DNA from: Corallococcus sp. NCRR
GTDB lineage: Bacteria > Myxococcota > Myxococcia > Myxococcales > Myxococcaceae
Length of the DNA stretch: 64,000 bases
Reading direction: 5' to 3'
Assembly (NCBI RefSeq): GCF_026965535.1
Contig: NZ_CP114039.1
Location: 2,728,001-2,792,000 of the forward strand
The notes under the pieces were generated by a model. That model made no database searches and was not told the DNA's origin. It was given only the letters and a program-made list of their open reading frames with translations. The translations under genes and the position numbers were made by a program. Positions 1-64,000 of this stretch are shown here, in pieces. Each line of letters opens with the position of its first letter. The first letter of the stretch is position 1.

Positions 1-308
1 ACATGGCGCGGCGCTTCGTGGACGCGATGGGGCTGGGCGGCCTGCTGCACCACGTGCAGGGCACGGACGGCTTCCCGCACAAGCCCGCGCCGGACGTCAT
101 CCACCACGCCCTGAAGGCGCTGGACACCGGCGGCCTGTGGATGGTGGGCGACACCACGCTGGACCTGCGCGCGGGCCAGGCCGCGGGCCTCAAGACGTAC
201 GCCGTCACCTGGGGCACGCACGCCCAGGAGGAGCTGGCCACCGCCTCGCCGGACGAGCTCCAGCCGGACCTGGAGCGGCTGCTGCACCACCTGCCGCCGC
301 TCGTCTGA
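1..308 (+). CDS. HAD-superfamily hydrolase, C-terminal part only
   Basis: The gene enters from outside the window, so only its last ~100 residues are present. Visible HAD hallmarks are the motif III lysine in HKPAPD and motif IV GDTTLDLRAGQAAG, which binds Mg2+ through paired acidic residues. The N-terminal DxD nucleophile motif lies upstream of the window. The arrangement fits HAD subfamily IA (phosphoglycolate phosphatase-like), probably a cytoplasmic small-molecule phosphatase; the substrate cannot be read from this fragment. The last 98 bp including the stop codon are repeated at 2111-2208, on the other side of the next two genes, which is the strongest sign that those genes are an insertion. 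Confidence 0.85.
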   Translation, partial: MARRFVDAMGLGGLLHHVQGTDGFPHKPAPDVIHHALKALDTGGLWMVGDTTLDLRAGQAAGLKTYAVTWGTHAQEELATASPDELQPDLERLLHHLPPLV

Positions 309-318
309 CAGCGTGGCT
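221..318 (+). repeat. 98-bp direct repeat, left copy (HAD 3' end)
   Basis: Covers the last 29 codons and stop of the HAD gene plus 10 bp beyond. It matches 2111-2208 at 93 of 98 positions by hand alignment. Similarity stops sharply at both ends. Confidence 0.95.
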
Positions 319-373
319 GGAGTCAGGCGACCCTTGGCCCCCCAGCATCCCGCTTGATTGAAAGGACGTGACC

Positions 374-1294
374 ATGAGGCGCCTCCACGCCTGTATCGCA
401 CTGGTGCTCTTTCTCTCGGCGTGTGCCACTCCTGCGCCGAGCCGGAATGAGCTGACGGTCCAGAACCCGAAGCTTGCCAACCTCCAGCGAGCAGCGAAGC
501 TGCCGTGGACGGATGGGGGACGGTGCGTCGTCCGCGAGGCCGCACAGCCTTGGCCCGCGTTGGTGGAGAAGTGCTATCGGACCCTCGACCGTGACCGAGT
601 GGAGTTCCACGACACCACGGGAAGGTGCTCGGTCGCCTCAGCGGATGCCGCGACCGTGGGACTTGGGTTCTGCGTGCTGGCGGCCCCTGAGATTGCCGTG
701 GGCGCCGTGATCGCGCTTGGCGTGGTGGTGGTCGGTGTCGCCATCAAGGAAGCGATTGATGCCTATGAGTTCCGCCATGCCTCCCCTGAGGAAGCAGGAG
801 CCTCACGAGGAACGAAGGTGGCCTCCCGGGAAACCGAAGCGCAACGCAAGCCCAGGCTGAAGCCCGAGCCAGGGGGGCAGGACTGGCAGCCCCCGGTGCC
901 GCCCGTGCCCGTGGGCCGGACGGGACGCGCCAGCTGTGAACCTGTTCCGGTGCCCCATGCGGGCGAGGACGACCCACATAATGAATGTGCCGACAAGTTC
1001 CCACCCAACCGTTACCCCGGGATGGACGTGCTCGTTGGCGGAGTGCGCTTCGATGCGCTGCAAGTTGGCGTGCGCAAGCTGTGGGAGATCAAGACCCATC
1101 GATTCGACACGTACCCTGGCTTCATCCGGCGGCGGGAGATTGAGAGGGAGTTGGAGCAAATACAAAAGGAGCGAGCTGCTGCTGCGGCATGTGGATATGA
1201 CTTCGTCATTGGGGTGAGCACCCAGGAGCACAAGGACGCGCTTATCGAAGTGGACTTCTCTCTGGATGTCGTCGTCACGGGGTGCGAACGATGA
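374..1294 (+). CDS. Lipoprotein with nuclease-like C-terminus (DUF6310-like), candidate toxin
   Basis: About 306 residues. The ATG at 374 is chosen over the GTG at 368 because AAAGGA sits 7 nt upstream and it gives a clean lipoprotein signal ending in the lipobox LSAC (Cys about residue 17). A hydrophobic segment (about residues 105-125) and a Pro/Glu-rich linker follow. The last ~100 residues contain D-x(n)-WEIKT, then a charged helix and the strand YDFVIGVST, a layout resembling the PD-(D/E)xK nuclease core. I associate this type with DUF6310 of myxobacteria. Its stop overlaps the start of the next gene (ATGA at 1291-1294), so the two are coupled. A toxin role is inference from this pairing and the flanking repeats; an envelope protein of unknown role is the alternative. 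Confidence 0.7.
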   Translation: MRRLHACIALVLFLSACATPAPSRNELTVQNPKLANLQRAAKLPWTDGGRCVVREAAQPWPALVEKCYRTLDRDRVEFHDTTGRCSVASADAATVGLGFCVLAAPEIAVGAVIALGVVVVGVAIKEAIDAYEFRHASPEEAGASRGTKVASRETEAQRKPRLKPEPGGQDWQPPVPPVPVGRTGRASCEPVPVPHAGEDDPHNECADKFPPNRYPGMDVLVGGVRFDALQVGVRKLWEIKTHRFDTYPGFIRRREIERELEQIQKERAAAAACGYDFVIGVSTQEHKDALIEVDFSLDVVVTGCER

Positions 1295-2046
1295 CCAGGC
1301 GTAAAGCCCTCTCCCTCATTGTTTATGCGCCTCCGCTTGTCAGCAGGGATGGCCGCACGCTCGCCGTCGTCCATGGGATGGAGAAGGCGCTTCCCGGCCT
1401 GCGACTGGAGTGGGAAGTCGGCAAGGGAGTGCGACCCACCGTATTGTCGCAGCGCGACGCATGGCTCGCGGAAAGGACGCAGGACGGGAGATTCCCTCTG
1501 CTGTGCAACGGGGACGCGCGTTACCCCGTGACGGTGAACGGGAGGGGAAGACCTGGACTCCTCAGCCCAGGCGGTCAGTCCCTGTCTGAAGTGCATGCGG
1601 AACTGCCACTGGATGAGGCCGTGCTCGCGGCAGCGGCGGCTTTGCTTGAGGGCATGTCTGAGGGGGCGTGCTCGTTCTGGGGACATGCGTCGCCGTATGG
1701 CTACGGTTCGGAAGTCGCGCCGCAGTTTCGCCGATCGCCTCATGGGCCCGAGTTGGCACCCCGTGGGCTTCCCATGATCAGCCTGCCAGAAAAGCTCACC
1801 GCGCCTGAGATCCCCTGGTTCCTCGGGTGGCTGAACTATTGGTCTGCCGCTGCCGCGCGGGCCATCGGGTTCCCGGAACCGACCCGTGACGCCGAACTGC
1901 TTTCACGGGCTCGGCGCACGGCATCGGGCGGCTGGATCGTGCAGCTCACCGATGCGCCGCTCGACCTGGACAACCCCGCCCACCTGGACACGCTCAAGCG
2001 GACCTACGAGCGGTTCCCCGAGATTGGCGGACGTGCAGCGCCTTGA
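1291..2046 (+). CDS. DUF5953-like protein, candidate immunity partner
   Basis: About 251 residues, soluble, no signal peptide or membrane segment. The ATG at 1291 is preferred over the GTG at 1282 because it forms an ATGA overlap with the preceding stop codon. The N-terminus (MTRRKALSLIVYAPP) begins a probable alpha/beta fold. I see no catalytic motif; the family resembles DUF5953 of myxobacteria, which has no experimentally defined function that I know of. Coupling to a nuclease-like lipoprotein suggests an immunity or accessory role, but that is inference. After its stop the sequence turns at once into fragments of other genes. Confidence 0.65.
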   Translation: MTRRKALSLIVYAPPLVSRDGRTLAVVHGMEKALPGLRLEWEVGKGVRPTVLSQRDAWLAERTQDGRFPLLCNGDARYPVTVNGRGRPGLLSPGGQSLSEVHAELPLDEAVLAAAAALLEGMSEGACSFWGHASPYGYGSEVAPQFRRSPHGPELAPRGLPMISLPEKLTAPEIPWFLGWLNYWSAAAARAIGFPEPTRDAELLSRARRTASGGWIVQLTDAPLDLDNPAHLDTLKRTYERFPEIGGRAAP

Positions 2047-2060
2047 CCCGATTCAGGACA

Positions 2061-2113
2061 TGGCGGAGCGTTCCTCTGCGTATGACGTGCCGGCCCATCC
2101 GCCCGCTGAACGC
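2061..2113 (+). pseudogene. Fragment of a Ser/Thr kinase linker
   Basis: Read in frame this gives SSAYDVPAHPPAER. It closely matches SSDYDVPVHPPSEQ, the linker just after the kinase domain of the gene at 2265-4058 (opposite strand, about 3147-3190). No kinase domain is attached, so it is a scrap. It joins directly to the HAD 3' duplicate at 2111, which makes this intergenic stretch a mosaic of gene ends. Confidence 0.6.
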
Positions 2114-2208
2114 CCACGAGGAACTGGCCGCCGCCACGCCGGACGAGCTCCAGCCGGACCTGGAGCGGCTGCTGCACCACCTTCCGCCGCTCGTCTGACA
2201 GCGTGGCT
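2111..2208 (+). repeat. 98-bp direct repeat, right copy (HAD 3' end)
   Basis: Second copy of 221-318 with five mismatches, starting 1,890 bp after the first. It keeps the HAD reading frame through the stop codon but has no upstream HAD sequence. Together the copies bracket the lipoprotein/DUF5953 pair. Confidence 0.95.
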
Positions 2209-2264
2209 CAGTGGGGCTGAACTGGAGGGGGGAACACCTCCCCGCCGCGTCCTCTCGACCCCCC

Positions 2265-4058
2265 TCAGGGCCAGCGGAACACAACGTGCCCCACTCCCCG
2301 ATTGCGCGCCTTCACCTTGCCATCCTTGAACTCAGCGACTGCCCCCTCAACGACGAAGCAAATTGGATAATCGGCCTGCCCCGGCAGTCTCACGCGGTCA
2401 TACCGCACGACGAGCGCGGGCCCATCCGCACGCCCCATCTTGTCGGAGAGATAGTACGCCTTGCCGTAGAAGCGTGTTCCAGCAGGGGCGACCGCCTCCT
2501 GCCGGTCATCTCCGACGCCTGTCGGGGCCACTCCCACCACTTCCGAGCCAGCGGTGAACCACACATTCGCATCCCCCTTCTGGCGGTCGTCGAGTTGGAT
2601 GAGGAAGGTCTGGTTCCACTGCCAATGGAGCTGCTTCTCCATTGCTTCTTTCGCCCCGTCCGGGCAGCTGAAGGACTCGGGCCGGATTTGAGCTCCCGGA
2701 CAACCCGCCGCCAGCGCCGCGACGAGCGACAACGACGCGCACTCCATGGCGGCGATGGCCTTCTTCGGCATGCGGGGGGGGTGTCCTTGGGTTGGGACTT
2801 CGGGGGCGCGGGTCTTCAAGGCGGATCCTTCCTTCGGAGCAACGGCGATTGACGGCCCCGGGGCGGTCACGCGTGAGGGGCTGGGGATGGACATAGCAGG
2901 AGGGATTGTCTCGGACGGTGCGGAGTGGAGAGTGACGGGAGGGCGCGGGCCCGCGGCGACGTGAGGCCCGGCAGAACCCCCGGCGAAATTCCAGACGAGC
3001 GCGGCGAGGACAATCGCGACGATGCCGGCGAGGAGCGCACGCCATTGGCCCTGGCCTGGGTTGCGCTCAGCCCGGGCGACGTGCCGCTTGAGCGATGGGA
3101 GAGGGGTGGGCCTCGCCGGCGTCTCCGGGCGCGGCCCGCCATGGCGCTGCTCCGATGGCGGATGGACTGGCACGTCGTAGTCGGAGGAAGGGGCGGCTCG
3201 GAGCTCGGCCAGTTCACGGCGCAGCGCCTCGGTGTCGACCGGACGCTTCCTGGGGTCTCGGGCCAGGATGCTCTCAACGAGGTCGCTCAGTTCCTCGGGG
3301 ACTCGCGCATTCGCCAGGCGGGGCGACGGTGGAGGCATGGCCGCATTGTTCAAGTCGAAGCGCGGACGGAACTCCGTGGGTCGCGGGTCCGTCAGCAGCT
3401 CATGGAGCATGACGCCGACCGCGAAGATTTCGTCGGCGACCTGGAAGGCGTAGCGGGCCCGCCGCTCGTCCTTGTGTTCGCGCAGGAACTTGAACTGCTC
3501 GGGCGCGCGGTAGCGGTCTGTGCCCGGAGGGAGGCCCCCGTCCGTCAGGTCTTCCGCGAGGGTGTAGGTCGCGCAGCTGAAATCGATGAGGACAGGCTCG
3601 CCGTCGTTCTGGCGGATGAGCACGTTGGACAGCTTCAGGTCCCGATGCAGGATGCCCCGGCCGTGCATGTATGCCAGCGCACCGGTGAGCTTCTCGAAGA
3701 CGCCGAGGACTTCGCGGACCGTCGGGTGCTTGCGTTCGGCCCACTCCGCGAGCGTCCAGCCCTCCACGTAGTCGAGCGCGAGGTACAGGTTGCCGCTCTC
3801 CGCGACGCCATGCCCTTGCGGCCGGACGATGTTCGGATGGTCCAGCATGAGCAGCGCCGTCAACTCCCGCAGCGTCCGCGCATGGGTCTGCTTGAGGTCG
3901 CCGCTGGACTCCCGGTGCTGGGCCACCTTGATGGCGCGTTGCCTGCCGTTCTTTTCGCCCAGGAAGACGAACGCGAAGCCTCCGTCTCCGAGTTCCTTGG
4001 CCACCTGCCATCCATCAATGAACGAACCCGGAGGCAGCTTGATCATTGCCGCGTTCAT
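2265..4058 (-). CDS. Membrane-anchored Ser/Thr protein kinase
   Basis: About 597 residues. The start at 4058 is chosen because it overlaps the stop of the upstream gene (ATGA) and the kinase domain begins at once. The cytoplasmic kinase domain (about 10-290) has the glycine-rich loop GDGGFAFV, Lys44 (AIKVA), HRDLKLSN (Asp140, Asn145) and APE (185-187). The Mg2+ loop reads DFS instead of DFG, so Asp159 is kept and the Gly is lost. A Pro-rich linker and one membrane segment (about 339-360) follow. The last ~150 residues lie outside the membrane and match nothing I recognise; they may be the sensor. It is co-transcribed with the DUF2381-like gene, a pairing I regard as recurrent in myxobacteria. 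Substrates are unknown. Confidence 0.88.
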   Translation of the reverse strand: MNAAMIKLPPGSFIDGWQVAKELGDGGFAFVFLGEKNGRQRAIKVAQHRESSGDLKQTHARTLRELTALLMLDHPNIVRPQGHGVAESGNLYLALDYVEGWTLAEWAERKHPTVREVLGVFEKLTGALAYMHGRGILHRDLKLSNVLIRQNDGEPVLIDFSCATYTLAEDLTDGGLPPGTDRYRAPEQFKFLREHKDERRARYAFQVADEIFAVGVMLHELLTDPRPTEFRPRFDLNNAAMPPPSPRLANARVPEELSDLVESILARDPRKRPVDTEALRRELAELRAAPSSDYDVPVHPPSEQRHGGPRPETPARPTPLPSLKRHVARAERNPGQGQWRALLAGIVAIVLAALVWNFAGGSAGPHVAAGPRPPVTLHSAPSETIPPAMSIPSPSRVTAPGPSIAVAPKEGSALKTRAPEVPTQGHPPRMPKKAIAAMECASLSLVAALAAGCPGAQIRPESFSCPDGAKEAMEKQLHWQWNQTFLIQLDDRQKGDANVWFTAGSEVVGVAPTGVGDDRQEAVAPAGTRFYGKAYYLSDKMGRADGPALVVRYDRVRLPGQADYPICFVVEGAVAEFKDGKVKARNRGVGHVVFRWP

Positions 4059-4930
4059 CGGGCATCCCCTGCGGCGGGCCGCGGAAAGCGCACGCCCGGA
4101 ATCGTGAGTCGACGTCCCTCCTCCCCGAGCACCTCCAGGGTGAAGACAAGGTTTGCGTCCGTGGCTGTCACTTCCACGGCCGCCAGGAAGTGCCTGGCCT
4201 CCCCAGGCGGAATCGGTCCCGGCTTCATTGCGACGAGCCGCGCTCGCAGGGGCGTACCGCTCATCCCTACGAATGTCGCCTCTCGGGGTGTCCATGCGGG
4301 CTGCTCAAGGCTGTTCGAGATCGTCACGTCCGCCAGAATCCATGTCGTGCCTCGAAAGGCCACGAGCGATTCAAAGGAAAGACCCTGCATCGCCTCCAGC
4401 GAGCCCTTTCTTCTGGACGTTGAGATGCCCTTGTCGTCCAGGTAGCCGAGCCGCACGAAGTCTTCCGGCTTCGGCGCCGGGGCTTGCGCGGTGGGTTGGC
4501 AGGGTTCGTTCGGTGGCGCCGGACGCTGAACGTCGATCCGCGAGTCCACTTCGGCAGGGTCGGTGACGAGCCTGAAGGCGGCCCGGGCGGGTGCTCGGCC
4601 ATCTTCGAAGAAGACGCCGAGTTCCTGACGCTCGCCATCGCCAAGGTTGGCCACGGGCTGGATGATGACGGAGCGCTCGCCGGTATCCAGGACGCGGATC
4701 CGTGACTCGTCGAAGGTCAGGGTCTTCTTCTGGATCGGCGAGGGAAAGAACAGCAGTGTCATGGTGTCCCGCGCAACGCGGACGACGGGCAGCGGCTCCG
4801 CGGGCGTGCTGGCGAGGGGCACGGAGCGCTGACGCTCAACGCGCGTCCTCTCGGTCGGCTGGGCCTGCGCGGATGTTCCCCACGCGAGCGTAAGCGCCAG
4901 GGGAAGAGCCAATCTCAAGGGTTGGAGCAA
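4055..4930 (-). CDS. DUF2381/TIGR02268-like secreted protein
   Basis: About 291 residues with a Sec signal peptide (MLQPLRLALPLALTLAWGTSAQA, cleavage near residue 23). The mature part is predicted beta-rich and soluble in the periplasm. It resembles the Myxococcus paralogous family TIGR02268/DUF2381 (landmarks: TLLFFPSPIQ, a vINLGDGER-like segment seen here as VANLGDGERQ). No enzymatic motif is visible. Its stop overlaps the start of the downstream Ser/Thr kinase by 4 bp. A periplasmic partner presenting a signal to the kinase's extracytoplasmic tail is a reasonable inference, not shown. Confidence 0.75.
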   Translation of the reverse strand: MLQPLRLALPLALTLAWGTSAQAQPTERTRVERQRSVPLASTPAEPLPVVRVARDTMTLLFFPSPIQKKTLTFDESRIRVLDTGERSVIIQPVANLGDGERQELGVFFEDGRAPARAAFRLVTDPAEVDSRIDVQRPAPPNEPCQPTAQAPAPKPEDFVRLGYLDDKGISTSRRKGSLEAMQGLSFESLVAFRGTTWILADVTISNSLEQPAWTPREATFVGMSGTPLRARLVAMKPGPIPPGEARHFLAAVEVTATDANLVFTLEVLGEEGRRLTIPGVRFPRPAAGDAR

Positions 4931-5038
4931 TGGTGCGTGACCTCCCGGATGGGCACGTTACCATCGCGATTGCTCACGCAGCTGGGCTCTTTCCAGCAGC
5001 TGAAACCGCGTTCCAAGCCCTTGAGAGCCAGGCGCCAC

Positions 5039-6445
5039 TCAGTGCTGCGAGCGCGGGTGCAGCGCCTGCACCTGGCGCACCTGCTGGCGGCTGTTGAGCG
5101 GCAGGGCCGGCAGCGTGAGCTGATCCAACTCCCGCGGACCGATGACCTGCACCACGTCCTTGCGGAAGAGCAGGTCCAGCGTCCAGCCCATGGCCACGCG
5201 CACCTTCGTCTCCAGCCTGGGCAGCTTGAACAGGTAGATGGTGCGCCAGAGCACCCACGCGAAGGTGCCGGAGAACTTCAGCCCCAGGATGCGCGCCACG
5301 CCCGAGCGCTGGCCAATCGTGGCCAGCTGCCCCAGCATCTTGTAGCGGAACACCTTCCCCGGCCGGCCCTTCAGCGCCGCGCACACGTTGCGCGCCACCG
5401 CCACGCCCTGGCGGAGCGCGTGCTGCGCGGTGGGAGGACAGGGCTTGCCTCCGTTGGTGATGTCCGGCACCGACGCGCAGTCGCCCAGCGCCCACACGCC
5501 CGGGAAGCCGGGCACCTCCATGCGCTCGTTCACCTTGAGCCGCCCGCGCTCCTTCTCGCACGGCAGCGTCGACAGCAGGGACGGCGGCGTGACGCCCGCG
5601 GTCCACACCACCGTCTTGGTGGGCACCACCGTGCCGTCCGGCAGCTCCACGCCCGCCGCCGTCACGTCCTTCACGTGGACGCCGGTGCGCACCTCGATGC
5701 CGTGCTCGATGAGCTTCTTGCGCGTGTACGCGCCCAGGTCCTCGCCCAGCTCCGGCAGCACCTCCTTGCCGCCGTGCACCAGCATCACGCGCACGTTGGC
5801 GTGCTGGATGTTGGGATAGAAGGGCAGGGCGCCATGGATGAAGTCGTTGATGGCGCCCGCCGTCTCCACGCCGGCGAAGCCGCCGCCCACCACCACGAAG
5901 GTGACGATGGCGTTGCGCGCGCCCGTGGTGACGCAGTCCGTGTCCGCCTCCTCCAGCCGGTCCACCAGGCAGTTGCGCAGGAGCATCGCGTCGCCCAGCG
6001 TCTTCATGGTCAGCGTGTAGTCGCGTGGGCCCGGCTTGCCGAAGAAGTTCGTCTCCGAGCCCATGGCCATCACCATGTAGTCGTACTCCAGCGTGTGGCT
6101 GTGGCCGTCCAGCCCGCCGTGCGCCACCGTGACCCGCTTCGACTCCAGGTCCAGCCCGCTGACGTCGCCCTCCACGAACGTCAGGCGCGGCAACAGCTTG
6201 CGCAGCGAGATGACGATGGCGGTCGCGTTCAGGTCGCTCGCCGCCACCTCGTGGAGCATGGGCGTGAAGAGGAAGAAGTTGTCACGGCTGACGAGCGTCA
6301 CCTCCACGTCGTCCCGCTTCCCCAGCTGCCGCTCCAGGTGCAGCGCCGCGTACATGCCGGCGAAGCCGCCTCCCAGGATGAGCACCCGCTTGCGCGACGG
6401 CGGCGCGTCCACGCAGAGCCCTTCCGACTTCTGGTCCGCCCCCAT
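5039..6445 (-). CDS. ndh: Type II NADH dehydrogenase, NAD(P)/FAD-dependent
   Basis: About 468 residues. The FAD-binding GxGxxG is near the N-terminus (RVLILGGGFAGMYAALHLE, about residues 20-38). A second dinucleotide motif, VVVGGGFAGVETAG, lies near residue 170, and the second FAD contact VWALGDCA is near 315. The C-terminus carries amphipathic/hydrophobic helices (WRTIYLFKLPRLETK) typical of NDH-2 membrane docking. It would pass electrons from NADH to quinone without pumping protons at the inner face of the membrane. A GAGGAGG ribosome site precedes the ATG at 6445. It lies 99 bp after the rhomboid gene on the same strand and may share its transcript. Confidence 0.88.
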   Translation of the reverse strand: MGADQKSEGLCVDAPPSRKRVLILGGGFAGMYAALHLERQLGKRDDVEVTLVSRDNFFLFTPMLHEVAASDLNATAIVISLRKLLPRLTFVEGDVSGLDLESKRVTVAHGGLDGHSHTLEYDYMVMAMGSETNFFGKPGPRDYTLTMKTLGDAMLLRNCLVDRLEEADTDCVTTGARNAIVTFVVVGGGFAGVETAGAINDFIHGALPFYPNIQHANVRVMLVHGGKEVLPELGEDLGAYTRKKLIEHGIEVRTGVHVKDVTAAGVELPDGTVVPTKTVVWTAGVTPPSLLSTLPCEKERGRLKVNERMEVPGFPGVWALGDCASVPDITNGGKPCPPTAQHALRQGVAVARNVCAALKGRPGKVFRYKMLGQLATIGQRSGVARILGLKFSGTFAWVLWRTIYLFKLPRLETKVRVAMGWTLDLLFRKDVVQVIGPRELDQLTLPALPLNSRQQVRQVQALHPRSQH

Positions 6446-6544
6446 GCCCGCCTCCTCACGGCGCGAAGAACACTTGCCCTCAATCTCGGGGCGCTCCTCC
6501 GCATCCGCATCCCGGGCCGGCGGGGGCCTGTCCGCCCGCTCGCC

Positions 6545-7318
6545 TCAGGGGTGGTTCGGGTGCATCCGGTGCCGCCAGGTCGTGCGCTGGGATGTGTAGC
6601 GGGGGTTCTCGAAGAGCTTGATCAGCACCATGCCCGCCACGAACCCGCCGATGTGCGCCCACACGGCGACGCCGCCGGACACCTCCGGCCTCAGCGTCAT
6701 CAACTGCGGCAGGCCGGTGATGACCTGGAGCACGAACCACCACACCAGCACGGCCCACGCGGGGATGGGGAAGACGCGGATGAGGATGAAGATGATGAAC
6801 AGCATGTTCACGCGCACGCGCGGGTAGAGCACCAGGTACGCGCCCAGCACCCCCGCGATGGCGCCGGACGCGCCCACCGTGGGCACCGGCGACGTGGGGT
6901 CCACCGCCACGTGCGCCGCCGCCGCCACCAGCCCGCACACCAGGTAGAAGACGAGGAAGCGCAGGCGCCCCATGCTGTCCTCGATGTTGTTTCCGAAGAC
7001 CCAGAAGAACAGCACGTTGCCCAGGATGTGCCCCCAACTGCCGTGCAGGAACATGGACGTGAGCGGCGTGAGGCGGTTGATGGCCTCGTTGTCCACCACG
7101 CACGCGAGCCCGTCCCCCAGCGGCACCGCCTGCCCCAGCGGCGCGCGGCCGGTGAGCTCCCCGGGCACCAGGCCCAGCTCGCAGATGCTGGTGGCCAGCC
7201 GCACCATGTTGAAGCCCGCGCCCTGGAAGAACACCCAGGTGAGGCCGATGGCCGCGAGCAGGAGGTACGTCATCACTGGGGTGCGCAGGGTCGGGTTGTC
7301 GTCGCTGATGGGAATCAT
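6545..7318 (-). CDS. Rhomboid-family intramembrane serine protease
   Basis: About 257 residues starting at the ATG at 7318; an upstream in-frame ATG at 7372 would add an unlikely cytoplasmic leader. Six or so membrane segments are visible. Rhomboid signatures are HGSWGHILGNVLFFWVFG (about 92-109), the catalytic serine in GASGAIAG (Ser151) and the catalytic histidine in WAHIGGF (His222). It is expected to cleave transmembrane substrates within the bilayer; the substrate is not predictable from context. It is divergent from the lipoprotein gene at 7536 and followed on its own strand by ndh. Confidence 0.88.
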   Translation of the reverse strand: MIPISDDNPTLRTPVMTYLLLAAIGLTWVFFQGAGFNMVRLATSICELGLVPGELTGRAPLGQAVPLGDGLACVVDNEAINRLTPLTSMFLHGSWGHILGNVLFFWVFGNNIEDSMGRLRFLVFYLVCGLVAAAAHVAVDPTSPVPTVGASGAIAGVLGAYLVLYPRVRVNMLFIIFILIRVFPIPAWAVLVWWFVLQVITGLPQLMTLRPEVSGGVAVWAHIGGFVAGMVLIKLFENPRYTSQRTTWRHRMHPNHP

Positions 7319-7535
7319 GTCCGCCCACCAGCATGACCCCGCCACCGGCCCCCCGGACGGCCTCGTGCTCACGGATGTGCGGCGCCGGACGCATCACCGG
7401 AAGGCGGCCGGGCTCTATGCCAAATGAAGGTTGCCTGATGGAGGTGACCCTCTCCCGGAAGGGCCCGGACTTGGCTTCCAGGCCCGCCCCGGGCGAAATT
7501 CCGCAACCGCCTTCTCTTTCATGGAGTCCGGAGCA

Positions 7536-8060
7536 ATGAATCCCTCGAAATCGTCCCGCGCCTCGGCGCTGTTCGTGGTGTCCGTCCTCGCCCTCGCCTT
7601 CAGCAGCGGCTGCGCCGCGCGCCGCCAGCAGTCGTACCTGGAGGACAAGGCCATGGGGCACGTCTACCGCAAGCCCATCGCGGAGGTGTGGCCGGAGGCC
7701 CTGGCCCTGATCAAGGAGAAGGGCTTCTCCGTGACGAACACCCAGACCGGCTTCGAGACCACGACGGAGTGGCTGATGACCAGCGCGCCCTCCTCGCTGG
7801 GCACCTCCTACGCGCGCTACCTGATTCGCGGCTTCGAGCGCGGGCCCGGCCAGTGCGCCGTGGAGTTCCGCCGCCAGGACCGCTCCGAGTCCCGGGCCGC
7901 CGACAGCACCGACGGCCGCGCCAAGGAGACGGGGGAGTCCTCGGTGGGCGCGGGCGCCTCCCAGATGCGGCGCGACTCCGAGCTGGAGTGGGAGCTGCTC
8001 CAGAAGGTGGACCCGGACGCCGCCTCCGCCCTCAAGGCCGAGGCGAAGAAGATCGAGTAG
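7536..8060 (+). CDS. Lipoprotein of unknown function
   Basis: About 174 residues. The start at 7536 gives a standard lipoprotein signal with lipobox FSSGC (Cys26). The ATG at 7521 is possible, but its Shine-Dalgarno is poorer. The mature part contains VYRKPIAEVWPEALALIKEKGFSV, which reads like the start of the compact alpha/beta domain seen in NlpC/DUF799-type or BamC-like lipoproteins. A Ser/Arg/Glu-rich stretch and a C-terminal helix follow. No catalytic residues are apparent. The gene stands alone, divergent from the rhomboid gene and convergent with RNase Z. Confidence 0.8.
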   Translation: MNPSKSSRASALFVVSVLALAFSSGCAARRQQSYLEDKAMGHVYRKPIAEVWPEALALIKEKGFSVTNTQTGFETTTEWLMTSAPSSLGTSYARYLIRGFERGPGQCAVEFRRQDRSESRAADSTDGRAKETGESSVGAGASQMRRDSELEWELLQKVDPDAASALKAEAKKIE

Positions 8061-8086
8061 TCACGCCGTTCCAGGCTGCCGCCGCG

Positions 8087-9010
8087 TCAGTCGCGCAGCG
8101 GCAGCTCCACGGTGAGGCCATCGAAGGCCACCTCCACCGGCCCCTTGAACGCCTCACGCGCCTGCGTGAGCAGCCGTCCGGGGTCGGTGTCGTGGCGGCT
8201 GGACAGGTGGGTGAGGATGAGCCGCTTCGCCCCCGCGTCCCGCGCCACCTGCGCCGCCTCCCGCGCGGTGGAGTGCCGCGTCTCCAGCGCGCGCGCCTGC
8301 TCGTCGTCGGAGAAGGTGGACTCGTGCACCAGCAGGTCCGCGTCCTTCGCCGCCTGCACCAGCGACGGGCACGGCCGCGTGTCTCCGGAAATCACCAGCC
8401 GCCGCCCGGACCGGGACTCGCCCAGCACGTCCTCCGGCTTCACCACGCGCCCGTCCGGCAGCGTGACGGACTCACCCTTCTGCAGCTTGCCGAAGGACGG
8501 CCCCTCCGGCACGCCCAGCTCCCGCGCCTTCTCCAGGTGGAACCGCCCCGGACGGCTGTCCTCCGCCAGCACGTAGCCCAGCGCGTGGATGCGGTGGTCC
8601 ACGCCCACCGCCTGCACGGTGTAGCCATTGCGGCGCACCGTGTCCCCGTCCTTCAGTTCGTGGATTTCGATCGGGAAGGCCAGCGACTCCAGCCCCAGGT
8701 GCACGGCCTGATGCAAGAGCCGCCGCGCCGGAGGAGGCCCATACAGGTGCATGGGCGCGGTGCGGCCCATCATCCCCAGCGTGCGCAGGAACCCGATGAT
8801 TCCCAGGTAGTGGTCGGCGTGGAAGTGCGTGAAGAACGCCGCGTCCACGGTGAAGCCCGTGCCGAAGCGCACCATCTGCCGCTGGGTGCCCTCGCCACAG
8901 TCGAACAGGAGCAGGTCCGCGTGCGCCTTCACCGCCAGGCCGGAGAGGCCGCGATGCAGCGTGGGCTGCGCGGCGGAGGTGCCGAGGAAGGTGAGCCTCA
9001 GTAGGGACAT
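8087..9010 (-). CDS. rnz: Ribonuclease Z
   Basis: About 307 residues, close to the usual ~305 for the short form. The metallo-beta-lactamase metal motif HFHADH lies at residues 62-67, preceded by the fold's opening strand (LRLTFLGTSAAQPT) and FDCGEGTQRQ, which is typical of RNase Z. Further metal ligands are ISGDTRPC (Asp) and the C-terminal LTHLSSRHD. The enzyme trims the 3' trailer of tRNA precursors in the cytoplasm. The start at 9010 (MSLLRLTFLG) matches the family N-terminus; the longer form from 9085 adds unrelated residues. Confidence 0.93.
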   Translation of the reverse strand: MSLLRLTFLGTSAAQPTLHRGLSGLAVKAHADLLLFDCGEGTQRQMVRFGTGFTVDAAFFTHFHADHYLGIIGFLRTLGMMGRTAPMHLYGPPPARRLLHQAVHLGLESLAFPIEIHELKDGDTVRRNGYTVQAVGVDHRIHALGYVLAEDSRPGRFHLEKARELGVPEGPSFGKLQKGESVTLPDGRVVKPEDVLGESRSGRRLVISGDTRPCPSLVQAAKDADLLVHESTFSDDEQARALETRHSTAREAAQVARDAGAKRLILTHLSSRHDTDPGRLLTQAREAFKGPVEVAFDGLTVELPLRD

Positions 9011-9139
9011 GCCAGCGCTTCCCACGTCGAGAGTGGCCTCCTCGCACGCGCGGAGTCTGCCTGCGCGCGCGCGTTCCCGGGGCATTTACCAGGGTGCGAG
9101 GGGGCGTGCTATGCAGCCGGCCCTTTCGGACCCGCCCCC

Positions 9140-9841
9140 ATGCCTGATTCCCTGACGGTCGGCCCCACGGCCGACCCCCGCCGAGTGAAAGCCCAGGACG
9201 GCCGCCTGCTCACCGTCCCTGACGGCTGGGCCCTCCTCCCCCCCGGCGACGCCGGCCTCACCCGCCGCGTGAAGGCCGCCGGCCCCTCCTGGACCGTGGT
9301 GGAGAAGGTGGGCCGCAAGCTCTTCTCCCGGGGCGTGTGGGCGCCGGAGGCCCACATCGTCCACGCCAAGGCCGCCCTGGAGGACGAGCGCGCCACCCCC
9401 GCCTACGCGAAGAAGCTGGCCCAGGGCCGCGAGCGCCGCGCGAAGGAGCAGGCCGAGTACGAGGTCGACTTCGCCAACGCCGTCCTGCGCTTCCTCGCCT
9501 TCAGCCCCGCGTGGCTCCCCCACGCCAAGCGCCTGGCCGTGATGGTCGCAGGCCACGCCACCCCCGTGGGCAGCGGCACCGTGGCCCGCACGGAGCGCAT
9601 CCCCATTGAAAGGCGCGCGGAGGCCGCCGTCATCGCCTGGATGCGCCACCAGACCACCAGCTACGACGACATGCGCATCGCCCGCGTGAAGGGCGCCCGC
9701 CGCGAGGTGCGCCGCGAACTGGCGGAGGTGTCCCGCGCCATCCTGGACCTGCACCGCCGGGACGCCCCCCACGCCCCGCCCGGGTGTCCGCTCTGCTCCG
9801 CCCTCCTGCGCCCTCCGCCGACACGCCCCTCGGATTCCTGA
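9140..9841 (+). CDS. DUF2293 family protein
   Basis: About 233 residues, soluble and rich in Arg and Ala. The centre and C-terminal half carry the DUF2293-like region (RRAEAAVIAWMRHQTTSYD... KGARREVRRELAEVSR), a short helical segment with conserved Arg and Tyr/Asp residues, found widely but without a known function. The N-terminal part (RRVKAQDGRLLTVPDGWALLPPGDA) matches the leader common to bacterial members. The C-terminus has one CPLC motif that might hold a metal, though one pair of cysteines is too little to claim this. Transcribed alone, between the divergent rnz and the downstream tetR. Confidence 0.75.
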   Translation: MPDSLTVGPTADPRRVKAQDGRLLTVPDGWALLPPGDAGLTRRVKAAGPSWTVVEKVGRKLFSRGVWAPEAHIVHAKAALEDERATPAYAKKLAQGRERRAKEQAEYEVDFANAVLRFLAFSPAWLPHAKRLAVMVAGHATPVGSGTVARTERIPIERRAEAAVIAWMRHQTTSYDDMRIARVKGARREVRRELAEVSRAILDLHRRDAPHAPPGCPLCSALLRPPPTRPSDS

Positions 9842-9899
9842 CCCGGCGTTCAGCAACGACTGTTTTATTTCTGACCGGCGGGTTAGGAATGCGTCCGCC

Positions 9900-10664
9900 A
9901 TGCCCCGCCACGCCGACCCCAAAGCCCGCAGCGCGCTCATCGCGTCCGCGCGGGTGGAGTTCGCGAAGCGGGGCGTGAAGGGCGCGCGCATCAGCGACAT
10001 CACCGCCGCCAGCGGCCTGTCCAAGGGCGCCTTCTACCTGCACTTCCCCTCGAAGGAGGCCCTCTTCGCGGCGCTGGTGGAGGGCTTCCTGGAGGCGCTG
10101 GAGGTGCTGGCCACGAAGCGCATGTCCTGCATGGAGCGCTTCCGCGCGGACCACGGCGGGCTGCCGGGCCCCGGGGACGTGGCCGCGCGCTCGGAGCGCT
10201 ATGTCGACTTCCTGCGCGTGGAGGCCGCGCTGGACGTGGAGATGCTGGAGCTCATGTGGGAGCAGCGGGAGCTGGTCACCGCGCTCATCGTGGGCAGCCA
10301 GGGCACCGCCTTCGAGTCCGTCATGTGGGACGTGGTGGACCGCGAGGTGGAGCGCATCGCCCGGGAGTTCCACCACCTGCGCGGCCAGCAGCCGGACACC
10401 CCGGACGTGGACCCCAGCCTCTTCGGCTCCTTCGTCGTGGGCACCTACCTGCTCTTGGCCCGGCGCATGGGCCGGCTGACGCAGAAGCCGGACCTGGCCG
10501 CCTGGGCCGTGGGCCTCCAGCGTCTGATGCACGAAGGCTCGCTGCCCCGCGAGGCCGTGCCCGCGACGCCCGCCGCCGTCGCGCGTCCCTCTTCACCGCC
10601 TTCCACGCGCCGGTGCCACGCCCGCGCGGACCACCCGCACCGCCCGCCAAGGAAACGCCCGTGA
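9900..10664 (+). CDS. TetR/AcrR-family regulator of the adjacent efflux operon
   Basis: About 254 residues. The N-terminal TetR DNA-binding domain (about 10-56) is clear: an ALIASARVEFAKRGVKGARIS helix, then the recognition helix SGLSKGAFYLHFPSKEAL. The C-terminal ligand domain is variable and ends in a Pro/Arg-rich tail of ~35 residues. The stop overlaps the GTG start of the adaptor gene (GTGA, 10661-10664), so regulator, adaptor and pump form one operon. Repression of its own operon with release by a pump substrate is the usual logic; the ligand is unknown. Confidence 0.9.
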   Translation: MPRHADPKARSALIASARVEFAKRGVKGARISDITAASGLSKGAFYLHFPSKEALFAALVEGFLEALEVLATKRMSCMERFRADHGGLPGPGDVAARSERYVDFLRVEAALDVEMLELMWEQRELVTALIVGSQGTAFESVMWDVVDREVERIAREFHHLRGQQPDTPDVDPSLFGSFVVGTYLLLARRMGRLTQKPDLAAWAVGLQRLMHEGSLPREAVPATPAAVARPSSPPSTRRCHARADHPHRPPRKRP

Positions 10665-11767
10665 AACCGTCCACGAAGCCCTCCGCCTCCCGCGCCCTCA
10701 CCGCCCTGGGGATGGCCGCCGCGCTCTCGCTCTCCGGTTGCGACAAGGCGGATGCCGCGTCCTCGGCGCCCGCCGCGGCCGCGGGCCAGGAGAAGCCGGC
10801 GCCGGCCGTGAAGGTCGTCTCCGCGCGCGGCGTGCAGGCCTCGCAGTCGGAGGAGGTGACGGGCACGCTGTACCCCGCCCAGGGCCTCCAGGTCGGCTTC
10901 GAGGTGGGCGGCCGCCTGGAGGCGGTGCGCATCCACAAGGGCCAGGCCGTGAAGAAGGGCGACACGCTCGCCCAGCTCAACTCCGAAATCGCGGACGCGC
11001 AGGTGGCCGGCGCGGAGGCCGCCGTCGCCGCCGCGGAGGCCGCCGCCTCCATGGCGAAGGACGCGGCCGAGCGCACGGAAAAGCTCAGCACCGGCGGTGG
11101 CGTCAGCGACCAGCAGCACAAGAACGCCGTGGCCGCCGCCGCGCAGGCCCAGGCGCAGGTGATGGCCGCGAAGGCGCAGCTGGCGCAGGCCCGCGCGTCG
11201 CGCCGCCGGCACGACCTGAAGGCGCCCTTCGCGGGCACGCTGATCGAGTCCCCGGACCAGACGGGCGCCACGGTGGGGCCGGGCTCGCCCCTGTTCACGC
11301 TGGAGCAGCTGGACACGCTCATCTTCCGCACCACCGTGGCGGAAGGGGCGCGCGCGCTGCTCAAGCCCGGCACGAAGGTGCGCGTGGCGGCGCTGGGCAA
11401 CGGCGCGTCCACCGACGAGGCCGTGGTGCGCACCATCCTGCCCTCCGCGGACCCCACCACCCGCCGCATCCCGGTGGAGATCGCCGTGCCCAACGCGGAC
11501 GGCCGCTTCGTGGCCCACACCCTGGCGCGCGCCATGCTGAAGCTGGGCGAGACGCAGGAAGCGCAGCTGCTGCCCACGACGGCGCTGTCCTCCTCCAACG
11601 GGGACCACGTCCTCGTCGTCAGCGACGGCGCCCTCCAGCGCGTGGACGTGCAGGTGTTGGAGCGCCGCGACCGCGAGGTGGTGGTGCGCGCCGCCGCCGT
11701 CCTCCAGCAGGTGGTGGACTACCCCACGCCCTCGCTGACCCCCGGCACCCGCGTCTCCGTGAAGTAG
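10661..11767 (+). CDS. RND efflux periplasmic adaptor subunit (membrane fusion protein)
   Basis: About 368 residues with GTG start and AAGGA 7 nt upstream. The lipoprotein signal (lipobox LSGC) anchors it to a periplasm-facing membrane. It has biotinyl-lipoyl-like half motifs (GRLEAVRIHKGQAVKKGDTLAQLN and DLKAPFAGTLIESPDQTGATVGPGSPLF), separated by a long Ala-rich coiled-coil hairpin (about 105-190), then a beta-barrel and membrane-proximal region (RRIPVEIAVPN). This is the standard AcrA/MexA architecture. It bridges the pump encoded next to an outer-membrane channel; no channel gene is present in the window. Confidence 0.92.
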   Translation: MKPSTKPSASRALTALGMAAALSLSGCDKADAASSAPAAAAGQEKPAPAVKVVSARGVQASQSEEVTGTLYPAQGLQVGFEVGGRLEAVRIHKGQAVKKGDTLAQLNSEIADAQVAGAEAAVAAAEAAASMAKDAAERTEKLSTGGGVSDQQHKNAVAAAAQAQAQVMAAKAQLAQARASRRRHDLKAPFAGTLIESPDQTGATVGPGSPLFTLEQLDTLIFRTTVAEGARALLKPGTKVRVAALGNGASTDEAVVRTILPSADPTTRRIPVEIAVPNADGRFVAHTLARAMLKLGETQEAQLLPTTALSSSNGDHVLVVSDGALQRVDVQVLERRDREVVVRAAAVLQQVVDYPTPSLTPGTRVSVK

Positions 11768-11808
11768 CCGCAAGCCGCCCCTTTTCGCCGAGTGCGTGAG
11801 CTCTTCCC

Positions 11809-14800
11809 ATGATTCTCAGTGACGTTTCCATCCGGCGGCCGGTGTTCACGGCCATGGTGTCCCTGCTGCTCATCGTGCTGGGCGTGATGGGCCTCAAGCG
11901 CCTGGGCACCGACCTCTACCCGGACGTCAGCTTCCCCGTGGTCGTGGTCAACACCCTCTACAAGGGCGCGGGACCGGGCGAAATCGAGACCCAGGTCATC
12001 AAGCCCCTGGAGGACGCGGTCGCCGGCATCAGCGGCGTGGATAAAATCCACTCCTTCAGCCGTGAGAACGTGGGCACCGTGGTGGTGTCCTTCACGCTGG
12101 GCACCGCCCTGGACACCGCCGTGCAGGACGTGCGCGACAAGGTGGGCCAGGCGGTCAACAAGCTGCCCACGGACGCGGACGCGCCCATCGTCAGCCGCGT
12201 GGACCTGTCCGCCGCGCCCATCCTCACCTACGCCATCTCCGCGGACATGAAGTCCCAGGCGCTGCGCAAGCTGTTGGATGACCGCATCAAGCCCGCGCTC
12301 GCGCAGCTGGCCGGCGTGGCGGAGGTGCGCATCACCGGCGGCGACACGCGTGAAGTCCAGGTCGACATTGATTTGGACAAGGCCCGCGCGGTGGGCATCG
12401 CGCCGTCGCAGGTGTCCCAGCGCATCGCCATGGAGAACCTCAACCTGCCCGCGGGCCGTCTGCAGTTGGGGCCCAACGAGCTGACCGTGCGCGCCATGGG
12501 CGAGTTCCGCACCGTGGAGGAGTTGAAGAAGCTGCCCATCGCCCGCAGCACCACCGGCGCGCAGGTGCGCCTGGAGGAGGTCGCCACCGTCACGGACGGC
12601 GTCGCCGAGCGCCGCACCACCGCGCGCCTCAACGCCCGCGACGCCGTGGTGCTGGAGATCGTGAAGCAGCCGGGCTCCAACACCGTGAGCGTCAGCGACG
12701 CGGTGAAGAAGACGCTCGCGGACATGACGCCGGTGGTGGGGCAGGGCTTCCAGGCCACGCTGCTCATCGACCAGTCGGACCTCATCCGCGCCAACACCCA
12801 CGAGGTGTGGATCGCCCTCATCTTCGGCGGCCTGATGGCGGTCCTCATCATCCTGATGTTCCTCTTGGACCCGCGCGGCACGTTCATCTCCGCGCTCGCG
12901 CTGCCTACGTCCGTCATCGGCACGTTCTTCGTGATGTATGTGTTGGGTTACTCGCTCAACCAGATGACGCTCCTGTCACTGTCGTTGGCCATCGGTCTGC
13001 TCATCGACGACGCGGTGGTGGTGCGTGAGGCCATCACCCACCGGCTGGAGCAGGGCGAGGACCCGATGAGCGCCGCGTACCACGGCACCAAGGACGTGGG
13101 TCTGGCGGTGCTCGCGACGACGCTGGCCCTGGTGGCGGTGTTCATCCCCGTGGCCTTCATGCCCGGCATCGTGGGCCAGTTCTTCAAGCAGTTCGGCATC
13201 ACCATCTCCGTGGCGGTGCTCATCTCGCTGTTCATCTCCTTCACGCTGGACCCCATGCTGTCCGCGCGCTTCGCCAAGGCGCACACGCCGGGGGCGCAGC
13301 GGAACGAACCCGCCGTCTTCCGCGCGCTGCGCCGCTTCCTGGAGGCCACGGAGTCCACCTACGCCCGCATCCTGGGCTGGGTGCTGCGCCACAAGTGGAC
13401 CACCGCCGGCCTCACCGTGCTGGCGCTGTTCCTGTCCTTCGGCGCCGCCAGCCGCCTGGGCGTGGAGTTCATGAGCGCGGAGGACCGCTCGCAGCTCATC
13501 GTCGAGCTGCAACTGCCGGACTCCTCCAGCCTGGCTCAAACGACGGAGCGCGCCGCGGAGGCGGAGGTGCTGCTCAAGAAGATTCCGGAGGTCACGGACA
13601 TCTACACGACCGTCGGTCCCAACGGAGACGTCTACAAGGCGCGCCTGCGCGTGCTCACCGTGGGCAAGGACCAGCGCACGAAGAGCATCCCCGTCATCAA
13701 GGAGGAGGCCCGCGCGCTGCTGGTGCCCAACCTGGTCTCCACCGCCATCACCCTGTCGGACCCGCCGTCCATCGAAGGCCTGGGGGACTGGTTCCCCATC
13801 ATGGTGCGCGTGGTGGGCCCGGACCTGAAGCGCGTCAACGAGGAGGCCGAGCGCGTGGCCAGCATCCTGCGCACCTTGGGCACCTCCGACGTGCGCGTGG
13901 ACTCCAACCCGGCCAAGCCGGAGCTGCAGATTCAAATCGACCGCGCGCGCGCCGCGGACATGGACCTGTCCGCCGGGGCGCTCGCCTCGCAGCTGCGGCT
14001 GGCCATCGACGGTGACGTGACGGCCAAGCTGCGCGAGGGCACGGACGAGACGGACATCCGCGTGCGCCTGCGCGAGGAGGACCGCGCCACGCCGGAGCGC
14101 GTGCGCCAGTTGATGATCTCCACGCCCAAGGGCCTGCACCAGGTGACGGACGTGGCGGAGGTGTCGCTCAAGGACGGCCCCAGCGTCATCGAGCACGAGA
14201 ACCGCGAGCGCCAGGTGGCCGTCGTGTCCCAGCTGGCCAAGGGCGCCGCGCTGGGTGACGTGGCCACGAAGTTGAAGGCCGCCATCGCGGAGAAGCCGCT
14301 GCCGCCCGGCTACGCCATCGTCTACGACGGCCAGATGAAGAGCCTGGATGAGCAGAACGACGCGTTCGGCATCGCGTTCCTGCTGGCCTTCGTCTTCATC
14401 TATATGGTGCTCGCCAGCCAGTTCGAGTCCTTCAAGCACCCCTTCACCATCATGGTGTCGCTGCCGCTGGCGCTCGTGGGTGCGCTCTTGGGGCTCGTCG
14501 TCACGAACTACCACGTCAGCATGGGCGCGATGATTGGCGTCATCCTGCTGATGGGCCTGGTCACCAAGAACGCCATCCTCCTCATCGACGGCGCGCTCCA
14601 GCACCTGCGTGAAGGCGACTCCGTGGACGAGGCCCTGCTCAAGGCCGGCCCCCGCCGCCTGCGCCCCATCCTCATGACGAGCGCGGCCATGGCCATTGGC
14701 ATGGTGCCCACCGCCGTGGGCACGGGCATCGGCTCCGAGTTCCGCGCCCCCATGGCCATCTCCGTCATCGGCGGCGTCATCACCTCCACCTTCCTCACGC

Positions 14801-14928
14801 TGCTGGTGGTGCCGGTGGTGTTCGCGGCGATGGAGAAGCTGTCCTTCCGCAAGAAGCAGCCCCGCGCGCAGGGGCCGCACGCCTCGCTCCCCGTGGACGG
14901 GCCCGCGGCGCACGACCGCGCCGCCTGA
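11809..14928 (+). CDS. RND efflux pump permease (AcrB/HAE1 type)
   Basis: About 1,039 residues, the usual RND size. The N-terminal membrane helix ([25 protein letters not shown]) is followed by two large periplasmic loops and 12 membrane segments. The proton-relay acidic pair is visible in [15 protein letters not shown] (about 400-401). The second-half relay helix reads [14 protein letters not shown], as in Acr[11 protein letters not shown] and [20 protein letters not shown] are further family landmarks. It would export hydrophobic compounds using the proton gradient. It begins 41 bp after the adaptor, and a strong hairpin 24 bp after its stop ends the operon. Confidence 0.95.
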
Positions 14929-14951
14929 GGCACCTCACCGCTGGAAACAAG

Positions 14952-14985
14952 AAGGCGCGGGTGACGGTGTCGTCACCCGCGCCTT
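14952..14985. terminator. Hairpin terminator, probably bidirectional
   Basis: A perfect 15-bp stem (AAGGCGCGGGTGACG paired with CGTCACCCGCGCCTT) with a GTGT loop, followed by TTTCATTT on the plus strand and a T-rich stretch on the minus strand. It lies between the convergent RND pump and STAS-like gene. Confidence 0.9.
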
Positions 14986-15106
14986 TCATTTGAAACAAGG
15001 GGGATGAAACAAATCCCGGCCAGGCGTCCTTTCGCGGGAGGCCACCGGCTCCGGGCCTTGCCGGAGACGGGGCGTTCGCGGGCGTCCCTGCCCGGGAGGA
15101 GCCGCT

Positions 15107-15520
15107 CTAGCGAGCGGCCGAGAAGCCTTCGCCGTTGAGCAGGCGAACGCGCGCCTTGGCGAGCTGGTTCTGCGCTTCCTCCAGCGACACACAATCCACG
15201 GTGATGTCGTCGTTGGGGGATGCTTCCGACGCCACGCGGGCCGTCTGCAGCCGCGCGATGGTGGAATCCGACACGTGCGCGCACATGGCGCAGCCGTTCT
15301 TGCGCCCGTGGTCGACGATCTCGGAGAACAGCTTCGCGGATTCCGGCTCCAGCGGGCGAAGACCCCGCATGTCGGCCAGAACCAGGTGCCGCCCTCCGCC
15401 GTAGCTGTCCGTGGCCTTCTTGTAGACGGCCACGTACTCCTTCATCTCGTTGGGCCGCATGAAACCGCTCATGCGGGCAGTGATGGTCCGACGGCTGACA
15501 TCGTTGGTGACTTCGAACAT
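15107..15520 (-). CDS. STAS-like (SpoIIAA-type) protein
   Basis: About 137 residues, soluble. It begins MFEVTNDVSRRTITARMSGFM; the strands and helices, including the central LVLADMRGLRPLEPESAKLFSEIVDHGRKNG, resemble the SpoIIAA-like/STAS fold used by anti-sigma antagonists and related small signalling proteins. The position occupied by the phosphorylatable serine in SpoIIAA is not clearly conserved, so a phospho-switch is uncertain. The start at 15520 has a GGGAGGG ribosome site and fits the fold better than the longer frame from 15559. No anti-sigma partner is adjacent. Confidence 0.65.
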   Translation of the reverse strand: MFEVTNDVSRRTITARMSGFMRPNEMKEYVAVYKKATDSYGGGRHLVLADMRGLRPLEPESAKLFSEIVDHGRKNGCAMCAHVSDSTIARLQTARVASEASPNDDITVDCVSLEEAQNQLAKARVRLLNGEGFSAAR

Positions 15521-15652
15521 AGGTGCGCCCTCCCTCGCAGGATCAAAGCCTAACAGCACTCTTTCGGACTTTCACCAGCCCCCCCGTGATTCCCGGGGGG
15601 GTGTAAGGTTTGAAAGGAATTGCGTGTTATTCCTTCTCGGTGGGTTGTAAAA

Positions 15653-15690
15653 ATGAAGAAGCCCGGCCCGCGTGAGCGGAGCCGGGCTTC
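15653..15690 (-). terminator. Rho-independent terminator of the cold-shock gene
   Basis: On the minus strand a 10-bp perfect stem (GAAGCCCGGC with GCCGGGCTTC, loop 13 nt) is followed by TTCATTTTT. It sits 34 bp downstream of the cold-shock stop codon. Confidence 0.88.
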
Positions 15691-15723
15691 CGTGCTCTGT
15701 GTTGGACCCAGAGCGGGTTGGGA

Positions 15724-15930
15724 CTAACCCACTGCGCGGACGTTCTGCGCCTGCAGGCCCTTGGGGCCGCGCGTCACCTCGAACTCCACCTTCTGGCCTT
15801 CCTGAAGGGTGCGGAAGCCGTCCATGTTGATGGCGCTGTGGTGGCAGAACACGTCCTCACCACCGCCGTCCTGCGTGATGAAGCCAAAGCCCTTCGCATC
15901 GTTGAACCACTTCACCGTACCAGTAGCCAT
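15724..15930 (-). CDS. Cold-shock protein (CspA family)
   Basis: 68 residues, the full length of a single cold-shock domain. RNP1 is KGFGFIT and RNP2 is VFCHHS (usually VFVHHS/VFVHFS; here Cys replaces the Val). The start [15 protein letters not shown] is canonical. It binds single-stranded RNA and DNA and acts as an RNA chaperone in the cytoplasm. The 5' region (15931 onward) is long before the next divergent gene, which would leave room for the structured leader typical of csp mRNAs, though I cannot define one by eye. A strong terminator follows. Confidence 0.95.
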
Positions 15931-16212
15931 GAATCGTCTTCTCTTTGTTGGGTGGGGCGCGGCACCCACCGCCCGAAGCGGTCGGTCCTCTCGAAATGTG
16001 AGGGCCTGAGTGCGAACAGCAGTCTGCCCGGCGGGGCGGGGTGGGTGGAAGCCCCCTTGCCCAGCAGCCAACAGTTCGCGGGGTGGTTACCCTGCCCACC
16101 CATTGTTGGCACAGGCAGGCGGGCGTGGGGCGGGGGCGGCTCCGGCGCCCCGGTCCGGGGGCGTGGCTACCGTTCCGGGGAAGGCCACGACGGCCGGGAG
16201 AGGAGTCACGTC

Positions 16213-16761
16213 ATGTACGAGGTCCGAGGCCCCGAGCCCCTGCTGCCCCCCGTTCCTCCGCGCGCGGAGGGCGCCGTGCGCCGCGAGTGGCGCCGGATGA
16301 GGGACCACAGCGCGGCGGCGGGCATCCTGTCGCGTCCGCTGCTGGGCCGGCTGCCGTTGCGCCGTTGGGTGTCGCAGGACCTGCACTCGGTGCTGGACTA
16401 CGTGGGCGGCGCGGCGCTGGTGGCGGTGGGGAGCGCGTCCGGCGACAGCAGGGCGAAGGCGGCCGGCTGGGCGCTGGGCGGGGCCGCGGTGGGCGTGTCG
16501 CTGTTCACGGACTACCGGCTGAGCCTCACGAAGCTCATCCCCATCGAAGCGCACGAGCTGGCGGACTACGCCTACGGCCTGGGCGCGGTGCTGGCGCCCT
16601 TCGTCTTGGGATACGCGAAGCGCTCACCGGTGGCGGCGGCGCTGCACGTGCTGCTGGGCGTGAAGGTGCTGGCCGCGTCGCTCGTCACGGACTACCGCTG
16701 CCAGACGGGCATGCACCTGGGCGGGGAGCTGGCCACGGACCCCGAGGGCATCGGGGCCTGA
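16213..16761 (+). CDS. Small integral membrane protein, unknown
   Basis: About 182 residues. The ATG at 16213 follows GGGAGAGGAG. About four membrane segments can be drawn: near residues 68-85 (YVGGAALVAVGSAS), 90-107, 122-142 and 150-166. A short repeated landmark, LFTDYRLS and LVTDYRCQ, follows membrane segments. This pattern resembles SPW-repeat-like or vitamin-K-epoxide-like small membrane proteins only loosely, and I do not assign a family. No enzymatic motif is seen. Monocistronic, between the cold-shock gene and the repeat array. Confidence 0.7.
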   Translation: MYEVRGPEPLLPPVPPRAEGAVRREWRRMRDHSAAAGILSRPLLGRLPLRRWVSQDLHSVLDYVGGAALVAVGSASGDSRAKAAGWALGGAAVGVSLFTDYRLSLTKLIPIEAHELADYAYGLGAVLAPFVLGYAKRSPVAAALHVLLGVKVLAASLVTDYRCQTGMHLGGELATDPEGIGA

Positions 16762-17000
16762 AGTCGCGGGTGGGGTAGGCGCGCTGGGCAGAAGCAAGTG
16801 GCAGGGGGGCGCTTGCGTGACCGCGGGTTCGGCGTCTCCGTGCGCAGGACGCGCCACTCGCCAGCTTGGGGCTTGGGTGTCCTCTCCAGCTCGATATCGC
16901 GGGGGGAAATCGTGAGTCCCCAGGAAGCATCATCGACTGTCCCCCTGACAGGAGGACGACCGATGGACCGCGCTTCAGGGGCTGACCAAGCCGAGCGTCA
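16762..17000. other. Intergenic leader to the repeat array
   Basis: About 240 bp between the membrane protein and the 50-bp repeats. Apart from the short frame starting at 16963 (separate entry) I see no gene, hairpin or convincing promoter here. Confidence 0.6.
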
Positions 17001-17103
17001 AAATCGTTTTGCGTACGAACGCTACGAAATGAGTGCTTCCTGGAGCCCCCTAATCATTTTGGTGGACGGAATCCCCACGGTAACGATTTCTGGAGCCCCC
17101 TAA
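16963..17103 (+). CDS. Possible small ORF reading into the repeat array
   Basis: 46 codons beginning MDRASGADQAERQN, with a near-ideal ribosome site (GGAGG at 16951-16955, 7 nt spacing). It reads through the first two repeat units and stops at the TAA that opens the third unit (17101). No homologue is recognised, and the C-terminal half is simply translated repeat, so it may be chance. Listed because its start signal is better than that of the Fic gene downstream. Confidence 0.3.
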   Translation: MDRASGADQAERQNRFAYERYEMSASWSPLIILVDGIPTVTISGAP

Positions 17104-17300
17104 TCGTTTTGGTGGACGGAATCCCCACGGTAACGATTTCTGGAGCCCCCTAATCGTTTTGGTGGACGGAATCCCCACGGTAACGATTTCTGGAGCCCCC
17201 TAACCGTTTTGATTACGTTCTCCTCCTGAGTAACGGTTTCTGGAGCCGCCTAACCGTTTTGTGCACGAATCCCCTGGAACGAACGATTTCTTGAGTCGAT
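17001..17300. repeat. Six 50-bp tandem units carrying inverted half-sites
   Basis: Units begin at 17001, 17051, 17101, 17151, 17201 and 17251. The units at 17101 and 17151 are identical and the one at 17051 differs by one base; outer ones are diverged. Each unit holds a conserved ~30-bp block (centre CTGGAGCCCCC) flanked by the half-sites AACGATT and AATCGTT, and a 20-bp middle part that varies in outer units. In the unit around 17231-17260 both half-sites change together (AACGGTT and AACCGTT), keeping complementarity. It ends 66 bp before the Fic start. An operator array or structured RNA is possible. Confidence 0.9.
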
Positions 17301-17366
17301 CTCCCGTCATGGCAGGTCTGTTTCTTCCCCGGATGCCGTGCCGTGTAGTCGAGATGGCGTGACCCA

Positions 17367-18941
17367 ATGCCCGCGCATCCGCCATCAGAGCGCTCCCGAG
17401 CGATTCGTGCACGCCTGGGCGTTGACCTTCCTCCCAAGTCGGAGCCCATCGGTTATGCCCAGGTCATCCTGGAGCATGAGCTCGTCGTGCTACCGCATCA
17501 CCAGGTGTCCTTCGTCGCACCTGGGGGGGGGAAGCGTGAGCGCGTCGAAAGAGGGCGGAGCATCGTCGTCTATCCCCCGGCCTACGCTCCAGAGCCAGGG
17601 CTCTTCCATCAGCTGGAGTTCGCGCTCAAGTACGAGGGGGTGTCGCTCGAAATCCTCTCTGCCCTGTTCGAGAAGGTCACAAGGGGAGTACTGGAGCCAC
17701 TCCTCAGGGAGTACATCCAGCAACGGCCTACCGGGCAGTACTCGCGGCGGCTCTGGTTCCTCTATGAGTTCCTCACCGGAAACATGCTGGACCTGCCGGA
17801 CGCGACCATCGGCAATTACGTCCCGTTGCTAGACCCCCAGGAGTACTTCACCGCCACGGATGAACGGAGCCGGCGCCATCGCGTCATCAATAATCTATTG
17901 GGCACCGTGGAATGCTGCCCCATGGTGCGGCGCACCGAAAAGCTTGAGCGCTTCGCCAGCCTGAAACTGGCGAATCAGGCTTCCCGGCTCATGGAGGAGT
18001 ACGATGAGGACGCGCTCCGTCGGGCCGTCAATTACCTCTATGCCAAGGAGACCCGCTCCTCCTTCGCAATCGAGCGGGAAAAGCCAAGTCAGGACCGCAC
18101 CGAGCGCTACGTGGCCCTCCTGCGGCGCGTTCCCCAGTGGGACACGCTGGATGAGGCGGCGCTGACGGACATCCAGAACCAGACCGTGGATCCGCGCTTC
18201 GCGGAGACGGGTTACCGGCAGGGGCAGAATTACATCGGTGAGACAGTGAGCTTCACCGAGCAGAAGGTCCACTACCTGCCGCCCCGTCCCGAGGACGTCC
18301 CGTCCCTCATGAAGGGGCTGCTCGCCAGTGTCGAGCGGATGGCGAAGGCCCACGTGGACCCCATCGTTCAAGCGGCGGCGGTGTCCTTCATCTTCGTTCT
18401 CATCCACCCGTTCCTGGATGGGAACGGGCGTCTGCACCGCCTGCTCATCCACTACATCCTGTCGCGCTCAGGCTTCACGCCCCCGGGGCTCATCTTCCCT
18501 ATCTCCGCGGTGATGCTGCAGAAGCGCTCCGAGTACGACGCCTGCCTTGAGTCCTTCTCTGTCCCGCTCATGCAGCAAGTCGACTACACGCATGACGAGG
18601 AGTGGCAGGTCACGGTGAAGGGGAAGACCCGCAACCTGTACCGTGCAATCGATTGCACGCGGATGGCGGAGGACCTCTACGCGTGGACCGAGGAGACCAT
18701 CCGCACGGAGTTCCGCAAGGAGCTGGAGTTCATCGTTCGCTACCGTCAGGCCCGTGAGCAGATGGAGCAGGTGGTGGACATGCCGGACCGGCAACTGAAC
18801 CTGTTCATCCAGGTGGTCCTTCACAACAAAGGCAAGCTCTCCTCCACCAAGCGCGCCTCACACTTCGAACTCCTCACCGACGCGGAGGTCCAGGCGCTGG
18901 AGACCATCCTCCAGGAGCAGTTCTTCAAGGGTTCAGCTTGA
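17367..18941 (+). CDS. Fic-domain protein (probable AMPylase)
   Basis: About 524 residues. The Fic core motif HPFLDGNGRLHRLL (about residues 347-360) has the catalytic His and the phosphate-binding GNGR. An inhibitory-helix-like segment, RSSFAIERE, lies N-terminal (about 227-235). It matches (S/T)xxxE(G/N) except that Arg follows the Glu, suggesting class II autoinhibition. Fic enzymes transfer AMP (or related groups) to target proteins; targets are unknown. A long helical N-terminal region and a C-terminal winged-helix-like part (LSSTKRASHFELLTDAEV) complete it. No separate small antitoxin gene is adjacent. It lacks a good Shine-Dalgarno and lies just after the dyad array. Its 3' end overlaps the convergent gene by 17 bp. 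Confidence 0.88.
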   Translation: MPAHPPSERSRAIRARLGVDLPPKSEPIGYAQVILEHELVVLPHHQVSFVAPGGGKRERVERGRSIVVYPPAYAPEPGLFHQLEFALKYEGVSLEILSALFEKVTRGVLEPLLREYIQQRPTGQYSRRLWFLYEFLTGNMLDLPDATIGNYVPLLDPQEYFTATDERSRRHRVINNLLGTVECCPMVRRTEKLERFASLKLANQASRLMEEYDEDALRRAVNYLYAKETRSSFAIEREKPSQDRTERYVALLRRVPQWDTLDEAALTDIQNQTVDPRFAETGYRQGQNYIGETVSFTEQKVHYLPPRPEDVPSLMKGLLASVERMAKAHVDPIVQAAAVSFIFVLIHPFLDGNGRLHRLLIHYILSRSGFTPPGLIFPISAVMLQKRSEYDACLESFSVPLMQQVDYTHDEEWQVTVKGKTRNLYRAIDCTRMAEDLYAWTEETIRTEFRKELEFIVRYRQAREQMEQVVDMPDRQLNLFIQVVLHNKGKLSSTKRASHFELLTDAEVQALETILQEQFFKGSA

Positions 18942-20334
18942 GCAGAAAGCCGTCCTGCAGCGGCCGTGACGGTTCGTCCTCCGGGACGGACCGGTTGAAG
19001 CCGCCGGCGAGCAGCACGCCTCCAGTGGCGTCCACGCTCACGGCCCGGGCCTGGGCCACGGTGCCGGGGCTCGCGAAGCCGCGCACCCAGAGCGACGTGC
19101 CCTCTTCCGGCAACAGCTTCGCCACATACAGGCCCGGCGGCAGGTTGCCTCCGCCCAGGGCGAGGCCGCCGTCATGGCCGCCCGCCACCGTCAATTGCCC
19201 CGCGTCGTCGGTGGCCACCATGGGCGCGCCAGTGGGGAAGGTGCGCGCCCACTGCTGGCCGCCCTGCGCGTCGTAGGCCAGCAGGAAGCCGTCGCGCGAG
19301 TCCGCGCGGTGGAAGGTCTTCTGGAAGTACAGCCGGCCGCTGAAGCCTCCGCCCACGAAGACGCGGTCCGCCCCCACCGCCACGGACACCGCCGTGCCAT
19401 CCGTGCCGCGCACGTCATGGCTCCAGACGTGGTCTCCGTCCCGGGTGAGCTTCACCACGAAGGGCGTGTGCTGGCGCACGGTGACGAAGGTCGCGTCGCC
19501 AAACGACACCGCACCGGCATAGCCGCCCACCACGTGCACGTCGCCAAAGACATCCACCGCCACCGCCCGCGCGGAGACCTCGCCCTCGCTGGAAGGCATC
19601 CACACGCGGCTCCAGTGCTGCTCACCCCGGGGGCCCACGCGCAGCGCGAAGCCCGCGTGTCTGCCCTGGGGCGTGCGCTTCAATCCCTCTCCCAGGTCGC
19701 GCGCGCCGGCGAAGTCCCCCACCAGCACCGCGCCGCCATGGTGGTCGGGCGTGACGCCGTTCACCGCCACCGGCCCCTCACCCGGCAGCGAGCGCACCCA
19801 GTCCAGCGCGCCGCCGCCATCCAGCCGGGCCAGGAACGGCCCCTCCGGCAGCGTGGCGCCGTCGCGGGTGAAGCCCGCGGACATGCCCGTGAGGAAGATG
19901 TTGTCGTGGGCGTCCACCGCCAGGCCGCCCACCCGGGCCCGCGCGGCATGCCCGGGCGTCCAGCCCCGGGCCCACTTCAGCGCGCCTTCCGACGAATACC
20001 GCGCCACCAGCAGGTGTGGCGCCACGACGTTGCGATTGAAGGGCAGGGGACCCGCCCCCAGGTCGATGGGCTCTTGATAGGTCGCCGCCACGAGGACGTC
20101 CCCGTTGGAGGTCACCACCGCGTGCGGAGCCTGAGGGTCCCCAACCCTCAGGGTCCGCGACCACACGTGGGCCTCCACGCCCTCTGACGCGACCTGTCCA
20201 CCCACCTCACCGAGCACCGGGATGCGCGGTGCCGTGGCTCGGGCTTCCTCGCACCCCACGAGAAAGAGCCCCCCCACGAACACCGCCATCCGAATCCACG
20301 CCACCGCCGCCCCCCGTCCCGGAACCCGCCCCAC
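18925..20334 (-). CDS. Beta-propeller-like surface lipoprotein
   Basis: About 469 residues. The N-terminus carries a lipoprotein signal with lipobox FLVGC (Cys28). The rest is a series of repeats of about 50-60 residues, each with a pattern such as 'G-G-A-V-D-x-x-G-N/D-(V/I)-x-(V/L)-x-G' (for example GGLAVDAHDNIFLTG, VAVDVFGDVHVVGGYAG, VSVDATGGVLLAGGF). This is characteristic of SBBP/Kelch-like propellers common in Myxococcaceae. A membrane-anchored binding or scaffold protein is likely; no enzymatic site is seen. It converges on and overlaps the Fic gene by 17 bp, so the two transcripts oppose each other. Confidence 0.8.
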   Translation of the reverse strand: MGRVPGRGAAVAWIRMAVFVGGLFLVGCEEARATAPRIPVLGEVGGQVASEGVEAHVWSRTLRVGDPQAPHAVVTSNGDVLVAATYQEPIDLGAGPLPFNRNVVAPHLLVARYSSEGALKWARGWTPGHAARARVGGLAVDAHDNIFLTGMSAGFTRDGATLPEGPFLARLDGGGALDWVRSLPGEGPVAVNGVTPDHHGGAVLVGDFAGARDLGEGLKRTPQGRHAGFALRVGPRGEQHWSRVWMPSSEGEVSARAVAVDVFGDVHVVGGYAGAVSFGDATFVTVRQHTPFVVKLTRDGDHVWSHDVRGTDGTAVSVAVGADRVFVGGGFSGRLYFQKTFHRADSRDGFLLAYDAQGGQQWARTFPTGAPMVATDDAGQLTVAGGHDGGLALGGGNLPPGLYVAKLLPEEGTSLWVRGFASPGTVAQARAVSVDATGGVLLAGGFNRSVPEDEPSRPLQDGFLLKLNP

Positions 20335-20507
20335 CCAACCCCGACTCCCCCGCCCTTCAACCGCGCCCCATCCCTACTGCAAGGGTGCGGCCAACGTGTC
20401 CCTGTGAAGGTGTCCCCTCGGAGGACGCCCCGGGGAGCCGGATGCAGGGGCAGGGGCCCTGTCCGTCAGCCGGTAATTCCTGCCGACCGCGGGGAGGGGG
20501 GACGGTA

Positions 20508-20544
20508 AAGAAAGACGCCCGCGCGGGTCTCCCCGGCGGGCGTC
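20508..20544 (-). terminator. Terminator after the secreted protein gene
   Basis: On the minus strand GACGCCCGC pairs with GCGGGCGTC (9 bp), followed by TTTCTTTAC. It lies 35 bp downstream of the stop at 20579. Confidence 0.8.
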
Positions 20545-20578
20545 GATGGATGTGTTGTGTTTTGGACCGGGCGAAGGA

Positions 20579-21082
20579 CTACAGCACCTTCACCGGCACT
20601 TCCTTGAGCACCTGGTCGCCGCGCATGACGGTCACGGTCCACGCGCCGGCCTTGGGCAGCCGCACGCCGGTCCACTGACGCGCGCGCCAGCCCTCGCCCT
20701 TCACCTTCACGTCCTTCGTCTCGCGCACGGTGGTGCCCTGCTTCACCTGCACCGTGAGGTCCTCGATGGAGTCGCCCTGGGGCACCAGGTAGCTCTGCCA
20801 CAGCATCACGTTGGTGCCCGCCTTGACGCCCTCGGGGCCCACCTCGGCGGTGCACTCGTACTTGTTGGGGCCGTCCTTGGCCACCTCCGTGCAGAGCTTG
20901 GCCTCCACCAGCACGGGGCCCTGGCCCTGGCCCTTGTAGAAGTAGTTCCAGGTGTCACGCACCGCGTCCGCGCTGGGGGCCTTCACCGACTCCGCCGCCG
21001 GCGCCGCCGCCTCCTGCGCTCCCGCCACAGACGCCACACCCAGCACCGCGCACAGCACGCTTCCGTTGAACAGGCTCTTCAT
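20579..21082 (-). CDS. Secreted protein of unknown function
   Basis: About 167 residues with a Sec signal peptide (cleavage after VAGA, near residue 22), then an Ala/Pro/Glu linker. The mature domain reads as a beta-sandwich: WNYFYKGQGQGPVLVEAKLCTEV, a second Cys in NKYECTAEV, a repeated LxVxV pattern, and the closing WTVTVMRGDQVLKEVPVKVL. Two cysteines may form a disulfide in the periplasm. I do not recognise a named family. The start at 21082 fits the signal peptide; the frame from 21154 adds a polar leader. Terminated by a clear hairpin. Confidence 0.75.
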   Translation of the reverse strand: MKSLFNGSVLCAVLGVASVAGAQEAAAPAAESVKAPSADAVRDTWNYFYKGQGQGPVLVEAKLCTEVAKDGPNKYECTAEVGPEGVKAGTNVMLWQSYLVPQGDSIEDLTVQVKQGTTVRETKDVKVKGEGWRARQWTGVRLPKAGAWTVTVMRGDQVLKEVPVKVL

Positions 21083-21220
21083 GACTTGGGGTCCCCTCAT
21101 TGATGTTGAAGGCGGCCGGCCCACGTCCGGCCCCTCGGTGTGCCTGTCTACCATGAAACATCCCGCGCCATTCCCCGAGTCCCGGATTCCAGGGTTTCGT
21201 CCCGGGGACGCCGCGCCGCG

Positions 21221-22567
21221 CTACCCGAACAGGAAGAAGCCGAGCGTCACCAGCGGCAGGTACGCGAGGAAGGCCACCAGGAGGAAGCCGAGGATGTCCT
21301 TGAACTCCAGCCGGGCCACGGCCAGGAGCGGCAGCGCCCAGAAGGGCTGGATGAGGTCGGTGGCCATGTCGCCCCACGCGTACGCCAGCACCACCTTCTC
21401 CGGCGCCACGCCCAGCCGGCCCGCCGCGTCCAGCAGGTAGGGCGCTTCAATGGCCCACTTGGAACCTCCAGAAGGCACGAAGTAGTTCACCACGCCGCTG
21501 TAGAGATACACGATGGCGGGGAAGGTCTTCTGCGTGGACAGCGACACGAAGAGCTCCCCGATGCGGTCCGTGAGCCCCGTGGCCTTGAAGATGCCGTAGA
21601 TGCCCGCGTACAGCGGGAACTGCAGCACAATGCCGTGCAGCACGCTCGCGGCCTCCTCGCTCGCCTTGAGCAGCCGCGCGGGCGTGCCGTGCAGCAGCAC
21701 CGCCAGCGTGAGGAAGGTGAAGTTCACCACGTTGAGGTTGAGCGCCTTCCAGCCGCCGTTGAGCCACAGGTGCCGCGCGAACCACACCAGGCCCAGCACG
21801 CCGAAGACGGCGTTGAGCAGCCACGCGTGGTCCAGCCACTCCGCGGGGCTCAGCTTCCCCTGAGGCTTTCGCGGCGGGACGAAGTCGCCCAGCTTCTCCA
21901 GCACCGCGGGCTCCACGCGCACGGTGCGCTCCGGCGAGGGGTGCAGCGCCCACGCGAGCGCCGTGAGCAGCGCCACCGCGGCCAGGGTGAGGCCCACGTT
22001 GAAGGGGGAGAAGAGCGTCCGGTCGATGGGGATGACCCCCAGCTGCTTCTCCAGGAAGTGCCCCGGCGTCGCCACCAGCAGCGGCGCGGAGGCGGACAGG
22101 CCCGCGTGCCACGTGGCGCCCAGGCCGAAGTAGGCGCACGCCACCAGCAGGCGGTAGTCCACATCTGGACGCCTGCGCGCGATGAAGCGCACCAGCATGG
22201 CGCTGGCGACGAGCGACAGGCCCCAGTTGAAGTACGCGAGCGCCATGGACACCGCCGCCATCAGCGCGGTGGCGCTCCTCGGGCTCTTCGGCAGGCGGGC
22301 CACCCCCTCCAGCAGGGCCTTCACCGGGGCGGTGAGCGCGAGCAGATAGCCAGTGAACATCACCAGGGCCATCTGCATGGAGAAGGTGAGCAGCTCCCAG
22401 AAGCCTCCGCCCCACGCGTCCAGCACCGCCGGCGGCGTGGCGCCCACCCAGCCCAGGGCCAGCGCCATGGTGAGCAGGGTGAGCAGCACCGCGATGGCGA
22501 AGGCGCTGGGGACGAAGCGCGCGGAGAAGCGCCCCAGGCCTTCGGCGAACCGGACGAGGGTTTCCAC
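21221..22567 (-). CDS. atoE: Short-chain fatty acid transporter (AtoE family)
   Basis: About 448 residues from the GTG at 22567 (GGAG 10 nt upstream), close to the 440 of E. coli AtoE, and the N-terminus VETLVRFAEGLGRFSARFVPSAF aligns with it. An in-frame ATG at 22654 would add 29 hydrophilic residues and overlap the divergent KaiC-like start. Around 11-12 membrane segments are visible. Family landmarks are GGGFWELLTFSMQMALVMFTGY, SYFNWG-like SMALAYFNWGLSL, FVPSGGSKWAIEAPYL and LAYAWGDMATDLIQPFWALPLL. It is expected to take up short-chain fatty acids such as butyrate or acetoacetate across the inner membrane. No acyl-CoA genes are adjacent. Confidence 0.88.
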   Translation of the reverse strand: METLVRFAEGLGRFSARFVPSAFAIAVLLTLLTMALALGWVGATPPAVLDAWGGGFWELLTFSMQMALVMFTGYLLALTAPVKALLEGVARLPKSPRSATALMAAVSMALAYFNWGLSLVASAMLVRFIARRRPDVDYRLLVACAYFGLGATWHAGLSASAPLLVATPGHFLEKQLGVIPIDRTLFSPFNVGLTLAAVALLTALAWALHPSPERTVRVEPAVLEKLGDFVPPRKPQGKLSPAEWLDHAWLLNAVFGVLGLVWFARHLWLNGGWKALNLNVVNFTFLTLAVLLHGTPARLLKASEEAASVLHGIVLQFPLYAGIYGIFKATGLTDRIGELFVSLSTQKTFPAIVYLYSGVVNYFVPSGGSKWAIEAPYLLDAAGRLGVAPEKVVLAYAWGDMATDLIQPFWALPLLAVARLEFKDILGFLLVAFLAYLPLVTLGFFLFG

Positions 22568-22652
22568 GGTGTGAGGGCTCCAGGCGTGCAGGGGGGCCCC
22601 GGCGTGAAACTCCCAGGGCGACACCCCGGGTTTTACGGTATGAGCGGTCGCC

Positions 22653-24125
22653 ATGTCCCCTAGCGAGCAGCACCCGCCCGCCTTCGAACGCATCGCGACA
22701 GGCGTTCCCGGACTGGATCCCATCCTGGGCGGTGGCCTGGTGGCTTCAGGTGTCTACATCGTGGTGGGGGAGCCCGGCGCGGGGAAGACCATCCTCGCCA
22801 ACCAGCTGTGCTACTCGCAGGCGCGGCAGGGTACGCGCTGTCTGTATGTGACGCTGCTGGCCGAGTCGCACTCGCGCATGCTGGCGAACCTGCGCAGCAT
22901 GGCGTTCTTCGACGCCTCCCAACTGCCCCAGCGCATCTACTACGTCAGCGGCTTCCGCATGCTGGAGGAGCAGGGGCTGCCGGGCCTGCTGGAGCTCCTG
23001 CGCCGGGAGATGCGCAACCACGGCGCGGGCATCCTGGTGCTGGACGGCCTGGTGCAGGCGCAGGAGGCCGCGGGCAGCAGCCGCGACTTCAAGAAGTTCA
23101 TCCACGAGCTCCAGGTGTCCGCCGGCCTGTCGCGCTTCACCGCGCTCCTGCTCACCAGCAGCGTGGGCCCCACCGTGCACCCGGAATACACCATGGTGGA
23201 CGGCATCCTGGAGCTGCGCGAGCGCACCGCGGCCATGCGCTCCTGGCGCGAAATCCAGGTGCGCAAGTTCCGCGGCAGCGCCAGCCTCAACGGCGCGCAC
23301 CACTTCCGCATCTCCGAGGCGGGCCTGGAGGTCTTCCCCCGCCTGGAGACGATGGTCAGCCGCGCGCAGCCGCCGGACTGGGGCACGCAGCGCGTGAGGT
23401 TCGGCGTGCCCACGCTGGACGCCATGATTCCAGAGGGCTTCGCCGCGGCGTCCACCACGCTGGTGATGGGGCCTCCGGGCTGCGGAAAGACCATCCTCGG
23501 CGTCAGCCACCTGGCGGAAGGGCTGCGGCTGGGCGAGCCCTGCCTGATGGTGAGCTTCTACGAGGGGCCGGACCGTCTGATGCACAAGGCGGCCAACGTG
23601 GGGCTGTCCCTGGGCAGCGCGGTGAAGGACGGCCGGCTGGTGCTCCAGTGGAACATGCCCGCCGAGTGCAACCTGGACCTGGTGGCGCACTCGCTGATGG
23701 AGGACGTGCGCAGACGCGGCGTGAAGCGCCTGTTCGTGGACGGCCTGAGCGCCATGGTGGAGACCACCCACGAGCCGGCGCGCATCAGCCCCTTCTTCGC
23801 CGCGCTCACGCAGGAATTGCGACGCCACGGGGTGACGACCGTCTTCACGCTGGAGACGCCGCGCCTCTTCGGCCCGGACATGGATGTCCCCCTGGGCACC
23901 GGCCTGTCCGGCGTGGCGGAGAACCTGCTGTTCATGCGCCACCTGGAGCTCAATGGCCGCCTGCGGCGGCTGCTCTCCATCTTCAAGCTGCGGGACGCGG
24001 ACTACGACCCGACCCTGCGCGAGTTCCTCATCACCAGCCAGGGAATCGAGATCCAGCCGCCCTTCCAGCCGTCGCCCGAGTTGCTGCTCACCGGCATCGC
24101 CCGCTTCCCGGGCAACCACTCCTGA
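22653..24125 (+). CDS. KaiC-like two-domain RecA-fold ATPase
   Basis: About 490 residues with two tandem KaiC/RecA-like domains. Domain 1 has Walker A GEPGAGKT (39-46) and Walker B GILVLDGL. Domain 2 has Walker A GPPGCGKT (about 272-279) and Walker B RLFVDGLSAM. KaiC-family openings are conserved in both (IATGVPGLDPILGGGL and VRFGVPTLDAMIPEGF). Outside cyanobacteria such proteins act in stress and signalling, often with kinases or receivers; no KaiA or KaiB is present. It is followed 14 bp later by a single-domain response regulator, so they probably act together. Its ATG lies inside the longest reading of the divergent atoE. Confidence 0.88.
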   Translation: MSPSEQHPPAFERIATGVPGLDPILGGGLVASGVYIVVGEPGAGKTILANQLCYSQARQGTRCLYVTLLAESHSRMLANLRSMAFFDASQLPQRIYYVSGFRMLEEQGLPGLLELLRREMRNHGAGILVLDGLVQAQEAAGSSRDFKKFIHELQVSAGLSRFTALLLTSSVGPTVHPEYTMVDGILELRERTAAMRSWREIQVRKFRGSASLNGAHHFRISEAGLEVFPRLETMVSRAQPPDWGTQRVRFGVPTLDAMIPEGFAAASTTLVMGPPGCGKTILGVSHLAEGLRLGEPCLMVSFYEGPDRLMHKAANVGLSLGSAVKDGRLVLQWNMPAECNLDLVAHSLMEDVRRRGVKRLFVDGLSAMVETTHEPARISPFFAALTQELRRHGVTTVFTLETPRLFGPDMDVPLGTGLSGVAENLLFMRHLELNGRLRRLLSIFKLRDADYDPTLREFLITSQGIEIQPPFQPSPELLLTGIARFPGNHS

Positions 24126-24139
24126 CCTCGAGAGGCTCC

Positions 24140-24529
24140 GTGGTTCCCGCGACCGAGACAGTGCTGGTGGTGGACGACGAACAGGGCATCCTGGAGGCGC
24201 TCGCGGACCTTCTGCGAGAGGAGGGCTACCGCGTGCTCACGGCGTCCCATGGCCGCGAGGCCCTGGAGCGCATGGCGGAGGTGAAGCCGGACCTGGTGCT
24301 CACGGACTGGATGATGCCCGTGCTGGATGGGCCCGCGCTCATCGCGCGCATCGAGCAGGACCCGGCGCTGCGCCACATCCCCGTGCTGGGCATGAGCGCC
24401 GTGGACGTCAACGGCCTCAAGCGCCTGCACCCGGGCATGGAGTTCCTCCAGAAGCCGTTCGACATCCGGGCCCTGATGAAGCAGGTGCGCCGGGCCCTGG
24501 ACGCGAACCCCCGCGTCCGGGGAGGGTGA
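24140..24529 (+). CDS. Single-domain response regulator
   Basis: About 129 residues, a lone receiver domain with GTG start and AGAGG just upstream. It has the acidic pair VLVVDDEQ, the phosphoacceptor Asp in LVLTDWMMPVLDG, and the conserved Lys in FLQKPFD. The usual Thr/Ser switch position reads LGMSAVD. There is no output domain, so it should act through protein contact, most simply with the KaiC-like ATPase encoded 14 bp upstream or the unknown protein downstream. Confidence 0.9.
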   Translation: MVPATETVLVVDDEQGILEALADLLREEGYRVLTASHGREALERMAEVKPDLVLTDWMMPVLDGPALIARIEQDPALRHIPVLGMSAVDVNGLKRLHPGMEFLQKPFDIRALMKQVRRALDANPRVRGG

Positions 24530-24561
24530 GGCGCACCGCCCGCGTGCCCGGAGGGTCCGCC

Positions 24562-25383
24562 ATGTTCCACCTGCTCAAGCTGGGTCCCGTGCCTCTCTCC
24601 GTGGGCACCACCGGTGTCTACCTGCGCATCGGCGAGTCCGGCGACCCGTCCGCCCCCGTCTTCGAACAGACGGACCTCGCCGGCGTGCGCGCCCTCATCG
24701 CCGGCCTGGAGCCGTCCCAGGTGTCCTGCGAGCCCGCCCTGGCGGACGCCGCTGGCGAGCTGGGCCTGGCCGTGGCGCCCCCGTCCCTGGCGGCGCTCTC
24801 CGCCCGGGCGGCCATCGCCACCTTCCTCGCGTGGGGCCAATTGGGCGTGTCCGGGCTGGGCAGCGACAAGGCCCTGCTCTTCGTCCAGGCCGCCACCGAG
24901 TTCTGGGACGCGAAGCCCTGGGCGCACTGGGACGACAGCCAGGCCTTCACCGTGGACGTGACGGGCGCGCACGAGCACACCTACGAAGGCTGCGTCTTCC
25001 ATGGCGAGGACGAGGGCCCCTCGGGCCTGGCCCTCTATCTGTCCCCCGGTTCGCTGGGCCGGCTCCTGGAGCTCCAGGTGCACGGCGCGGACAAGGAGGC
25101 GCAGGCCCTGCCCGCCATCACCGTGTCGCTGGAGGCCCGCCCCACCTACGCCGTGGACGCGCTGTCCGCCGCCGGCCGCGCGCCCCGGCTGCCCCTGCCC
25201 GTGAAGGCCGGCCCCGAGGGGCTGTCCGTTCCTTCCAGCCTGGAGTCCCTCATCCTGGTGGCCGCCCTGCGCGCCGTGGCCCGCCTGTCGCCGTCCCAGC
25301 CAGAGGCCCTGAGCAGCATGGTGGCCGGCGACGCCCGCATGGACGTCCGTGTGCGGGCCCCGGCCCCCAGGGTGCGTAACTAG
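24562..25383 (+). CDS. Unknown protein in the KaiC operon
   Basis: About 273 residues, soluble, acidic and Ala/Leu-rich; GGAGG lies 7 nt before the ATG. No signal peptide, membrane segment or recognised motif. The first ~65 residues are strand-rich (FHLLKLGPVPLSVGTTGVYLRIG). The centre has an aromatic and His/Glu-rich patch (FWDAKPWAHWDDSQAFTVDV, then GAHEHTYEGCVFHGEDE), and the C-terminus is helical. It begins 32 bp after the response regulator, so it is likely co-transcribed and may be a partner of that regulator or the ATPase. I do not know the family. Confidence 0.7.
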   Translation: MFHLLKLGPVPLSVGTTGVYLRIGESGDPSAPVFEQTDLAGVRALIAGLEPSQVSCEPALADAAGELGLAVAPPSLAALSARAAIATFLAWGQLGVSGLGSDKALLFVQAATEFWDAKPWAHWDDSQAFTVDVTGAHEHTYEGCVFHGEDEGPSGLALYLSPGSLGRLLELQVHGADKEAQALPAITVSLEARPTYAVDALSAAGRAPRLPLPVKAGPEGLSVPSSLESLILVAALRAVARLSPSQPEALSSMVAGDARMDVRVRAPAPRVRN

Positions 25384-25511
25384 GCGGAATCAGGGGCCCC
25401 CTGGCGTGACGCACCCTGACCAGCCAGGCGGCCGGGCTCGTGTGGGACTGTGAACAACCGCCTGTACCGAAAAGGTTGATTCACAAAGTATCTGGGTCCA
25501 TAGGTGGAGAC

Positions 25512-25925
25512 GTGACTGACGCCGGCCTCGCACCACGGGTCCAGCGCTTCCTCACGACGCACATCGATTCCATCGAGAAGCTGGAGGTGCTCCTCCTGCT
25601 TCGCGCCCGGACGGAGCGGGCGTGGACGGCGCCGGCGGTGGCCCTGGAACTGCGCATCACCGAAGCCTCCGCGGCCCGCCGTATGGCGGAGCTGAAGACG
25701 GGAGGGCTCCTTCTCCAGGATGGGGTGGAGCAGGACGCCTACCGCTTCAGCCCTGGCCGCTCGGAGGACGTGCAGGCCACGGCGGAGCTGGCGGCGGCGT
25801 ACTCGGCGCGGCGGGTGAGCGTGATTTCGTTCATCTTCTCACGTCCCATGGACCGGGTGAGGGGCTTCGCGGACGCGTTCGTGCTCAAGCAGGACAGGGA
25901 CAAGGACGGCGACGGACATGGCTGA
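25512..25925 (+). CDS. Winged-helix-like regulatory protein, unknown
   Basis: About 137 residues from the GTG at 25512. The N-terminal part (RFLTTHIDSIEKLEVLLLLR) and the next helices with EASAARRMAELKTGGLLLQDG look like a degenerate winged helix of the kind that senses or binds partners. The C-terminal third (VSVISFIFSRPMDRVRGFADAFVLK) is an amphipathic helix. Upstream sequence 25440-25511 is AT-richer than its surroundings and may hold the promoter. The stop overlaps the ATG of the next gene by 8 bp, so it is coupled to the two membrane proteins. Confidence 0.7.
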   Translation: MTDAGLAPRVQRFLTTHIDSIEKLEVLLLLRARTERAWTAPAVALELRITEASAARRMAELKTGGLLLQDGVEQDAYRFSPGRSEDVQATAELAAAYSARRVSVISFIFSRPMDRVRGFADAFVLKQDRDKDGDGHG

Positions 25926-26175
25926 GGCGGTCTACATCCTGTGTGCGTTGACGAGCCTGTCGTGCGCGGTGCTGCTGCTGCGGGCCTGGCGCCGCACAAG
26001 GAACAAGCTGCTGCTCTACAGTGGCCTGTGCTTCGCGGTCTTCACGCTGAACAACGTGCTGCTCTTCGTGGACCTGGTGTTGGTTCCGGCGGGCGACCTG
26101 TCGCTGGCGCGCACCGTCACGTCGCTGGCGGGAGCCAGCGTGTTGCTCTTCGGCCTCATCTGGGACGTGTCCTAG
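25918..26175 (+). CDS. DUF5985-like small membrane protein A
   Basis: 85 residues with three membrane helices (about 3-22, 30-52 and 60-82). Landmarks are LCALTSLSCAVLLLRAWRR and LLYSGLCFAVFTLNNVLLFVDLV. It is a paralogue of the next protein; both resemble DUF5985. It overlaps the preceding gene by 8 bp. The function of the family is unknown; a small membrane pair behind a winged-helix protein suggests a sensing or regulatory unit. Confidence 0.75.
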   Translation: MAEAVYILCALTSLSCAVLLLRAWRRTRNKLLLYSGLCFAVFTLNNVLLFVDLVLVPAGDLSLARTVTSLAGASVLLFGLIWDVS

Positions 26176-26186
26176 GGGGGGACACC

Positions 26187-26462
26187 ATGTTCAAGATCCT
26201 GCTCGATGGCGCGGTGTTGATGGCGTACCTGGCGTGCGCCCTGTTCTTCCTGCGCTTCTACCTCCAGTCGAAGGACCGGCTGTTCGCGCTGTTCTCGCTG
26301 GCCTTCACGCTGATGGGCGTCCACAACCTGCTGGGCGCGCTGGTGGCGCCGGACCTGGACACCGAGCGCATCCACTACCTGTATGTCGTCCGCCTGATGG
26401 CCTACCTGCTCATCCTGGGAGCCATCTGGGACAAGAACCGCGCGGGGCGAAGCGCGCGGTGA
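26187..26462 (+). CDS. DUF5985-like small membrane protein B
   Basis: 91 residues, three membrane helices, matching the previous protein in layout: short N-terminus, charged loop (RFYLQSKDRLFALFSLAFTLMGVHNLLG), and a final helix ending near AIWDKN. It begins 11 bp after gene A with a G-rich ribosome site. The two probably form a heteromeric membrane complex; this is inference from duplication and coupling. Confidence 0.75.
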   Translation: MFKILLDGAVLMAYLACALFFLRFYLQSKDRLFALFSLAFTLMGVHNLLGALVAPDLDTERIHYLYVVRLMAYLLILGAIWDKNRAGRSAR

Positions 26463-26502
26463 GATGCTGTTCTCCTCCTGGGCCTGACGGGAGGACCTCT
26501 TC

Positions 26503-27456
26503 ATGACCACGACATCGCTTCCCCGCTTCACCCCGCGCCGCGTGCTCGGGCGCACGGGCTTCGCCGCGACGGCGGTGGGCATTGGCGACCTGGCGGACCG
26601 CACGGTGCCTCGCGAGGAGCTGGTCGCCACGCTCGCGCGGGCGCTGGACGCGGGGCTCAACGTCATCGACACGGCGCCCGGCTACGAGGACGGCCTGAGC
26701 GAGGAGGTGGTGGGCGAGGCGCTGCGCGGCCGGCGTGAGGGCGTGTTCGTCATCGACAAGGTGGACGAACTGGACGCGCCGGTGGCGCCCCAGGTGGAGG
26801 CGTCCCTGCGGCGGCTGGGCCTGCCGTCGGTGGACCTGTTCGCGCTGCACGCGGTGAAGTCGCTGGCGCATTGGGAGGACCTGGCCCGGCCGGGCGGCGC
26901 GCTGGAGCAGTTGGAGGCGTGCGTGGCCCGGGGGCAGGCGCGCTTCAAGGGCATCTCCTGTCACCACCCGGACGCGCTGGTGGCGGCGGTGCGCTCCGGG
27001 CGGTGCGACGTGGTGATGTTCCCGCTGGGGCCGTTCGTGGACGCGCGCTACGTGGAAGAGGTGCTGCCCCTGGCGCGAGAGAAGGGCGTGGGCGTGGTGT
27101 CCTTCAAGACGTTCGGCGCGGGCAAGCTGCTGGGCGACACGGAGGGCTACGGCCGGCCGCTCCAGGCGCGCCCGCGCGGCAAGGTCGGCTCCGGTGGCGC
27201 GGCGCCAGGCACGCCGGTGCTGCCGCACCTGTCGGTGGCGGAGTGCGTGCGGTACACGCTCACGTTGGATCCGGACGTGATGTTGATGGGAATGGGCTTC
27301 CCGAACGAACAGGACGCCGCGCTCCAGGCGGCTTCGGCCTTCCGGCCCCTGGACGCCGCGGGGATGCAGGCGGTGCGGGAGCGCGCGCACGCCGCCATCC
27401 AGGGGAAGGGGGCGGTGTGGTGGAACCCCCCTTCACCGGACGTGGCGGCGGGCTGA
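26503..27456 (+). CDS. Aldo/keto reductase family protein
   Basis: About 317 residues with the AKR TIM-barrel order. The catalytic tetrad is visible: Asp in NVIDTAPGY, Tyr in the same motif, Lys in GVFVIDKVDE, and His in LFALHAV. The cofactor-binding C-terminal part is present but diverged. It should reduce carbonyl compounds with NADPH in the cytoplasm; the substrate is not predictable. Starts 40 bp after the DUF5985 pair with its own GGGAGG site, and may or may not share the transcript. Confidence 0.85.
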   Translation: MTTTSLPRFTPRRVLGRTGFAATAVGIGDLADRTVPREELVATLARALDAGLNVIDTAPGYEDGLSEEVVGEALRGRREGVFVIDKVDELDAPVAPQVEASLRRLGLPSVDLFALHAVKSLAHWEDLARPGGALEQLEACVARGQARFKGISCHHPDALVAAVRSGRCDVVMFPLGPFVDARYVEEVLPLAREKGVGVVSFKTFGAGKLLGDTEGYGRPLQARPRGKVGSGGAAPGTPVLPHLSVAECVRYTLTLDPDVMLMGMGFPNEQDAALQAASAFRPLDAAGMQAVRERAHAAIQGKGAVWWNPPSPDVAAG

Positions 27457-27598
27457 GCCGCGGCGCGCGGACGGGTTGCCTGCCGGACACTCGCCCGGAA
27501 TCCCGCGGCCTTGGAGGCTTGTTGCCTCCGGGGGGCCGTCATTATCGGAGCGTCCCATTGGTGGGGCGTCATTCCCGTGACGCCATGACCCGCGCTCC

Positions 27599-30436
27599 AT
27601 GCCCGAACCATCCCTCGAGCCTTCGACCGAGCCTCCCGGTGAGCCCCCGCCGCCGTCCTCCGTGACGGCGAACGACGCGGTCTCCGTGTCCGTGGGGGGA
27701 GACGGGGCCAACGTCGTGGAGCCCATCGCGACCGGGTCCCTGGCCGGTTCGCGCGAGGCGTCCTCCTCCGGAGAGGAGGGGCGCTTCGCGTTCCTGGCCC
27801 GCGCGGGCGAGGTGCTGTCGTCATCGCTGGACGAGCCCACGGTGCTGCGCCAGTTGGCGGAGCTGGTGGTGCCGGAACTGGCGGACTGGTGCACGGTGGA
27901 CGTCGTCGCGCCCTCCCGCACGGTGGTGCGCCGGGCCGCGGCGCACCGCGACCCCACGCTCGTGCCCTCCGTGTATGCCATCGCCGAGCGCTGGGCCCTC
28001 CATGAGAACGGTTCCCAGGGCGTGGCCCACGTGCTGAGCACCGGCCAGGCCCGCCTCATCCCGGAGGTGCCCGAAGAGGCGTTCCATGCGCTGGCGCGGG
28101 GGAATGCCGCCCTGGAGGAGACGTGGCGCCTGGGCTGCCGCTCCGTGATGCTGGTGCCACTGGTCGCGCGGGGGCGGGTGCTGGGGTGTCTGTCATTGAT
28201 GTCCGCCACGGCCGGCCGCTATGGCGACGGCGACCTGGAGCTGGCGCGCGAGCTGGCCCGCCGGGCCGCGCTGTCCCTGGACAACGCGCTCCTGTATGGC
28301 GAAGCCCGTCAGGCCCAGGCGCGCACGGCGAGGTTGCAGGCGGTGACGGCGGCCCTGTCCCGCGCGGCCACCGAGGACGCGGTGGCGCAGGTGCTGGCGC
28401 GCGAGGTGTGGGAGGCGAGCGGCGCCACGCGCGTCGCGGTGCTGGCGCTGGAGGAGGACGGCCTCCTGCGCCCGCTGCGCGTGTTGGGCTATCCGGAAGA
28501 CGCGCTGGCGTCATTCAACCGGCCCGCGGACAGGGCGGCCCCGGAGGTCCGGCGCGAGGTGGGGTGGTTCGGTTCGCTGGAGGAGTTCGTCGCGCGCCAT
28601 CCGGAGGGCGCGGAGTTCGCGCGCCGCCAGGGGCCGGGGGCCCGCGCGGTCCTCCCGCTGTGGGGGGAGACGCGCGTGCGGGGCCTGCTGCTGCTCGGGT
28701 GGCCGGAAACCCGCGTCTTTCCCGCCGCGGAGCGCGCGTTCCTGGAGGCGCTGGCGCACCAGTGCGCGCAGGCGCTGGAGCGGGCCGCGCTCTACGAAGC
28801 GCTGCGCGAGCGCACGGAGCGGCTGCGGCAGGCGCTGGTGACGGGCGACATGGGGACGTGGCGCCTGGACCTGGTGCGCGGCAAGGAGCTGCGCGACGCG
28901 GCGCTCAACCACATGCTGGGGTTGCCGGCGGTGGACTCGACGGTGGCGGTGGGGGACATGCTGGGGTACCTGCACCCGGAGGACCGGCCGCACGTGGAGG
29001 CGGAGTTCCACCGCCACCAGCGCGAGTCGCCGGGCTACTTCGAGCTGGAGTTCCGGGTGATGCGCCGCGACGGCGGCGTGCGCTGGCTGCACAGCGTGGG
29101 GCAGTCCTTCGCCGGGCCGGAGGGAAGGGTGACGGAGCTCACCGGCGCCATGGCGGACGTCACCCGGCGCAAGGAGGCCGAGGAGCGGCTTCAGCTGCTG
29201 CTGGACGCGAGCCGCGTGCTGGCGCTGCGCCTGGACGACGTGGAGGAGGCGCTGCCGGAGGTGGCGCGGCTGGTGGTGGACCACGTGGCCACCGGCTGCC
29301 TGGTGGACCTGGCCGCGCCGGACGGCACCCTGCGGCGGGTGACGGCGGCCCACCGCGTGCCCGAGCAGGACACCCGGCTCCACGCGGCCCTGGGCGGCAC
29401 GGACCGCGGGCCCGCGCACCCGGCGCTCCAGTGCTTCCGGTCGGGGGAGGTCTGCTTCCTGTCGCGCCTGGACTTCAAGCTGTGCGACGCCGTCTCCACG
29501 AGCGACTCGCACCGGGCGCTGGTGGACCGCATGGCGCCCACGTCCGTGCTGTCGGTGCCGCTGCGCGCGCGGGGCCGCACACTGGGCGTCATCACGCTGT
29601 TCACCGCCGAGCCCCAGCGCACGCTGGTGGCCGCGGACGTGACGATGGCGGAGGAGCTGGCGCTGCGCTTGAGCGTGGCGCTGGAGAACGCGCGCCTGTT
29701 CCACGACGCCCAGTCCGCGGTGCGGCTGCGCGACGAGTTCCTCTCCGTGGCGAGCCACGAACTGAAGACGCCGCTCACCAGCCTCATCCTCCAGCACAAC
29801 CTCATTGGCCGGGCGATGGAGACAGCGGGCATGCCGGCGCCCGTGACGGGGAAGCTCAACACCGCGCAGCGGCAGGTGTTCCGGCTGACGGCGCTGGTGG
29901 ACAACCTGCTGGACGTGAGCCGGCTGTCGCTGGGCAAGCTGTCGCTGGAGCGCGCGGAGGTGGACCTGGTGCAGTTGACGCGCGACGCGGTGGAGCGCCT
30001 GGAGGACGTGTTCACCCAGGCGCGGTGCCCGCTCAAGCTGGAGCTGCCGCGCACGCTGACGGGCCAGTGGGACGCGCTGCGGTTGGACCAGGTGCTGGTG
30101 AACCTGCTCTCCAACGCGGCGAAGTACGGCGCGGGCCACCCGGTGTCGGTGCGCGCGGGCGTGGACGCGCGCGACGAGGCCTGGGTGGAGGTGCGCGACG
30201 AGGGCATCGGCATCGAAGCGGATGCGCTGCCGCGCCTCTTCGGCCGCTTCGAGCGCGCCGTGAGCGAGCGGCACTACGGCGGCATGGGCCTGGGGCTCTA
30301 CATCAGCCGCCAGATCGTGGAAGCGCTGGGCGGCCGCATCGACGTGGACAGTCAGCCGGGGCAGGGCGCCACCTTCACGCTGCGGCTGCCCCGGAACGCG
30401 GCGGAGGCGCGGCTCCCGCATCCCCCGGAGATGTGA
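27599..30436 (+). CDS. Multi-GAF/PAS sensor histidine kinase
   Basis: About 945 residues, cytoplasmic, no membrane segment. Order: a Pro/Glu-rich leader, GAF (about 60-230), second GAF (240-395), PAS (400-520, ending in the PAC-like VTELTGAMADVTRRKEAEERL), third GAF (525-700), then HisKA with phosphoacceptor SHELKTPLTSL (His about 719), and HATPase with N box NLLSNAAKYG, DEGIGI and GMGLGLYIS. Without a receiver or output domain it needs a separate response regulator, none of which is adjacent. Ligands of the GAF domains are unknown. Convergent with the DUF779 gene. Confidence 0.92.
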   Translation: MPEPSLEPSTEPPGEPPPPSSVTANDAVSVSVGGDGANVVEPIATGSLAGSREASSSGEEGRFAFLARAGEVLSSSLDEPTVLRQLAELVVPELADWCTVDVVAPSRTVVRRAAAHRDPTLVPSVYAIAERWALHENGSQGVAHVLSTGQARLIPEVPEEAFHALARGNAALEETWRLGCRSVMLVPLVARGRVLGCLSLMSATAGRYGDGDLELARELARRAALSLDNALLYGEARQAQARTARLQAVTAALSRAATEDAVAQVLAREVWEASGATRVAVLALEEDGLLRPLRVLGYPEDALASFNRPADRAAPEVRREVGWFGSLEEFVARHPEGAEFARRQGPGARAVLPLWGETRVRGLLLLGWPETRVFPAAERAFLEALAHQCAQALERAALYEALRERTERLRQALVTGDMGTWRLDLVRGKELRDAALNHMLGLPAVDSTVAVGDMLGYLHPEDRPHVEAEFHRHQRESPGYFELEFRVMRRDGGVRWLHSVGQSFAGPEGRVTELTGAMADVTRRKEAEERLQLLLDASRVLALRLDDVEEALPEVARLVVDHVATGCLVDLAAPDGTLRRVTAAHRVPEQDTRLHAALGGTDRGPAHPALQCFRSGEVCFLSRLDFKLCDAVSTSDSHRALVDRMAPTSVLSVPLRARGRTLGVITLFTAEPQRTLVAADVTMAEELALRLSVALENARLFHDAQSAVRLRDEFLSVASHELKTPLTSLILQHNLIGRAMETAGMPAPVTGKLNTAQRQVFRLTALVDNLLDVSRLSLGKLSLERAEVDLVQLTRDAVERLEDVFTQARCPLKLELPRTLTGQWDALRLDQVLVNLLSNAAKYGAGHPVSVRAGVDARDEAWVEVRDEGIGIEADALPRLFGRFERAVSERHYGGMGLGLYISRQIVEALGGRIDVDSQPGQGATFTLRLPRNAAEARLPHPPEM

Positions 30437-30457
30437 GGGAGGCGAGGAGCGCGGCCT

Positions 30458-30847
30458 TCAGTGCTGGGGTCCCCTGGGCGGAGGCCCCTCTTGTTCGAGC
30501 GCGCGGTACTCGTCGTCCGTGAACAGGCGTGAGCGGATGAGGAAGCGCACGCCTTCGGGAGCCTCGACGGAGAAGCCGCTGCCGCGGCCGGGCACCACGT
30601 CCACGGTGAGGTGGGTGTGGCGCCAGAGCTCGAACTGCGGACCGGACATGTAGAAGGGCGTGCGGACGATGTCACCCAGGTACACGTCCTCCTGTCCCAC
30701 GCGGAAGTCGCCGCGCGGGAAGCACATGGGCGCGCTGCCGTCGCAGCAGCCGCCGGACTGGTGGAAGAGGAGCGGACCGTGAAGGCCCTGCATCTTGTGG
30801 ATGAGGGCCTCGGCGGCCGGCGTGACGTCGACGCGCGGCACGGGCAT
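30458..30847 (-). CDS. DUF779 family protein, partner of aldehyde dehydrogenase
   Basis: About 129 residues. It has the hallmark Cys cluster HQSGGCCDGSAPMC and the following FPRGDFRVG, plus YLGDI and FYMSGPQFELWRHT, which together identify DUF779. This family is encoded next to AldB/ExaC-type aldehyde dehydrogenases in many bacteria, and its role is presumed accessory. Located 8 bp downstream of the dehydrogenase gene on the same strand. Confidence 0.9.
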   Translation of the reverse strand: MPVPRVDVTPAAEALIHKMQGLHGPLLFHQSGGCCDGSAPMCFPRGDFRVGQEDVYLGDIVRTPFYMSGPQFELWRHTHLTVDVVPGRGSGFSVEAPEGVRFLIRSRLFTDDEYRALEQEGPPPRGPQH

Positions 30848-30855
30848 GGGGCGGC

Positions 30856-32382
30856 CTAGAAGAAGCCCATGGGCTTCGGGTCGTAGCTGACGAGCAGGTT
30901 CTTCGTCTGCTGGTAGTGATTGAGCATCATCTTGTGCGTCTCGCGCCCGATGCCGGACTGCTTGTAGCCGCCGAACGCCGCGTGCGCGGGGTACAGGTGG
31001 TAGCAGTTCACCCAGACGCGGCCCGCCTGGATGCCGCGGCCCATGCGGTACGCGGTGCTGTTGTCACGCGTCCACACGCCAGCGCCCAGGCCGTAGAGCG
31101 TGTCATTGGCCATCGCGAGCGCGTCCGCCGCGTCCTTGAACTTCGCCACCGCGACGACGGGGCCGAAGATCTCCTCCTGGAACACGCGCATCTTGTTGTG
31201 GCCCTCGAAGATGGTGGGCTCCACGTAGTAGCCCTCCGCCAGCGCGCCGGACAGCGACTTGCGGCCGCCGCCGGTGAGCACCTTCGCGCCCTCCTTCTTG
31301 CCGATGTCCAGGTAGCTGAGGATCTTCTCCAGCTGATCATTGGACGCCTGCGCGCCAATCTGCGTGGCGGTGTCCAGGGGGTTGCCCTGCACGATGCGCT
31401 TCGTGCGCTCCACCGCCCTGGCGATGAACTCGTCGTAGAAGCGCTCGGCCACGAGCGAGCGGGACGGGCAGGTGCACACCTCGCCCTGGTTGAGGGCGAA
31501 CATGGCGAAGCCCTCCAGCGCCTTCTGGGCGAAGTCATCGTCCTTCGCGAAGACGTCCTCGAAGAAGATGTTGGGGGACTTGCCGCCCAGCTCCAGGGTG
31601 ACCGGGATGATGTTCTCGGAGGCGTACTGCATGATGAGGCGGCCGGTGGTCGTCTCACCCGTGAAGGCAATCTTCGCGATGCGCTTGTTGCTGGCGAGCG
31701 GCTTGCCGGCCTCGATGCCGAAGCCGTTCACGATGTTGAGCACGCCGGGGGGAAGCAGGTCGCCCACCAGCTCCGCGAACTTGAGGATGGTGACGGGGGT
31801 CTGCTCCGCGGGCTTGAGGACCACGCAGTTGCCCGCGGCGAGCGCGGGGGCCAGCTTCCACGCGGCCATGAGCAGCGGGAAGTTCCACGGGATGATCTGC
31901 CCCACGACGCCGAGCGGCTCCGTGAAGTGGTAGGCGACGGTGTTGTCATCCAGCTGGCTGAGCGAGCCTTCCTGCGCGCGGATACAACCCGCGAAGTAGC
32001 GGAAGTGGTCGATGGCGAGCGGCAGGTCCGCGGCGAGCGTCTCGCGGACGGGCTTGCCGTTGTCCCATGTCTCGGAGACGGCGAGCATCTCCAGGTTCTG
32101 CTCCATGCGGTCGGCGATCTTCAGCAGGATGTTGGCCCGCTCGCCGGCGGCGGTGCGGCCCCACGCGTCCTTCGCCTTGTGCGCGGCGTCGAGCGCCTTC
32201 TCGATGTCCTCCGCCGTGGAGCGGGGAATCTCGCAGAAGGGGCGGCCGGTGACGGGGCTGATGTTCTCGAAGTACTGGCCCTTCACGGGCGGGACGAACT
32301 CACCGCCGATGTAGTTGCCGTAACGGCTCTTGTACTCGACCTTGCTGCCCTTCTGACCCGGAGCTTCATAGACCTTCGACAT
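30856..32382 (-). CDS. NAD-dependent aldehyde dehydrogenase (AldB/ExaC type)
   Basis: About 508 residues. The start at 32382 ([10 protein letters not shown]) follows AGGGAG; a frame from 32442 would add 20 unlikely residues. The catalytic Cys lies in GEVCTCPSR and the general base Glu in [10 protein letters not shown]. Family landmarks are [27 protein letters not shown] and [11 protein letters not shown]. It oxidises acetaldehyde and other short aldehydes to acids in the cytoplasm. The adjacent DUF779 gene supports the AldB/ExaC assignment. No alcohol dehydrogenase lies nearby. Confidence 0.93.
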
Positions 32383-32600
32383 GGGGACTCCCTGCGTTGG
32401 GTTTTGACGCACTCCTGTGGGGGTTGAAGCGGAACAGACCATAGGCAGGTAACGCTTCGCGTTGTGTGCGCGGAGCCGGAGGGAAATGTTTGTTAATGGT
32501 TGATCGCTGAATCAGTCACTCGGGCGTGATGCGAGCGGGCGGCCAGGGTGCCCTTGCTGCCATCCAGCAGGTCTTCCACCTCAAGAGGTGGGGGCACGTC

Positions 32601-33278
32601 ATGCAACTGTTTCGAGACCGCGTCGACGCCGGCCATGCGCTGGGCCAACGGCTCCGCGTCCTGCTCGGTGGAGGCGATGACCTGTTGGTGTTGGCGCTGC
32701 CGCGCGGCGGTGTGCCGGTGGGGTTCGAGGTCGCTCGGATCCTCGGGGTGCCACTGGACGTGTTCGTGGTGCGCAAGCTCGGCACGCCGGGGCACGAGGA
32801 GCTGGCCATGGGGGCCATCGCCACCGGCGGCGTCACGGTCCTCAACGAGGGGGTCGTGCGGAGGCTGGGGATTCCCCGGTCGGCCATCGCGGCGGCGGCG
32901 GAGCGTGAAGCGCGGGAGCTGGCCCGCAGGGAGCATCTCTTCCGCGAGGGCAGGCCTCCCGCGCGAATCGAGGGGCGGACGGTGATCGTGGTGGATGACG
33001 GGCTGGCCACGGGCTCCACCATGCGGGCGGCGCTCCGGGCGCTGCGTCAGCATCAGCCCGCGCGCATCGTGGTGGGAGTGCCGGTAGGCGCGCCGGAGAC
33101 ATGCGCGGACCTGGAGCGAGAGGCGGACCTGCTCGTCTGCCTTCACACTCCGGAGCCGTTCTACGCGGTGGGGCAGTGGTTCGAGGACTTCGCGCAGACC
33201 ACCGACGACGAGGTGCGCGAGTTGCTGGCGCGCGCGGCGCACGGGGAAGGGGCTGCCGTGAGTCCGGCGGAGGGTTGA
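32601..33278 (+). CDS. Phosphoribosyltransferase-fold protein
   Basis: About 225 residues from the ATG at 32601; the frame from 32526 adds unrelated sequence. The PRPP loop VIVVDDGLATGSTM (about 128-141) identifies the type I PRTase fold, and VLALPRGGVPVGFEVA provides the PPi loop. It may salvage a base or handle a ribose-phosphate. It is followed 3 bp later by a hydrolase and then a ribokinase-like gene, and this order suggests a nucleoside or ribose-phosphate pathway rather than amino acid synthesis. The substrate is unknown. Confidence 0.85.
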   Translation: MQLFRDRVDAGHALGQRLRVLLGGGDDLLVLALPRGGVPVGFEVARILGVPLDVFVVRKLGTPGHEELAMGAIATGGVTVLNEGVVRRLGIPRSAIAAAAEREARELARREHLFREGRPPARIEGRTVIVVDDGLATGSTMRAALRALRQHQPARIVVGVPVGAPETCADLEREADLLVCLHTPEPFYAVGQWFEDFAQTTDDEVRELLARAAHGEGAAVSPAEG

Positions 33279-33281
33279 AAC

Positions 33282-33983
33282 ATGGCTGAATACAGGATTT
33301 CAGAGCACGCGGTGCGGCTGGAGGTGGAGCCCGGCGTGGAGTTGGACGGAACGCTGAGCGTGCCGGAGCCGGTCTCGGGCGTGGTGCTGTTCGCGCACGG
33401 CAGTGGCAGCAGCCGCTTCAGTCCGCGCAACCAGTACGTAGCGAGGGTGATGCAGCAGGCGGGGCTGGCGACACTGCTCATGGACCTGCTCACGCAGGAG
33501 GAGGAAGAAGCCGAGCGGTGGACGCGGCACCTGCGCTTCGACATCGAGTTGCTGGCAGGGAGGCTCGTGGGGGCCGTGCGGTGGCTGGCGCGGGTGCCGG
33601 GGCTGGAGGGGCAGCCGCTGGGGCTGATCGGTTCGAGCACGGGGGCGGGAGCGGCGCTGGTGGCCGCGGGGCGGATGCCCGGAGCCATCCAGGCGGTGGT
33701 GTCCCGGGGCGGCCGTCCGGACCTCGCGGGTGCGATGCTGTCGGCGGTGCGAGCGCCGACCCTGCTCATCGTGGGCGGGGATGACACGCAAGTGATTGAG
33801 CTCAACCAGGAGGCGCTGGAGGCGCTGCGCACGCACAAGCGGCTGGAGATCGTCCCGGGGGCGACCCACCTCTTCGAGGAGCCGGGGACACTGGAGCAGG
33901 CGGCCCGGCTGGCCCGGGACTGGTTCCTCCAGCACCTGGTCACGGCCGCGCGGGAGCGTCCCTTCGGCGAGGCTCCGCCATGA
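33282..33983 (+). CDS. Dienelactone-hydrolase-like alpha/beta hydrolase, intact active site
   Basis: About 233 residues. The nucleophile motif is GSSTG (Ser119), the oxyanion segment FAHGSGSSR, the probable acid in VGGDDTQ and the catalytic His in GATHLFEE (His196). Members of this family are often fused to or adjacent to phosphoribosyltransferases, as here (3 bp gap). Its stop overlaps the next start (ATGA at 33980-33983). A second copy at 47247-48038 keeps the fold but not the nucleophile. The substrate is unknown. Confidence 0.85.
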   Translation: MAEYRISEHAVRLEVEPGVELDGTLSVPEPVSGVVLFAHGSGSSRFSPRNQYVARVMQQAGLATLLMDLLTQEEEEAERWTRHLRFDIELLAGRLVGAVRWLARVPGLEGQPLGLIGSSTGAGAALVAAGRMPGAIQAVVSRGGRPDLAGAMLSAVRAPTLLIVGGDDTQVIELNQEALEALRTHKRLEIVPGATHLFEEPGTLEQAARLARDWFLQHLVTAARERPFGEAPP

Positions 33984-34924
33984 GCCCGCGCATCGCGGTG
34001 GTGGGCGGCGTGGCCACGGACTACCTGGTGCACGGGCGGTCATTTCCGGAGCCGGGAGGCAGCGCCGAGGGCGACGTCTTCCAGGAGGCGCTCGGAGGAA
34101 AGGGGGCCAACGGCGCGGTGGCCGCCGTGAGGCTGGGGGCGCGGGCCTCGCTGGTGGCGCGAGTGGGGTCGGATGGGCGCGGCCTGAGGCAGGTGGCGTG
34201 GCTGGAGCGGGAAGGCGTTGCGCTGGAGGGGGTGGTGCCTGATGCGGAGGCGCCTTCGAGCGCGGTGCTGGTGATGGTGGATGGGCACGGGAGGAAGCAG
34301 ACCTTCTTCTCGCCGGGCGCCAATCACAGACTGTCCATCCGGGATGTGCTGCGGAGCGCGGAGCGGATCGCGACCGCGAAGGTATTGCTCGTGCAGTTGG
34401 AGGTGCCGCTGGACGCGGTCCAGGCGGCGGTCCGTCTGGCGCGAGCGGCCGGAGTCCGGGTGGTGTTGGATCCCGCGCCAGCCGTGCCGCTGCCGGAGGT
34501 GCTGTTGGAGGATGTGCACGTCATCCGGCCCAACGCCGTCGAAGCCCGGGCGCTGACCGGCATCCCGGTGCATGGCCGTGCTTCCGCGCGGAGAGCCGCC
34601 CGCAACCTGCTGCTGCGCGGCGTGGGAGCGGCCATCATCGCGGCACCCGGAGGCAGTCTGCTGGTGTCGCGGGAGGAGGAGGCGTGGCTGCCTGAGTTGC
34701 CGGTGGACACGGTGGATACGACCGGAGCGGGGGATGCGTTCTCCGCGGCGCTCTGTGTGGCCCTGGCTGAAGGCCAGTCGTTGCTCTCGGCCGCGCGCTT
34801 CGCGCACGCCGCGGCCGCCATCGCGACGACACGGCTGGGGACGCAGGCGGGACTGCCCTACCGGGATGAAGTGGAGGGCCTGCTCGCGGACGTGAGGCCG
34901 GACGTGCGGCCCGCGCCGCCGTAG
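33980..34924 (+). CDS. PfkB/ribokinase-family sugar kinase
   Basis: About 314 residues. It has the PfkB N-terminal signature GGKGANGAVAAVRLGA and the C-terminal ATP/anion-hole signature VDTTGAGDAFSAAL containing the catalytic Asp. Best match by eye is ribokinase, which converts ribose to ribose-5-phosphate, the route to PRPP and thus to the phosphoribosyltransferase two genes upstream. It is coupled to the hydrolase by an ATGA overlap. Related sugar or nucleoside kinases cannot be excluded. Confidence 0.88.
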   Translation: MSPRIAVVGGVATDYLVHGRSFPEPGGSAEGDVFQEALGGKGANGAVAAVRLGARASLVARVGSDGRGLRQVAWLEREGVALEGVVPDAEAPSSAVLVMVDGHGRKQTFFSPGANHRLSIRDVLRSAERIATAKVLLVQLEVPLDAVQAAVRLARAAGVRVVLDPAPAVPLPEVLLEDVHVIRPNAVEARALTGIPVHGRASARRAARNLLLRGVGAAIIAAPGGSLLVSREEEAWLPELPVDTVDTTGAGDAFSAALCVALAEGQSLLSAARFAHAAAAIATTRLGTQAGLPYRDEVEGLLADVRPDVRPAPP

Positions 34925-35038
34925 CGGAGACATTCGAGACACATCGCCCGCTGTCCCACCATGCCTCTTCTGGGGGATGTCGGCGCGCGTGGGCCGTGGG
35001 CCATGCTGACGCCATTCACTGCATGGAGGATGAGGGGA

Positions 35039-35797
35039 ATGGCGTACGAGCGACCAGCGCCGGAGTCGAAGCCAAGCAAGCCCGAGCGAAAAGAACTACT
35101 GGCGCGGTATTATGGCGAGTATCGAGCGCAGGCGGTCGAGGATCCCTCCTGCTTGAATCGCAAGGTTCCGCGGGAAGCGTTTGATGCGTTGCTGGATCAA
35201 ATCGGAGCGCTACTGCTTGAGCAGGCTGCGGCGCTGGCAACGACTCCTGGCCCCGTTCGCGAGTTCCTCGAACAGAACCCGTTGCCTCCGTCGCTCAAGG
35301 GGATGCTCCCCGATGACTTCCGGGCATTCTCGCTGACGCTGAATGCATTGAAGCAGTGGGTGGCCGCTGAACAGGCGGCGACCGATCGCTACCTGCTGGG
35401 CGGGAACGCTCGAATCGAGTGCCGGGCCGCAGCCGACGTGTGCATCGTTTCAGGTGCACCGCTGGCTGATGGAGTCGTTGAGCTTCATCACCCCGTGCGG
35501 GACGGTCGCCCACCGATTCCGGTCAGCAAGGATGGTCACGACCAGATCGAGGAGCAGGTTTCCAGTCCCCACGACGACAGTGTGGGGTCCGCGTTGCGTG
35601 AGCTGAGGCGACAATCGAATCGCTCCTGGGTCCACCTGCGCCGGGGCTGCCTCGACCTTCTGAATGAACCCGTGGAGCATTCGACACCGAGTGTGGCCGC
35701 GTCTTCCAAAGCGTTCGCACGGAACGCGGCAAGGGTAACGGGGATGTCATACCAGGAGATCATCTCGTGGCTTGATGACGCGGGCCTTGGAGCATGA
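35039..35797 (+). CDS. HNH-like protein, unknown
   Basis: About 252 residues. The start at 35039 is chosen because GGAGG lies 9 nt upstream. The middle region reads CIVSGAPLADGVVELHHPVRDGRPPIPVSKDGHDQIEEQ, which has the His-His-Pro and trailing Gly-His seen in HNH/ββα-metal nucleases, although zinc-ligand cysteines are few. The C-terminal region is helical (YQEIISWLDD). The GC content and codon use are lower than in neighbouring operons, suggesting transfer. Together with two immunity-like genes just downstream it may be a nuclease toxin remnant; that is inference. Confidence 0.65.
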   Translation: MAYERPAPESKPSKPERKELLARYYGEYRAQAVEDPSCLNRKVPREAFDALLDQIGALLLEQAAALATTPGPVREFLEQNPLPPSLKGMLPDDFRAFSLTLNALKQWVAAEQAATDRYLLGGNARIECRAAADVCIVSGAPLADGVVELHHPVRDGRPPIPVSKDGHDQIEEQVSSPHDDSVGSALRELRRQSNRSWVHLRRGCLDLLNEPVEHSTPSVAASSKAFARNAARVTGMSYQEIISWLDDAGLGA

Positions 35798-35937
35798 GCC
35801 GTGAAGAGGCACTGTCGGGCGCGGTGCGGTAGTCGAGTGGCGGTCAGTGGATGAGGGCCAGGTCGACCAGCTCCAACTCCAGACAGCGTGCTCGTATCGA
35901 AGGCCCAGAGCGTGGCGTCACAGCCGTGGCCCGCCCG

Positions 35938-36399
35938 TCACTTCTTGGTCTGCTGTCGCTCCAACGCTCGCCGCACGCGTGCCTCCTTCTCCTGCTTCTT
36001 CCGCAACTTCTGCTGGACCTCGCCCTCGAACGACAGGTGCTCCAGGAACGCGTGCAGTTCATGTTGCGATAGAACCGGGCACTTCCAGTTCAGGTCCCGC
36101 ATGCGCTGCAGGAACGCATCCGGCAGCGCCACGCCGTAACGCAGGACGTAGTACGGAAGGTCCGCCCGCCAGTGCCAGACGCCGTCCGTCAACGCATGGT
36201 GGGGCGCGATGTTCTTCTCGCCCGTAAACCAGTCACTCAGCGGCCCCGAGCTGACCGCGAAGACGACGCCTGACGCGAGATAGCGCCCGATCCGAGAGCG
36301 ATCCTCTTCCGGAATCTTCCCTCGCGACTCCACGAGAGAAGGTCCTTCATCGGACTCCGGGACGAACTCACGGAAGTACCCTACGGCGTGGAGGGGCAT
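35938..36399 (-). CDS. Unknown protein, possible immunity-type
   Basis: About 153 residues, start preceded by AGGGAGCAGGG. It contains GYFREFVPESDEGPSLVES, a central W-rich part (SDWFTGEK, then DGVWHWRADLPYYVLRYG) and a Lys/Arg/Glu-rich C-terminal helix that should be a coiled coil. No catalytic motif. Its size, composition and position between an HNH-like gene and a SMI1/KNR4 gene fit an immunity or cargo-adaptor protein, but I do not recognise the family. Divergent from the next gene by 71 bp. Confidence 0.65.
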   Translation of the reverse strand: MPLHAVGYFREFVPESDEGPSLVESRGKIPEEDRSRIGRYLASGVVFAVSSGPLSDWFTGEKNIAPHHALTDGVWHWRADLPYYVLRYGVALPDAFLQRMRDLNWKCPVLSQHELHAFLEHLSFEGEVQQKLRKKQEKEARVRRALERQQTKK

Positions 36400-36470
36400 C
36401 CCTGCTCCCTATCAGGAAGGACGCATTCAGCGCACCGCCGCCCCGGGACCCAAGGCATGGTGGCAATCCC

Positions 36471-36950
36471 ATGTCGATGAACGCCCTGCTCGAAGAGGTC
36501 TCGCGCCTCCACCACGCTCGCCCTCCCGCGACGCCCGCGCAGCTCGATGCCTTCGAACATCGCGTCGGATGGCGCCTCGACCCGGACCTCCGCGCCTTCT
36601 ACCTGCACTGCGACGGCGCGGACCTGTTCGACCGCGTCGACCCCGCGTTCTCCTTCCCCCCGCTGTCGGAGCTCCGCCGCGCGCGAATCGTCATGAGTCA
36701 GGCCGACACGGACCAGTCAGGGCCCGCGTCCTGGTACGCCCTCTGCGAGGTCCGCGATGGGAACTACGTCCTGCTCGACGTGAGCCAGCAGCACGACGGC
36801 CGCTATCCCCTGCGCGACGGCTTCCGCGAAGGCTTCCCGGATCCGGCGCAGTGCCCGCAGGTCGCCAGCTCGTTCTCCGAGTTCCTGGCGGGCGCGCTCC
36901 GCTCCAACGGCCGCTGGTTCTGGCTGAAGAAGCTGATGCAGGACGGGTGA
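36471..36950 (+). CDS. SMI1/KNR4 family protein
   Basis: About 159 residues. It has the SMI1/KNR4 features: an N-terminal helix followed by PATPAQLDAFEHRVGWRLDPDLRAFYLHCDGADLF, then SFPPLSEL and the C-terminal SFSEFLAGAL. This superfamily is a common immunity protein in bacterial polymorphic toxin systems. No dedicated toxin gene precedes it, so it may be an orphan immunity gene. Moderately lower GC than the flanking operons. Confidence 0.8.
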   Translation: MSMNALLEEVSRLHHARPPATPAQLDAFEHRVGWRLDPDLRAFYLHCDGADLFDRVDPAFSFPPLSELRRARIVMSQADTDQSGPASWYALCEVRDGNYVLLDVSQQHDGRYPLRDGFREGFPDPAQCPQVASSFSEFLAGALRSNGRWFWLKKLMQDG

Positions 36951-37538
36951 CGGATCCCGCGTCCCCACCGCACGCAGCCGCGTCCCGCCAGAAGCCCGGA
37001 AACCCCCGCCATCCTCGCAGGACACTTCATCCCAGGCCGATTTGTCGGCCCCCGGACACAGTTGGATCCGTACGTTCCTCGTGCACCACAGGGTCTTCCC
37101 AGCAGCCGCCGCCAGACACGCAATCGCGGCTTACTTCGAGACTGAACGAGATGTTTTCCAGCCTGGATGTTCGTGTCGCTGCGCACTGGAAACCCGCACG
37201 GCGTACTGTCATCTTGAAGGGACTTTCGCGGTGCGGCAGGACGGTTGAGGAGAAGGCAGGGCGGAAGTCGTTCAAGGTCTTGCGGACCGAACGTATTGGG
37301 ATGTGCTGGGCGGAAAACTGTTCCGTCCCGGGGCTGTAAAAACTCCCCGAAAGCGAGGGGTGTCTGTCCATGAGCTGGGACCCAGGCCGCATCCGAGTGT
37401 CGCAAAAGCGAAGCGGATCAACCGGTTGGCGCACCCGACCGCGCGAACCGGAAAACCCCGGCTCCTGGCACACCGCTCGCATCGGCCGCTGACGCTGTCG
37501 TCACCCCCACATCGCATTCCCCTGGTTACCGGTCCCTC
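36951..37538. other. 588-bp intergenic region without a gene
   Basis: No reading frame with credible codon use. Two adjacent hairpins (37308-37328 with stem GGGCGGAA/TTCCGTCC, and 37329-37349 with CGGGG/CCCCG) are the only structure I see. It must contain the promoter of the downstream kinase. Confidence 0.5.
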
Positions 37539-39473
37539 GTGCTCGCCCCGTCGCCCCTCATCTGTTCCTGCGGTCAGCCCCACTCGGACGCGGAGGCGTG
37601 TCCCACGCTGATGCGCGGGCTGGACCTCAACGGCGGCACGATTCTCTACGCCGGCACGCCGCCGCCGGGACCCGCGGCGGCGCTGCACGCTGCTCCGCCC
37701 ACGCCCATGTCGTCTCCCACGCCAGTGGTGCCTTCCCTCGTGGGCCAGGAGTTCGGCCGCTTCCGCGTCGTGCGCGAGCTGGGCCGCGGCGGCATGGGCA
37801 CCGTGTTCCTCGCGGAGCACACGCTCATCCAGAAGCGCGTGGCCATCAAGGTGCTCCACGCGCACCTGGCCCAGGCCCCGGAGCTCGTCGCGCGCTTCCT
37901 CTCCGAAGCCCGCACGCTCACGCTCGTGCAGCACGAGAACGTCGTCACCCTCTACGACCTGGACTCGCGCGACGGGCGCCCGTACCTCGTCATGGAGTAC
38001 CTGGAGGGGGACAGCCTGGCCAACTTCGCCCGCGGCCCCATGGCCCCGGCGCTGGTGGTGGACCTGATGACGCAGGTGTGTGACGCCCTGGGCGCCGCGC
38101 ACGCGCACGGCATCGTCCACCGCGACCTGAAGCCCGCCAACGTCTTCCTCGTCCCCAGCCCCAGCGGCAAGCAGCGCGTGAAGCTGCTCGACTTCGGCAT
38201 CGCCAAGCTCCTGTCCCGCCCCGCCGGGGAGATGACCACCGAGGTGGGCGTCCTGCTGGGCACGCCGGAGTTCATGGCCCCCGAGCAGTGCGGCGACGGC
38301 ATCGTGGACGCGCGCAGCGACCTCTACGCGGCCGGCGTGCTCGCGTACCTGCTGCTCACCGGCCAGGTGCCCTTCTACGGCCGCACCGCCGCCGAAATCC
38401 TGGTGGGCCACCTGCAGAAGGACCCCGTCCCGCCGCATGAGCTGAACCCCGCCGTGCCGGAGGCCCTGTCGCGGGTGCTGCTGCGCGCGCTGGCCAAGCG
38501 GCCCGAGCACCGCTTCGCCTCCGCCGCGGAGCTGAAAACGGCCCTGGAGGCCTCGCTCGCGCCGCCGCCCGCGCCCACCGCCGCGCCGCTCACCGCGCTC
38601 CTGCGCGGCCAGGGCACGCAGGCCCCGGTGGAGCTCAAGGGCGAGTGGGTGGGCCGCTCCGGCCTCTTCTTCCAGTCGTCCGCCCCGCCTCCCGCGCTCC
38701 TGTCGGACGTGTCGCTGGTGCTGCGGCTGCCCGGCGGCGAGCTGCCGTGCACCGCGCAGGTGGTGCGCCACGTCACCGCCGAGCAGGCCCAGGCGTGGAA
38801 CATGTCCCCGGGCTTCGGCGTCCAGCTGCGCGACGCGAGCCCCACCTTCCAGGCCCAGCTGGCCCAGCTTCGCAACACCCCGAGCGCCACGTCCGCGCGG
38901 ACCGCCGCCACCGCCGCCATCCCCACGCCCGAGGACGCGCAGGCGGAAGGAGTCCTCCAGGGTTTTCGCCGGCGGCTCGCCGGGGACCCGTACGCCGTGC
39001 TGGAGCTGCCGCGTGACGCCACGCTGGAGGCCGTGCGCACCGCGGCCCAGCGCGCCCGCGGGGCGCTGGAGCTGCTCAAGGCCCGCCCGCTGTCGGAGGG
39101 CCAGCGCGCCCAGGTGGACCGGGCGCTGGAGCGCGTGTCCGGGGCGCTCCACACGCTGGGCCACGTGGAGCGGCGCGTGGAGTACGACGCCACGCTGGGC
39201 AACGTGGAGGGCATCGAGCGGTGCCTCGCCGCGGGCCTGACCGCCACCATGCTGGAGCAGTGCCGCCGCCGCTTCCTCGCGGGCAACACCGGCCGCGAGG
39301 GCCGCGCCGCCGTCCACCGCCTGTCCGGTGACGCGCTCGCGTCCGTGGGCCGGCTGGAGGAGGCGCTCGCCGCCTATGAGCTGGCGGTCCGCGCGGACCC
39401 GTTGGATTTGGAGGGGCTCAAGCGCTGGCGCTTCCTCCGGGCCCGCGTGCGGGGCTCGGCCGCTCCCCGGTAG
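37539..39473 (+). CDS. Ser/Thr protein kinase with PilZ-like and J-like regions
   Basis: About 644 residues. A Cys-containing leader (CSCGQPHSDAEAC) is followed by a complete kinase domain (about 72-340): GRGGMGTV, Lys in VAIKVL, HRDLKPAN, DFGIAK and APEQ. Next is a ~100-residue PilZ-like domain (VGRSGLFFQSS ... GFGVQLRD) without a clear RxxxR motif, so c-di-GMP binding is uncertain. A DnaJ-like segment (PYAVLELPRDATLEAVRTAAQRAR, lacking HPD) and TPR-like helices end it. There is no membrane segment, so it is cytoplasmic. Followed 74 bp later by the ABC1 kinase. Substrates are unknown. Confidence 0.85.
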   Translation: MLAPSPLICSCGQPHSDAEACPTLMRGLDLNGGTILYAGTPPPGPAAALHAAPPTPMSSPTPVVPSLVGQEFGRFRVVRELGRGGMGTVFLAEHTLIQKRVAIKVLHAHLAQAPELVARFLSEARTLTLVQHENVVTLYDLDSRDGRPYLVMEYLEGDSLANFARGPMAPALVVDLMTQVCDALGAAHAHGIVHRDLKPANVFLVPSPSGKQRVKLLDFGIAKLLSRPAGEMTTEVGVLLGTPEFMAPEQCGDGIVDARSDLYAAGVLAYLLLTGQVPFYGRTAAEILVGHLQKDPVPPHELNPAVPEALSRVLLRALAKRPEHRFASAAELKTALEASLAPPPAPTAAPLTALLRGQGTQAPVELKGEWVGRSGLFFQSSAPPPALLSDVSLVLRLPGGELPCTAQVVRHVTAEQAQAWNMSPGFGVQLRDASPTFQAQLAQLRNTPSATSARTAATAAIPTPEDAQAEGVLQGFRRRLAGDPYAVLELPRDATLEAVRTAAQRARGALELLKARPLSEGQRAQVDRALERVSGALHTLGHVERRVEYDATLGNVEGIERCLAAGLTATMLEQCRRRFLAGNTGREGRAAVHRLSGDALASVGRLEEALAAYELAVRADPLDLEGLKRWRFLRARVRGSAAPR

Positions 39474-39547
39474 GGGCGCCGGGCTCGCATCCATCCCGGG
39501 GGCGTCTTGCGTATGGGAGCGCAGTCCCCGTTAACTCCTCCTCTCCC

Positions 39548-40858
39548 ATGGCTTCCGAACCCGACGACAAGCTGCCGCCCCAGGGGCGCTTCAACCGCCT
39601 GCGCAAGCTGGCGGGCCTCTCCATGCACGTGGGCTCGGAGGTGCTCAAGGCGGGCGCCAAACAGCTGTCCGGGAGCAGCCCCACGGACCTGCTCAGCCTG
39701 GGCACCGCGGAGAAGCTGGTGGCCACGCTGGGGGAGATGAAGGGCGCGGCCATGAAGCTGGGCCAGGCCCTCTCCATGGACCCGGACCTGCTCACCCCGG
39801 AGGTGCGGCAGATGATGGCCCGGCTGCAGAACCAGGCCCCCGCCATGTCCTACGCGCAGGTGTCGCGCGTGGTGCAGGAGGAGCTGGGCGCGCCGCCGGA
39901 GACGCTGTTCAAGGAGTTCTCCCCGACCGCGCTCGCCGCCGCGTCGCTGGGCCAGGTGCACCGCGCGGTGCTGCATGACGGCCGCCCCGTCGCCGTGAAG
40001 GTGCAGTACCCCGGCATCGACGTGTCCATGGTCCACGACATGGACAACCTGGGGCTCGTCGTGAAGACGGTGTCCAAGACGTCGCGGATGATGGACGGCA
40101 CCGCCTACTTCCAGGAGTTCCGCGACGAGCTCATGCTGGAGCTGGACTACCGCCGCGAGGCGAAGCTCGCGCAGGGCTTCGCGAAGAGCGTGGCGCGGCT
40201 GCCGGATTTGTACGTGCCCCAGGTCATCGAGGAGCGCAGCGCCCACCGCGTGCTCACGCTGGAGCTGTTGGAGGGCCAGACGCTCAAGGACTGGGTGACG
40301 ACGTCGCCGGACCCCACGGAGCGCTTCCGCGTCGCGCGCCAGCTCATCCGCGCCACCTACGGGCCCTTCCTGGACGCGGGCGAAATCCACGCCGATCCGC
40401 ACCCCGGCAACTTCATGGTGATGCCGGACGGGCGCATGGGCCTGTTGGACTTCGGCTCCATCAAGCGCTTCAGCCCGGGCTTCGTCGCGGCCAACCGCCG
40501 CATGTTCCAGCAGGCGCTGCGGCTGGAGACGCTGGACGTGCTGGGCCTGTGCCGCGAGGTGGGCTTCTCCGTGGAGCTGCCGGAGGCGGAGGCGGAGTTG
40601 CTGCTGCGCGAGGTGCTCCACATCGCCGGGCGGCCCATGCGCACGGCGCCGTATGACTACGGCACCTGCGACATCAACCGCGACATGCGCAACCACTTCA
40701 CGAAGAACGCCGCGCGCATCATGCGCATCCGGCCGCCCCCGGAGGCGATGATGTTCTTCCGCGCCACCGGCGGCCTGGCGCAGAACCTGCGCCTCGTGGG
40801 CGCGCAGGGCGACTTCCGGCAGGTGTTCCTGGAGGTCGGCGCGCTCGTGGGCGAGTAG
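39548..40858 (+). CDS. ABC1/UbiB/AarF-type atypical kinase
   Basis: About 436 residues. It carries the family markers: KxGQ motif (AAMKLGQALSM), the Ala-rich nucleotide loop AAASLGQVHRA, Lys in VAVKVQYPG, the catalytic EIHADPHPGNFMV and metal-binding LLDFGSIK. These proteins support ubiquinone/isoprenoid lipid metabolism rather than phosphorylating proteins. No membrane segment is evident in the C-terminus. Convergent with the response regulator at 40862, 3 bp apart. Confidence 0.9.
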   Translation: MASEPDDKLPPQGRFNRLRKLAGLSMHVGSEVLKAGAKQLSGSSPTDLLSLGTAEKLVATLGEMKGAAMKLGQALSMDPDLLTPEVRQMMARLQNQAPAMSYAQVSRVVQEELGAPPETLFKEFSPTALAAASLGQVHRAVLHDGRPVAVKVQYPGIDVSMVHDMDNLGLVVKTVSKTSRMMDGTAYFQEFRDELMLELDYRREAKLAQGFAKSVARLPDLYVPQVIEERSAHRVLTLELLEGQTLKDWVTTSPDPTERFRVARQLIRATYGPFLDAGEIHADPHPGNFMVMPDGRMGLLDFGSIKRFSPGFVAANRRMFQQALRLETLDVLGLCREVGFSVELPEAEAELLLREVLHIAGRPMRTAPYDYGTCDINRDMRNHFTKNAARIMRIRPPPEAMMFFRATGGLAQNLRLVGAQGDFRQVFLEVGALVGE

Positions 40859-40861
40859 GGC

Positions 40862-41257
40862 TCAGGTGCCCGCGGCGACGCGCGGGCGCTTGTGCAGCCG
40901 CTCCAGCTTGCGCGCCAGGTCCGCGCCCTGCGTGCTCTTGGAGAGGTAGCCGTCCGCGCCCGCCGCCAGCGCCAACGCGCGCAGCTTCGACTCGTCGGAG
41001 GCGGAGTAGAGGACGAAGCGGGTGTTCTCCGGCGCCTGCTGCCGGGCCAGCGTCAGCACCTTGTCGCCGCTCAGCGCGGGGATGTTCACGTCCAGGAGCA
41101 CCAGGTCCGGCGCCGTGGTGCGCACCAGGTTGGAGACCCCCAGGGACGAACGGTGCGTCCGCACCTCGAAGTTGTACGAGGACAACGAGCGCTCCGTCAG
41201 CGCGAGCTGGTCCGGGTCATCGTCCACGATGAGGACGCGAATCTTCGTCTCCGACAT
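40862..41257 (-). CDS. Single-domain response regulator (paralogue 1)
   Basis: About 131 residues, receiver only, start at 41257 with GGGGGAG upstream. It has VLIVDDDPDQ, phosphoacceptor Asp in LVLLDVNIPAL, the Ser switch in LYSASDE and Lys in YLSKS. It shares a long conserved stretch with the regulator at 52095 (SLGVSN...LVRTTAPD, GADGYLSKSTQGADLARKL), so both come from one duplication. No kinase is adjacent, so its partner is unknown. Confidence 0.9.
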   Translation of the reverse strand: MSETKIRVLIVDDDPDQLALTERSLSSYNFEVRTHRSSLGVSNLVRTTAPDLVLLDVNIPALSGDKVLTLARQQAPENTRFVLYSASDESKLRALALAAGADGYLSKSTQGADLARKLERLHKRPRVAAGT

Positions 41258-41517
41258 GGTGGCTCCCCCTGGAACCGACAGTTGGGTGCCCCGGTCGGCA
41301 GGATGCCGCCCCAAGGAAGACAGTGGACCCGGGCACTTCCCGAGTATGACCCACCCCCCTCCCTTCTGGCCACCCTCCCTGGAATTTTCTGGAAACTTCC
41401 AATTGAAACCACATGTCTCACCCCGCCGGGTGGGCGGCCTGGAGGCGAGTCCCTAGCCTTGTATTGGACGAGTGCCACGCGGCAGGTGTGGGTGGCCTCC
41501 CGACCTGGAGAGACCCG

Positions 41518-41937
41518 ATGACATCCCAGCGGAAGGGGCGAGCCCTGGACTCGCGGGCGCATGCCCTGGAGGTCCGCGCGGAGGCCCGCCGGCTGGAGTC
41601 CCTGGCGGCCCAGGCCCAGGCCCAGGCCTACACCGCGCTCTCCCAGGCCTGCGCGCGGCGGGCCCAGGCGCTGAAGGCCGTGGTCCTGGCGGATCAGTCC
41701 GTGGCCCGGCTGGGTGGGAGCGAGTACGAGCGCGGCTGGGCCTGGCATGACGGTCAACGGGCGGAGATCCACGCGGAGCTGATGGAGCGTGAGGCTTCAA
41801 TCCACGCGACGCAGGCCCGCCGGGCGGAGGCCGAGGCGGACCGGGCGGAAGCGGAGGCGCAGGTGTCCTCGCAGAAGGCGCACCAGGACCCCCTCGAGGG
41901 GGTCGCCCTTCCACCGCCAGGAGTGCAGGGCGCCTGA
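41518..41937 (+). CDS. Ala/Arg/Glu-rich coiled-coil protein
   Basis: About 139 residues. The start at 41518 follows GGAGAGACCCG. It is almost entirely helical coiled coil (RAEARRLESLAAQAQAQAY, EREASIHATQARRAEAEADRAEAEAQ), with a short Pro-rich tail. No domain or motif is recognised. It sits divergently from the response regulator and upstream of cheB on the same strand, 119 bp away; a role in a chemosensory-like complex is only a guess. Confidence 0.6.
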   Translation: MTSQRKGRALDSRAHALEVRAEARRLESLAAQAQAQAYTALSQACARRAQALKAVVLADQSVARLGGSEYERGWAWHDGQRAEIHAELMEREASIHATQARRAEAEADRAEAEAQVSSQKAHQDPLEGVALPPPGVQGA

Positions 41938-42056
41938 CCGCCGGGCAGGCAGCGCCGCCGCGTTCCGTCCCCGGCTCTGCAGGGACCAGGAGGCCCTCCC
42001 TAGGTTGAGACAGACGCGCCCGGGTCCGCTGGCGCGCCGACAGGGAGACGCGCCAC

Positions 42057-43106
42057 GTGCAACGCCACGACATCATCGTCATCGGCGCATCCATGGGCGG
42101 AGTGGAGGCCCTGACCCGCCTGGTGGGACAGCTGCCCAAGGACCTGGCCGCCTGCGTGCTGCTGGTGCTCCATGTGCCGGCCCAGCACCGCAGCTACCTG
42201 CCGGAGATCCTCTCCCGCTCCGGCCCGCTGCCCGCCCACCATCCCGAGGACGGAGAGCCGCTATCCCAGGGGCGCATCTACGTGGCGCCCAATGACAGAC
42301 ACCTGCTGGTGGAGCCGGACCGCGTGAGGGTGATGAAGGGCCCCAAGGAGAACGGGCACCGGCCCGCGGTGGATCCGCTGTTCCGCTCGGCCGCGAGCGC
42401 CCATGGCCCGCGCGTGGTGGGCGTGGTGCTGACCGGCGCGCTGGACTGCGGCACCAGCGGCCTCATGGCGGTGAAGCGGGAGGGCGGCTTGGCGGTGGTG
42501 CAGGACCCGCGCGACGCGCTCTGTCCGGACATGCCCCGGAGCGTGCTGGAGTACGTGGCGGTGGACCACTGCGTGCCCCTGGAGGACATGGGGACGCTGC
42601 TGACGCGGCTGGTGGAAGCGCCCGCCGCGCCGCGCACGCGCAAGCGGTCGCGGCAGGTGGAGACGGAGGTGAAGGCGATGAAGGTGGACATCCCCTCCAT
42701 GGATGATCCGCCCGCGCCCATGGAGTACGCGAAGCCGTCCTATTACGGCTGCCCCGACTGCGGCGGCGTGCTCTTCGAATTGGAGGAGGGCCACCTCCTG
42801 CGCTTCCGCTGCCGCACGGGCCATGCGTACACGGCGCAGGCGCTGGCCGGCTCGCAGCAGAACCAACTGGACGGTGCGCTGTGGGCCGCGCTGCGCGCCC
42901 TGGAGGAGAACGCGTCCCTGGCGCGCCGGATGGCGGCGCAGGCCCGGGAGCGCGGCCATGACCGGTCCGCGCTGCGCTTCGAGGAGCGCGCCCGCACGGC
43001 CGAAGCCCAGGTGCAGCTGCTGCGCCAGGCGGTGCTCGCGGGGCCTTCGCCCGACGTGGCGTCCGAGGCCCCCGAGGTCTCCAACAAGACGGAGCAGACG
43101 GGCTGA
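42057..43106 (+). CDS. cheB: CheB-type protein-glutamate methylesterase, receiver-less
   Basis: About 349 residues from a GTG start. The catalytic domain has Ser12 in IGASMGG, His in VLHVPAQ and Asp in TGALDCGTSGL, the CheB triad. There is no N-terminal receiver. The C-terminus instead carries a CPDCGG ... CRTGHAY zinc-ribbon-like segment, then a helical region, as in the CheB part of CheB-CheR fusions. It would remove methyl groups from chemoreceptor glutamates or act on a related protein. It converges on a CheR-PAS/histidine kinase pair 12 bp away. Confidence 0.88.
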   Translation: MQRHDIIVIGASMGGVEALTRLVGQLPKDLAACVLLVLHVPAQHRSYLPEILSRSGPLPAHHPEDGEPLSQGRIYVAPNDRHLLVEPDRVRVMKGPKENGHRPAVDPLFRSAASAHGPRVVGVVLTGALDCGTSGLMAVKREGGLAVVQDPRDALCPDMPRSVLEYVAVDHCVPLEDMGTLLTRLVEAPAAPRTRKRSRQVETEVKAMKVDIPSMDDPPAPMEYAKPSYYGCPDCGGVLFELEEGHLLRFRCRTGHAYTAQALAGSQQNQLDGALWAALRALEENASLARRMAAQARERGHDRSALRFEERARTAEAQVQLLRQAVLAGPSPDVASEAPEVSNKTEQTG

Positions 43107-43118
43107 AGGCCCCTGACG

Positions 43119-44378
43119 TCAGCGCGCTCCGCCGCGCGCCGGAGGGGGCGCGGCCTTCAGCGCGGGGAAGGTGAGCGTGAACACCGCGCCTCCTTCCGGA
43201 CGGTTGGCCGCGGTGAGCGTGCCGCCCGACTGCGTCACCACGCCGTGGGCCATGGACAGCCCCAGGCCGCTGCCCTTGTCGCCCTTGGTGGTGAAGAAGG
43301 GCTTGAAGATGTTCGGCAGGTGTTCCTCCGGGATGCCGGTGCCCTCGTCCTCCACCGTGAGCCGCACCGTCCTCCCGAACCGGAAGGCCCGCACGCGGAT
43401 GACGCCGCCCCGGGGCATGGCGTCGCGCGCGTTGATGAGCAGGTTGATGATGACGTAGCGCAGCTCCATGGCGGAGCCGCACACCTGGGGAAGCCCGTTG
43501 GGCAGCTCCACGTCCAGGCGCAGGGCATGGCCGCCCTGGCGCGCCTGGTGCTCGATGCCGCCCCGGACGATCTCCACCGCGTCGCGGACCACGTTCATCA
43601 ACTGGACGCGCTCCAGGATGTTGCCGGGCTTGCCGCGGGAGAAGTCCTGGAGCCGGTCCACGCGCGCCTCCGCGTCGGCCACGACGCGCGCGAGCGCCTC
43701 CAGGTGCTGCTGGCCCTGGCCCGCGGGGGCCATGTCGCGCTGGAGCAGCTCCAGCCGCAGCCGCATGGCGTCGAGCGTGGAGCGCAGGTCGTGCGCGATG
43801 CCCGCCGCCAGCTCCCCCAGGGCGCGCACCTTCTCGCGCTCCAGCAGGGTGGCGCGCGCGGTCGTCAGCTCCTCCTCGGCGCGCACCTGTTCGGTGATGT
43901 CGCGCGCGAGCACCAGCACCTGTCCCTGCATGTGGCCGGTGGCGCGCTCGGCGCGCACCTCCAGCACCCGGGGCTGGGCCTCGCGCGCCTGCCGGTAACG
44001 GGTGACGCGCGCGACTTCGGGGAGCGCGAGCACCGCCGCGGCCTCCGCCTGGCCCACGTCGCGCAGGGCCATGCGCTCCGCGCCGTCGTCCTCACGCCGC
44101 CAGGGCCCGCGCAGCCGCCCCAGCACATGCCAGTGGCTGTTGGCCAGCACCACGCTGGAGGCGTTCATCACCGCGAGCGCGCTGGCGCTGGTCTCCAGTG
44201 CCCAGCGTGACAGCTTGAGCGTGATGACCTGGCGCCGGGTGTGCTCCCCCAGTTTGCGCACCAGGGCGGAGTGCTTCTTCAGGAGCTCGCGGTACTTGTG
44301 CAGGAGCCCCTGGGACTCCCGCGCGTCCGTGTCCCTGCCGGCGGAGGACCCGGGCGGAGGCTCGCGGTGGGGGCTCAT
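43119..44378 (-). CDS. PAS-type sensor histidine kinase coupled to CheR
   Basis: About 419 residues. Its ATG overlaps the stop of the CheR-PAS gene (ATGA at 44375-44378). N-terminal coiled coil and PAS-like region (ASALAVMNASSVVLANSHW), then HisKA with AAGIAHDLRSTLDAM (phosphoacceptor His), then HATPase with INLLINARDAMPRGG, DEGTGI and GSGLGLSMAHGVV. Cytoplasmic. Together with CheR-PAS, CheB and the NarL-type regulator at 46547 it seems to form a dispersed version of the CheB-CheR-PAS-kinase systems. No receiver is fused. Confidence 0.9.
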   Translation of the reverse strand: MSPHREPPPGSSAGRDTDARESQGLLHKYRELLKKHSALVRKLGEHTRRQVITLKLSRWALETSASALAVMNASSVVLANSHWHVLGRLRGPWRREDDGAERMALRDVGQAEAAAVLALPEVARVTRYRQAREAQPRVLEVRAERATGHMQGQVLVLARDITEQVRAEEELTTARATLLEREKVRALGELAAGIAHDLRSTLDAMRLRLELLQRDMAPAGQGQQHLEALARVVADAEARVDRLQDFSRGKPGNILERVQLMNVVRDAVEIVRGGIEHQARQGGHALRLDVELPNGLPQVCGSAMELRYVIINLLINARDAMPRGGVIRVRAFRFGRTVRLTVEDEGTGIPEEHLPNIFKPFFTTKGDKGSGLGLSMAHGVVTQSGGTLTAANRPEGGAVFTLTFPALKAAPPPARGGAR

Positions 44379-46312
44379 GCCTTGAGCCTCTCCCGCAGGA
44401 GCTGGTTCTCCTCCAGGAGGGCGGTGGCCCGGGTCGTGTCCTCGAAGAGGATGATGGAGCCCAGCACGTGCGTGTCGGTGATGAGCGGCGTGGCCACCAG
44501 CGTGGCGCTGCCCTTGCCCCCGTGCGGCAGTTGGTAGGGGATGCTCTCCATTCGCAGCGAGCGCTTCTCCTGCAGGTGGCGGCGCAGCTTGAGCAGCAGC
44601 GCGCGCTTCAGCGCGGGCACGTGCAGGGACCACAGGAACTGGCCCACCGTTTCGCGCTCGGTGAGGCCCAGGAGCCGCTCCGCGGCCAGGTTCCACGTGG
44701 TGATGCGGCCGTCGCCGTCCAGCACCAGCACCGCGGCGGAGAGGGTGCGGATGATGGTGTGCTGGCGGAAGGTGAGCGCGTCCATCTCCAGCGTGCGGTG
44801 CGCCAGCTCCCGGTTGGTGGCGTCCAGCTCCGAGTTGGCCGACTGCAGCTCCTCGTTGGTCGTCTCCAACTCCTCGTTGGTGGACTGGAGCTCCTCGTTG
44901 GTCGTCTGCAGCTCCTCGTTCGCGGACTGGAGCTCCTCGTTGGTCGTCTCCAGTTCCTCGTTGGACGCGCGCAGCTCCTCCGTGGAGGACTGCATGCGCA
45001 GCTGCATGGCCTGCACCTCCTCCTGCGCCGCGCGCAGGTTCTGCTCCACGCCGCGCAGGTGGGTGACGTCGTGGATGATGTACAGCAGGCCCTGCTGCCG
45101 GCCTCCCCCCGCCTCTCGCAGGGGCACCACCTGGATGCGCAGGCTGAGGGGGTCTCCGTTGGCGACCTCCATCACCCCGTCGGCCACCTCCCGCTCGGAG
45201 TGGCCGGAGCGCACGCGCTGGCTCTGGTCGACGAGCAGGTCGCCGCCGAGGCCGGGCAGGCCCAGCGTCGCCAGCTTCTTGCCCAGCATCTCGCCCTCGT
45301 TGCGGTTCCACATCCGGGCCGCCGCGCGGCTCCACAGCGTCACCGTGCCGTCGTTGTCCGTGGCGATGTGCGGACAGGGATGCGAGTCCAGGAGGTTGCG
45401 CAGGAACGAGCGCTCGGAGTCCATGCCGGGCTCGAAGAGGCGCGGCAGGGTGGAGGGCTCCGGCGGCAACCGGTCCTGCGTCGTGCTGGTCACCTCCGCC
45501 TGGCCGTCCTTGCGGTAGATGCGCCGGGCCAGGTCGATGGGACGGAAGAGCCGGGCGGCGAAGGGGATGAGCTCCGAGCGGCCCAGCACCATCAGGCCGT
45601 TGCGGCGCAGCGCGAACTGGAAGCGCGCCAGCACCCGCTTCTGCAGCTCCGCGTCCAGGTAGATGAAGACGTTGCGGCACAGGATGATGTCGATGCGCGA
45701 CACCGGCGCGTCCGACACCAGGTTGTTCACGCCGAACACCACCGCGCGGCGGATCTCCTTGCGCACCGTGTAGCTGTTGCCGGTGCGCACGAAGAAGCGC
45801 GCCAGCCGCTCCGGTGAGACATTCTCCAACTGCTCCGGCGCATAGACGCCCCGGCGCGCGGTGGCGATGGCGTCCTCGTCCACGTCCGTGCCGAACACCT
45901 TCAGCTCCGCGCCGGGATAGCCTGGCCCCAACGCCTCCGCCGCGATGATGGCCAGCGAGTACGCCTCCTCGCCGGTGGCGCAGCCCGCGCTCCAGATGCG
46001 CAGCTCCGTGTCCGGCCGCTGGCGGATGAGCTCCCCCACGCTCTGCTCCAACGCCTGCCAGACCTCCTTGTCCCGGAAGAAGCACGTCAGCTTGATGAGC
46101 ATGGAGGAGACGAGCGTGCTCACCTCCACGGGGTCGCGCTCCAGCAACGTCAGGTAGGCGGCCCGGCTGCGGCAGCGCGTGGCCTGCATCCGCCGCTCGA
46201 TGCGCCGCTGCAACGTCGCCCGCTTGTAATTGCGGAAGTCGAAGTTCCGCACCTGGCGCACCTTCTCCAGGATGGCTTCGAGCTCGTTGTCTCGTGGAGG
46301 CTTGGTCGCCAT
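44375..46312 (-). CDS. cheR: CheR methyltransferase with PAS and repetitive coiled coil
   Basis: About 645 residues from the ATG at 46312. N-terminal CheR domain has RRIERRMQ, the SAM motif IWSAGCATGEEAYSLAI and LCRNVFIYLD. Then a PAS domain, a striking heptad stretch with repeated 'NEEL(E/Q)(T/S)(T/A)' units (about 480-550) and a second PAS (TIIRTLSAAVLVLDGDGRITTWN). This is the layout of CheB-CheR-PAS proteins minus the CheB part, which is a separate convergent gene. It would methylate receptor glutamates using SAM. No Shine-Dalgarno is seen before this ATG. Confidence 0.92.
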   Translation of the reverse strand: MATKPPRDNELEAILEKVRQVRNFDFRNYKRATLQRRIERRMQATRCRSRAAYLTLLERDPVEVSTLVSSMLIKLTCFFRDKEVWQALEQSVGELIRQRPDTELRIWSAGCATGEEAYSLAIIAAEALGPGYPGAELKVFGTDVDEDAIATARRGVYAPEQLENVSPERLARFFVRTGNSYTVRKEIRRAVVFGVNNLVSDAPVSRIDIILCRNVFIYLDAELQKRVLARFQFALRRNGLMVLGRSELIPFAARLFRPIDLARRIYRKDGQAEVTSTTQDRLPPEPSTLPRLFEPGMDSERSFLRNLLDSHPCPHIATDNDGTVTLWSRAAARMWNRNEGEMLGKKLATLGLPGLGGDLLVDQSQRVRSGHSEREVADGVMEVANGDPLSLRIQVVPLREAGGGRQQGLLYIIHDVTHLRGVEQNLRAAQEEVQAMQLRMQSSTEELRASNEELETTNEELQSANEELQTTNEELQSTNEELETTNEELQSANSELDATNRELAHRTLEMDALTFRQHTIIRTLSAAVLVLDGDGRITTWNLAAERLLGLTERETVGQFLWSLHVPALKRALLLKLRRHLQEKRSLRMESIPYQLPHGGKGSATLVATPLITDTHVLGSIILFEDTTRATALLEENQLLRERLKA

Positions 46313-46546
46313 GCGAGAGGAGGTAACCCAGTGGGGGTGAAACGGGCAAGACCGGGATCCCGTCTCTCGCGGAGACAACGTCGGGCACACTCTTCGTCTG
46401 GGTCTCGGACGACAAAACGTTCGCTGGCCTTCTTCTTCGCCGTCCCATTCGGGGAGTGGTTTCACAGGGCGCGACGGGATGGCATAGGGTGGGTGTCCCT
46501 TCCCAGGGGGTGATGACCAAACGATGGGAAGGCGAGGGTGTCATCC

Positions 46547-47236
46547 ATGGAACTGAACTCAACGGGGCGGGAGATCCGCGTCGCGCTGCTGGAGGATCAG
46601 CAGGTGTTCCGCGAGAGCCTGGTGGCCCTGCTGGAAGGCGCGGGGATGAAGGTGGTGGCCCGGTGCGCGGAGACGGGCGCGTTCCTGTCCAACGTGCGCG
46701 CGGCCGCGCCGGACGTGGCGGTGGTGGACCTGCGGCTGGAGCACGTGGGCCGCGAGGGCTCGGAGGATGGCTTGCGCGCGCTGAAGTACCTGCATGACTT
46801 CCATCCGCAGGTGCGCGCGCTGGTGCTGTCCGGGCACCAGGCGCCGGACGTGGTGGAGCGCTGCTTCCAGGCGGGAGCTTCGGGCTACCTGTGCAAGCTG
46901 AACGTGGGCATCGATGACGTGGTGCGGGCCGTGGGCCGCGTGGCCCGGGGCGAGCGGCTCCTGCCCGTGGACATGCTCCAGGCCAGCGCCATGCACCTGG
47001 ACGACCTCCAGATGCCGGCCTCCGCGCTGTCGCGGCTGACGCTGCGCGAGCGCGAGGTGCTGGGCTACGTGGCGGCCGGCGCGGACAACCTGAAGATCGC
47101 CGCGCACCTGGGCATCACCGAGCGCACGGTGAAGGCCCACCTGACGAGCATCTACCGCAAGCTGGGGCCGGAGAACCGCGCCCAGCTCGCGGTGATGGCG
47201 TGCGAGCTGGGCGTGACCCGTCCCGTGCTGGCCTGA
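46547..47236 (+). CDS. NarL/LuxR-family response regulator
   Basis: About 229 residues. The ATG at 46547 is preferred over GTG 46538 because GAGG lies 9 nt upstream. Receiver domain with LLEDQQVFRESL, phosphoacceptor Asp in VAVVDLRLEHVG, then the LuxR helix-turn-helix LTLREREVLGYVAAGADNLKIAAHLGITERTVKAHL. It should activate or repress transcription on phosphorylation. It diverges from the CheR gene by 234 bp, and the partner kinase at 43119 is the most plausible donor. Confidence 0.9.
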   Translation: MELNSTGREIRVALLEDQQVFRESLVALLEGAGMKVVARCAETGAFLSNVRAAAPDVAVVDLRLEHVGREGSEDGLRALKYLHDFHPQVRALVLSGHQAPDVVERCFQAGASGYLCKLNVGIDDVVRAVGRVARGERLLPVDMLQASAMHLDDLQMPASALSRLTLREREVLGYVAAGADNLKIAAHLGITERTVKAHLTSIYRKLGPENRAQLAVMACELGVTRPVLA

Positions 47237-47246
47237 GGCCCTGGCC

Positions 47247-48038
47247 TCAGGGGGACGCGCCGTCCTCCAGCGCTTCCCGGGAGCCGCCCAGGTGCTGGAG
47301 GAACCACTCCCCGGCGAGCTCGGCCACCTGTTCCAGCTCCGAGTCCTCCTGGAAGTGGTGGGTGGCGCCCGGGATGATGTCCATGCGCTTGTCGGCGCGG
47401 AGCGCCTCGTAGGCCCGGCGGTTGATGTCCAGGCCCAGCGTGTCCGCGCCGCCCACCAGGAGCAGCGTGGGGGCCTGCACCTTGGGCAGCACCGCGCCGG
47501 CCAGGTCCGGACGGCCGCCCCGCGACACGACGGCCTCCACCTGGTCGGGCCGGAAGGCCGCGGCGGACAGCGCCGCGCCCGCGCCGGTGTGCGCGCCGAA
47601 GTAGCCCACGTTCAGGCCCGCGGTGGGGCCCTCGCGTCTGAGCCACCGCGCCGCGCCCGCCATGCGCATGCCCAGGAGGCCCACGTTGAAGCGCAGCTGC
47701 CGCGTCCTGCGCTCCTCCATCTCCTCGCGGGTGAGCAGGTCCATCAGCAAGGTGCCCAGCCCCATCGCCTGGAACAGGCGCGCGGTCTGCGCGAGCCGTG
47801 GACTCTGGAGGCTGCTGTCGCTGCCGCGCGCCAGCACCACCACGCCCCGGGCCCCCGAGGGCACCGCCAGCCGCCCCCGGACGAGGACGGCATCATCGAC
47901 CGGCACCATCACCTCGCGCTCCAGATGCGTGCGCGCCGCCGGTCTTCCACCACGCTGCGCTCCGGACTCCCGCGCTTCTTCCCACCCGTGGTCCTGCCCT
48001 ACCGCATTCAACCCCGTTCGTGACCGGGGACCTGGCAT
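47247..48038 (-). CDS. Alpha/beta hydrolase paralogue lacking the nucleophile
   Basis: About 263 residues, start at 48038 with a strong GGAGGAG site. It shares the whole fold with the hydrolase at 33282, including LLMDLLTREE, VVSRGGRPDLAGA and PGATHHFQED. The GxSxG elbow reads GAHTG (His150 where the nucleophilic Ser belongs) and the oxyanion segment LARGSDSS has Arg for His. It is therefore likely non-catalytic, or uses another chemistry. No phosphoribosyltransferase is adjacent. Convergent with the NarL-type regulator, 10 bp apart. Confidence 0.82.
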   Translation of the reverse strand: MPGPRSRTGLNAVGQDHGWEEARESGAQRGGRPAARTHLEREVMVPVDDAVLVRGRLAVPSGARGVVVLARGSDSSLQSPRLAQTARLFQAMGLGTLLMDLLTREEMEERRTRQLRFNVGLLGMRMAGAARWLRREGPTAGLNVGYFGAHTGAGAALSAAAFRPDQVEAVVSRGGRPDLAGAVLPKVQAPTLLLVGGADTLGLDINRRAYEALRADKRMDIIPGATHHFQEDSELEQVAELAGEWFLQHLGGSREALEDGASP

Positions 48039-48191
48039 ACAGGCTCCTCCCGTCTGCGTGTGGCTGGTTACCGCGTCTGGCCAAGACACAGTCTGAACAT
48101 CCCCCCTCCCGTTGTGACCTGCCGGAAGGGGTAGGGTGTCCAGCGTAGGACAGGGCCCGCGGGGCAGGCCAGGACGTCCCGGGGAGGGACT

Positions 48192-49238
48192 TCAGGGCTT
48201 CGTGGCCACCACCAGCTCGAAGGGGCCGGGCAGCACGTGCGCGTGCGTGAAGCCCGCGGCGGTGAGCGCCTCCAGGTAGAACTCCACCTCGCGCAGCCGG
48301 CTCACGCACGTGTCCACGCCGATGAGGAAGTAGGACCAGAAGAACTGGGCCGCCAGCCGCTCCGGGGTGCGGAACTCCTCGCAGATGAGCACGCGCCCGC
48401 CGGAGGGCAGGGCGGTGAAGGCGGCCTGCATCAGCGATCGCGCCACCTCCGCGGGCCAGTCATGCAGCACGCGCACGAACGACAGCGCGTCGTAGCCCCG
48501 GGGCAGCGGCTCCTGCAGGAAGTCACCGCCCACGAAGCCCATGCGCTGGTCGGACAGGCCCGCGCGCTCGCGCGTGCGCGCGACGAGCGCTTCGGTGGCG
48601 GGCAGGTTGTAGACGTCCACGGAGAGCGCCGGGTGCTGACGCAGCAGGTGCTCCGCGAGCGTGCCGTCTCCGCCGCCCACGTCGAGCAGCCGGGACCCGG
48701 AGGGCCACAGGGTGCCCGCGTGCGCGCGGAACGTCTCCAGGATGGGGCCCAGGCCCGCGGCCATGCTGGCCTCGAAGCCCTCCACCTGCTCGGGCGTGCG
48801 CGGAGGCCAGTCGAAGGACGTGGCGGACATGGAGTGCTCGCCGCGCAGCGTCTCCGGCAGCCGTCCGTGCAGCGCCTTCCAGTCGTACTTCTCCCGGTCG
48901 CGCTCCAGCGACTTCGGTCCCAGCACGGCCTCCGCCGCCGCGCGCAGGCCGGGCACGCCGCGGTAGCGCGCCGCCTCCAGCGCGTCGCTGGTCTGCTCGC
49001 GCTGCACCAGGCCCAGGCTCTCCAGGCAGTCGAGGAACTTGTAGAGCCGCTTGGGGACGAAGCCGTGCTTCGCCGACAGCTCGCCCAGCGTCACCGGCCC
49101 GGGCTCCAGCGCGTCCAGCAGGCCCAGCTTCAGGGCCGTCTCCACGACGTCCAGCGCGCGGGCGCCGTTGAACAGCAGGTGCAGGAGGGCGCGAGGCGAC
49201 GGCGCCTCACGCGTGAAGGGAGGCATCTGGCTGCTCAT
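48192..49238 (-). CDS. SAM-dependent O-methyltransferase-like protein
   Basis: About 348 residues. N-terminal helical dimerisation domain (ALDVVETALKLGLLDALE, winged-helix-like KLYKF), then the Rossmann motif LLDVGGGDGTLAEHL and the C-terminal VLHDWPAEVARSLMQAA with a catalytic-base-like His-Asp, as in small-molecule O-methyltransferases. Its ATG overlaps the stop of the kynureninase-like gene (ATGA at 49235-49238), so it likely methylates a kynurenine-pathway product such as an anthranilate. That substrate is inference. Confidence 0.85.
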   Translation of the reverse strand: MSSQMPPFTREAPSPRALLHLLFNGARALDVVETALKLGLLDALEPGPVTLGELSAKHGFVPKRLYKFLDCLESLGLVQREQTSDALEAARYRGVPGLRAAAEAVLGPKSLERDREKYDWKALHGRLPETLRGEHSMSATSFDWPPRTPEQVEGFEASMAAGLGPILETFRAHAGTLWPSGSRLLDVGGGDGTLAEHLLRQHPALSVDVYNLPATEALVARTRERAGLSDQRMGFVGGDFLQEPLPRGYDALSFVRVLHDWPAEVARSLMQAAFTALPSGGRVLICEEFRTPERLAAQFFWSYFLIGVDTCVSRLREVEFYLEALTAAGFTHAHVLPGPFELVVATKP

Positions 49239-50380
49239 GCGGCTTCATTGTGCTGCGCTTCGATGAGCGCGTCCATGAAGGCGTCCACTTCCTCGGGCGT
49301 GTTGTAGAAGTGTGGCGCGGCGCGCAGGAAGCCCCGGTGGCTGCAGATGAAGCCGCGCGCCACCAGCGCTTTCGTGACCCGGTCGTCACCGGGGAAGCTC
49401 AGCGCCACCACGCCGCCGCGCTGGTGCGGCTCTCGCGGCGTCACCACGCGCAGGCCCGCGGCGTCCGCGCGGGCCATCAGCCGGCCGGTGAGCTTCAGCG
49501 AGTGCTCGCGCACGGCGTGGATGCCCACGCCCTTGAGCAGCTCCAGGCCGGGCCGTGACAGCAGCACCATCAGCGGCGCGGGGGTGCCGCCCATCATCCG
49601 GCGCGCGTCCGGCGCGTAGTCCGTCGTCTGCTGGAAGCCCAGCGGTGACGCGCCCGCCAGCCAGCCGGTGACCGCGGGCCGGAGCGTGGGCAGCAGGCCC
49701 GGGCGCACGTACAGGAAGGCGGCCTCGGAGCCGCCCAGCCACTTGTGCGCGCCGCCCATGAGGAAGTCCACGTCCAGCTGGCGCACGTCCACGGGGACGG
49801 TGCCCACGGTCTGGTACGCGTCCGTGGCGATGAGCGCTCCGGCTCTGTGCGCGGCCCTCGCGATGCGCGCGACGTCCAGCACGGCGCCGGTGGCGAAGGC
49901 GCCGTGCGCGACGCAGACGATGCGCGTGCGCTCGTCGATGGCCGCCTCCAGCGCGGCTTCGTCCACGCGGCCGTCCTTCGACGGGACGACGACCAGCTCC
50001 GCCCCGTAGCGCGCGAAGCCCTTCCAGATGAAGGGCACGGTGGGGAACTCCAGGTCGGTGATGACGACGCGGCGGCGCTCTCCGGAGAAGTCCAGGCACG
50101 AGGCCAGGCGCGACAGGTGCGCGCTCAGGTTGGTGTCCAGCGCGACGGAACCGGCGGGTGCGCCGATGAGGTCCGCCACGCCGTCCGCGTACGCCTGCAT
50201 CTGGGACAGCCAGGTGTCCCAGGTGTCATCGCGCCACGCGCGCATCGTGTTCCAGTACTGCGCCAGCACGCCCTCCACCGCCCGGGGCAGCGCCCCGGTG
50301 GAGTTGCTGTTGAGGTACGTGCAGGTCTGGAGCAGCGGGTACTCCGCGCGCAGGGCTCCCGGGAGTGCCGCCACGGTCAC
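49235..50380 (-). CDS. PLP-dependent class V enzyme, probable kynureninase
   Basis: About 381 residues from the GTG at 50380, which overlaps the dioxygenase stop (GTGA). It is a class V aminotransferase-fold protein with PLP Lys213 (MGGAHKWLGG) and the cofactor Asp187 (ATDAYQTVG), plus the substrate loop YLNSNSTG near the N-terminus. Kynureninase converts kynurenine to anthranilate and alanine; the coupled tryptophan dioxygenase upstream supports this over cysteine desulfurase or isopenicillin epimerase relatives. The length is shorter than classical kynureninase (~410-420). Confidence 0.82.
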   Translation of the reverse strand: MTVAALPGALRAEYPLLQTCTYLNSNSTGALPRAVEGVLAQYWNTMRAWRDDTWDTWLSQMQAYADGVADLIGAPAGSVALDTNLSAHLSRLASCLDFSGERRRVVITDLEFPTVPFIWKGFARYGAELVVVPSKDGRVDEAALEAAIDERTRIVCVAHGAFATGAVLDVARIARAAHRAGALIATDAYQTVGTVPVDVRQLDVDFLMGGAHKWLGGSEAAFLYVRPGLLPTLRPAVTGWLAGASPLGFQQTTDYAPDARRMMGGTPAPLMVLLSRPGLELLKGVGIHAVREHSLKLTGRLMARADAAGLRVVTPREPHQRGGVVALSFPGDDRVTKALVARGFICSHRGFLRAAPHFYNTPEEVDAFMDALIEAQHNEAA

Positions 50381-51882
50381 GACTGGCTCCGCAGCTCCTG
50401 GGCGTGCACGTACGCCGACACATGGGCGGCGTGCGAAGAATGCGGGTGCGGTCCGTGAGGTGTCGGAGCGTGAGGCGCCGCGTGCGGCCCGTGCGCCACC
50501 GGCGCGGGAGCCGCCGCCGCATGGGGAGCGGGCGCGTGCGGGGCGTGGGCCACCGGCGCGTGCACCGCGTGAGGCGCGTGAGGCGCCGCGTGCGGAGCGT
50601 GTGAAGCCGGAGCCGGCTGGGCGTGGACGGCCGGAGCATGGGCCACCGGAGCGTGCGCCACCGAGGCATGCGGGGCGTGCGCCGGGACCGCGTGGGCCAC
50701 CGGAGCGGAGTGCGCGTGAGCGGCGGCCGCGTGCACCGGAGCGGAGTGCGCGTGCGCCGCGGCCGCGTGGACCACCGGAGTGGAGTGCGCGTGCGTCGCG
50801 GACGCGTGCACCGGAGCGGAGTGAGCGTGAGCCGCGGCCGCGTGGGCCACCGGAGCGGAGTGCGCGTGAGCCGCGGCCGCGTGGGCCACCGGCGCGTGCT
50901 GCGCGTTCATCGCGTGCATCGGGCAGCCGCCGCCGGTGCGCGCCTCGTGCGCGTGGGCCGGAGCCGCGTGCGCCACCGCGGCGTGATGCACCTGCGCCGC
51001 CACATGCGCGTGCGCCGCCTGCGCCTGGGCCACCGGCGCGTGCACCGCCGTGTCCTTCATCGCGTTGATGGCGGCCATCGGGCAGCCGCCGCCGGTGCGC
51101 GACTCGCCCGGCGTGTAACCACCCTCGCGCTTCCAACCCGCGGTCAGCTCCACGCGCACGTCCCACAGCGCGCGGAACAGCGGCAGCGTCATGCGCGCCT
51201 GCAGCACCTGCGACGGCAGACCGTCCAGCGCCTTCACCGTGCGGTCGATGCCAATCGTCCGGCGCACCAGCTGGTAGTGCGCGTACAGCCATCCCTGGAA
51301 GCTCTCATCCACCGTCACCAACTGCTCGCAGACGTGCTGCAGGTCCTTCGGCCCCCCAGCCGAATAGACCTGGAACAGCGTCAGCCCGCGACGCGCCAGC
51401 ATGCGCTCCATCGCGGACTCCAGCCCGTCCGCCGCGTGGCGCAAGGTGTTGTAGCCCGGCGACTCCTGGCCGCTGCCGTTGCCCAGGCTGCGGCGGATGA
51501 CCTGGTACTCGGCCGGGGTCATCGTCTCCAGGATGGCCATCTCCGCGCTGATGCCGGCGAGGATCTTCTGCACCCGCACCAGCCGCGCGGACACCGCCCA
51601 CAGCGCGTCGCGGTCCATCTCCGCCACGACCTCCACCATCTCCCGCGACGCCAGCTTCAGGTACAGCTCCTGGGACTGGTGGACGATCTGGAACATCAGC
51701 TCGTCGTGGGACACCAGCTCGTCTTCCGGAGACTGCAGCGCCAGCAGGGTGCCCGTGTGCAGGTAGCGCTCGTAATCCAGCTCGCCCTTCCCAACCCACT
51801 TCTTCAACATCACGTTGAACAGGGGCTGAGTCAGCTCCTGCTTCAGCTTTTCCGCGTGGCTGTAATCGGTCGACGTGTGCAA
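50377..51882 (-). CDS. Tryptophan 2,3-dioxygenase-like enzyme with long His-rich tail
   Basis: About 501 residues from a TTG start with GGAGG upstream. Residues 1-261 form the TDO fold: FQIVHQSQELYLK provides the distal pocket with His68, and WLYAHYQLVRR places the probable haem-ligand His at 202. The usual TGG(S/T)SG loop after it is replaced, so the enzyme is divergent. Residues 262-501 are an Ala/Pro/His-rich tail with about 48 histidines and two GGGCPM motifs (Cys267, Cys320). TDO opens the indole ring of tryptophan to N-formylkynurenine. The stop overlaps the kynureninase start, so the set acts as one pathway; a formamidase is not present. Confidence 0.85.
   Translation of the reverse strand: MHTSTDYSHAEKLKQELTQPLFNVMLKKWVGKGELDYERYLHTGTLLALQSPEDELVSHDELMFQIVHQSQELYLKLASREMVEVVAEMDRDALWAVSARLVRVQKILAGISAEMAILETMTPAEYQVIRRSLGNGSGQESPGYNTLRHAADGLESAMERMLARRGLTLFQVYSAGGPKDLQHVCEQLVTVDESFQGWLYAHYQLVRRTIGIDRTVKALDGLPSQVLQARMTLPLFRALWDVRVELTAGWKREGGYTPGESRTGGGCPMAAINAMKDTAVHAPVAQAQAAHAHVAAQVHHAAVAHAAPAHAHEARTGGGCPMHAMNAQHAPVAHAAAAHAHSAPVAHAAAAHAHSAPVHASATHAHSTPVVHAAAAHAHSAPVHAAAAHAHSAPVAHAVPAHAPHASVAHAPVAHAPAVHAQPAPASHAPHAAPHAPHAVHAPVAHAPHAPAPHAAAAPAPVAHGPHAAPHAPTPHGPHPHSSHAAHVSAYVHAQELRSQS
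50380..51099 (-). repeat. Repeat region encoding the His/Ala/Pro tail
   Basis: 720 bp encoding residues 262-501 of the dioxygenase. The coding repeats have a period of about 12-13 residues, for example VAHAAAAHAHSAP five or six times with changes, then a looser HAP(H)A stretch. Histidine is about 20 percent of the tail. Confidence 0.9.
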
Positions 51883-52094
51883 TGTGCCTCCGGGGGGACG
51901 CAGGCAGTTCGTGGTGGGTAGAGCGCGCCCCAGTCGCAGGGAACAGTGGGCGCGTAAATCTCTAGAAGCGACTACCTTACAGCCCTTTTGGTGAACTTCA
52001 AGTCATACAGGGCTTGCGGGTTATCGATTTTTGAGATTCCCATCCGTCCGGAGTACGGGGTGGCCCGAGGGGTCGGGCTCACCCATGGGGTGGG
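51883..52094. promoter_or_regulatory. AT-richer upstream region of the kynurenine operon
   Basis: About 210 bp with no gene. 51960-52045 is clearly AT-richer than its surroundings and should hold the operon promoter; I cannot fix -35/-10 boxes. A weak hairpin (52063-52078) lies behind the upstream response regulator. Confidence 0.4.
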
Positions 52095-52514
52095 TCAGCT
52101 CTCAACCGGTGAGGGATTCCGGTTGGGCGACGCCGGGCGAGGCTTGAGGCGCATGGCGTTGAGCTTCTGCGCCAATTCCGCGCCCTGCACGCTCTTGGAG
52201 ATGTAGCCGTCCGCGCCGGAGGCGATGGCCAGCGAGCGCAGCTTGGCCTCATCCGAGGCGGAGTAGAGGATGAAGCGGGTGCCGGGGGGCGCGTACTGGC
52301 GCGCCAGGCCCACCACCTTGTCCCCCTTGAGGGCGGGGAAGTTGACGTCGATGAGCACGAAGTCCGGCTCGGAGGCGCGCACGATGTTGGACACGCCCAA
52401 CGCGGACGTGTGGGTCTGCACATCGAACCCGTACGCGCTCAGCGAGCGCTGCACGAGGTCGAGCAGGTCCGGATCGTCGTCCACGACAAGGACGCGCGGT
52501 TTTGCTTCAGCCAT
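52095..52514 (-). CDS. Single-domain response regulator (paralogue 2)
   Basis: About 139 residues: a receiver with VLVVDDDPDL, phosphoacceptor Asp in FVLIDVNFPAL, Ser in LYSASDE and Lys in YISKS, then a short Pro-rich tail. Its ATG overlaps the 3' end of the hybrid kinase by 8 bp, so it is the likely end of that phosphorelay. It is a clear paralogue of the regulator at 40862. Confidence 0.92.
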   Translation of the reverse strand: MAEAKPRVLVVDDDPDLLDLVQRSLSAYGFDVQTHTSALGVSNIVRASEPDFVLIDVNFPALKGDKVVGLARQYAPPGTRFILYSASDEAKLRSLAIASGADGYISKSVQGAELAQKLNAMRLKPRPASPNRNPSPVES

Positions 52515-55473
52515 GGCTTCTCCCTAGGTACTGACGAATCGTCTCGATGAGCTGATCGCGGTCCAGGGGCTTGGTCATATAGGCCGTGCAGCCGGCCGCC
52601 TGCGCCTTGTCCTGGTACTCGCGGCCCGCGTGCGCCGTTACGGCGATGACGGGCACGTTCTGCCCATCCGGCAACGCGCGGAGCCTGCGGGTGACTTCCC
52701 AACCGTCGAGCCGCGGCAGGGACAGGTCCATGAGGATGAGGTCCGGCGCGTCGTTGCGGGCCCGCTCCAGCCCCTGCTCGCCGTCCTCCGCCTCGATGAG
52801 GTCATACAGTCCGCCCAGGTACCTGCGGACGATGTCGCGGTTCTGCTCGCTGTCCTCCACGTACAGCACGCGGGGCAGCTTCCCCGCGGTCGCCGCCCGC
52901 TGGGTCATCAAGAGGCCCTTGGCCTGCGCGATGACGTCCTCCAGCGCGTGGCCGCCCTTGCGCACGAAGCCCGCGAAGCCGTCGCGCAAGAGCGCCTCTT
53001 CATCCTTGGACAGCGTCTTGCCGGTGAGCACCACCACCGGCACGGACAGCTTCTCCGCACGCAGCCGGCGCAGGACCTCGAAGCCGTCCAGGTTCGGCAT
53101 CATCAGGTCCAGCACCACCAGCGACGGCGGCGACACGCGCGCCTTGAGCAGCGCGTCCTCGCCGTTGCGCGCCTCGTTGGTGGAGAAGCCCGCGCGGCGC
53201 AGGTTGCGGCTGACCAGCTCGCGCGTGGCCGCGTCGTCGTCCACCACCAGCACGTCGCCCGTGGCGGCGGAGGCGCCCGCGGAGGCCAGGCTCTTCTGCA
53301 CCACGTCCACCAGTCGCTCCGGCTCCACCGGCTTCACCAGGTACTCGCACGCGCCCAGGCTGAAGCCGCGCGCGCGCTGCTCCTCCACGGACACCAGGAT
53401 GACGGGGATGGAGGCCAGCGCCGGGTCGCTCTTCAACTGGCTCAGGACGGACCAGCCGTCCATGCGCGGCAGGTGGATGTCCAGCAGGATGGCCTGCGGC
53501 TTCACCTCGCGGGCCAGCTTCAGCGCGGCGATGCCGTCATTGGCCGTCACCACCCGGAAGCCCGCAGGCTCCAGCTGGCCGGTGACGAGCTGCTGGATGA
53601 GCACGTCGTCGTCCACCACCATCACCGTGCTGCCCGGCCGCGCCATGGGCGCGAGCTTCTGGGCCACGTCGTGGAAGGGGACCAGGCGCTCCGTGGCGTG
53701 CGGGCTGTCCGCGCCCACCGTCGTCGCCAGCACGTCCGGCAGCCGCACCGTGAAGGTGGAGCCGCGGCCCAGCGTGCTCTTCACGTCCACCGTGCCGCCC
53801 AGCACGCGGGTGAGCTCGCGCACGATGGCCAGGCCCAGCCCCGTGCCGCCCACCTTGCGCGTGGTGGTGCCGTCCACCTGGCGGAACTTCTCGAAGATGA
53901 AGGGGAGCTGATCCGACGGGATGCCCACGCCGGTGTCCTCCACCGTCATCAGCAGCTCGCCGCCGCCCGCGGGCACCACCGTGAGCGCCACCTCGCCCGT
54001 GTCCGTGAACTTGGCCGCGTTGCTCAACAGGTTGAGCATGATCTGCCGCAGCTTCAGCGCGTCGGTGCGGATCTCCTTCGCCTCGTTGTCCACGTTCACC
54101 GTGAGGGCCACGTCCTTGCCCTTGAGGTACTCCTTCACGGTGGCCATGCACTCGTCGGCCAGCTCCTGCACGTCCACCGGCTCGGTGACGACCTCCACGC
54201 GGCCCGCTTCAATCTTGGACAGGTCCAGGATGTCGTTGATGAGCGCCAGGAGCGTCTTGGCGTTCGTCTTCACCACGTTGAGGTCGCGCCGGCCGTGCGG
54301 CGTCAGGCGGCTGCCCTCCTCGCGCATGAGCAGGTCGCAGTAGCCGATGATGCCGTTGAGCGGCGTGCGGATTTCGTGGCTGAAGTTCGCCAGGAACTCG
54401 CTCTTGAGGCGCACGGCGCCTTCCGCCTCGCGGGCGCGCTCCTCTTCGTTGCGCTTGGCGACGGAGAGCTCCTGGGCCAGCCGGTCCAGGTCCTCATTCT
54501 GCTGGCGGATGATCTCCATCTGGAGCGCGCGCTGCTGGTAGCTCGCCAGGGAGCGGGCGGACACCGCGCGCGTCTTCTTGATCTCCTCAAGGCTGGCGGC
54601 CAGCTGCTTGTTGGCGGCCTCCAGCTCGTCACGAGAAGCGCGCAGGGCCTCCTCGTTCTGCTTGCGGTCGGAGATGTCCTCCGTGACGCCCATCACGAAG
54701 CGCGCGACGCCCTGGTCGTCCAGGAGCGGGATCTTGCGCGTGGCGAAGATGCGGTCCACGCCGTCCGCGCGGGCCACCTCCTCGAACGTCTTCATCCTGC
54801 GCGTCTCGAGGATCTCGGTGTCGATGGCGATGAACGACTCGGCCTGCTCCTTGGGGAAGTAGTCGTGGTCCAGCTTCCCCAGCAGCCACTCCTTGGTGAC
54901 CTTGAAGGCGTCCGCGAACGTCTTGTTCGCCACCACCAGCCGGCGCGTCTCCGCGTCCTTCACGAACAGCACGAAGGGCAGCGCGTCGATGATGTTGCTG
55001 AGCAGGTAGTTGGTGCGCTTGAGCTCCACGCCCGTCATCTGGTGCTGGGCGCGCTCGGCGTGCAGGCGCAGCTCGCGCGCCACCACGAAGGGCAGGTGGC
55101 CGTAGCGGTCCTCGCTGACGTAGTCGCGCGCGCCGGCGCGCATGACCGCGGCCAGCGCGTCCGCGCTCCACGTGGGCGCGCTCACCACGAAGGCCGTCTC
55201 CCGGCCGCGCTTCACCCACTCGGCCTGGATGTCCTCCCAGGTCATGCCCGGCAGCTCGGAGCCCACCAGCACCAGGGCCCAGGGGCGCTCCAGCGCCTGC
55301 TCCAGGGACTCCCGCGTGTTGACGGGCTCCAGCGTGAGCATGGAGAGGATGTCCTCCCGCTCCAGCGCGTCGCGCATGGCGCGCGTCTCACGCTCGCTGC
55401 CCACCAGGAGCAGGGACAGGGTGTAACCAAGAGGCGCTTCGGCGTCGGCCACGTCGAACGGGTGATGGGCCAT
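52507..55473 (-). CDS. Hybrid sensor histidine kinase with three receivers
   Basis: About 988 residues. N-terminal receiver-like domain (about 10-150) that lacks the phosphoacceptor Asp (LVGSELPGM at that place), so a pseudo-receiver. Then PAS (165-290), coiled coil, HisKA with SHEIRTPLNGIIGY (about 380), HATPase (LNLLSNAAKF, GGTGLGLAI), and three receivers (VMVVDDDV near 628, VLVVDDDA near 755, VLYVEDSE near 875), each with its own Asp (LLDIHLP, VLDLMMP, LMDLSLP). Cytoplasmic. It starts 12 bp after the FIST gene and is coupled to a response regulator, which makes a FIST-to-kinase relay likely. Confidence 0.93.
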   Translation of the reverse strand: MAHHPFDVADAEAPLGYTLSLLLVGSERETRAMRDALEREDILSMLTLEPVNTRESLEQALERPWALVLVGSELPGMTWEDIQAEWVKRGRETAFVVSAPTWSADALAAVMRAGARDYVSEDRYGHLPFVVARELRLHAERAQHQMTGVELKRTNYLLSNIIDALPFVLFVKDAETRRLVVANKTFADAFKVTKEWLLGKLDHDYFPKEQAESFIAIDTEILETRRMKTFEEVARADGVDRIFATRKIPLLDDQGVARFVMGVTEDISDRKQNEEALRASRDELEAANKQLAASLEEIKKTRAVSARSLASYQQRALQMEIIRQQNEDLDRLAQELSVAKRNEEERAREAEGAVRLKSEFLANFSHEIRTPLNGIIGYCDLLMREEGSRLTPHGRRDLNVVKTNAKTLLALINDILDLSKIEAGRVEVVTEPVDVQELADECMATVKEYLKGKDVALTVNVDNEAKEIRTDALKLRQIMLNLLSNAAKFTDTGEVALTVVPAGGGELLMTVEDTGVGIPSDQLPFIFEKFRQVDGTTTRKVGGTGLGLAIVRELTRVLGGTVDVKSTLGRGSTFTVRLPDVLATTVGADSPHATERLVPFHDVAQKLAPMARPGSTVMVVDDDVLIQQLVTGQLEPAGFRVVTANDGIAALKLAREVKPQAILLDIHLPRMDGWSVLSQLKSDPALASIPVILVSVEEQRARGFSLGACEYLVKPVEPERLVDVVQKSLASAGASAATGDVLVVDDDAATRELVSRNLRRAGFSTNEARNGEDALLKARVSPPSLVVLDLMMPNLDGFEVLRRLRAEKLSVPVVVLTGKTLSKDEEALLRDGFAGFVRKGGHALEDVIAQAKGLLMTQRAATAGKLPRVLYVEDSEQNRDIVRRYLGGLYDLIEAEDGEQGLERARNDAPDLILMDLSLPRLDGWEVTRRLRALPDGQNVPVIAVTAHAGREYQDKAQAAGCTAYMTKPLDRDQLIETIRQYLGRSHG

Positions 55474-55485
55474 GGTCTGGGTGAC

Positions 55486-56649
55486 TCAGTTGGAGCCGAA
55501 CGCGAGCACGGTCAGCGTGGTGTTGATGTGGAAGCCCGAGTAGATCTCGAATTGCACGTTCATCCCAGCCGCGGAGGGTGCAAGCTTCAAGGATTCCGAG
55601 AGCTTCGGCAGCTGACCCTGGGCCTGCGCGTACCACAGGCGTCCGCTGCAGTGGAACAGGAGGGCGGCCTGGGGGTTCTGTACCCGCCTGGGCAGCTCCT
55701 CCTGGAAGAAGTCCCGCGTCATGCCCGCCAGGTCGCCGGCCTTCATCAGGTCCAGCTCGCTGCCCTCCTCCAGGAGGTTGGCGAAGAGGATGGAGCCGTC
55801 CTCCAGGGGGCGCCACGCGGCGCGGATGAAGTACTCGCGGCCCACCTTGAGCGCGGTGGGGCGCAGCGCGAAGCCACCGGGCCGGCCGAACTCCAGGTCC
55901 GCGATGTTCTCCACACCCAGGATGTCCGCGTAGCGCCGGGCGGCGGGCTGGCCGTCGATCTCCAGGGCGCGCGTGTGCGTCTCATCCACCTTGGTGATGG
56001 TCATGCGCTCGCCGGTGGGCACGTACCAATGTGAGCGCAGCGCGGCCCATGGCGCGTTCGTCTTGAACAGGGCCACCAGCACGCCGTCGCCGGCCACTTC
56101 ACCATCCACGTGGATGAGGGCGGACTGGCGCGCGGGGTCCGTCTCCGCGTCGCTGGCGCCGCCGCCCACGAGCACCAGGGTCTGGTTCTTCTCCAGGATG
56201 CCCAGCAGCAGCTCTTCCTTCTTGTAACGGAAGCCGTCGTCAATCACGAGGCCCACGTACCGGCGCGCGTCCAGGTCCTGCTGGCGCACGCCCAACTCCT
56301 CGCACGCGCGCTTGATGGCCTGCGCGCCCGCGGCGATGGCGTCCCCGGTGAGGCCTGAACCCAGGCCCAGGCCCACCTCGAAGTCGCCGGAGAGCGCGCC
56401 CAGCACCACGCTGTTCTCGTGGATGCCGTTGTTGTCCAGCTCCCCGGCGGTGGTGGCGCCCACCAGCCGGGTGTCCTTGGGCAGCCGCTCCCGCACCGCG
56501 CGGTTGAGCGCGCGCTGGTCGCGCTGGCGCGCCGCGAACAGCGTCACCAGCTTGGGCGGCGGGCCGTGCAGCTGGCGCAGGAGGTCCTCGGCGACGGCGA
56601 CCGGATCCGTGAGGGTGGAACGAGCCGTCTGCATCTTCACGTGCGCCAT
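55486..56649 (-). CDS. FIST-domain sensory protein
   Basis: About 387 residues with FIST N-terminal (LVTLFAARQRDQRALNRAVRERLPKDTRLVGATTAGEL) and C-terminal (LLFHCSGRLW ... FEIYSGF) regions. FIST domains are thought to bind small ligands and feed signal-transduction proteins, so this may be the input of the hybrid kinase 12 bp downstream. It has no signal peptide or membrane segment, and GGAGG precedes the ATG. The start lies 27 bp after the multiheme lipoprotein gene. Confidence 0.9.
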   Translation of the reverse strand: MAHVKMQTARSTLTDPVAVAEDLLRQLHGPPPKLVTLFAARQRDQRALNRAVRERLPKDTRLVGATTAGELDNNGIHENSVVLGALSGDFEVGLGLGSGLTGDAIAAGAQAIKRACEELGVRQQDLDARRYVGLVIDDGFRYKKEELLLGILEKNQTLVLVGGGASDAETDPARQSALIHVDGEVAGDGVLVALFKTNAPWAALRSHWYVPTGERMTITKVDETHTRALEIDGQPAARRYADILGVENIADLEFGRPGGFALRPTALKVGREYFIRAAWRPLEDGSILFANLLEEGSELDLMKAGDLAGMTRDFFQEELPRRVQNPQAALLFHCSGRLWYAQAQGQLPKLSESLKLAPSAAGMNVQFEIYSGFHINTTLTVLAFGSN

Positions 56650-56676
56650 GAGGACCTCCGTGCGAACCGGCGGCGG

Positions 56677-58536
56677 CTAGAAGCCGGCGCCGGGGTGTGT
56701 CTTGTGACAACTGCCGGTGCACTGCTGGAACGACTCGCGGCCCCCGCCGACGTACATGGACTCGATGGGGCCGAACTTGGCCACGTGGCTCTCAGGGTAG
56801 CTCTTGTGGCACGACAGGCACGCGGCCTTGCTGGTGCGCTGCGTGGTCTCCTGCTTCAGGTGGCAGGACGAGCACTTCTCCAGGGGCGCGTCGAAGCGGT
56901 TGGAGCGCGAGTGGATGAAGTGCGTGCGCACGAAGATGGGACCTTCCAGTTCGAAGCCCAGCGGAGCATGACACGACGCGCACGCGGCGCGGTTGTCGTT
57001 CGCATGCAGGACTTCACCCAGCTCGCCGCCCTTGCTGTGGCAGGTGTTGCACGGACCCGTGGTCAGCACCGCGCTGGTGTGCGTCTTCGTCCCCACCTGG
57101 ATTTCGATGGTGCGCGACGCCGGCACGTCCTCACCCATGTACACGCGGCGCGCCTTGGCGGTCACCAGGTAGGTGCCGGGCTTCACGTCCGCGGGCAGGG
57201 TGTAGGTCCAGGTGTCGCTCACGGGCGCGTCCCAGCGGCCGTCGTTGGGGAAGAAGGCGCCGCCGAACAGCTTGTTGGACGGGGGGAAGGTCATGAACTG
57301 CGCATAGACGCCGTCGCGCGCCGGGGTGGCGATGGTCTGCACGTCCTGAGAGTCATCCAGGAAGGCCTCCAGGTCGACGATGGTCCGGATGGGCTGGATG
57401 TCCTGCGCCGGCCCGATGAGCTGCGTCATCATCATCCGTTCCTGGTGCTTGCGGCGATAGTAGGTCGTCGTGGGGTTGAAGAAGGCCTGATAGTACTGGA
57501 TGCCGCCCGGGCTGCCGGGAGCGCCCGGAGGTGCGACCTCATTGTAGGTTGGGAGGCTCCCGGCCGGGTGCAGGCGCTTGCCCTTGCCGTCCTTCAGGGT
57601 CATCTGGAAGGTGACCTGTGACCCGGGGGCGTACGTGCCGTCCTTGCGGGGCGCCGTCAGGGGCTTGATGTCGATGCCGAACCCGTAGCTGAACTCCGGC
57701 TGGGACACCTGCGTGACGGGGATGTAGTAGGGGGCGAACGGGCGCAGGCTCCAGCGCAGGCGCAGGCCCGCCGTGCGGGAGTTGAAGGTGAGGGTCTGCT
57801 TCTTCGCGTGGTCGTACGCGTTGCGCAGCTCCACCAGGGCCTCTTCCTCATAGGCCGTGGCGCCGTTGCAGTCCGTGAGCGAGCGGCAGTCGCGCGTCCA
57901 CTGGATGGCGCGCATGCGGCGGATGAAGAAGTCGTCGCGCTCCGTGCGGCGGGTGTCGTCGCTGCCGATGTTCAGCAGCACCGGGGCGCCCGTCAGCACG
58001 CCGCGCGCGTCCACCGGCTCCACCGTGAAGAGGCTGGTCGCCTTCATCCACGCGGCGTCACGGTAGAAGCGGCGGCGGGTGAAGGTGCCGTCCGGGTTCG
58101 ACAGGCCCACGAACTCCTGGTCCGCCAGGCGCACACCCGACCACCCGATGGCCAGGAAGTCGCTGTTCTGGCGCAGGCCGTCCACGCCCTCGTCCCTGGA
58201 CGCGGTGATGGAGGCGCGCAGGTCAATCTGGTTCACCCAGAAGGTCTGGCCGGCCTTCACCTTGATGGGCACGCCCTTGCCGTTGTCCACCTCCAGCGCC
58301 AGGCCCACGGGGGCCTCGCGGTTGCCGCCGCCCAGGATGTCGCCCAGCGACAGGTCCTGGCCCTGCGTCGCGAGCTGGGGCTCCACGTTGACGGGGGACT
58401 CCAGCTCCGTGGACTCCGGACCGCCGCACGCCACCGTGAGGCTGGCCAGGGTGGCCAGCAGGCTCGCGCGGCCCGCCGTGAACAGGCGGGGGGAAGTGCG
58501 AGAACACCGCTCCCGAATCGTGACAGTTCCACCCAT
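56677..58536 (-). CDS. Multihaem c-type cytochrome lipoprotein
   Basis: About 619 residues. Signal peptide with lipobox LTVAC (Cys37), so it is membrane-anchored and periplasm- or surface-facing. A large beta-rich N-terminal region (about 60-470) is followed by a haem-binding tail: CNTCH (496-500), CASCH (519-523), CSSCH (555-559), CLSCH (573-577) and an unusual CTGSCH (606-611). Extra His residues could serve as distal ligands. It would carry electrons or sense redox state outside the cytoplasm. Its position upstream of FIST, hybrid kinase and receiver suggests a redox-responsive signalling operon, which is inference. Confidence 0.88.
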   Translation of the reverse strand: MGGTVTIRERCSRTSPRLFTAGRASLLATLASLTVACGGPESTELESPVNVEPQLATQGQDLSLGDILGGGNREAPVGLALEVDNGKGVPIKVKAGQTFWVNQIDLRASITASRDEGVDGLRQNSDFLAIGWSGVRLADQEFVGLSNPDGTFTRRRFYRDAAWMKATSLFTVEPVDARGVLTGAPVLLNIGSDDTRRTERDDFFIRRMRAIQWTRDCRSLTDCNGATAYEEEALVELRNAYDHAKKQTLTFNSRTAGLRLRWSLRPFAPYYIPVTQVSQPEFSYGFGIDIKPLTAPRKDGTYAPGSQVTFQMTLKDGKGKRLHPAGSLPTYNEVAPPGAPGSPGGIQYYQAFFNPTTTYYRRKHQERMMMTQLIGPAQDIQPIRTIVDLEAFLDDSQDVQTIATPARDGVYAQFMTFPPSNKLFGGAFFPNDGRWDAPVSDTWTYTLPADVKPGTYLVTAKARRVYMGEDVPASRTIEIQVGTKTHTSAVLTTGPCNTCHSKGGELGEVLHANDNRAACASCHAPLGFELEGPIFVRTHFIHSRSNRFDAPLEKCSSCHLKQETTQRTSKAACLSCHKSYPESHVAKFGPIESMYVGGGRESFQQCTGSCHKTHPGAGF

Positions 58537-58647
58537 GAGGGGACTCCTCCGAACGCGTATGTGCGGACGGCTGCCGGAGCAGCGTCGCGGCCAGTGGACC
58601 CGGGTGCCCTTGCGTCGGGGGGACGCTGGCGGAGGGTCACTCTCAAA

Positions 58648-58663
58648 TCCGGCTTTTGCCGGA
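58648..58663. other. Perfect hairpin in the upstream region of the cytochrome gene
   Basis: TCCGGC-TTTT-GCCGGA, a 6-bp perfect stem with a tetraloop, 112 bp upstream of the ATG at 58536 in an otherwise AT-richer region. It may lie in the 5' leader; no function can be assigned. Confidence 0.5.
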
Positions 58664-58804
58664 AACGAGCAGTTCTAGCCACACGGAGAATATCCATAAT
58701 CAACAGAGCGATTCAACTTCTGAGAATAATTCCACTCAGAGGCGAACTCGAACTGTTCGTGACTGGATGGGAAGGGCCTCTGGGGCGCAACCCACCCGGA
58801 GGGG

Positions 58805-60661
58805 TCAGACTTGAATCGTGTTTCCCACCTCCTCCTGTGCTTCCGGGGTGAACGGGAGTTCGACCGTGAACTCCGAACCCTCTCCCGGCCTCGAGTGGAC
58901 GCGGATGGTGCCGCCGTGGGCTTCGACGAGCTGGCGGACGATGTAGAGGCCCAGGCCGAAGCCCGGCGCGCGGCTGTCCGTCGTGACCCGCTCGAAGCGG
59001 GTGAACAGGCGCTGCTGGGCTTCCGCGGGGATGCCGGCGCCGCGGTCCCGCACCGACATCTGGACCCGGTGTGAGTCCTCGTTCACGTTCACATGCACCT
59101 CCACCGGCTGGCCCCGGCCGAACTTGAGGGCGTTGCTGACCAGGTTGGTGAGGACGCGGTCCAGGCGCTGGCGGTCCCAGCGGCCCGGGGCCGCGTTCCG
59201 GGCGTGGACGGTGAGGGCGCAGCCGGCGGCGGCGGCCTGGTCCTCGTGGCGCGCGGACACCTCCCGCGCCAGCTCCGCCAGGTCCATGGGCCGGGACTCG
59301 AGCACCAGCCGGCCGCCGGACAGGCGCGACAGGTCCAGCAGGTTGTGCACCAGTTGGCCCAGCCGCTTCGTCTCGTCCTCGGCCAGGAGCAGCCCCTCGC
59401 GCAGGCGCGGGTCCTCCGCGTGCGCGGGCGCGCACTGCAGGCGCACGCGGCGCAGGCGCAGCTGCAGGGAGCTGAGCGGGGTGCCCAGGTCGTGCGCCGC
59501 CACGCCAATGAGCTCCAGCGCGTTCTGCGTCGCCGCCAGCAGGCGGGCGTTGTCCAGCGCCAGCGCGGCGCGGGCGGACAGCTCTTCGATGAAGGCCTGG
59601 TCCACCGCGCCGTAGTGGCGGTGCGGCCGGGTGGACAGGAGGCACAGCGCGCCCAGCACGCGGTTGTCCACGACGAGTGGCACGCTCAGCGCGGAGCGCA
59701 CGCCCAGCGCGCGCCACAGCTCCGCGCAGGTGCTGTCGCTGACGGAGGAGGGCAGCCGCTCTGGATCCACCTCCGCGAAGCGCTCGGCGCGGCCGGTGTG
59801 CATGACGCGCGCGGGGCCGGGCTCGTCCAGCGAGGGCTTGCGCATCAGCGGCTCCCACAGCCGCGTCTGGGTGGCCGCGTCCGCGCACGCCACCGCGCCG
59901 GGGCGCACACCGCCCTGGCCGTCCGGCAGATAGAGCACGCACGCGTCCGCGACCTCCGGCACGCACAGCCGGGTGAGCGCGTTGCCCAGCTCCTTGGCGC
60001 CGGCCTGCGGTTGCAGCACGCGTCCGGCCTCCGCGAGCAGCGCCTGCATGCGCTCGGTGCGCTTGCGCTCGGTGATGTCGCGCGTCACCTCCGCGAAGCC
60101 CTGCAGCGTGCCGCCCTCCGCGTAGAGCGCGGTGAGCAGCGTCTCCGCCCAGAAGCGCGAGCCGTCCTTGCGCATCCGCCAGCCCTCCGACTGGAGGCGC
60201 CGCTCGCGCGCGGCCCGCTCGCGGTGGGAGGCGGGCAGCCCGTGCGTGACGGCATCCGGCACGTGCAGCGCCTCCACGCGCTGGCCCACGATGTCCGAGG
60301 ACGTCCACCCGGTGAGCCGCTCCGCGCCCGTGCTCCAGCAGGACACCGTGCCATCCGGCTCCAGGAAGCACAGCGCGTAGTCGCTCACGCCATCCATGAA
60401 CAGGTGCAACCGCTGTTCGCTCTGCACGGCCTCCGCGTGCATGGGGCCCAGCGCGTTGCGCAGCACCACCACCAGCGCGGCCAGGGCGCCCAGGCCCAGC
60501 AGGCCGGCGAGGATGTCGGCGATGTGATGGCCCAGGGCCCCGTCGTCCACCGTGAGCGCGTGCGCCGTGGACACCAGGATGGCAAGCAGGATGAGTCCGG
60601 CCAGAAGGCACGCGGACAGACCTGCCCCGACCCGCTGAGCGAAGGTCCAACGTCGCAGCAT
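58805..60661 (-). CDS. Membrane-anchored PAS-GAF sensor histidine kinase
   Basis: About 618 residues, start at 60661. Two membrane helices at the N-terminus (about 11-35 and 45-68), then PAS (78-200, ending AEVTRDITERKR), GAF (205-380), HisKA with GVAAHDLGTPLSSLQ (phosphoacceptor His), and HATPase with LTNLVSNALKFG, DRGAGI and GFGLGLYIV. No receiver is fused and no regulator gene is adjacent. It lies upstream of the cytochrome operon on the same strand with 268 bp between, so it probably has its own promoter but may pair with the same relay. Confidence 0.92.
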   Translation of the reverse strand: MLRRWTFAQRVGAGLSACLLAGLILLAILVSTAHALTVDDGALGHHIADILAGLLGLGALAALVVVLRNALGPMHAEAVQSEQRLHLFMDGVSDYALCFLEPDGTVSCWSTGAERLTGWTSSDIVGQRVEALHVPDAVTHGLPASHRERAARERRLQSEGWRMRKDGSRFWAETLLTALYAEGGTLQGFAEVTRDITERKRTERMQALLAEAGRVLQPQAGAKELGNALTRLCVPEVADACVLYLPDGQGGVRPGAVACADAATQTRLWEPLMRKPSLDEPGPARVMHTGRAERFAEVDPERLPSSVSDSTCAELWRALGVRSALSVPLVVDNRVLGALCLLSTRPHRHYGAVDQAFIEELSARAALALDNARLLAATQNALELIGVAAHDLGTPLSSLQLRLRRVRLQCAPAHAEDPRLREGLLLAEDETKRLGQLVHNLLDLSRLSGGRLVLESRPMDLAELAREVSARHEDQAAAAGCALTVHARNAAPGRWDRQRLDRVLTNLVSNALKFGRGQPVEVHVNVNEDSHRVQMSVRDRGAGIPAEAQQRLFTRFERVTTDSRAPGFGLGLYIVRQLVEAHGGTIRVHSRPGEGSEFTVELPFTPEAQEEVGNTIQV

Positions 60662-61002
60662 GTGGCACTCCCCCCCGACGGCACCGAGCGCTTCTGTGCA
60701 GAAGGACGCTCAACATCACCGAAAAGGTGGGGTGAGCGACATCGCACTGTCGGGCAGGGTATCCTATAACCCTGTTTTTACCTGTTTGTCATGAAATCAT
60801 GGACCCTACCTCCAGGGATGGGAAATTCCTGGCGGGCAGGACGCGGCGGGGCTGTCGGATGGTGGACGGCGGCTGGCGCCCTTCCGGGAACTCGGGCCTG
60901 GATTCAAGGGGTTGGAAGGGGTGGAGGCGCCTGCGAAATGGCCTTCCGGGCGTTGGGACGTTATGAGCGCCCCCTCCTCGTCACCCAGGTGTTGCACGGC
61001 AT
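60662..61002. other. 341-bp intergenic region between divergent genes
   Basis: No credible gene. It contains a candidate promoter for the sensor kinase (separate entry) and must also contain the promoter of the RapA-like gene, for which I see no clear boxes. Confidence 0.6.
60763..60792 (-). promoter_or_regulatory. Candidate sigma-70 promoter of the sensor kinase
   Basis: On the minus strand ATGACA (-35) and TATAGG (-10) are separated by 18 nt. This would give a leader of about 90 nt before the ATG at 60661. Identified by eye only. Confidence 0.4.
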
Positions 61003-64000
61003 ATGGCGTCTCTCGTCGAAGGTCTGAAGGTCCGCTACCTCCCGCAGCCCGAATGGGGCGTGGGGCATCTGGTGTCGCTGCAGGAGCAGGGGGCCAAGGC
61101 CCTCATCGCCTTCCCGTCCCGCGAGGATGCGCCCGTGCTGGTGTCCACGCGCGGCGGTGCGCTGGTGCCCTACCAACTGCCCAAGGGCGAGCCCATCCAG
61201 ACGCCGAAGGGACGCAAGGCCACCATCCTGGGCGAGGAGCCGGGCGCGCGCGGACTGCGCCGCTACGTGGTGCGCTTCGAGGACACGGGCGAGGAGGACG
61301 AGTTGCCGGAGTCCGAGGTGCGCGCGCTGGCGCCGCGCTCCGACCTGCTGTCCACGCTGCGCGACGGGCGGGTGGGGGACGCGAAGGCGTTCATGCTGCG
61401 CAAGCAGGCGCTGGTGCTGGACGACGAGCGCCGGGGTGACGCGCTGGGCGCGCTGCTGGCCAGCCGGGTGATGGTGAAGCCGCACCAGGTGGGCGTGGTG
61501 CAGCGCGTGCTGTCCGCGCGCCGGCCTCGCTTCGTGCTGGCGGACGAAGTGGGCCTGGGCAAGACGATTGAAGCGGGCATGGTGTTCAGCGCGCTGCGGC
61601 TGGTGGGCCTGGCGCGGCGGTGCATCGTCGTGGCGCCCAGCCACCTCACCGTGCAGTGGCTGGTGGAGCTGTTCCACAAGTTCAACCAGCTCTTCACGCT
61701 GATGGACTCGGACCGCTACGAGCAGTCGCTGAAGGAGGCGCCGGACGTCTCTCCGTGGGCGCGCTTCCCGCTGGTGGTGACGAGCCTGGAGCTGCTCAGC
61801 CGCACCCGCGAGCACCGCGAGGAGGTGGCCGCCGAGGACGCCTTCTGGGACCTGGTCATCATCGACGAGGCGCACCACCTCAAGGGCGAGAAGGCCTTCG
61901 CCGCCGCGAAGGGGCTGGCCGCGAACTCGTGGGGCCTGCTCCTGCTCACCGCCACGCCCATGCAGTTGGACCCGGCGGAGTACCACGGCCTGCTCACCCT
62001 CATCGACGCTGGCACGGCGCCGTCCGTGAAGGGCTTCGAGGCGCGGCTCCAGCGCCAGGAGGAGCTGTCCACCGCGGTGCGCGCGCTCATGGAAGGCAAG
62101 GACGCGAAGGCCGCCGTGGCTTCGCTGGCGAAGCGCTTCCCGGAGGACGCGCGCCTCCAGACGCTGAAGGAGAAGGAGGCGCTGCTCGCGCACCTGTCGG
62201 AGACGTACAGCCTGTCGGACCGGCTGGTGCGCAACCGGCGCGCGGTGGTGGGCGGCTTCTCCACGCGCAGGCTCCATCGGCACCCGGTGCAACTGACTGC
62301 GGAGGAGCTGAAGGCGCGCGATACCGCGCTCGCCACGCTGGCGAAGGGCACGCTTCGCGGCGCGCCGCTGGCCAACGTGCTGCGCCGTCTGGAGTCCAGC
62401 CCCGCGGCGTTCACGGGCGCGGTGCGGTCCAACCCGGCGCTCAAGGGCGCGGACCTCAAGCTGACCGGCCGGGACGCGAAGCTCATCGCGTTCGTGGGCG
62501 TGCTGCGCTGCATCTGGAAGGCGGAGCCGCGCGCGAAGGTACTGGTGTTCACGGAGAGCCGCGACACGCTGGAGTCGCTCCAGTCGGAGCTGTCGCGCGA
62601 GGGCGTGGAGGCGCTGGGCTACCACGGCGACCTGCCGCTCGTGGAGCGCGACCGGCAGGTGGCGCGCTTCCGCGACCCGGAAGGGCCCCAGGTGCTCCTG
62701 TGCACGGAGGTGGGCGGCGAGGGCCGCAACTTCCAGTTCGCGCACCACCTGGTCCACTACGACCTGCCGTGGAGCCCCTCCACGGTGGAGCAGCGCATCG
62801 GCCGCCTGGACCGCATCGGCCAGACGCACCCGGTGGAGATCCACGTGTTCGACCCCGCGGGCACGCTCGCGTCGGACGTGCTGATGCTGCTGGCGGACGC
62901 CGTGGGCGTCTTCGGTGAGACGGTGGGCGGCCTGGACGCGGTGCTGGAGGAGGTGGAGGACCGCATCGCGGACCTGGCCCTGCTGCCCCGCGAGGCGCGC
63001 GTGGAGTACGCCGCGGAGCTCAAGGCCCGCGTGGAGGCGGCGCGTGAGCAGGTGAAGCGCGCGTACGACCCGCTGCTGGACGTGCGCAGCTTCGACAAGC
63101 CCGCCGTGGCCCGGCTGGTGGCGCGCGCGCAGGAGCGCATGGGCGAGGAGCCGGAAGAAGATTCCGACGAGGAGGCTCCGCCGCTGGAGGACGGGCTGTG
63201 GAGCGTGGCGCGCGACCTGGACGAGCGCCTGGAGGAGACCGTCACGGAGCTGGCGCGCCGCGTGGGCATCGGCGTGGACACCGACGAACAGGTGGAGGCC
63301 TTCCAGGTGGCCTTCCAGTTCGGCCACGCGCTCAACGTCGAGGGCCTGCCCGGCATCGACGTGATGCAGGACCGCACCGTGCTGGGCACGTTCTGGCGCG
63401 ACACCGCCGTGGAGGCGGAGGAGCTGGAGTACTTCGCCACCGGCCACCCGCTGGTGGAGGCGCTGTTCGGCTTCCTCAAGGACGGCCCCTACGGCCGCAG
63501 CGGCTTCCGCCACATCGAGAAGCGCTCCGTGAAGAAGCCCGCGCGCGGCCTGGAGCTGCTCTTCCACGTCCAGCTGCCGGAGCCCCAGGACACGACCCCC
63601 GGCGCCCGCGTGCCCAGCCGTCAGCTGGCCCGCTTCCTCACGCGCACCCTGCTGCCCGTCGCGGTGGTGGACGGCCCCCAGGGGCCCGTGGCCGACACTT
63701 CCGTACTGGCCGCACTGGAATCCGACGGCAAGGCCCTGAAGGGGGATGAGGTCCACCAGGCCTTCCCCGGCTTCGGCGCCTTCGTGGACGCCGCGCTGCC
63801 CGTGGCCCAGGCCGCCGCCGAGGCGGAGCTCGGCCGGTCCGCGAAGAAGGCCCGGGCCGCCATTGAGGCCGAGCGCGACGCGGCCGCCGCCCGCCTGCGC
63901 CTCTCCCTCTCCCACCAGGGCCTGTCCCCGGAGGCGGTGGAGGCCCAGGTTGACGCGGAGCGCCATCACTACGAGCGCCTGCTCCAGGCGCTCGCGGGGG
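61003..64000 (+). CDS. RapA-like SNF2/SWI2 ATPase, 3' end outside window
   Basis: At least 999 residues; no stop in the window. Start ATG at 61003 (MASLVEGLKVRYLPQPEWG), an N-terminal Tudor-like region as in RapA. The helicase core has Walker A LADEVGLGKT (about 180-189), Walker B IIDEAHH (about 286), LTATPMQ, then VLVFTES, TEVGGEGRNFQ and QRIGRLDRIGQ as motifs IV-VI. RapA frees stalled RNA polymerase using ATP. The C-terminal region (from about 680) is acidic and helical and continues past the window end. Ribosome site weak. Confidence 0.9.
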   Translation, partial: MASLVEGLKVRYLPQPEWGVGHLVSLQEQGAKALIAFPSREDAPVLVSTRGGALVPYQLPKGEPIQTPKGRKATILGEEPGARGLRRYVVRFEDTGEEDELPESEVRALAPRSDLLSTLRDGRVGDAKAFMLRKQALVLDDERRGDALGALLASRVMVKPHQVGVVQRVLSARRPRFVLADEVGLGKTIEAGMVFSALRLVGLARRCIVVAPSHLTVQWLVELFHKFNQLFTLMDSDRYEQSLKEAPDVSPWARFPLVVTSLELLSRTREHREEVAAEDAFWDLVIIDEAHHLKGEKAFAAAKGLAANSWGLLLLTATPMQLDPAEYHGLLTLIDAGTAPSVKGFEARLQRQEELSTAVRALMEGKDAKAAVASLAKRFPEDARLQTLKEKEALLAHLSETYSLSDRLVRNRRAVVGGFSTRRLHRHPVQLTAEELKARDTALATLAKGTLRGAPLANVLRRLESSPAAFTGAVRSNPALKGADLKLTGRDAKLIAFVGVLRCIWKAEPRAKVLVFTESRDTLESLQSELSREGVEALGYHGDLPLVERDRQVARFRDPEGPQVLLCTEVGGEGRNFQFAHHLVHYDLPWSPSTVEQRIGRLDRIGQTHPVEIHVFDPAGTLASDVLMLLADAVGVFGETVGGLDAVLEEVEDRIADLALLPREARVEYAAELKARVEAAREQVKRAYDPLLDVRSFDKPAVARLVARAQERMGEEPEEDSDEEAPPLEDGLWSVARDLDERLEETVTELARRVGIGVDTDEQVEAFQVAFQFGHALNVEGLPGIDVMQDRTVLGTFWRDTAVEAEELEYFATGHPLVEALFGFLKDGPYGRSGFRHIEKRSVKKPARGLELLFHVQLPEPQDTTPGARVPSRQLARFLTRTLLPVAVVDGPQGPVADTSVLAALESDGKALKGDEVHQAFPGFGAFVDAALPVAQAAAEAELGRSAKKARAAIEAERDAAAARLRLSLSHQGLSPEAVEAQVDAERHHYERLLQALAG

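Follow-up and report, generated by a model that had tools for sequence, protein, structure and literature searches.

A Fic gene of the PDC-S24 family in Corallococcus sp. NCRR is preceded by an array of directional repeats, probably its autoregulatory operator

Class II Fic AMP-transferases are characterised by the catalytic motif HPFxDGNGRxxR and by an inhibitory helix, [S/T]xxxE[G/N], located ahead of the Fic core. Examples of this inhibitory-helix motif appear in two articles (PMC10628234; PMC9755527). As the closest described system, CccR is a Fic protein repressing its own promoter (PMC9755527); it is of class II, as the Fic protein considered here may be, provokes growth arrest in E. coli and exerts negative feedback via boxes near its own -35/-10 elements. 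Unlike the present locus, with its direct repeats in steps of 20/30 bp, numbering up to 12, and its acidic C-terminus, CccR has its HTH at the C-terminus and a single pair of inverted 10-bp boxes lying 26 bp apart. RptR, which represses a defence island of type I restriction-modification, is likewise a defence-locus autorepressor with three direct repeats over the -10 box (PMC12255303), but it is a separate small repressor, its 9-bp repeats hold a 6-bp palindrome and no Fic protein is involved. A relative of the gene considered here also lies in a type I restriction-modification locus, namely on a plasmid of Deinococcus psychrotolerans (L327), between hsdS and hsdR and together with a MazEF-like pair. 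The type IV antitoxins AbiEi and Rv2827c are similar in being autoregulated by multiple promoter repeats, and a domain of Rv2827c is the best, though weak, fold match of the N-terminal domain of our Fic protein; they differ by an N-terminal wHTH binding DNA, by inverted repeats and by a separate toxin gene (PMC7319586). CbFic2, the top structural match of the whole Fic model, has an activity altered by DNA binding but is a histone-modifying effector binding DNA through a C-terminal wHTH, for which random DNA was tested and no specific site is reported in the portion of the article available (PMC10628234). Finally, Sofic is comparable as a Fic toxin acting in abortive infection against phages, except that a small downstream protein counteracts it (PMC12249575), and the SoFic structures align to our model only from about residue 180. 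In the open part of PubMed Central, neither a description of such repeats before a Fic gene nor a paper naming PDC-S24 was found. As such, autoregulation of a Fic toxin is already known, while the operator design described below is unmatched in the literature searchable.

The window, i.e., the whole stretch of 64,000 nucleotides analysed here, contains on its forward strand an open frame of 524 amino acids, the fic gene (17367-18941), whose product matches Pfam Fic (E 1.2e-16) and, over its full length, the PADLOC PDC-S24 model PDLC04966 (E 9.3e-179, residues 25-519 on 4-489 of 497). Judged from its sequence, the gene is a member of PADLOC PDC-S24, a candidate single-gene phage-defence family, and encodes a predicted AMP-transferase toxin of the PDC-S24 type. 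The protein can be divided into (i) an N-terminal domain (residues about 27-180), (ii) an inhibitory-helix-like motif (S232 to E236), (iii) the Fic core with its catalytic motif HPFLDGNGRLHR (residues 347-358), and (iv) acidic C-terminal helices (residues 431-524). In the 12 rows of alignment A1, the letters of the catalytic motif are invariant, as is S232xxxE236, the following residue being R in six rows (the window included), G in four, N in one and H in one. Fic is the Pfam family found in all 12 members of A1, the other matches being single ones at E 0.02 or worse; with Fic as the sole Pfam family at E 0.001, an endoribonuclease toxin of the ToxN type (type III TA) was rejected. The predicted structure of the whole protein (pLDDT 88.7) resembles Fic proteins in its top matches, first of all Coxiella CbFic2 (8cil_B, Z 23.6, 3.7 A over 293 aligned residues), which stands level with other Fic proteins, the next three entries being within Z 1.

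Ahead of this gene, the original prediction had reported a 50-bp repeat array, and the array is real: TRF delineates it at 17040-17274 (4.7 copies, 87% matches), upstream of the start of fic at 17367. It is composed of 12 sites, one of them degenerate, located from 17001 to 17281 (coordinates taking the T of TAA as reference) in steps of exactly 30/20 bp throughout. The two "half-sites," TAACGATTTCT and TAATCGTTTTG, are same-strand copies of a single degenerate word, with gTAAtCGTTTTTCA as family consensus and TAAYSRTTTYK as its form in the window, which is directional and present in a single orientation; each period thus consists, more accurately, of two sites in the same orientation, spaced by 20 and 30 bp. 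On the forward strand, site 1 (AAATCGTTTTG, 17001-17011) was read from the sequence, matches the TAATCGTTTTG form at 10/11 positions and lies 30 bp before 17031, where site 2 (GAGTGCTTCCT, 17031-17041), also read from the sequence, is degenerate (6/11) and conserved in position in the relative G013 (g1265). The remaining ones came from a word scan, namely site 3 (TAATCATTTTG, 17051-17061), sites 4, 6 and 8 (TAACGATTTCT, 17081-17091, 17131-17141 and 17181-17191), sites 5 and 7 (TAATCGTTTTG, 17101-17111 and 17151-17161), sites 9 and 11 (TAACCGTTTTG, 17201-17211 and 17251-17261), site 10 (TAACGGTTTCT, 17231-17241) and, closest to the fic gene, site 12 (GAACGATTTCT, 17281-17291), which G013 keeps at the same spacing. 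The three central 50-bp units are near identical, as previously noticed, and so are three spacers, the copy number of the window being recent. No other scanned region has as many sites (10 by the same scan, the next best having 8). In the 9.79-Mb genome, the 30-bp block occurs at five places, all inside the array (up to 3 mismatches); a search for two copies of the short word at a distance of 20 bp (up to 2 mismatches) finds four pairs, each of them in the array. A CRISPR array, i.e., near-identical repeats with unique spacers of equal length and cas neighbours, was considered and rejected, the sites being degenerate, 11-14 bp long, at alternating 20/30 bp and with three near-identical spacers. 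Elsewhere in the window, TRF also finds dense GC-rich tandem repeats with periods of 15-114 at 50467-50914, perhaps a repetitive protein region, and a 21/42-bp tandem repeat of about 9 copies at 44804-44994, perhaps coding.

The original prediction viewed AACGATT and AATCGTT as arms of a dyad kept complementary by selection through compensating changes, be it as an operator or as a hairpin. These words are indeed reverse complements and 3/5 blocks of the window are fully complementary, two of these being identical copies; this complementarity, however, arises because the core of the word, AAYCGRTT, is almost palindromic, both arms being TAANNNTTT words read in the same direction. Complementarity is not preserved in the block at 17181, where the arms AACGATT/AACCGTT mismatch, and the column pair carrying the proposed compensation is unpaired in 5/7 distinct rows of an alignment of five blocks from the window and three from G013 (8 blocks, 7 distinct rows), the only genome with a DNA match to the array among 143 others. 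Over all cells, pairing amounts to 87.8%, as against a mean of 87.9% after shuffling; of 500 shuffles, 342 attain the observed pairing and 93 the observed covariation score, which with 7 distinct rows is a weak test lending the claim no support. In G013, the arms are non-complementary (0/3 blocks fully complementary, few rows), the very outcome named in advance as speaking against a dyad. Shifting the arms against each other by 1 to 3 columns lowers pairing to 6-51%, as would be expected of two words that are near reverse complements. Moreover, the word is directional in the family, with opposite-strand sites at the level of shuffles, and a dyad under selection appears very improbable. An inverted-repeat operator of the CccR kind was likewise rejected, given direct repeats of fixed polarity and arms without covariation above shuffles. 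From the original interpretation, a selected protein operator array tied to the Fic gene is thus retained, and the dyad and the folded RNA are abandoned.

The array and the gene belong to an accessory stretch (16763-18934, ends uncertain by about 10 bp), delimited by comparison of the flanks with 15 same-genus relatives. In six of these, the flanks are joined without array and fic, positions about 16762-16773 of the window standing beside 18925-18943, with at most 10 bp between them in three cases (right flank at about 18925-18935); among the remaining relatives, G013 keeps array and gene, and eight had a match for the left flank only in the stretch fetched. Array and fic gene are, as such, gained or lost together. 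Otherwise, the accessory stretch holds only a mechanical frame of 101 codons (16798-17103). In G013 (L020 / L007), the fic gene is broken, its middle part with the catalytic region being absent from the match, and the array keeps its 30/20 steps.

Beyond the genus, the PDC-S24 model at E 1e-60 is matched in 17/297 genomes of the order of the Mesorhizobium locus, 43/395 of the phylum of the Mangrovibacterium locus and 18/274 of the class of a gammaproteobacterial locus, three sets drawn from larger groups and including the genome of the respective locus itself, as well as in 23/195 genomes of the own phylum; 0/14 control genomes match at this threshold, and phage records gave no match at E 1e-15. 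The 152 loci with a profile match include duplicates and fragments. After dropping L001-L007, fragments lacking the N-terminus, scores below 170, loci whose upstream DNA was shorter than 250 bases, N-containing sequences and exact duplicates, 99 upstream regions were kept, the window included, which are not independent of each other as only exact duplicates were removed. Named loci in the sample are from Actinomycetota, Desulfobacteraceae, Limisphaerales, Alpha- and Gammaproteobacteria, and Bacteroidota, and arrays with the gene are found on plasmids, viral contigs and chromosomes across different phyla. In one genome (G055), a CRISPR-like array (repeat near GTCCCGCTCGCCGTGATGCCGAGAGGCGTTGA) adjoins the Fic relative on its 3' side (L013, about 950-1400).

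In a motif search over the 99 upstream regions, four of nine seeds (one of them NNTATAAT) converged on gTAAtCGTTTTTCAng, either as such or shifted, two led to a looser TAAcnnTTTT form of somewhat higher likelihood (1045 vs 979), two to AT-rich T-runs and one to an unrelated weak motif; the first form (gTAAtCGTTTTTCAng) was used for site scans. The log-likelihood per upstream region is 9.1-10.6 over three seeds. Among the controls, two sets of shuffled sequences score 2.1-2.3, 95 downstream regions 2.2-2.4, 89 regions lying far upstream 3.8-4.1, and the upstream regions of 52 of 54 other Fic genes 2.3-3.2. A region carries on average 2.99 sites on the sense strand at threshold 8 (3.96 at threshold 6), 0.33 (1.04) on the antisense strand and, in the remaining controls, 0.19-0.42 (0.58-1.13). 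When searched separately, the opposite strand gave the word reversed for one of three seeds and AT-rich motifs for the two others. As the scoring matrix was learned on the same regions, matrix-free and held-out tests were added. Matrices trained on three of the four groups and tested on the remaining one find 1.5-4.3 sense sites per region against 0-0.89 antisense, bearing in mind that the groups Alpha, Bact, Myxo and other were assigned from locus numbers and are not cleanly taxonomic, L157-L170 from the 'Bact' phylum search being placed in 'other'. Ten later loci, i.e., four viral contigs and six plasmids, are all phased, with 50 sense vs 6 antisense sites; these were hand-picked, the viral ones as the longest four matches among 80 loci and the plasmid ones as six out of 259 records, and several of the six plasmid loci are close to training loci. 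Some 5/99 regions are devoid of any site at threshold 6 and 15/99 have fewer than two. By eye, L018, L017, L182, L185 and L196, with no or few sites by the common matrix, seem to have deviant words of their own in similar steps, such as TCATCGATTYC in L018 or AAGCRCTTTACCACC 30 bp apart in L196. Altogether, the word recurs before the same Fic gene family in very different bacteria from several phyla.

With the window excluded, 84 of 289 intervals between sites are of 19-21 bp, 92 of 28-31 bp, 32 of 49-51 bp and 81 of other lengths. In the matrix-free test, a 12-mer is repeated (at least 10/12) at one of nine phased lags in 86/98 regions, compared with a mean of 16.7 and a maximum of 29 regions for nine random lags, which excluded those near multiples of the phased lags; again excluding the window, lag 30 is found in 48/98 regions, lag 20 in 38 and lag 50 in 38, for an expectation of 1.0-1.6. 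Among 41 x 41 spacing pairs, 30 followed by 20 is the most frequent (42/98 regions, median 0), the reverse order being found in 17/98. The recurring module is hence site-30-site-20-site, of which at least one full triplet is present in 63/99 regions and none in 36/99, 32 regions having two; the linkers between triplets range from 20 to 87 bp, 11/32 of them at 47-51. A single triplet, ending at the start codon, is present in the copy of the Deinococcus plasmid (L327). In L329 and L330, two annotated copies from Alphaproteobacteria, the last two sites (-62 and -42, counted from a position 78 bases into the gene) fall within coding sequence, 20 bp apart and in different reading frames, and therefore the protein sequence does not explain them. 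Of the helical periods tried, 10.0 bp fits the intervals best (resultant 0.69, compared with 0.63 at 10.5), which says nothing on how a protein lies on the DNA. Against this background, it is scarcely conceivable that the array is a neutral tandem duplication without function: the near-identical central units do reflect recent copy number and G013 has fewer units, yet the same word with the same polarity and 20/30 spacing recurs in distant bacteria ahead of this gene family, the spacers being dissimilar. On this point, the preference of the original prediction for selection rather than neutral slippage is borne out.

Whether such an element acts as DNA or as RNA can be approached from the promoters. 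The best sigma70-like promoter lies at -97/-75 in L194, L177, L038 and L039, and at -93/-72 in L040; in these five loci, the -35 box starts where the first site of the proximal triplet ends and the -10 box lies in the second site, with shuffle fractions of 0.016-0.066 (60 shuffles per locus, uncorrected for the number of loci). In 19/24 loci of the set with profile scores of 560-760, no promoter is found at that place, and in the rows shown for other groups the best promoters are at scattered places. For the window, a promoter within 17031-17366 was considered and none is claimed, the best sigma70 score being just 3.7 and common to three repeat copies. That the repeats would act as an RNA, be it an antitoxin RNA or a leader binding or silencing Fic in the manner of type III TA systems, is suggested by tandem repeats lying directly upstream of a toxin gene on the sense strand only and by some sites falling within annotated coding regions, hence transcribed (L329, L330). 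Nonetheless, nested RNA folding does not exceed that of shuffles in 57 arrays (mean z 0.03, with one array under -2 and another over 2), the array of the window scores -0.43, and its region has no Rfam match at E up to 1, so that neither the folded RNA of the original prediction nor a structured repeat RNA of the ToxIN kind is recovered. In addition, more sites are located upstream of the best promoter in L038, L039 and L194, and the steps are fixed near 20/30 while the linkers between triplets vary. An RNA role is accordingly deemed improbable; promoter overlap and lack of a folding signal favour a putative DNA operator over an RNA element.

If the array is a DNA operator, its reader may be sought in the way the sites change. 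Within a locus, sites have an identity of 0.564 vs 0.446 when shuffled (sd 0.0056; 281 sites from 57 loci, compared over the 10 columns that lie outside the T run), and flanking spacers are hardly more alike within a locus than between loci (0.34 vs 0.31 and 0.31 vs 0.28); an example of such drift in step is GCGCACGTTTTTT, present in four phased sites of L152. This joint drift points to a reader belonging to the locus itself. The distance between these dialects correlates with the divergence of the N-terminal domain (rho 0.459), the Fic core (0.351) and the C-terminal part (0.346), permutations giving at most 0.24. In partial correlations, from which shared descent is only partly removed, the N-terminal domain keeps 0.455 given Fic and 0.383 given the C-terminal part, when Fic and the C-terminal part fall to -0.204 and -0.064 given the N-terminal domain. 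By 30-residue windows over 53 loci, given residues 181-520, the correlation is positive from 22 to 216 and highest at 127-171; 10/12 of the windows in 22-216 exceed all 100 permutations, and further on 307-336 and 442-471 just do so, the conditioning disfavouring windows inside 181-520. The N-terminal domain of the Fic protein is, from these correlations, inferred to be the best candidate reader of the sites.

Folded alone, this domain is predicted with a pLDDT of 96.4 and gives no Foldseek match at E 0.001 or better. On a second look, its best fold match is the C-terminal antitoxin domain of mycobacterial Rv2827c (1zel_B; Z 6.8, 153/171 aligned, 4.5 A), followed by nucleotidyltransferases (Z 4.2-5.3) and AbiEi (6y8q_D, Z 3.8), the AbiEi-fold scores (Z 6.8 and 3.8) being below the level of a safe match and perhaps meaning just a common arrangement. 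The AbiEi profile PF11459 is silent in 118 genomes and equally so in all controls. By open-frame lengths, matches to the domain are found in 25/193 genomes of the phylum, in PDC-S24-like frames or short frames. In other Fic proteins, the DNA-binding domain is located at the C-terminal helices; here, three such helices are modelled (474-519), the alignments to CbFic2 and SoFic reaching residues 519-524, but the C-terminal part is net acidic (-5.2 per 100 aa over 90 relatives), unlike the usual DNA-binding domain, and the N-terminal domain is near neutral (+0.5 per 100 aa). As the Fic protein thus lacks an obvious DNA-binding domain, the operator could be read by another protein, such as a host or phage regulator or a partner, and RptR indeed offers a precedent (PMC12255303), being a small separate repressor that acts through three direct repeats lying over the promoter of a defence locus. 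Such a reader remains rather unlikely, given that the accessory stretch has no other gene of known kind, that arrays accompany the gene in different phyla, on chromosomes as well as on plasmids and viral contigs, that the sites of a locus drift jointly and track a Fic domain, and that paired sites are absent elsewhere in the genome at up to 2 mismatches.

All in all, the array probably serves as a DNA operator for autoregulation, with the Fic protein itself binding to it. The unit of this operator would be a word of about 14 bp with a fixed direction (family form gTAAtCGTTTTTCA), repeated in one orientation at 20- and 30-bp steps, which the Fic protein would bind with its N-terminal domain as reader. 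Several Fic copies may then assemble side by side on the DNA and cover the promoter, by which the toxin would hold down its own synthesis. In the window, recent duplication of a 50-bp (30+20) unit has multiplied the module to 12 sites, which would provide stronger or buffered repression.

A further-reaching scheme, in which the Fic toxin would sit as an ordered, directional oligomer on the array (triplets 30-20) with its AMP-transferase held inactive, the array serving both as antitoxin and as sensor whose loss or occupation at the time of phage infection would free the toxin, is quite improbable. If true, the 12-site array of the window would represent a larger store of restrained toxin, and the gene would constitute a single-gene, DNA-restrained abortive-infection system, in which a Fic toxin would be silenced by a novel route needing neither a protein nor an RNA as antitoxin.

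Under the autoregulatory operator, a candidate phage-defence gene gains a concrete and testable regulatory element, namely a directional word of about 14 bp together with a 30-20 spacing rule, the rule being conserved across phyla while the word drifts locus by locus. This element suggests where the Fic protein binds and which domain may read the DNA, and it could aid in finding such genes.
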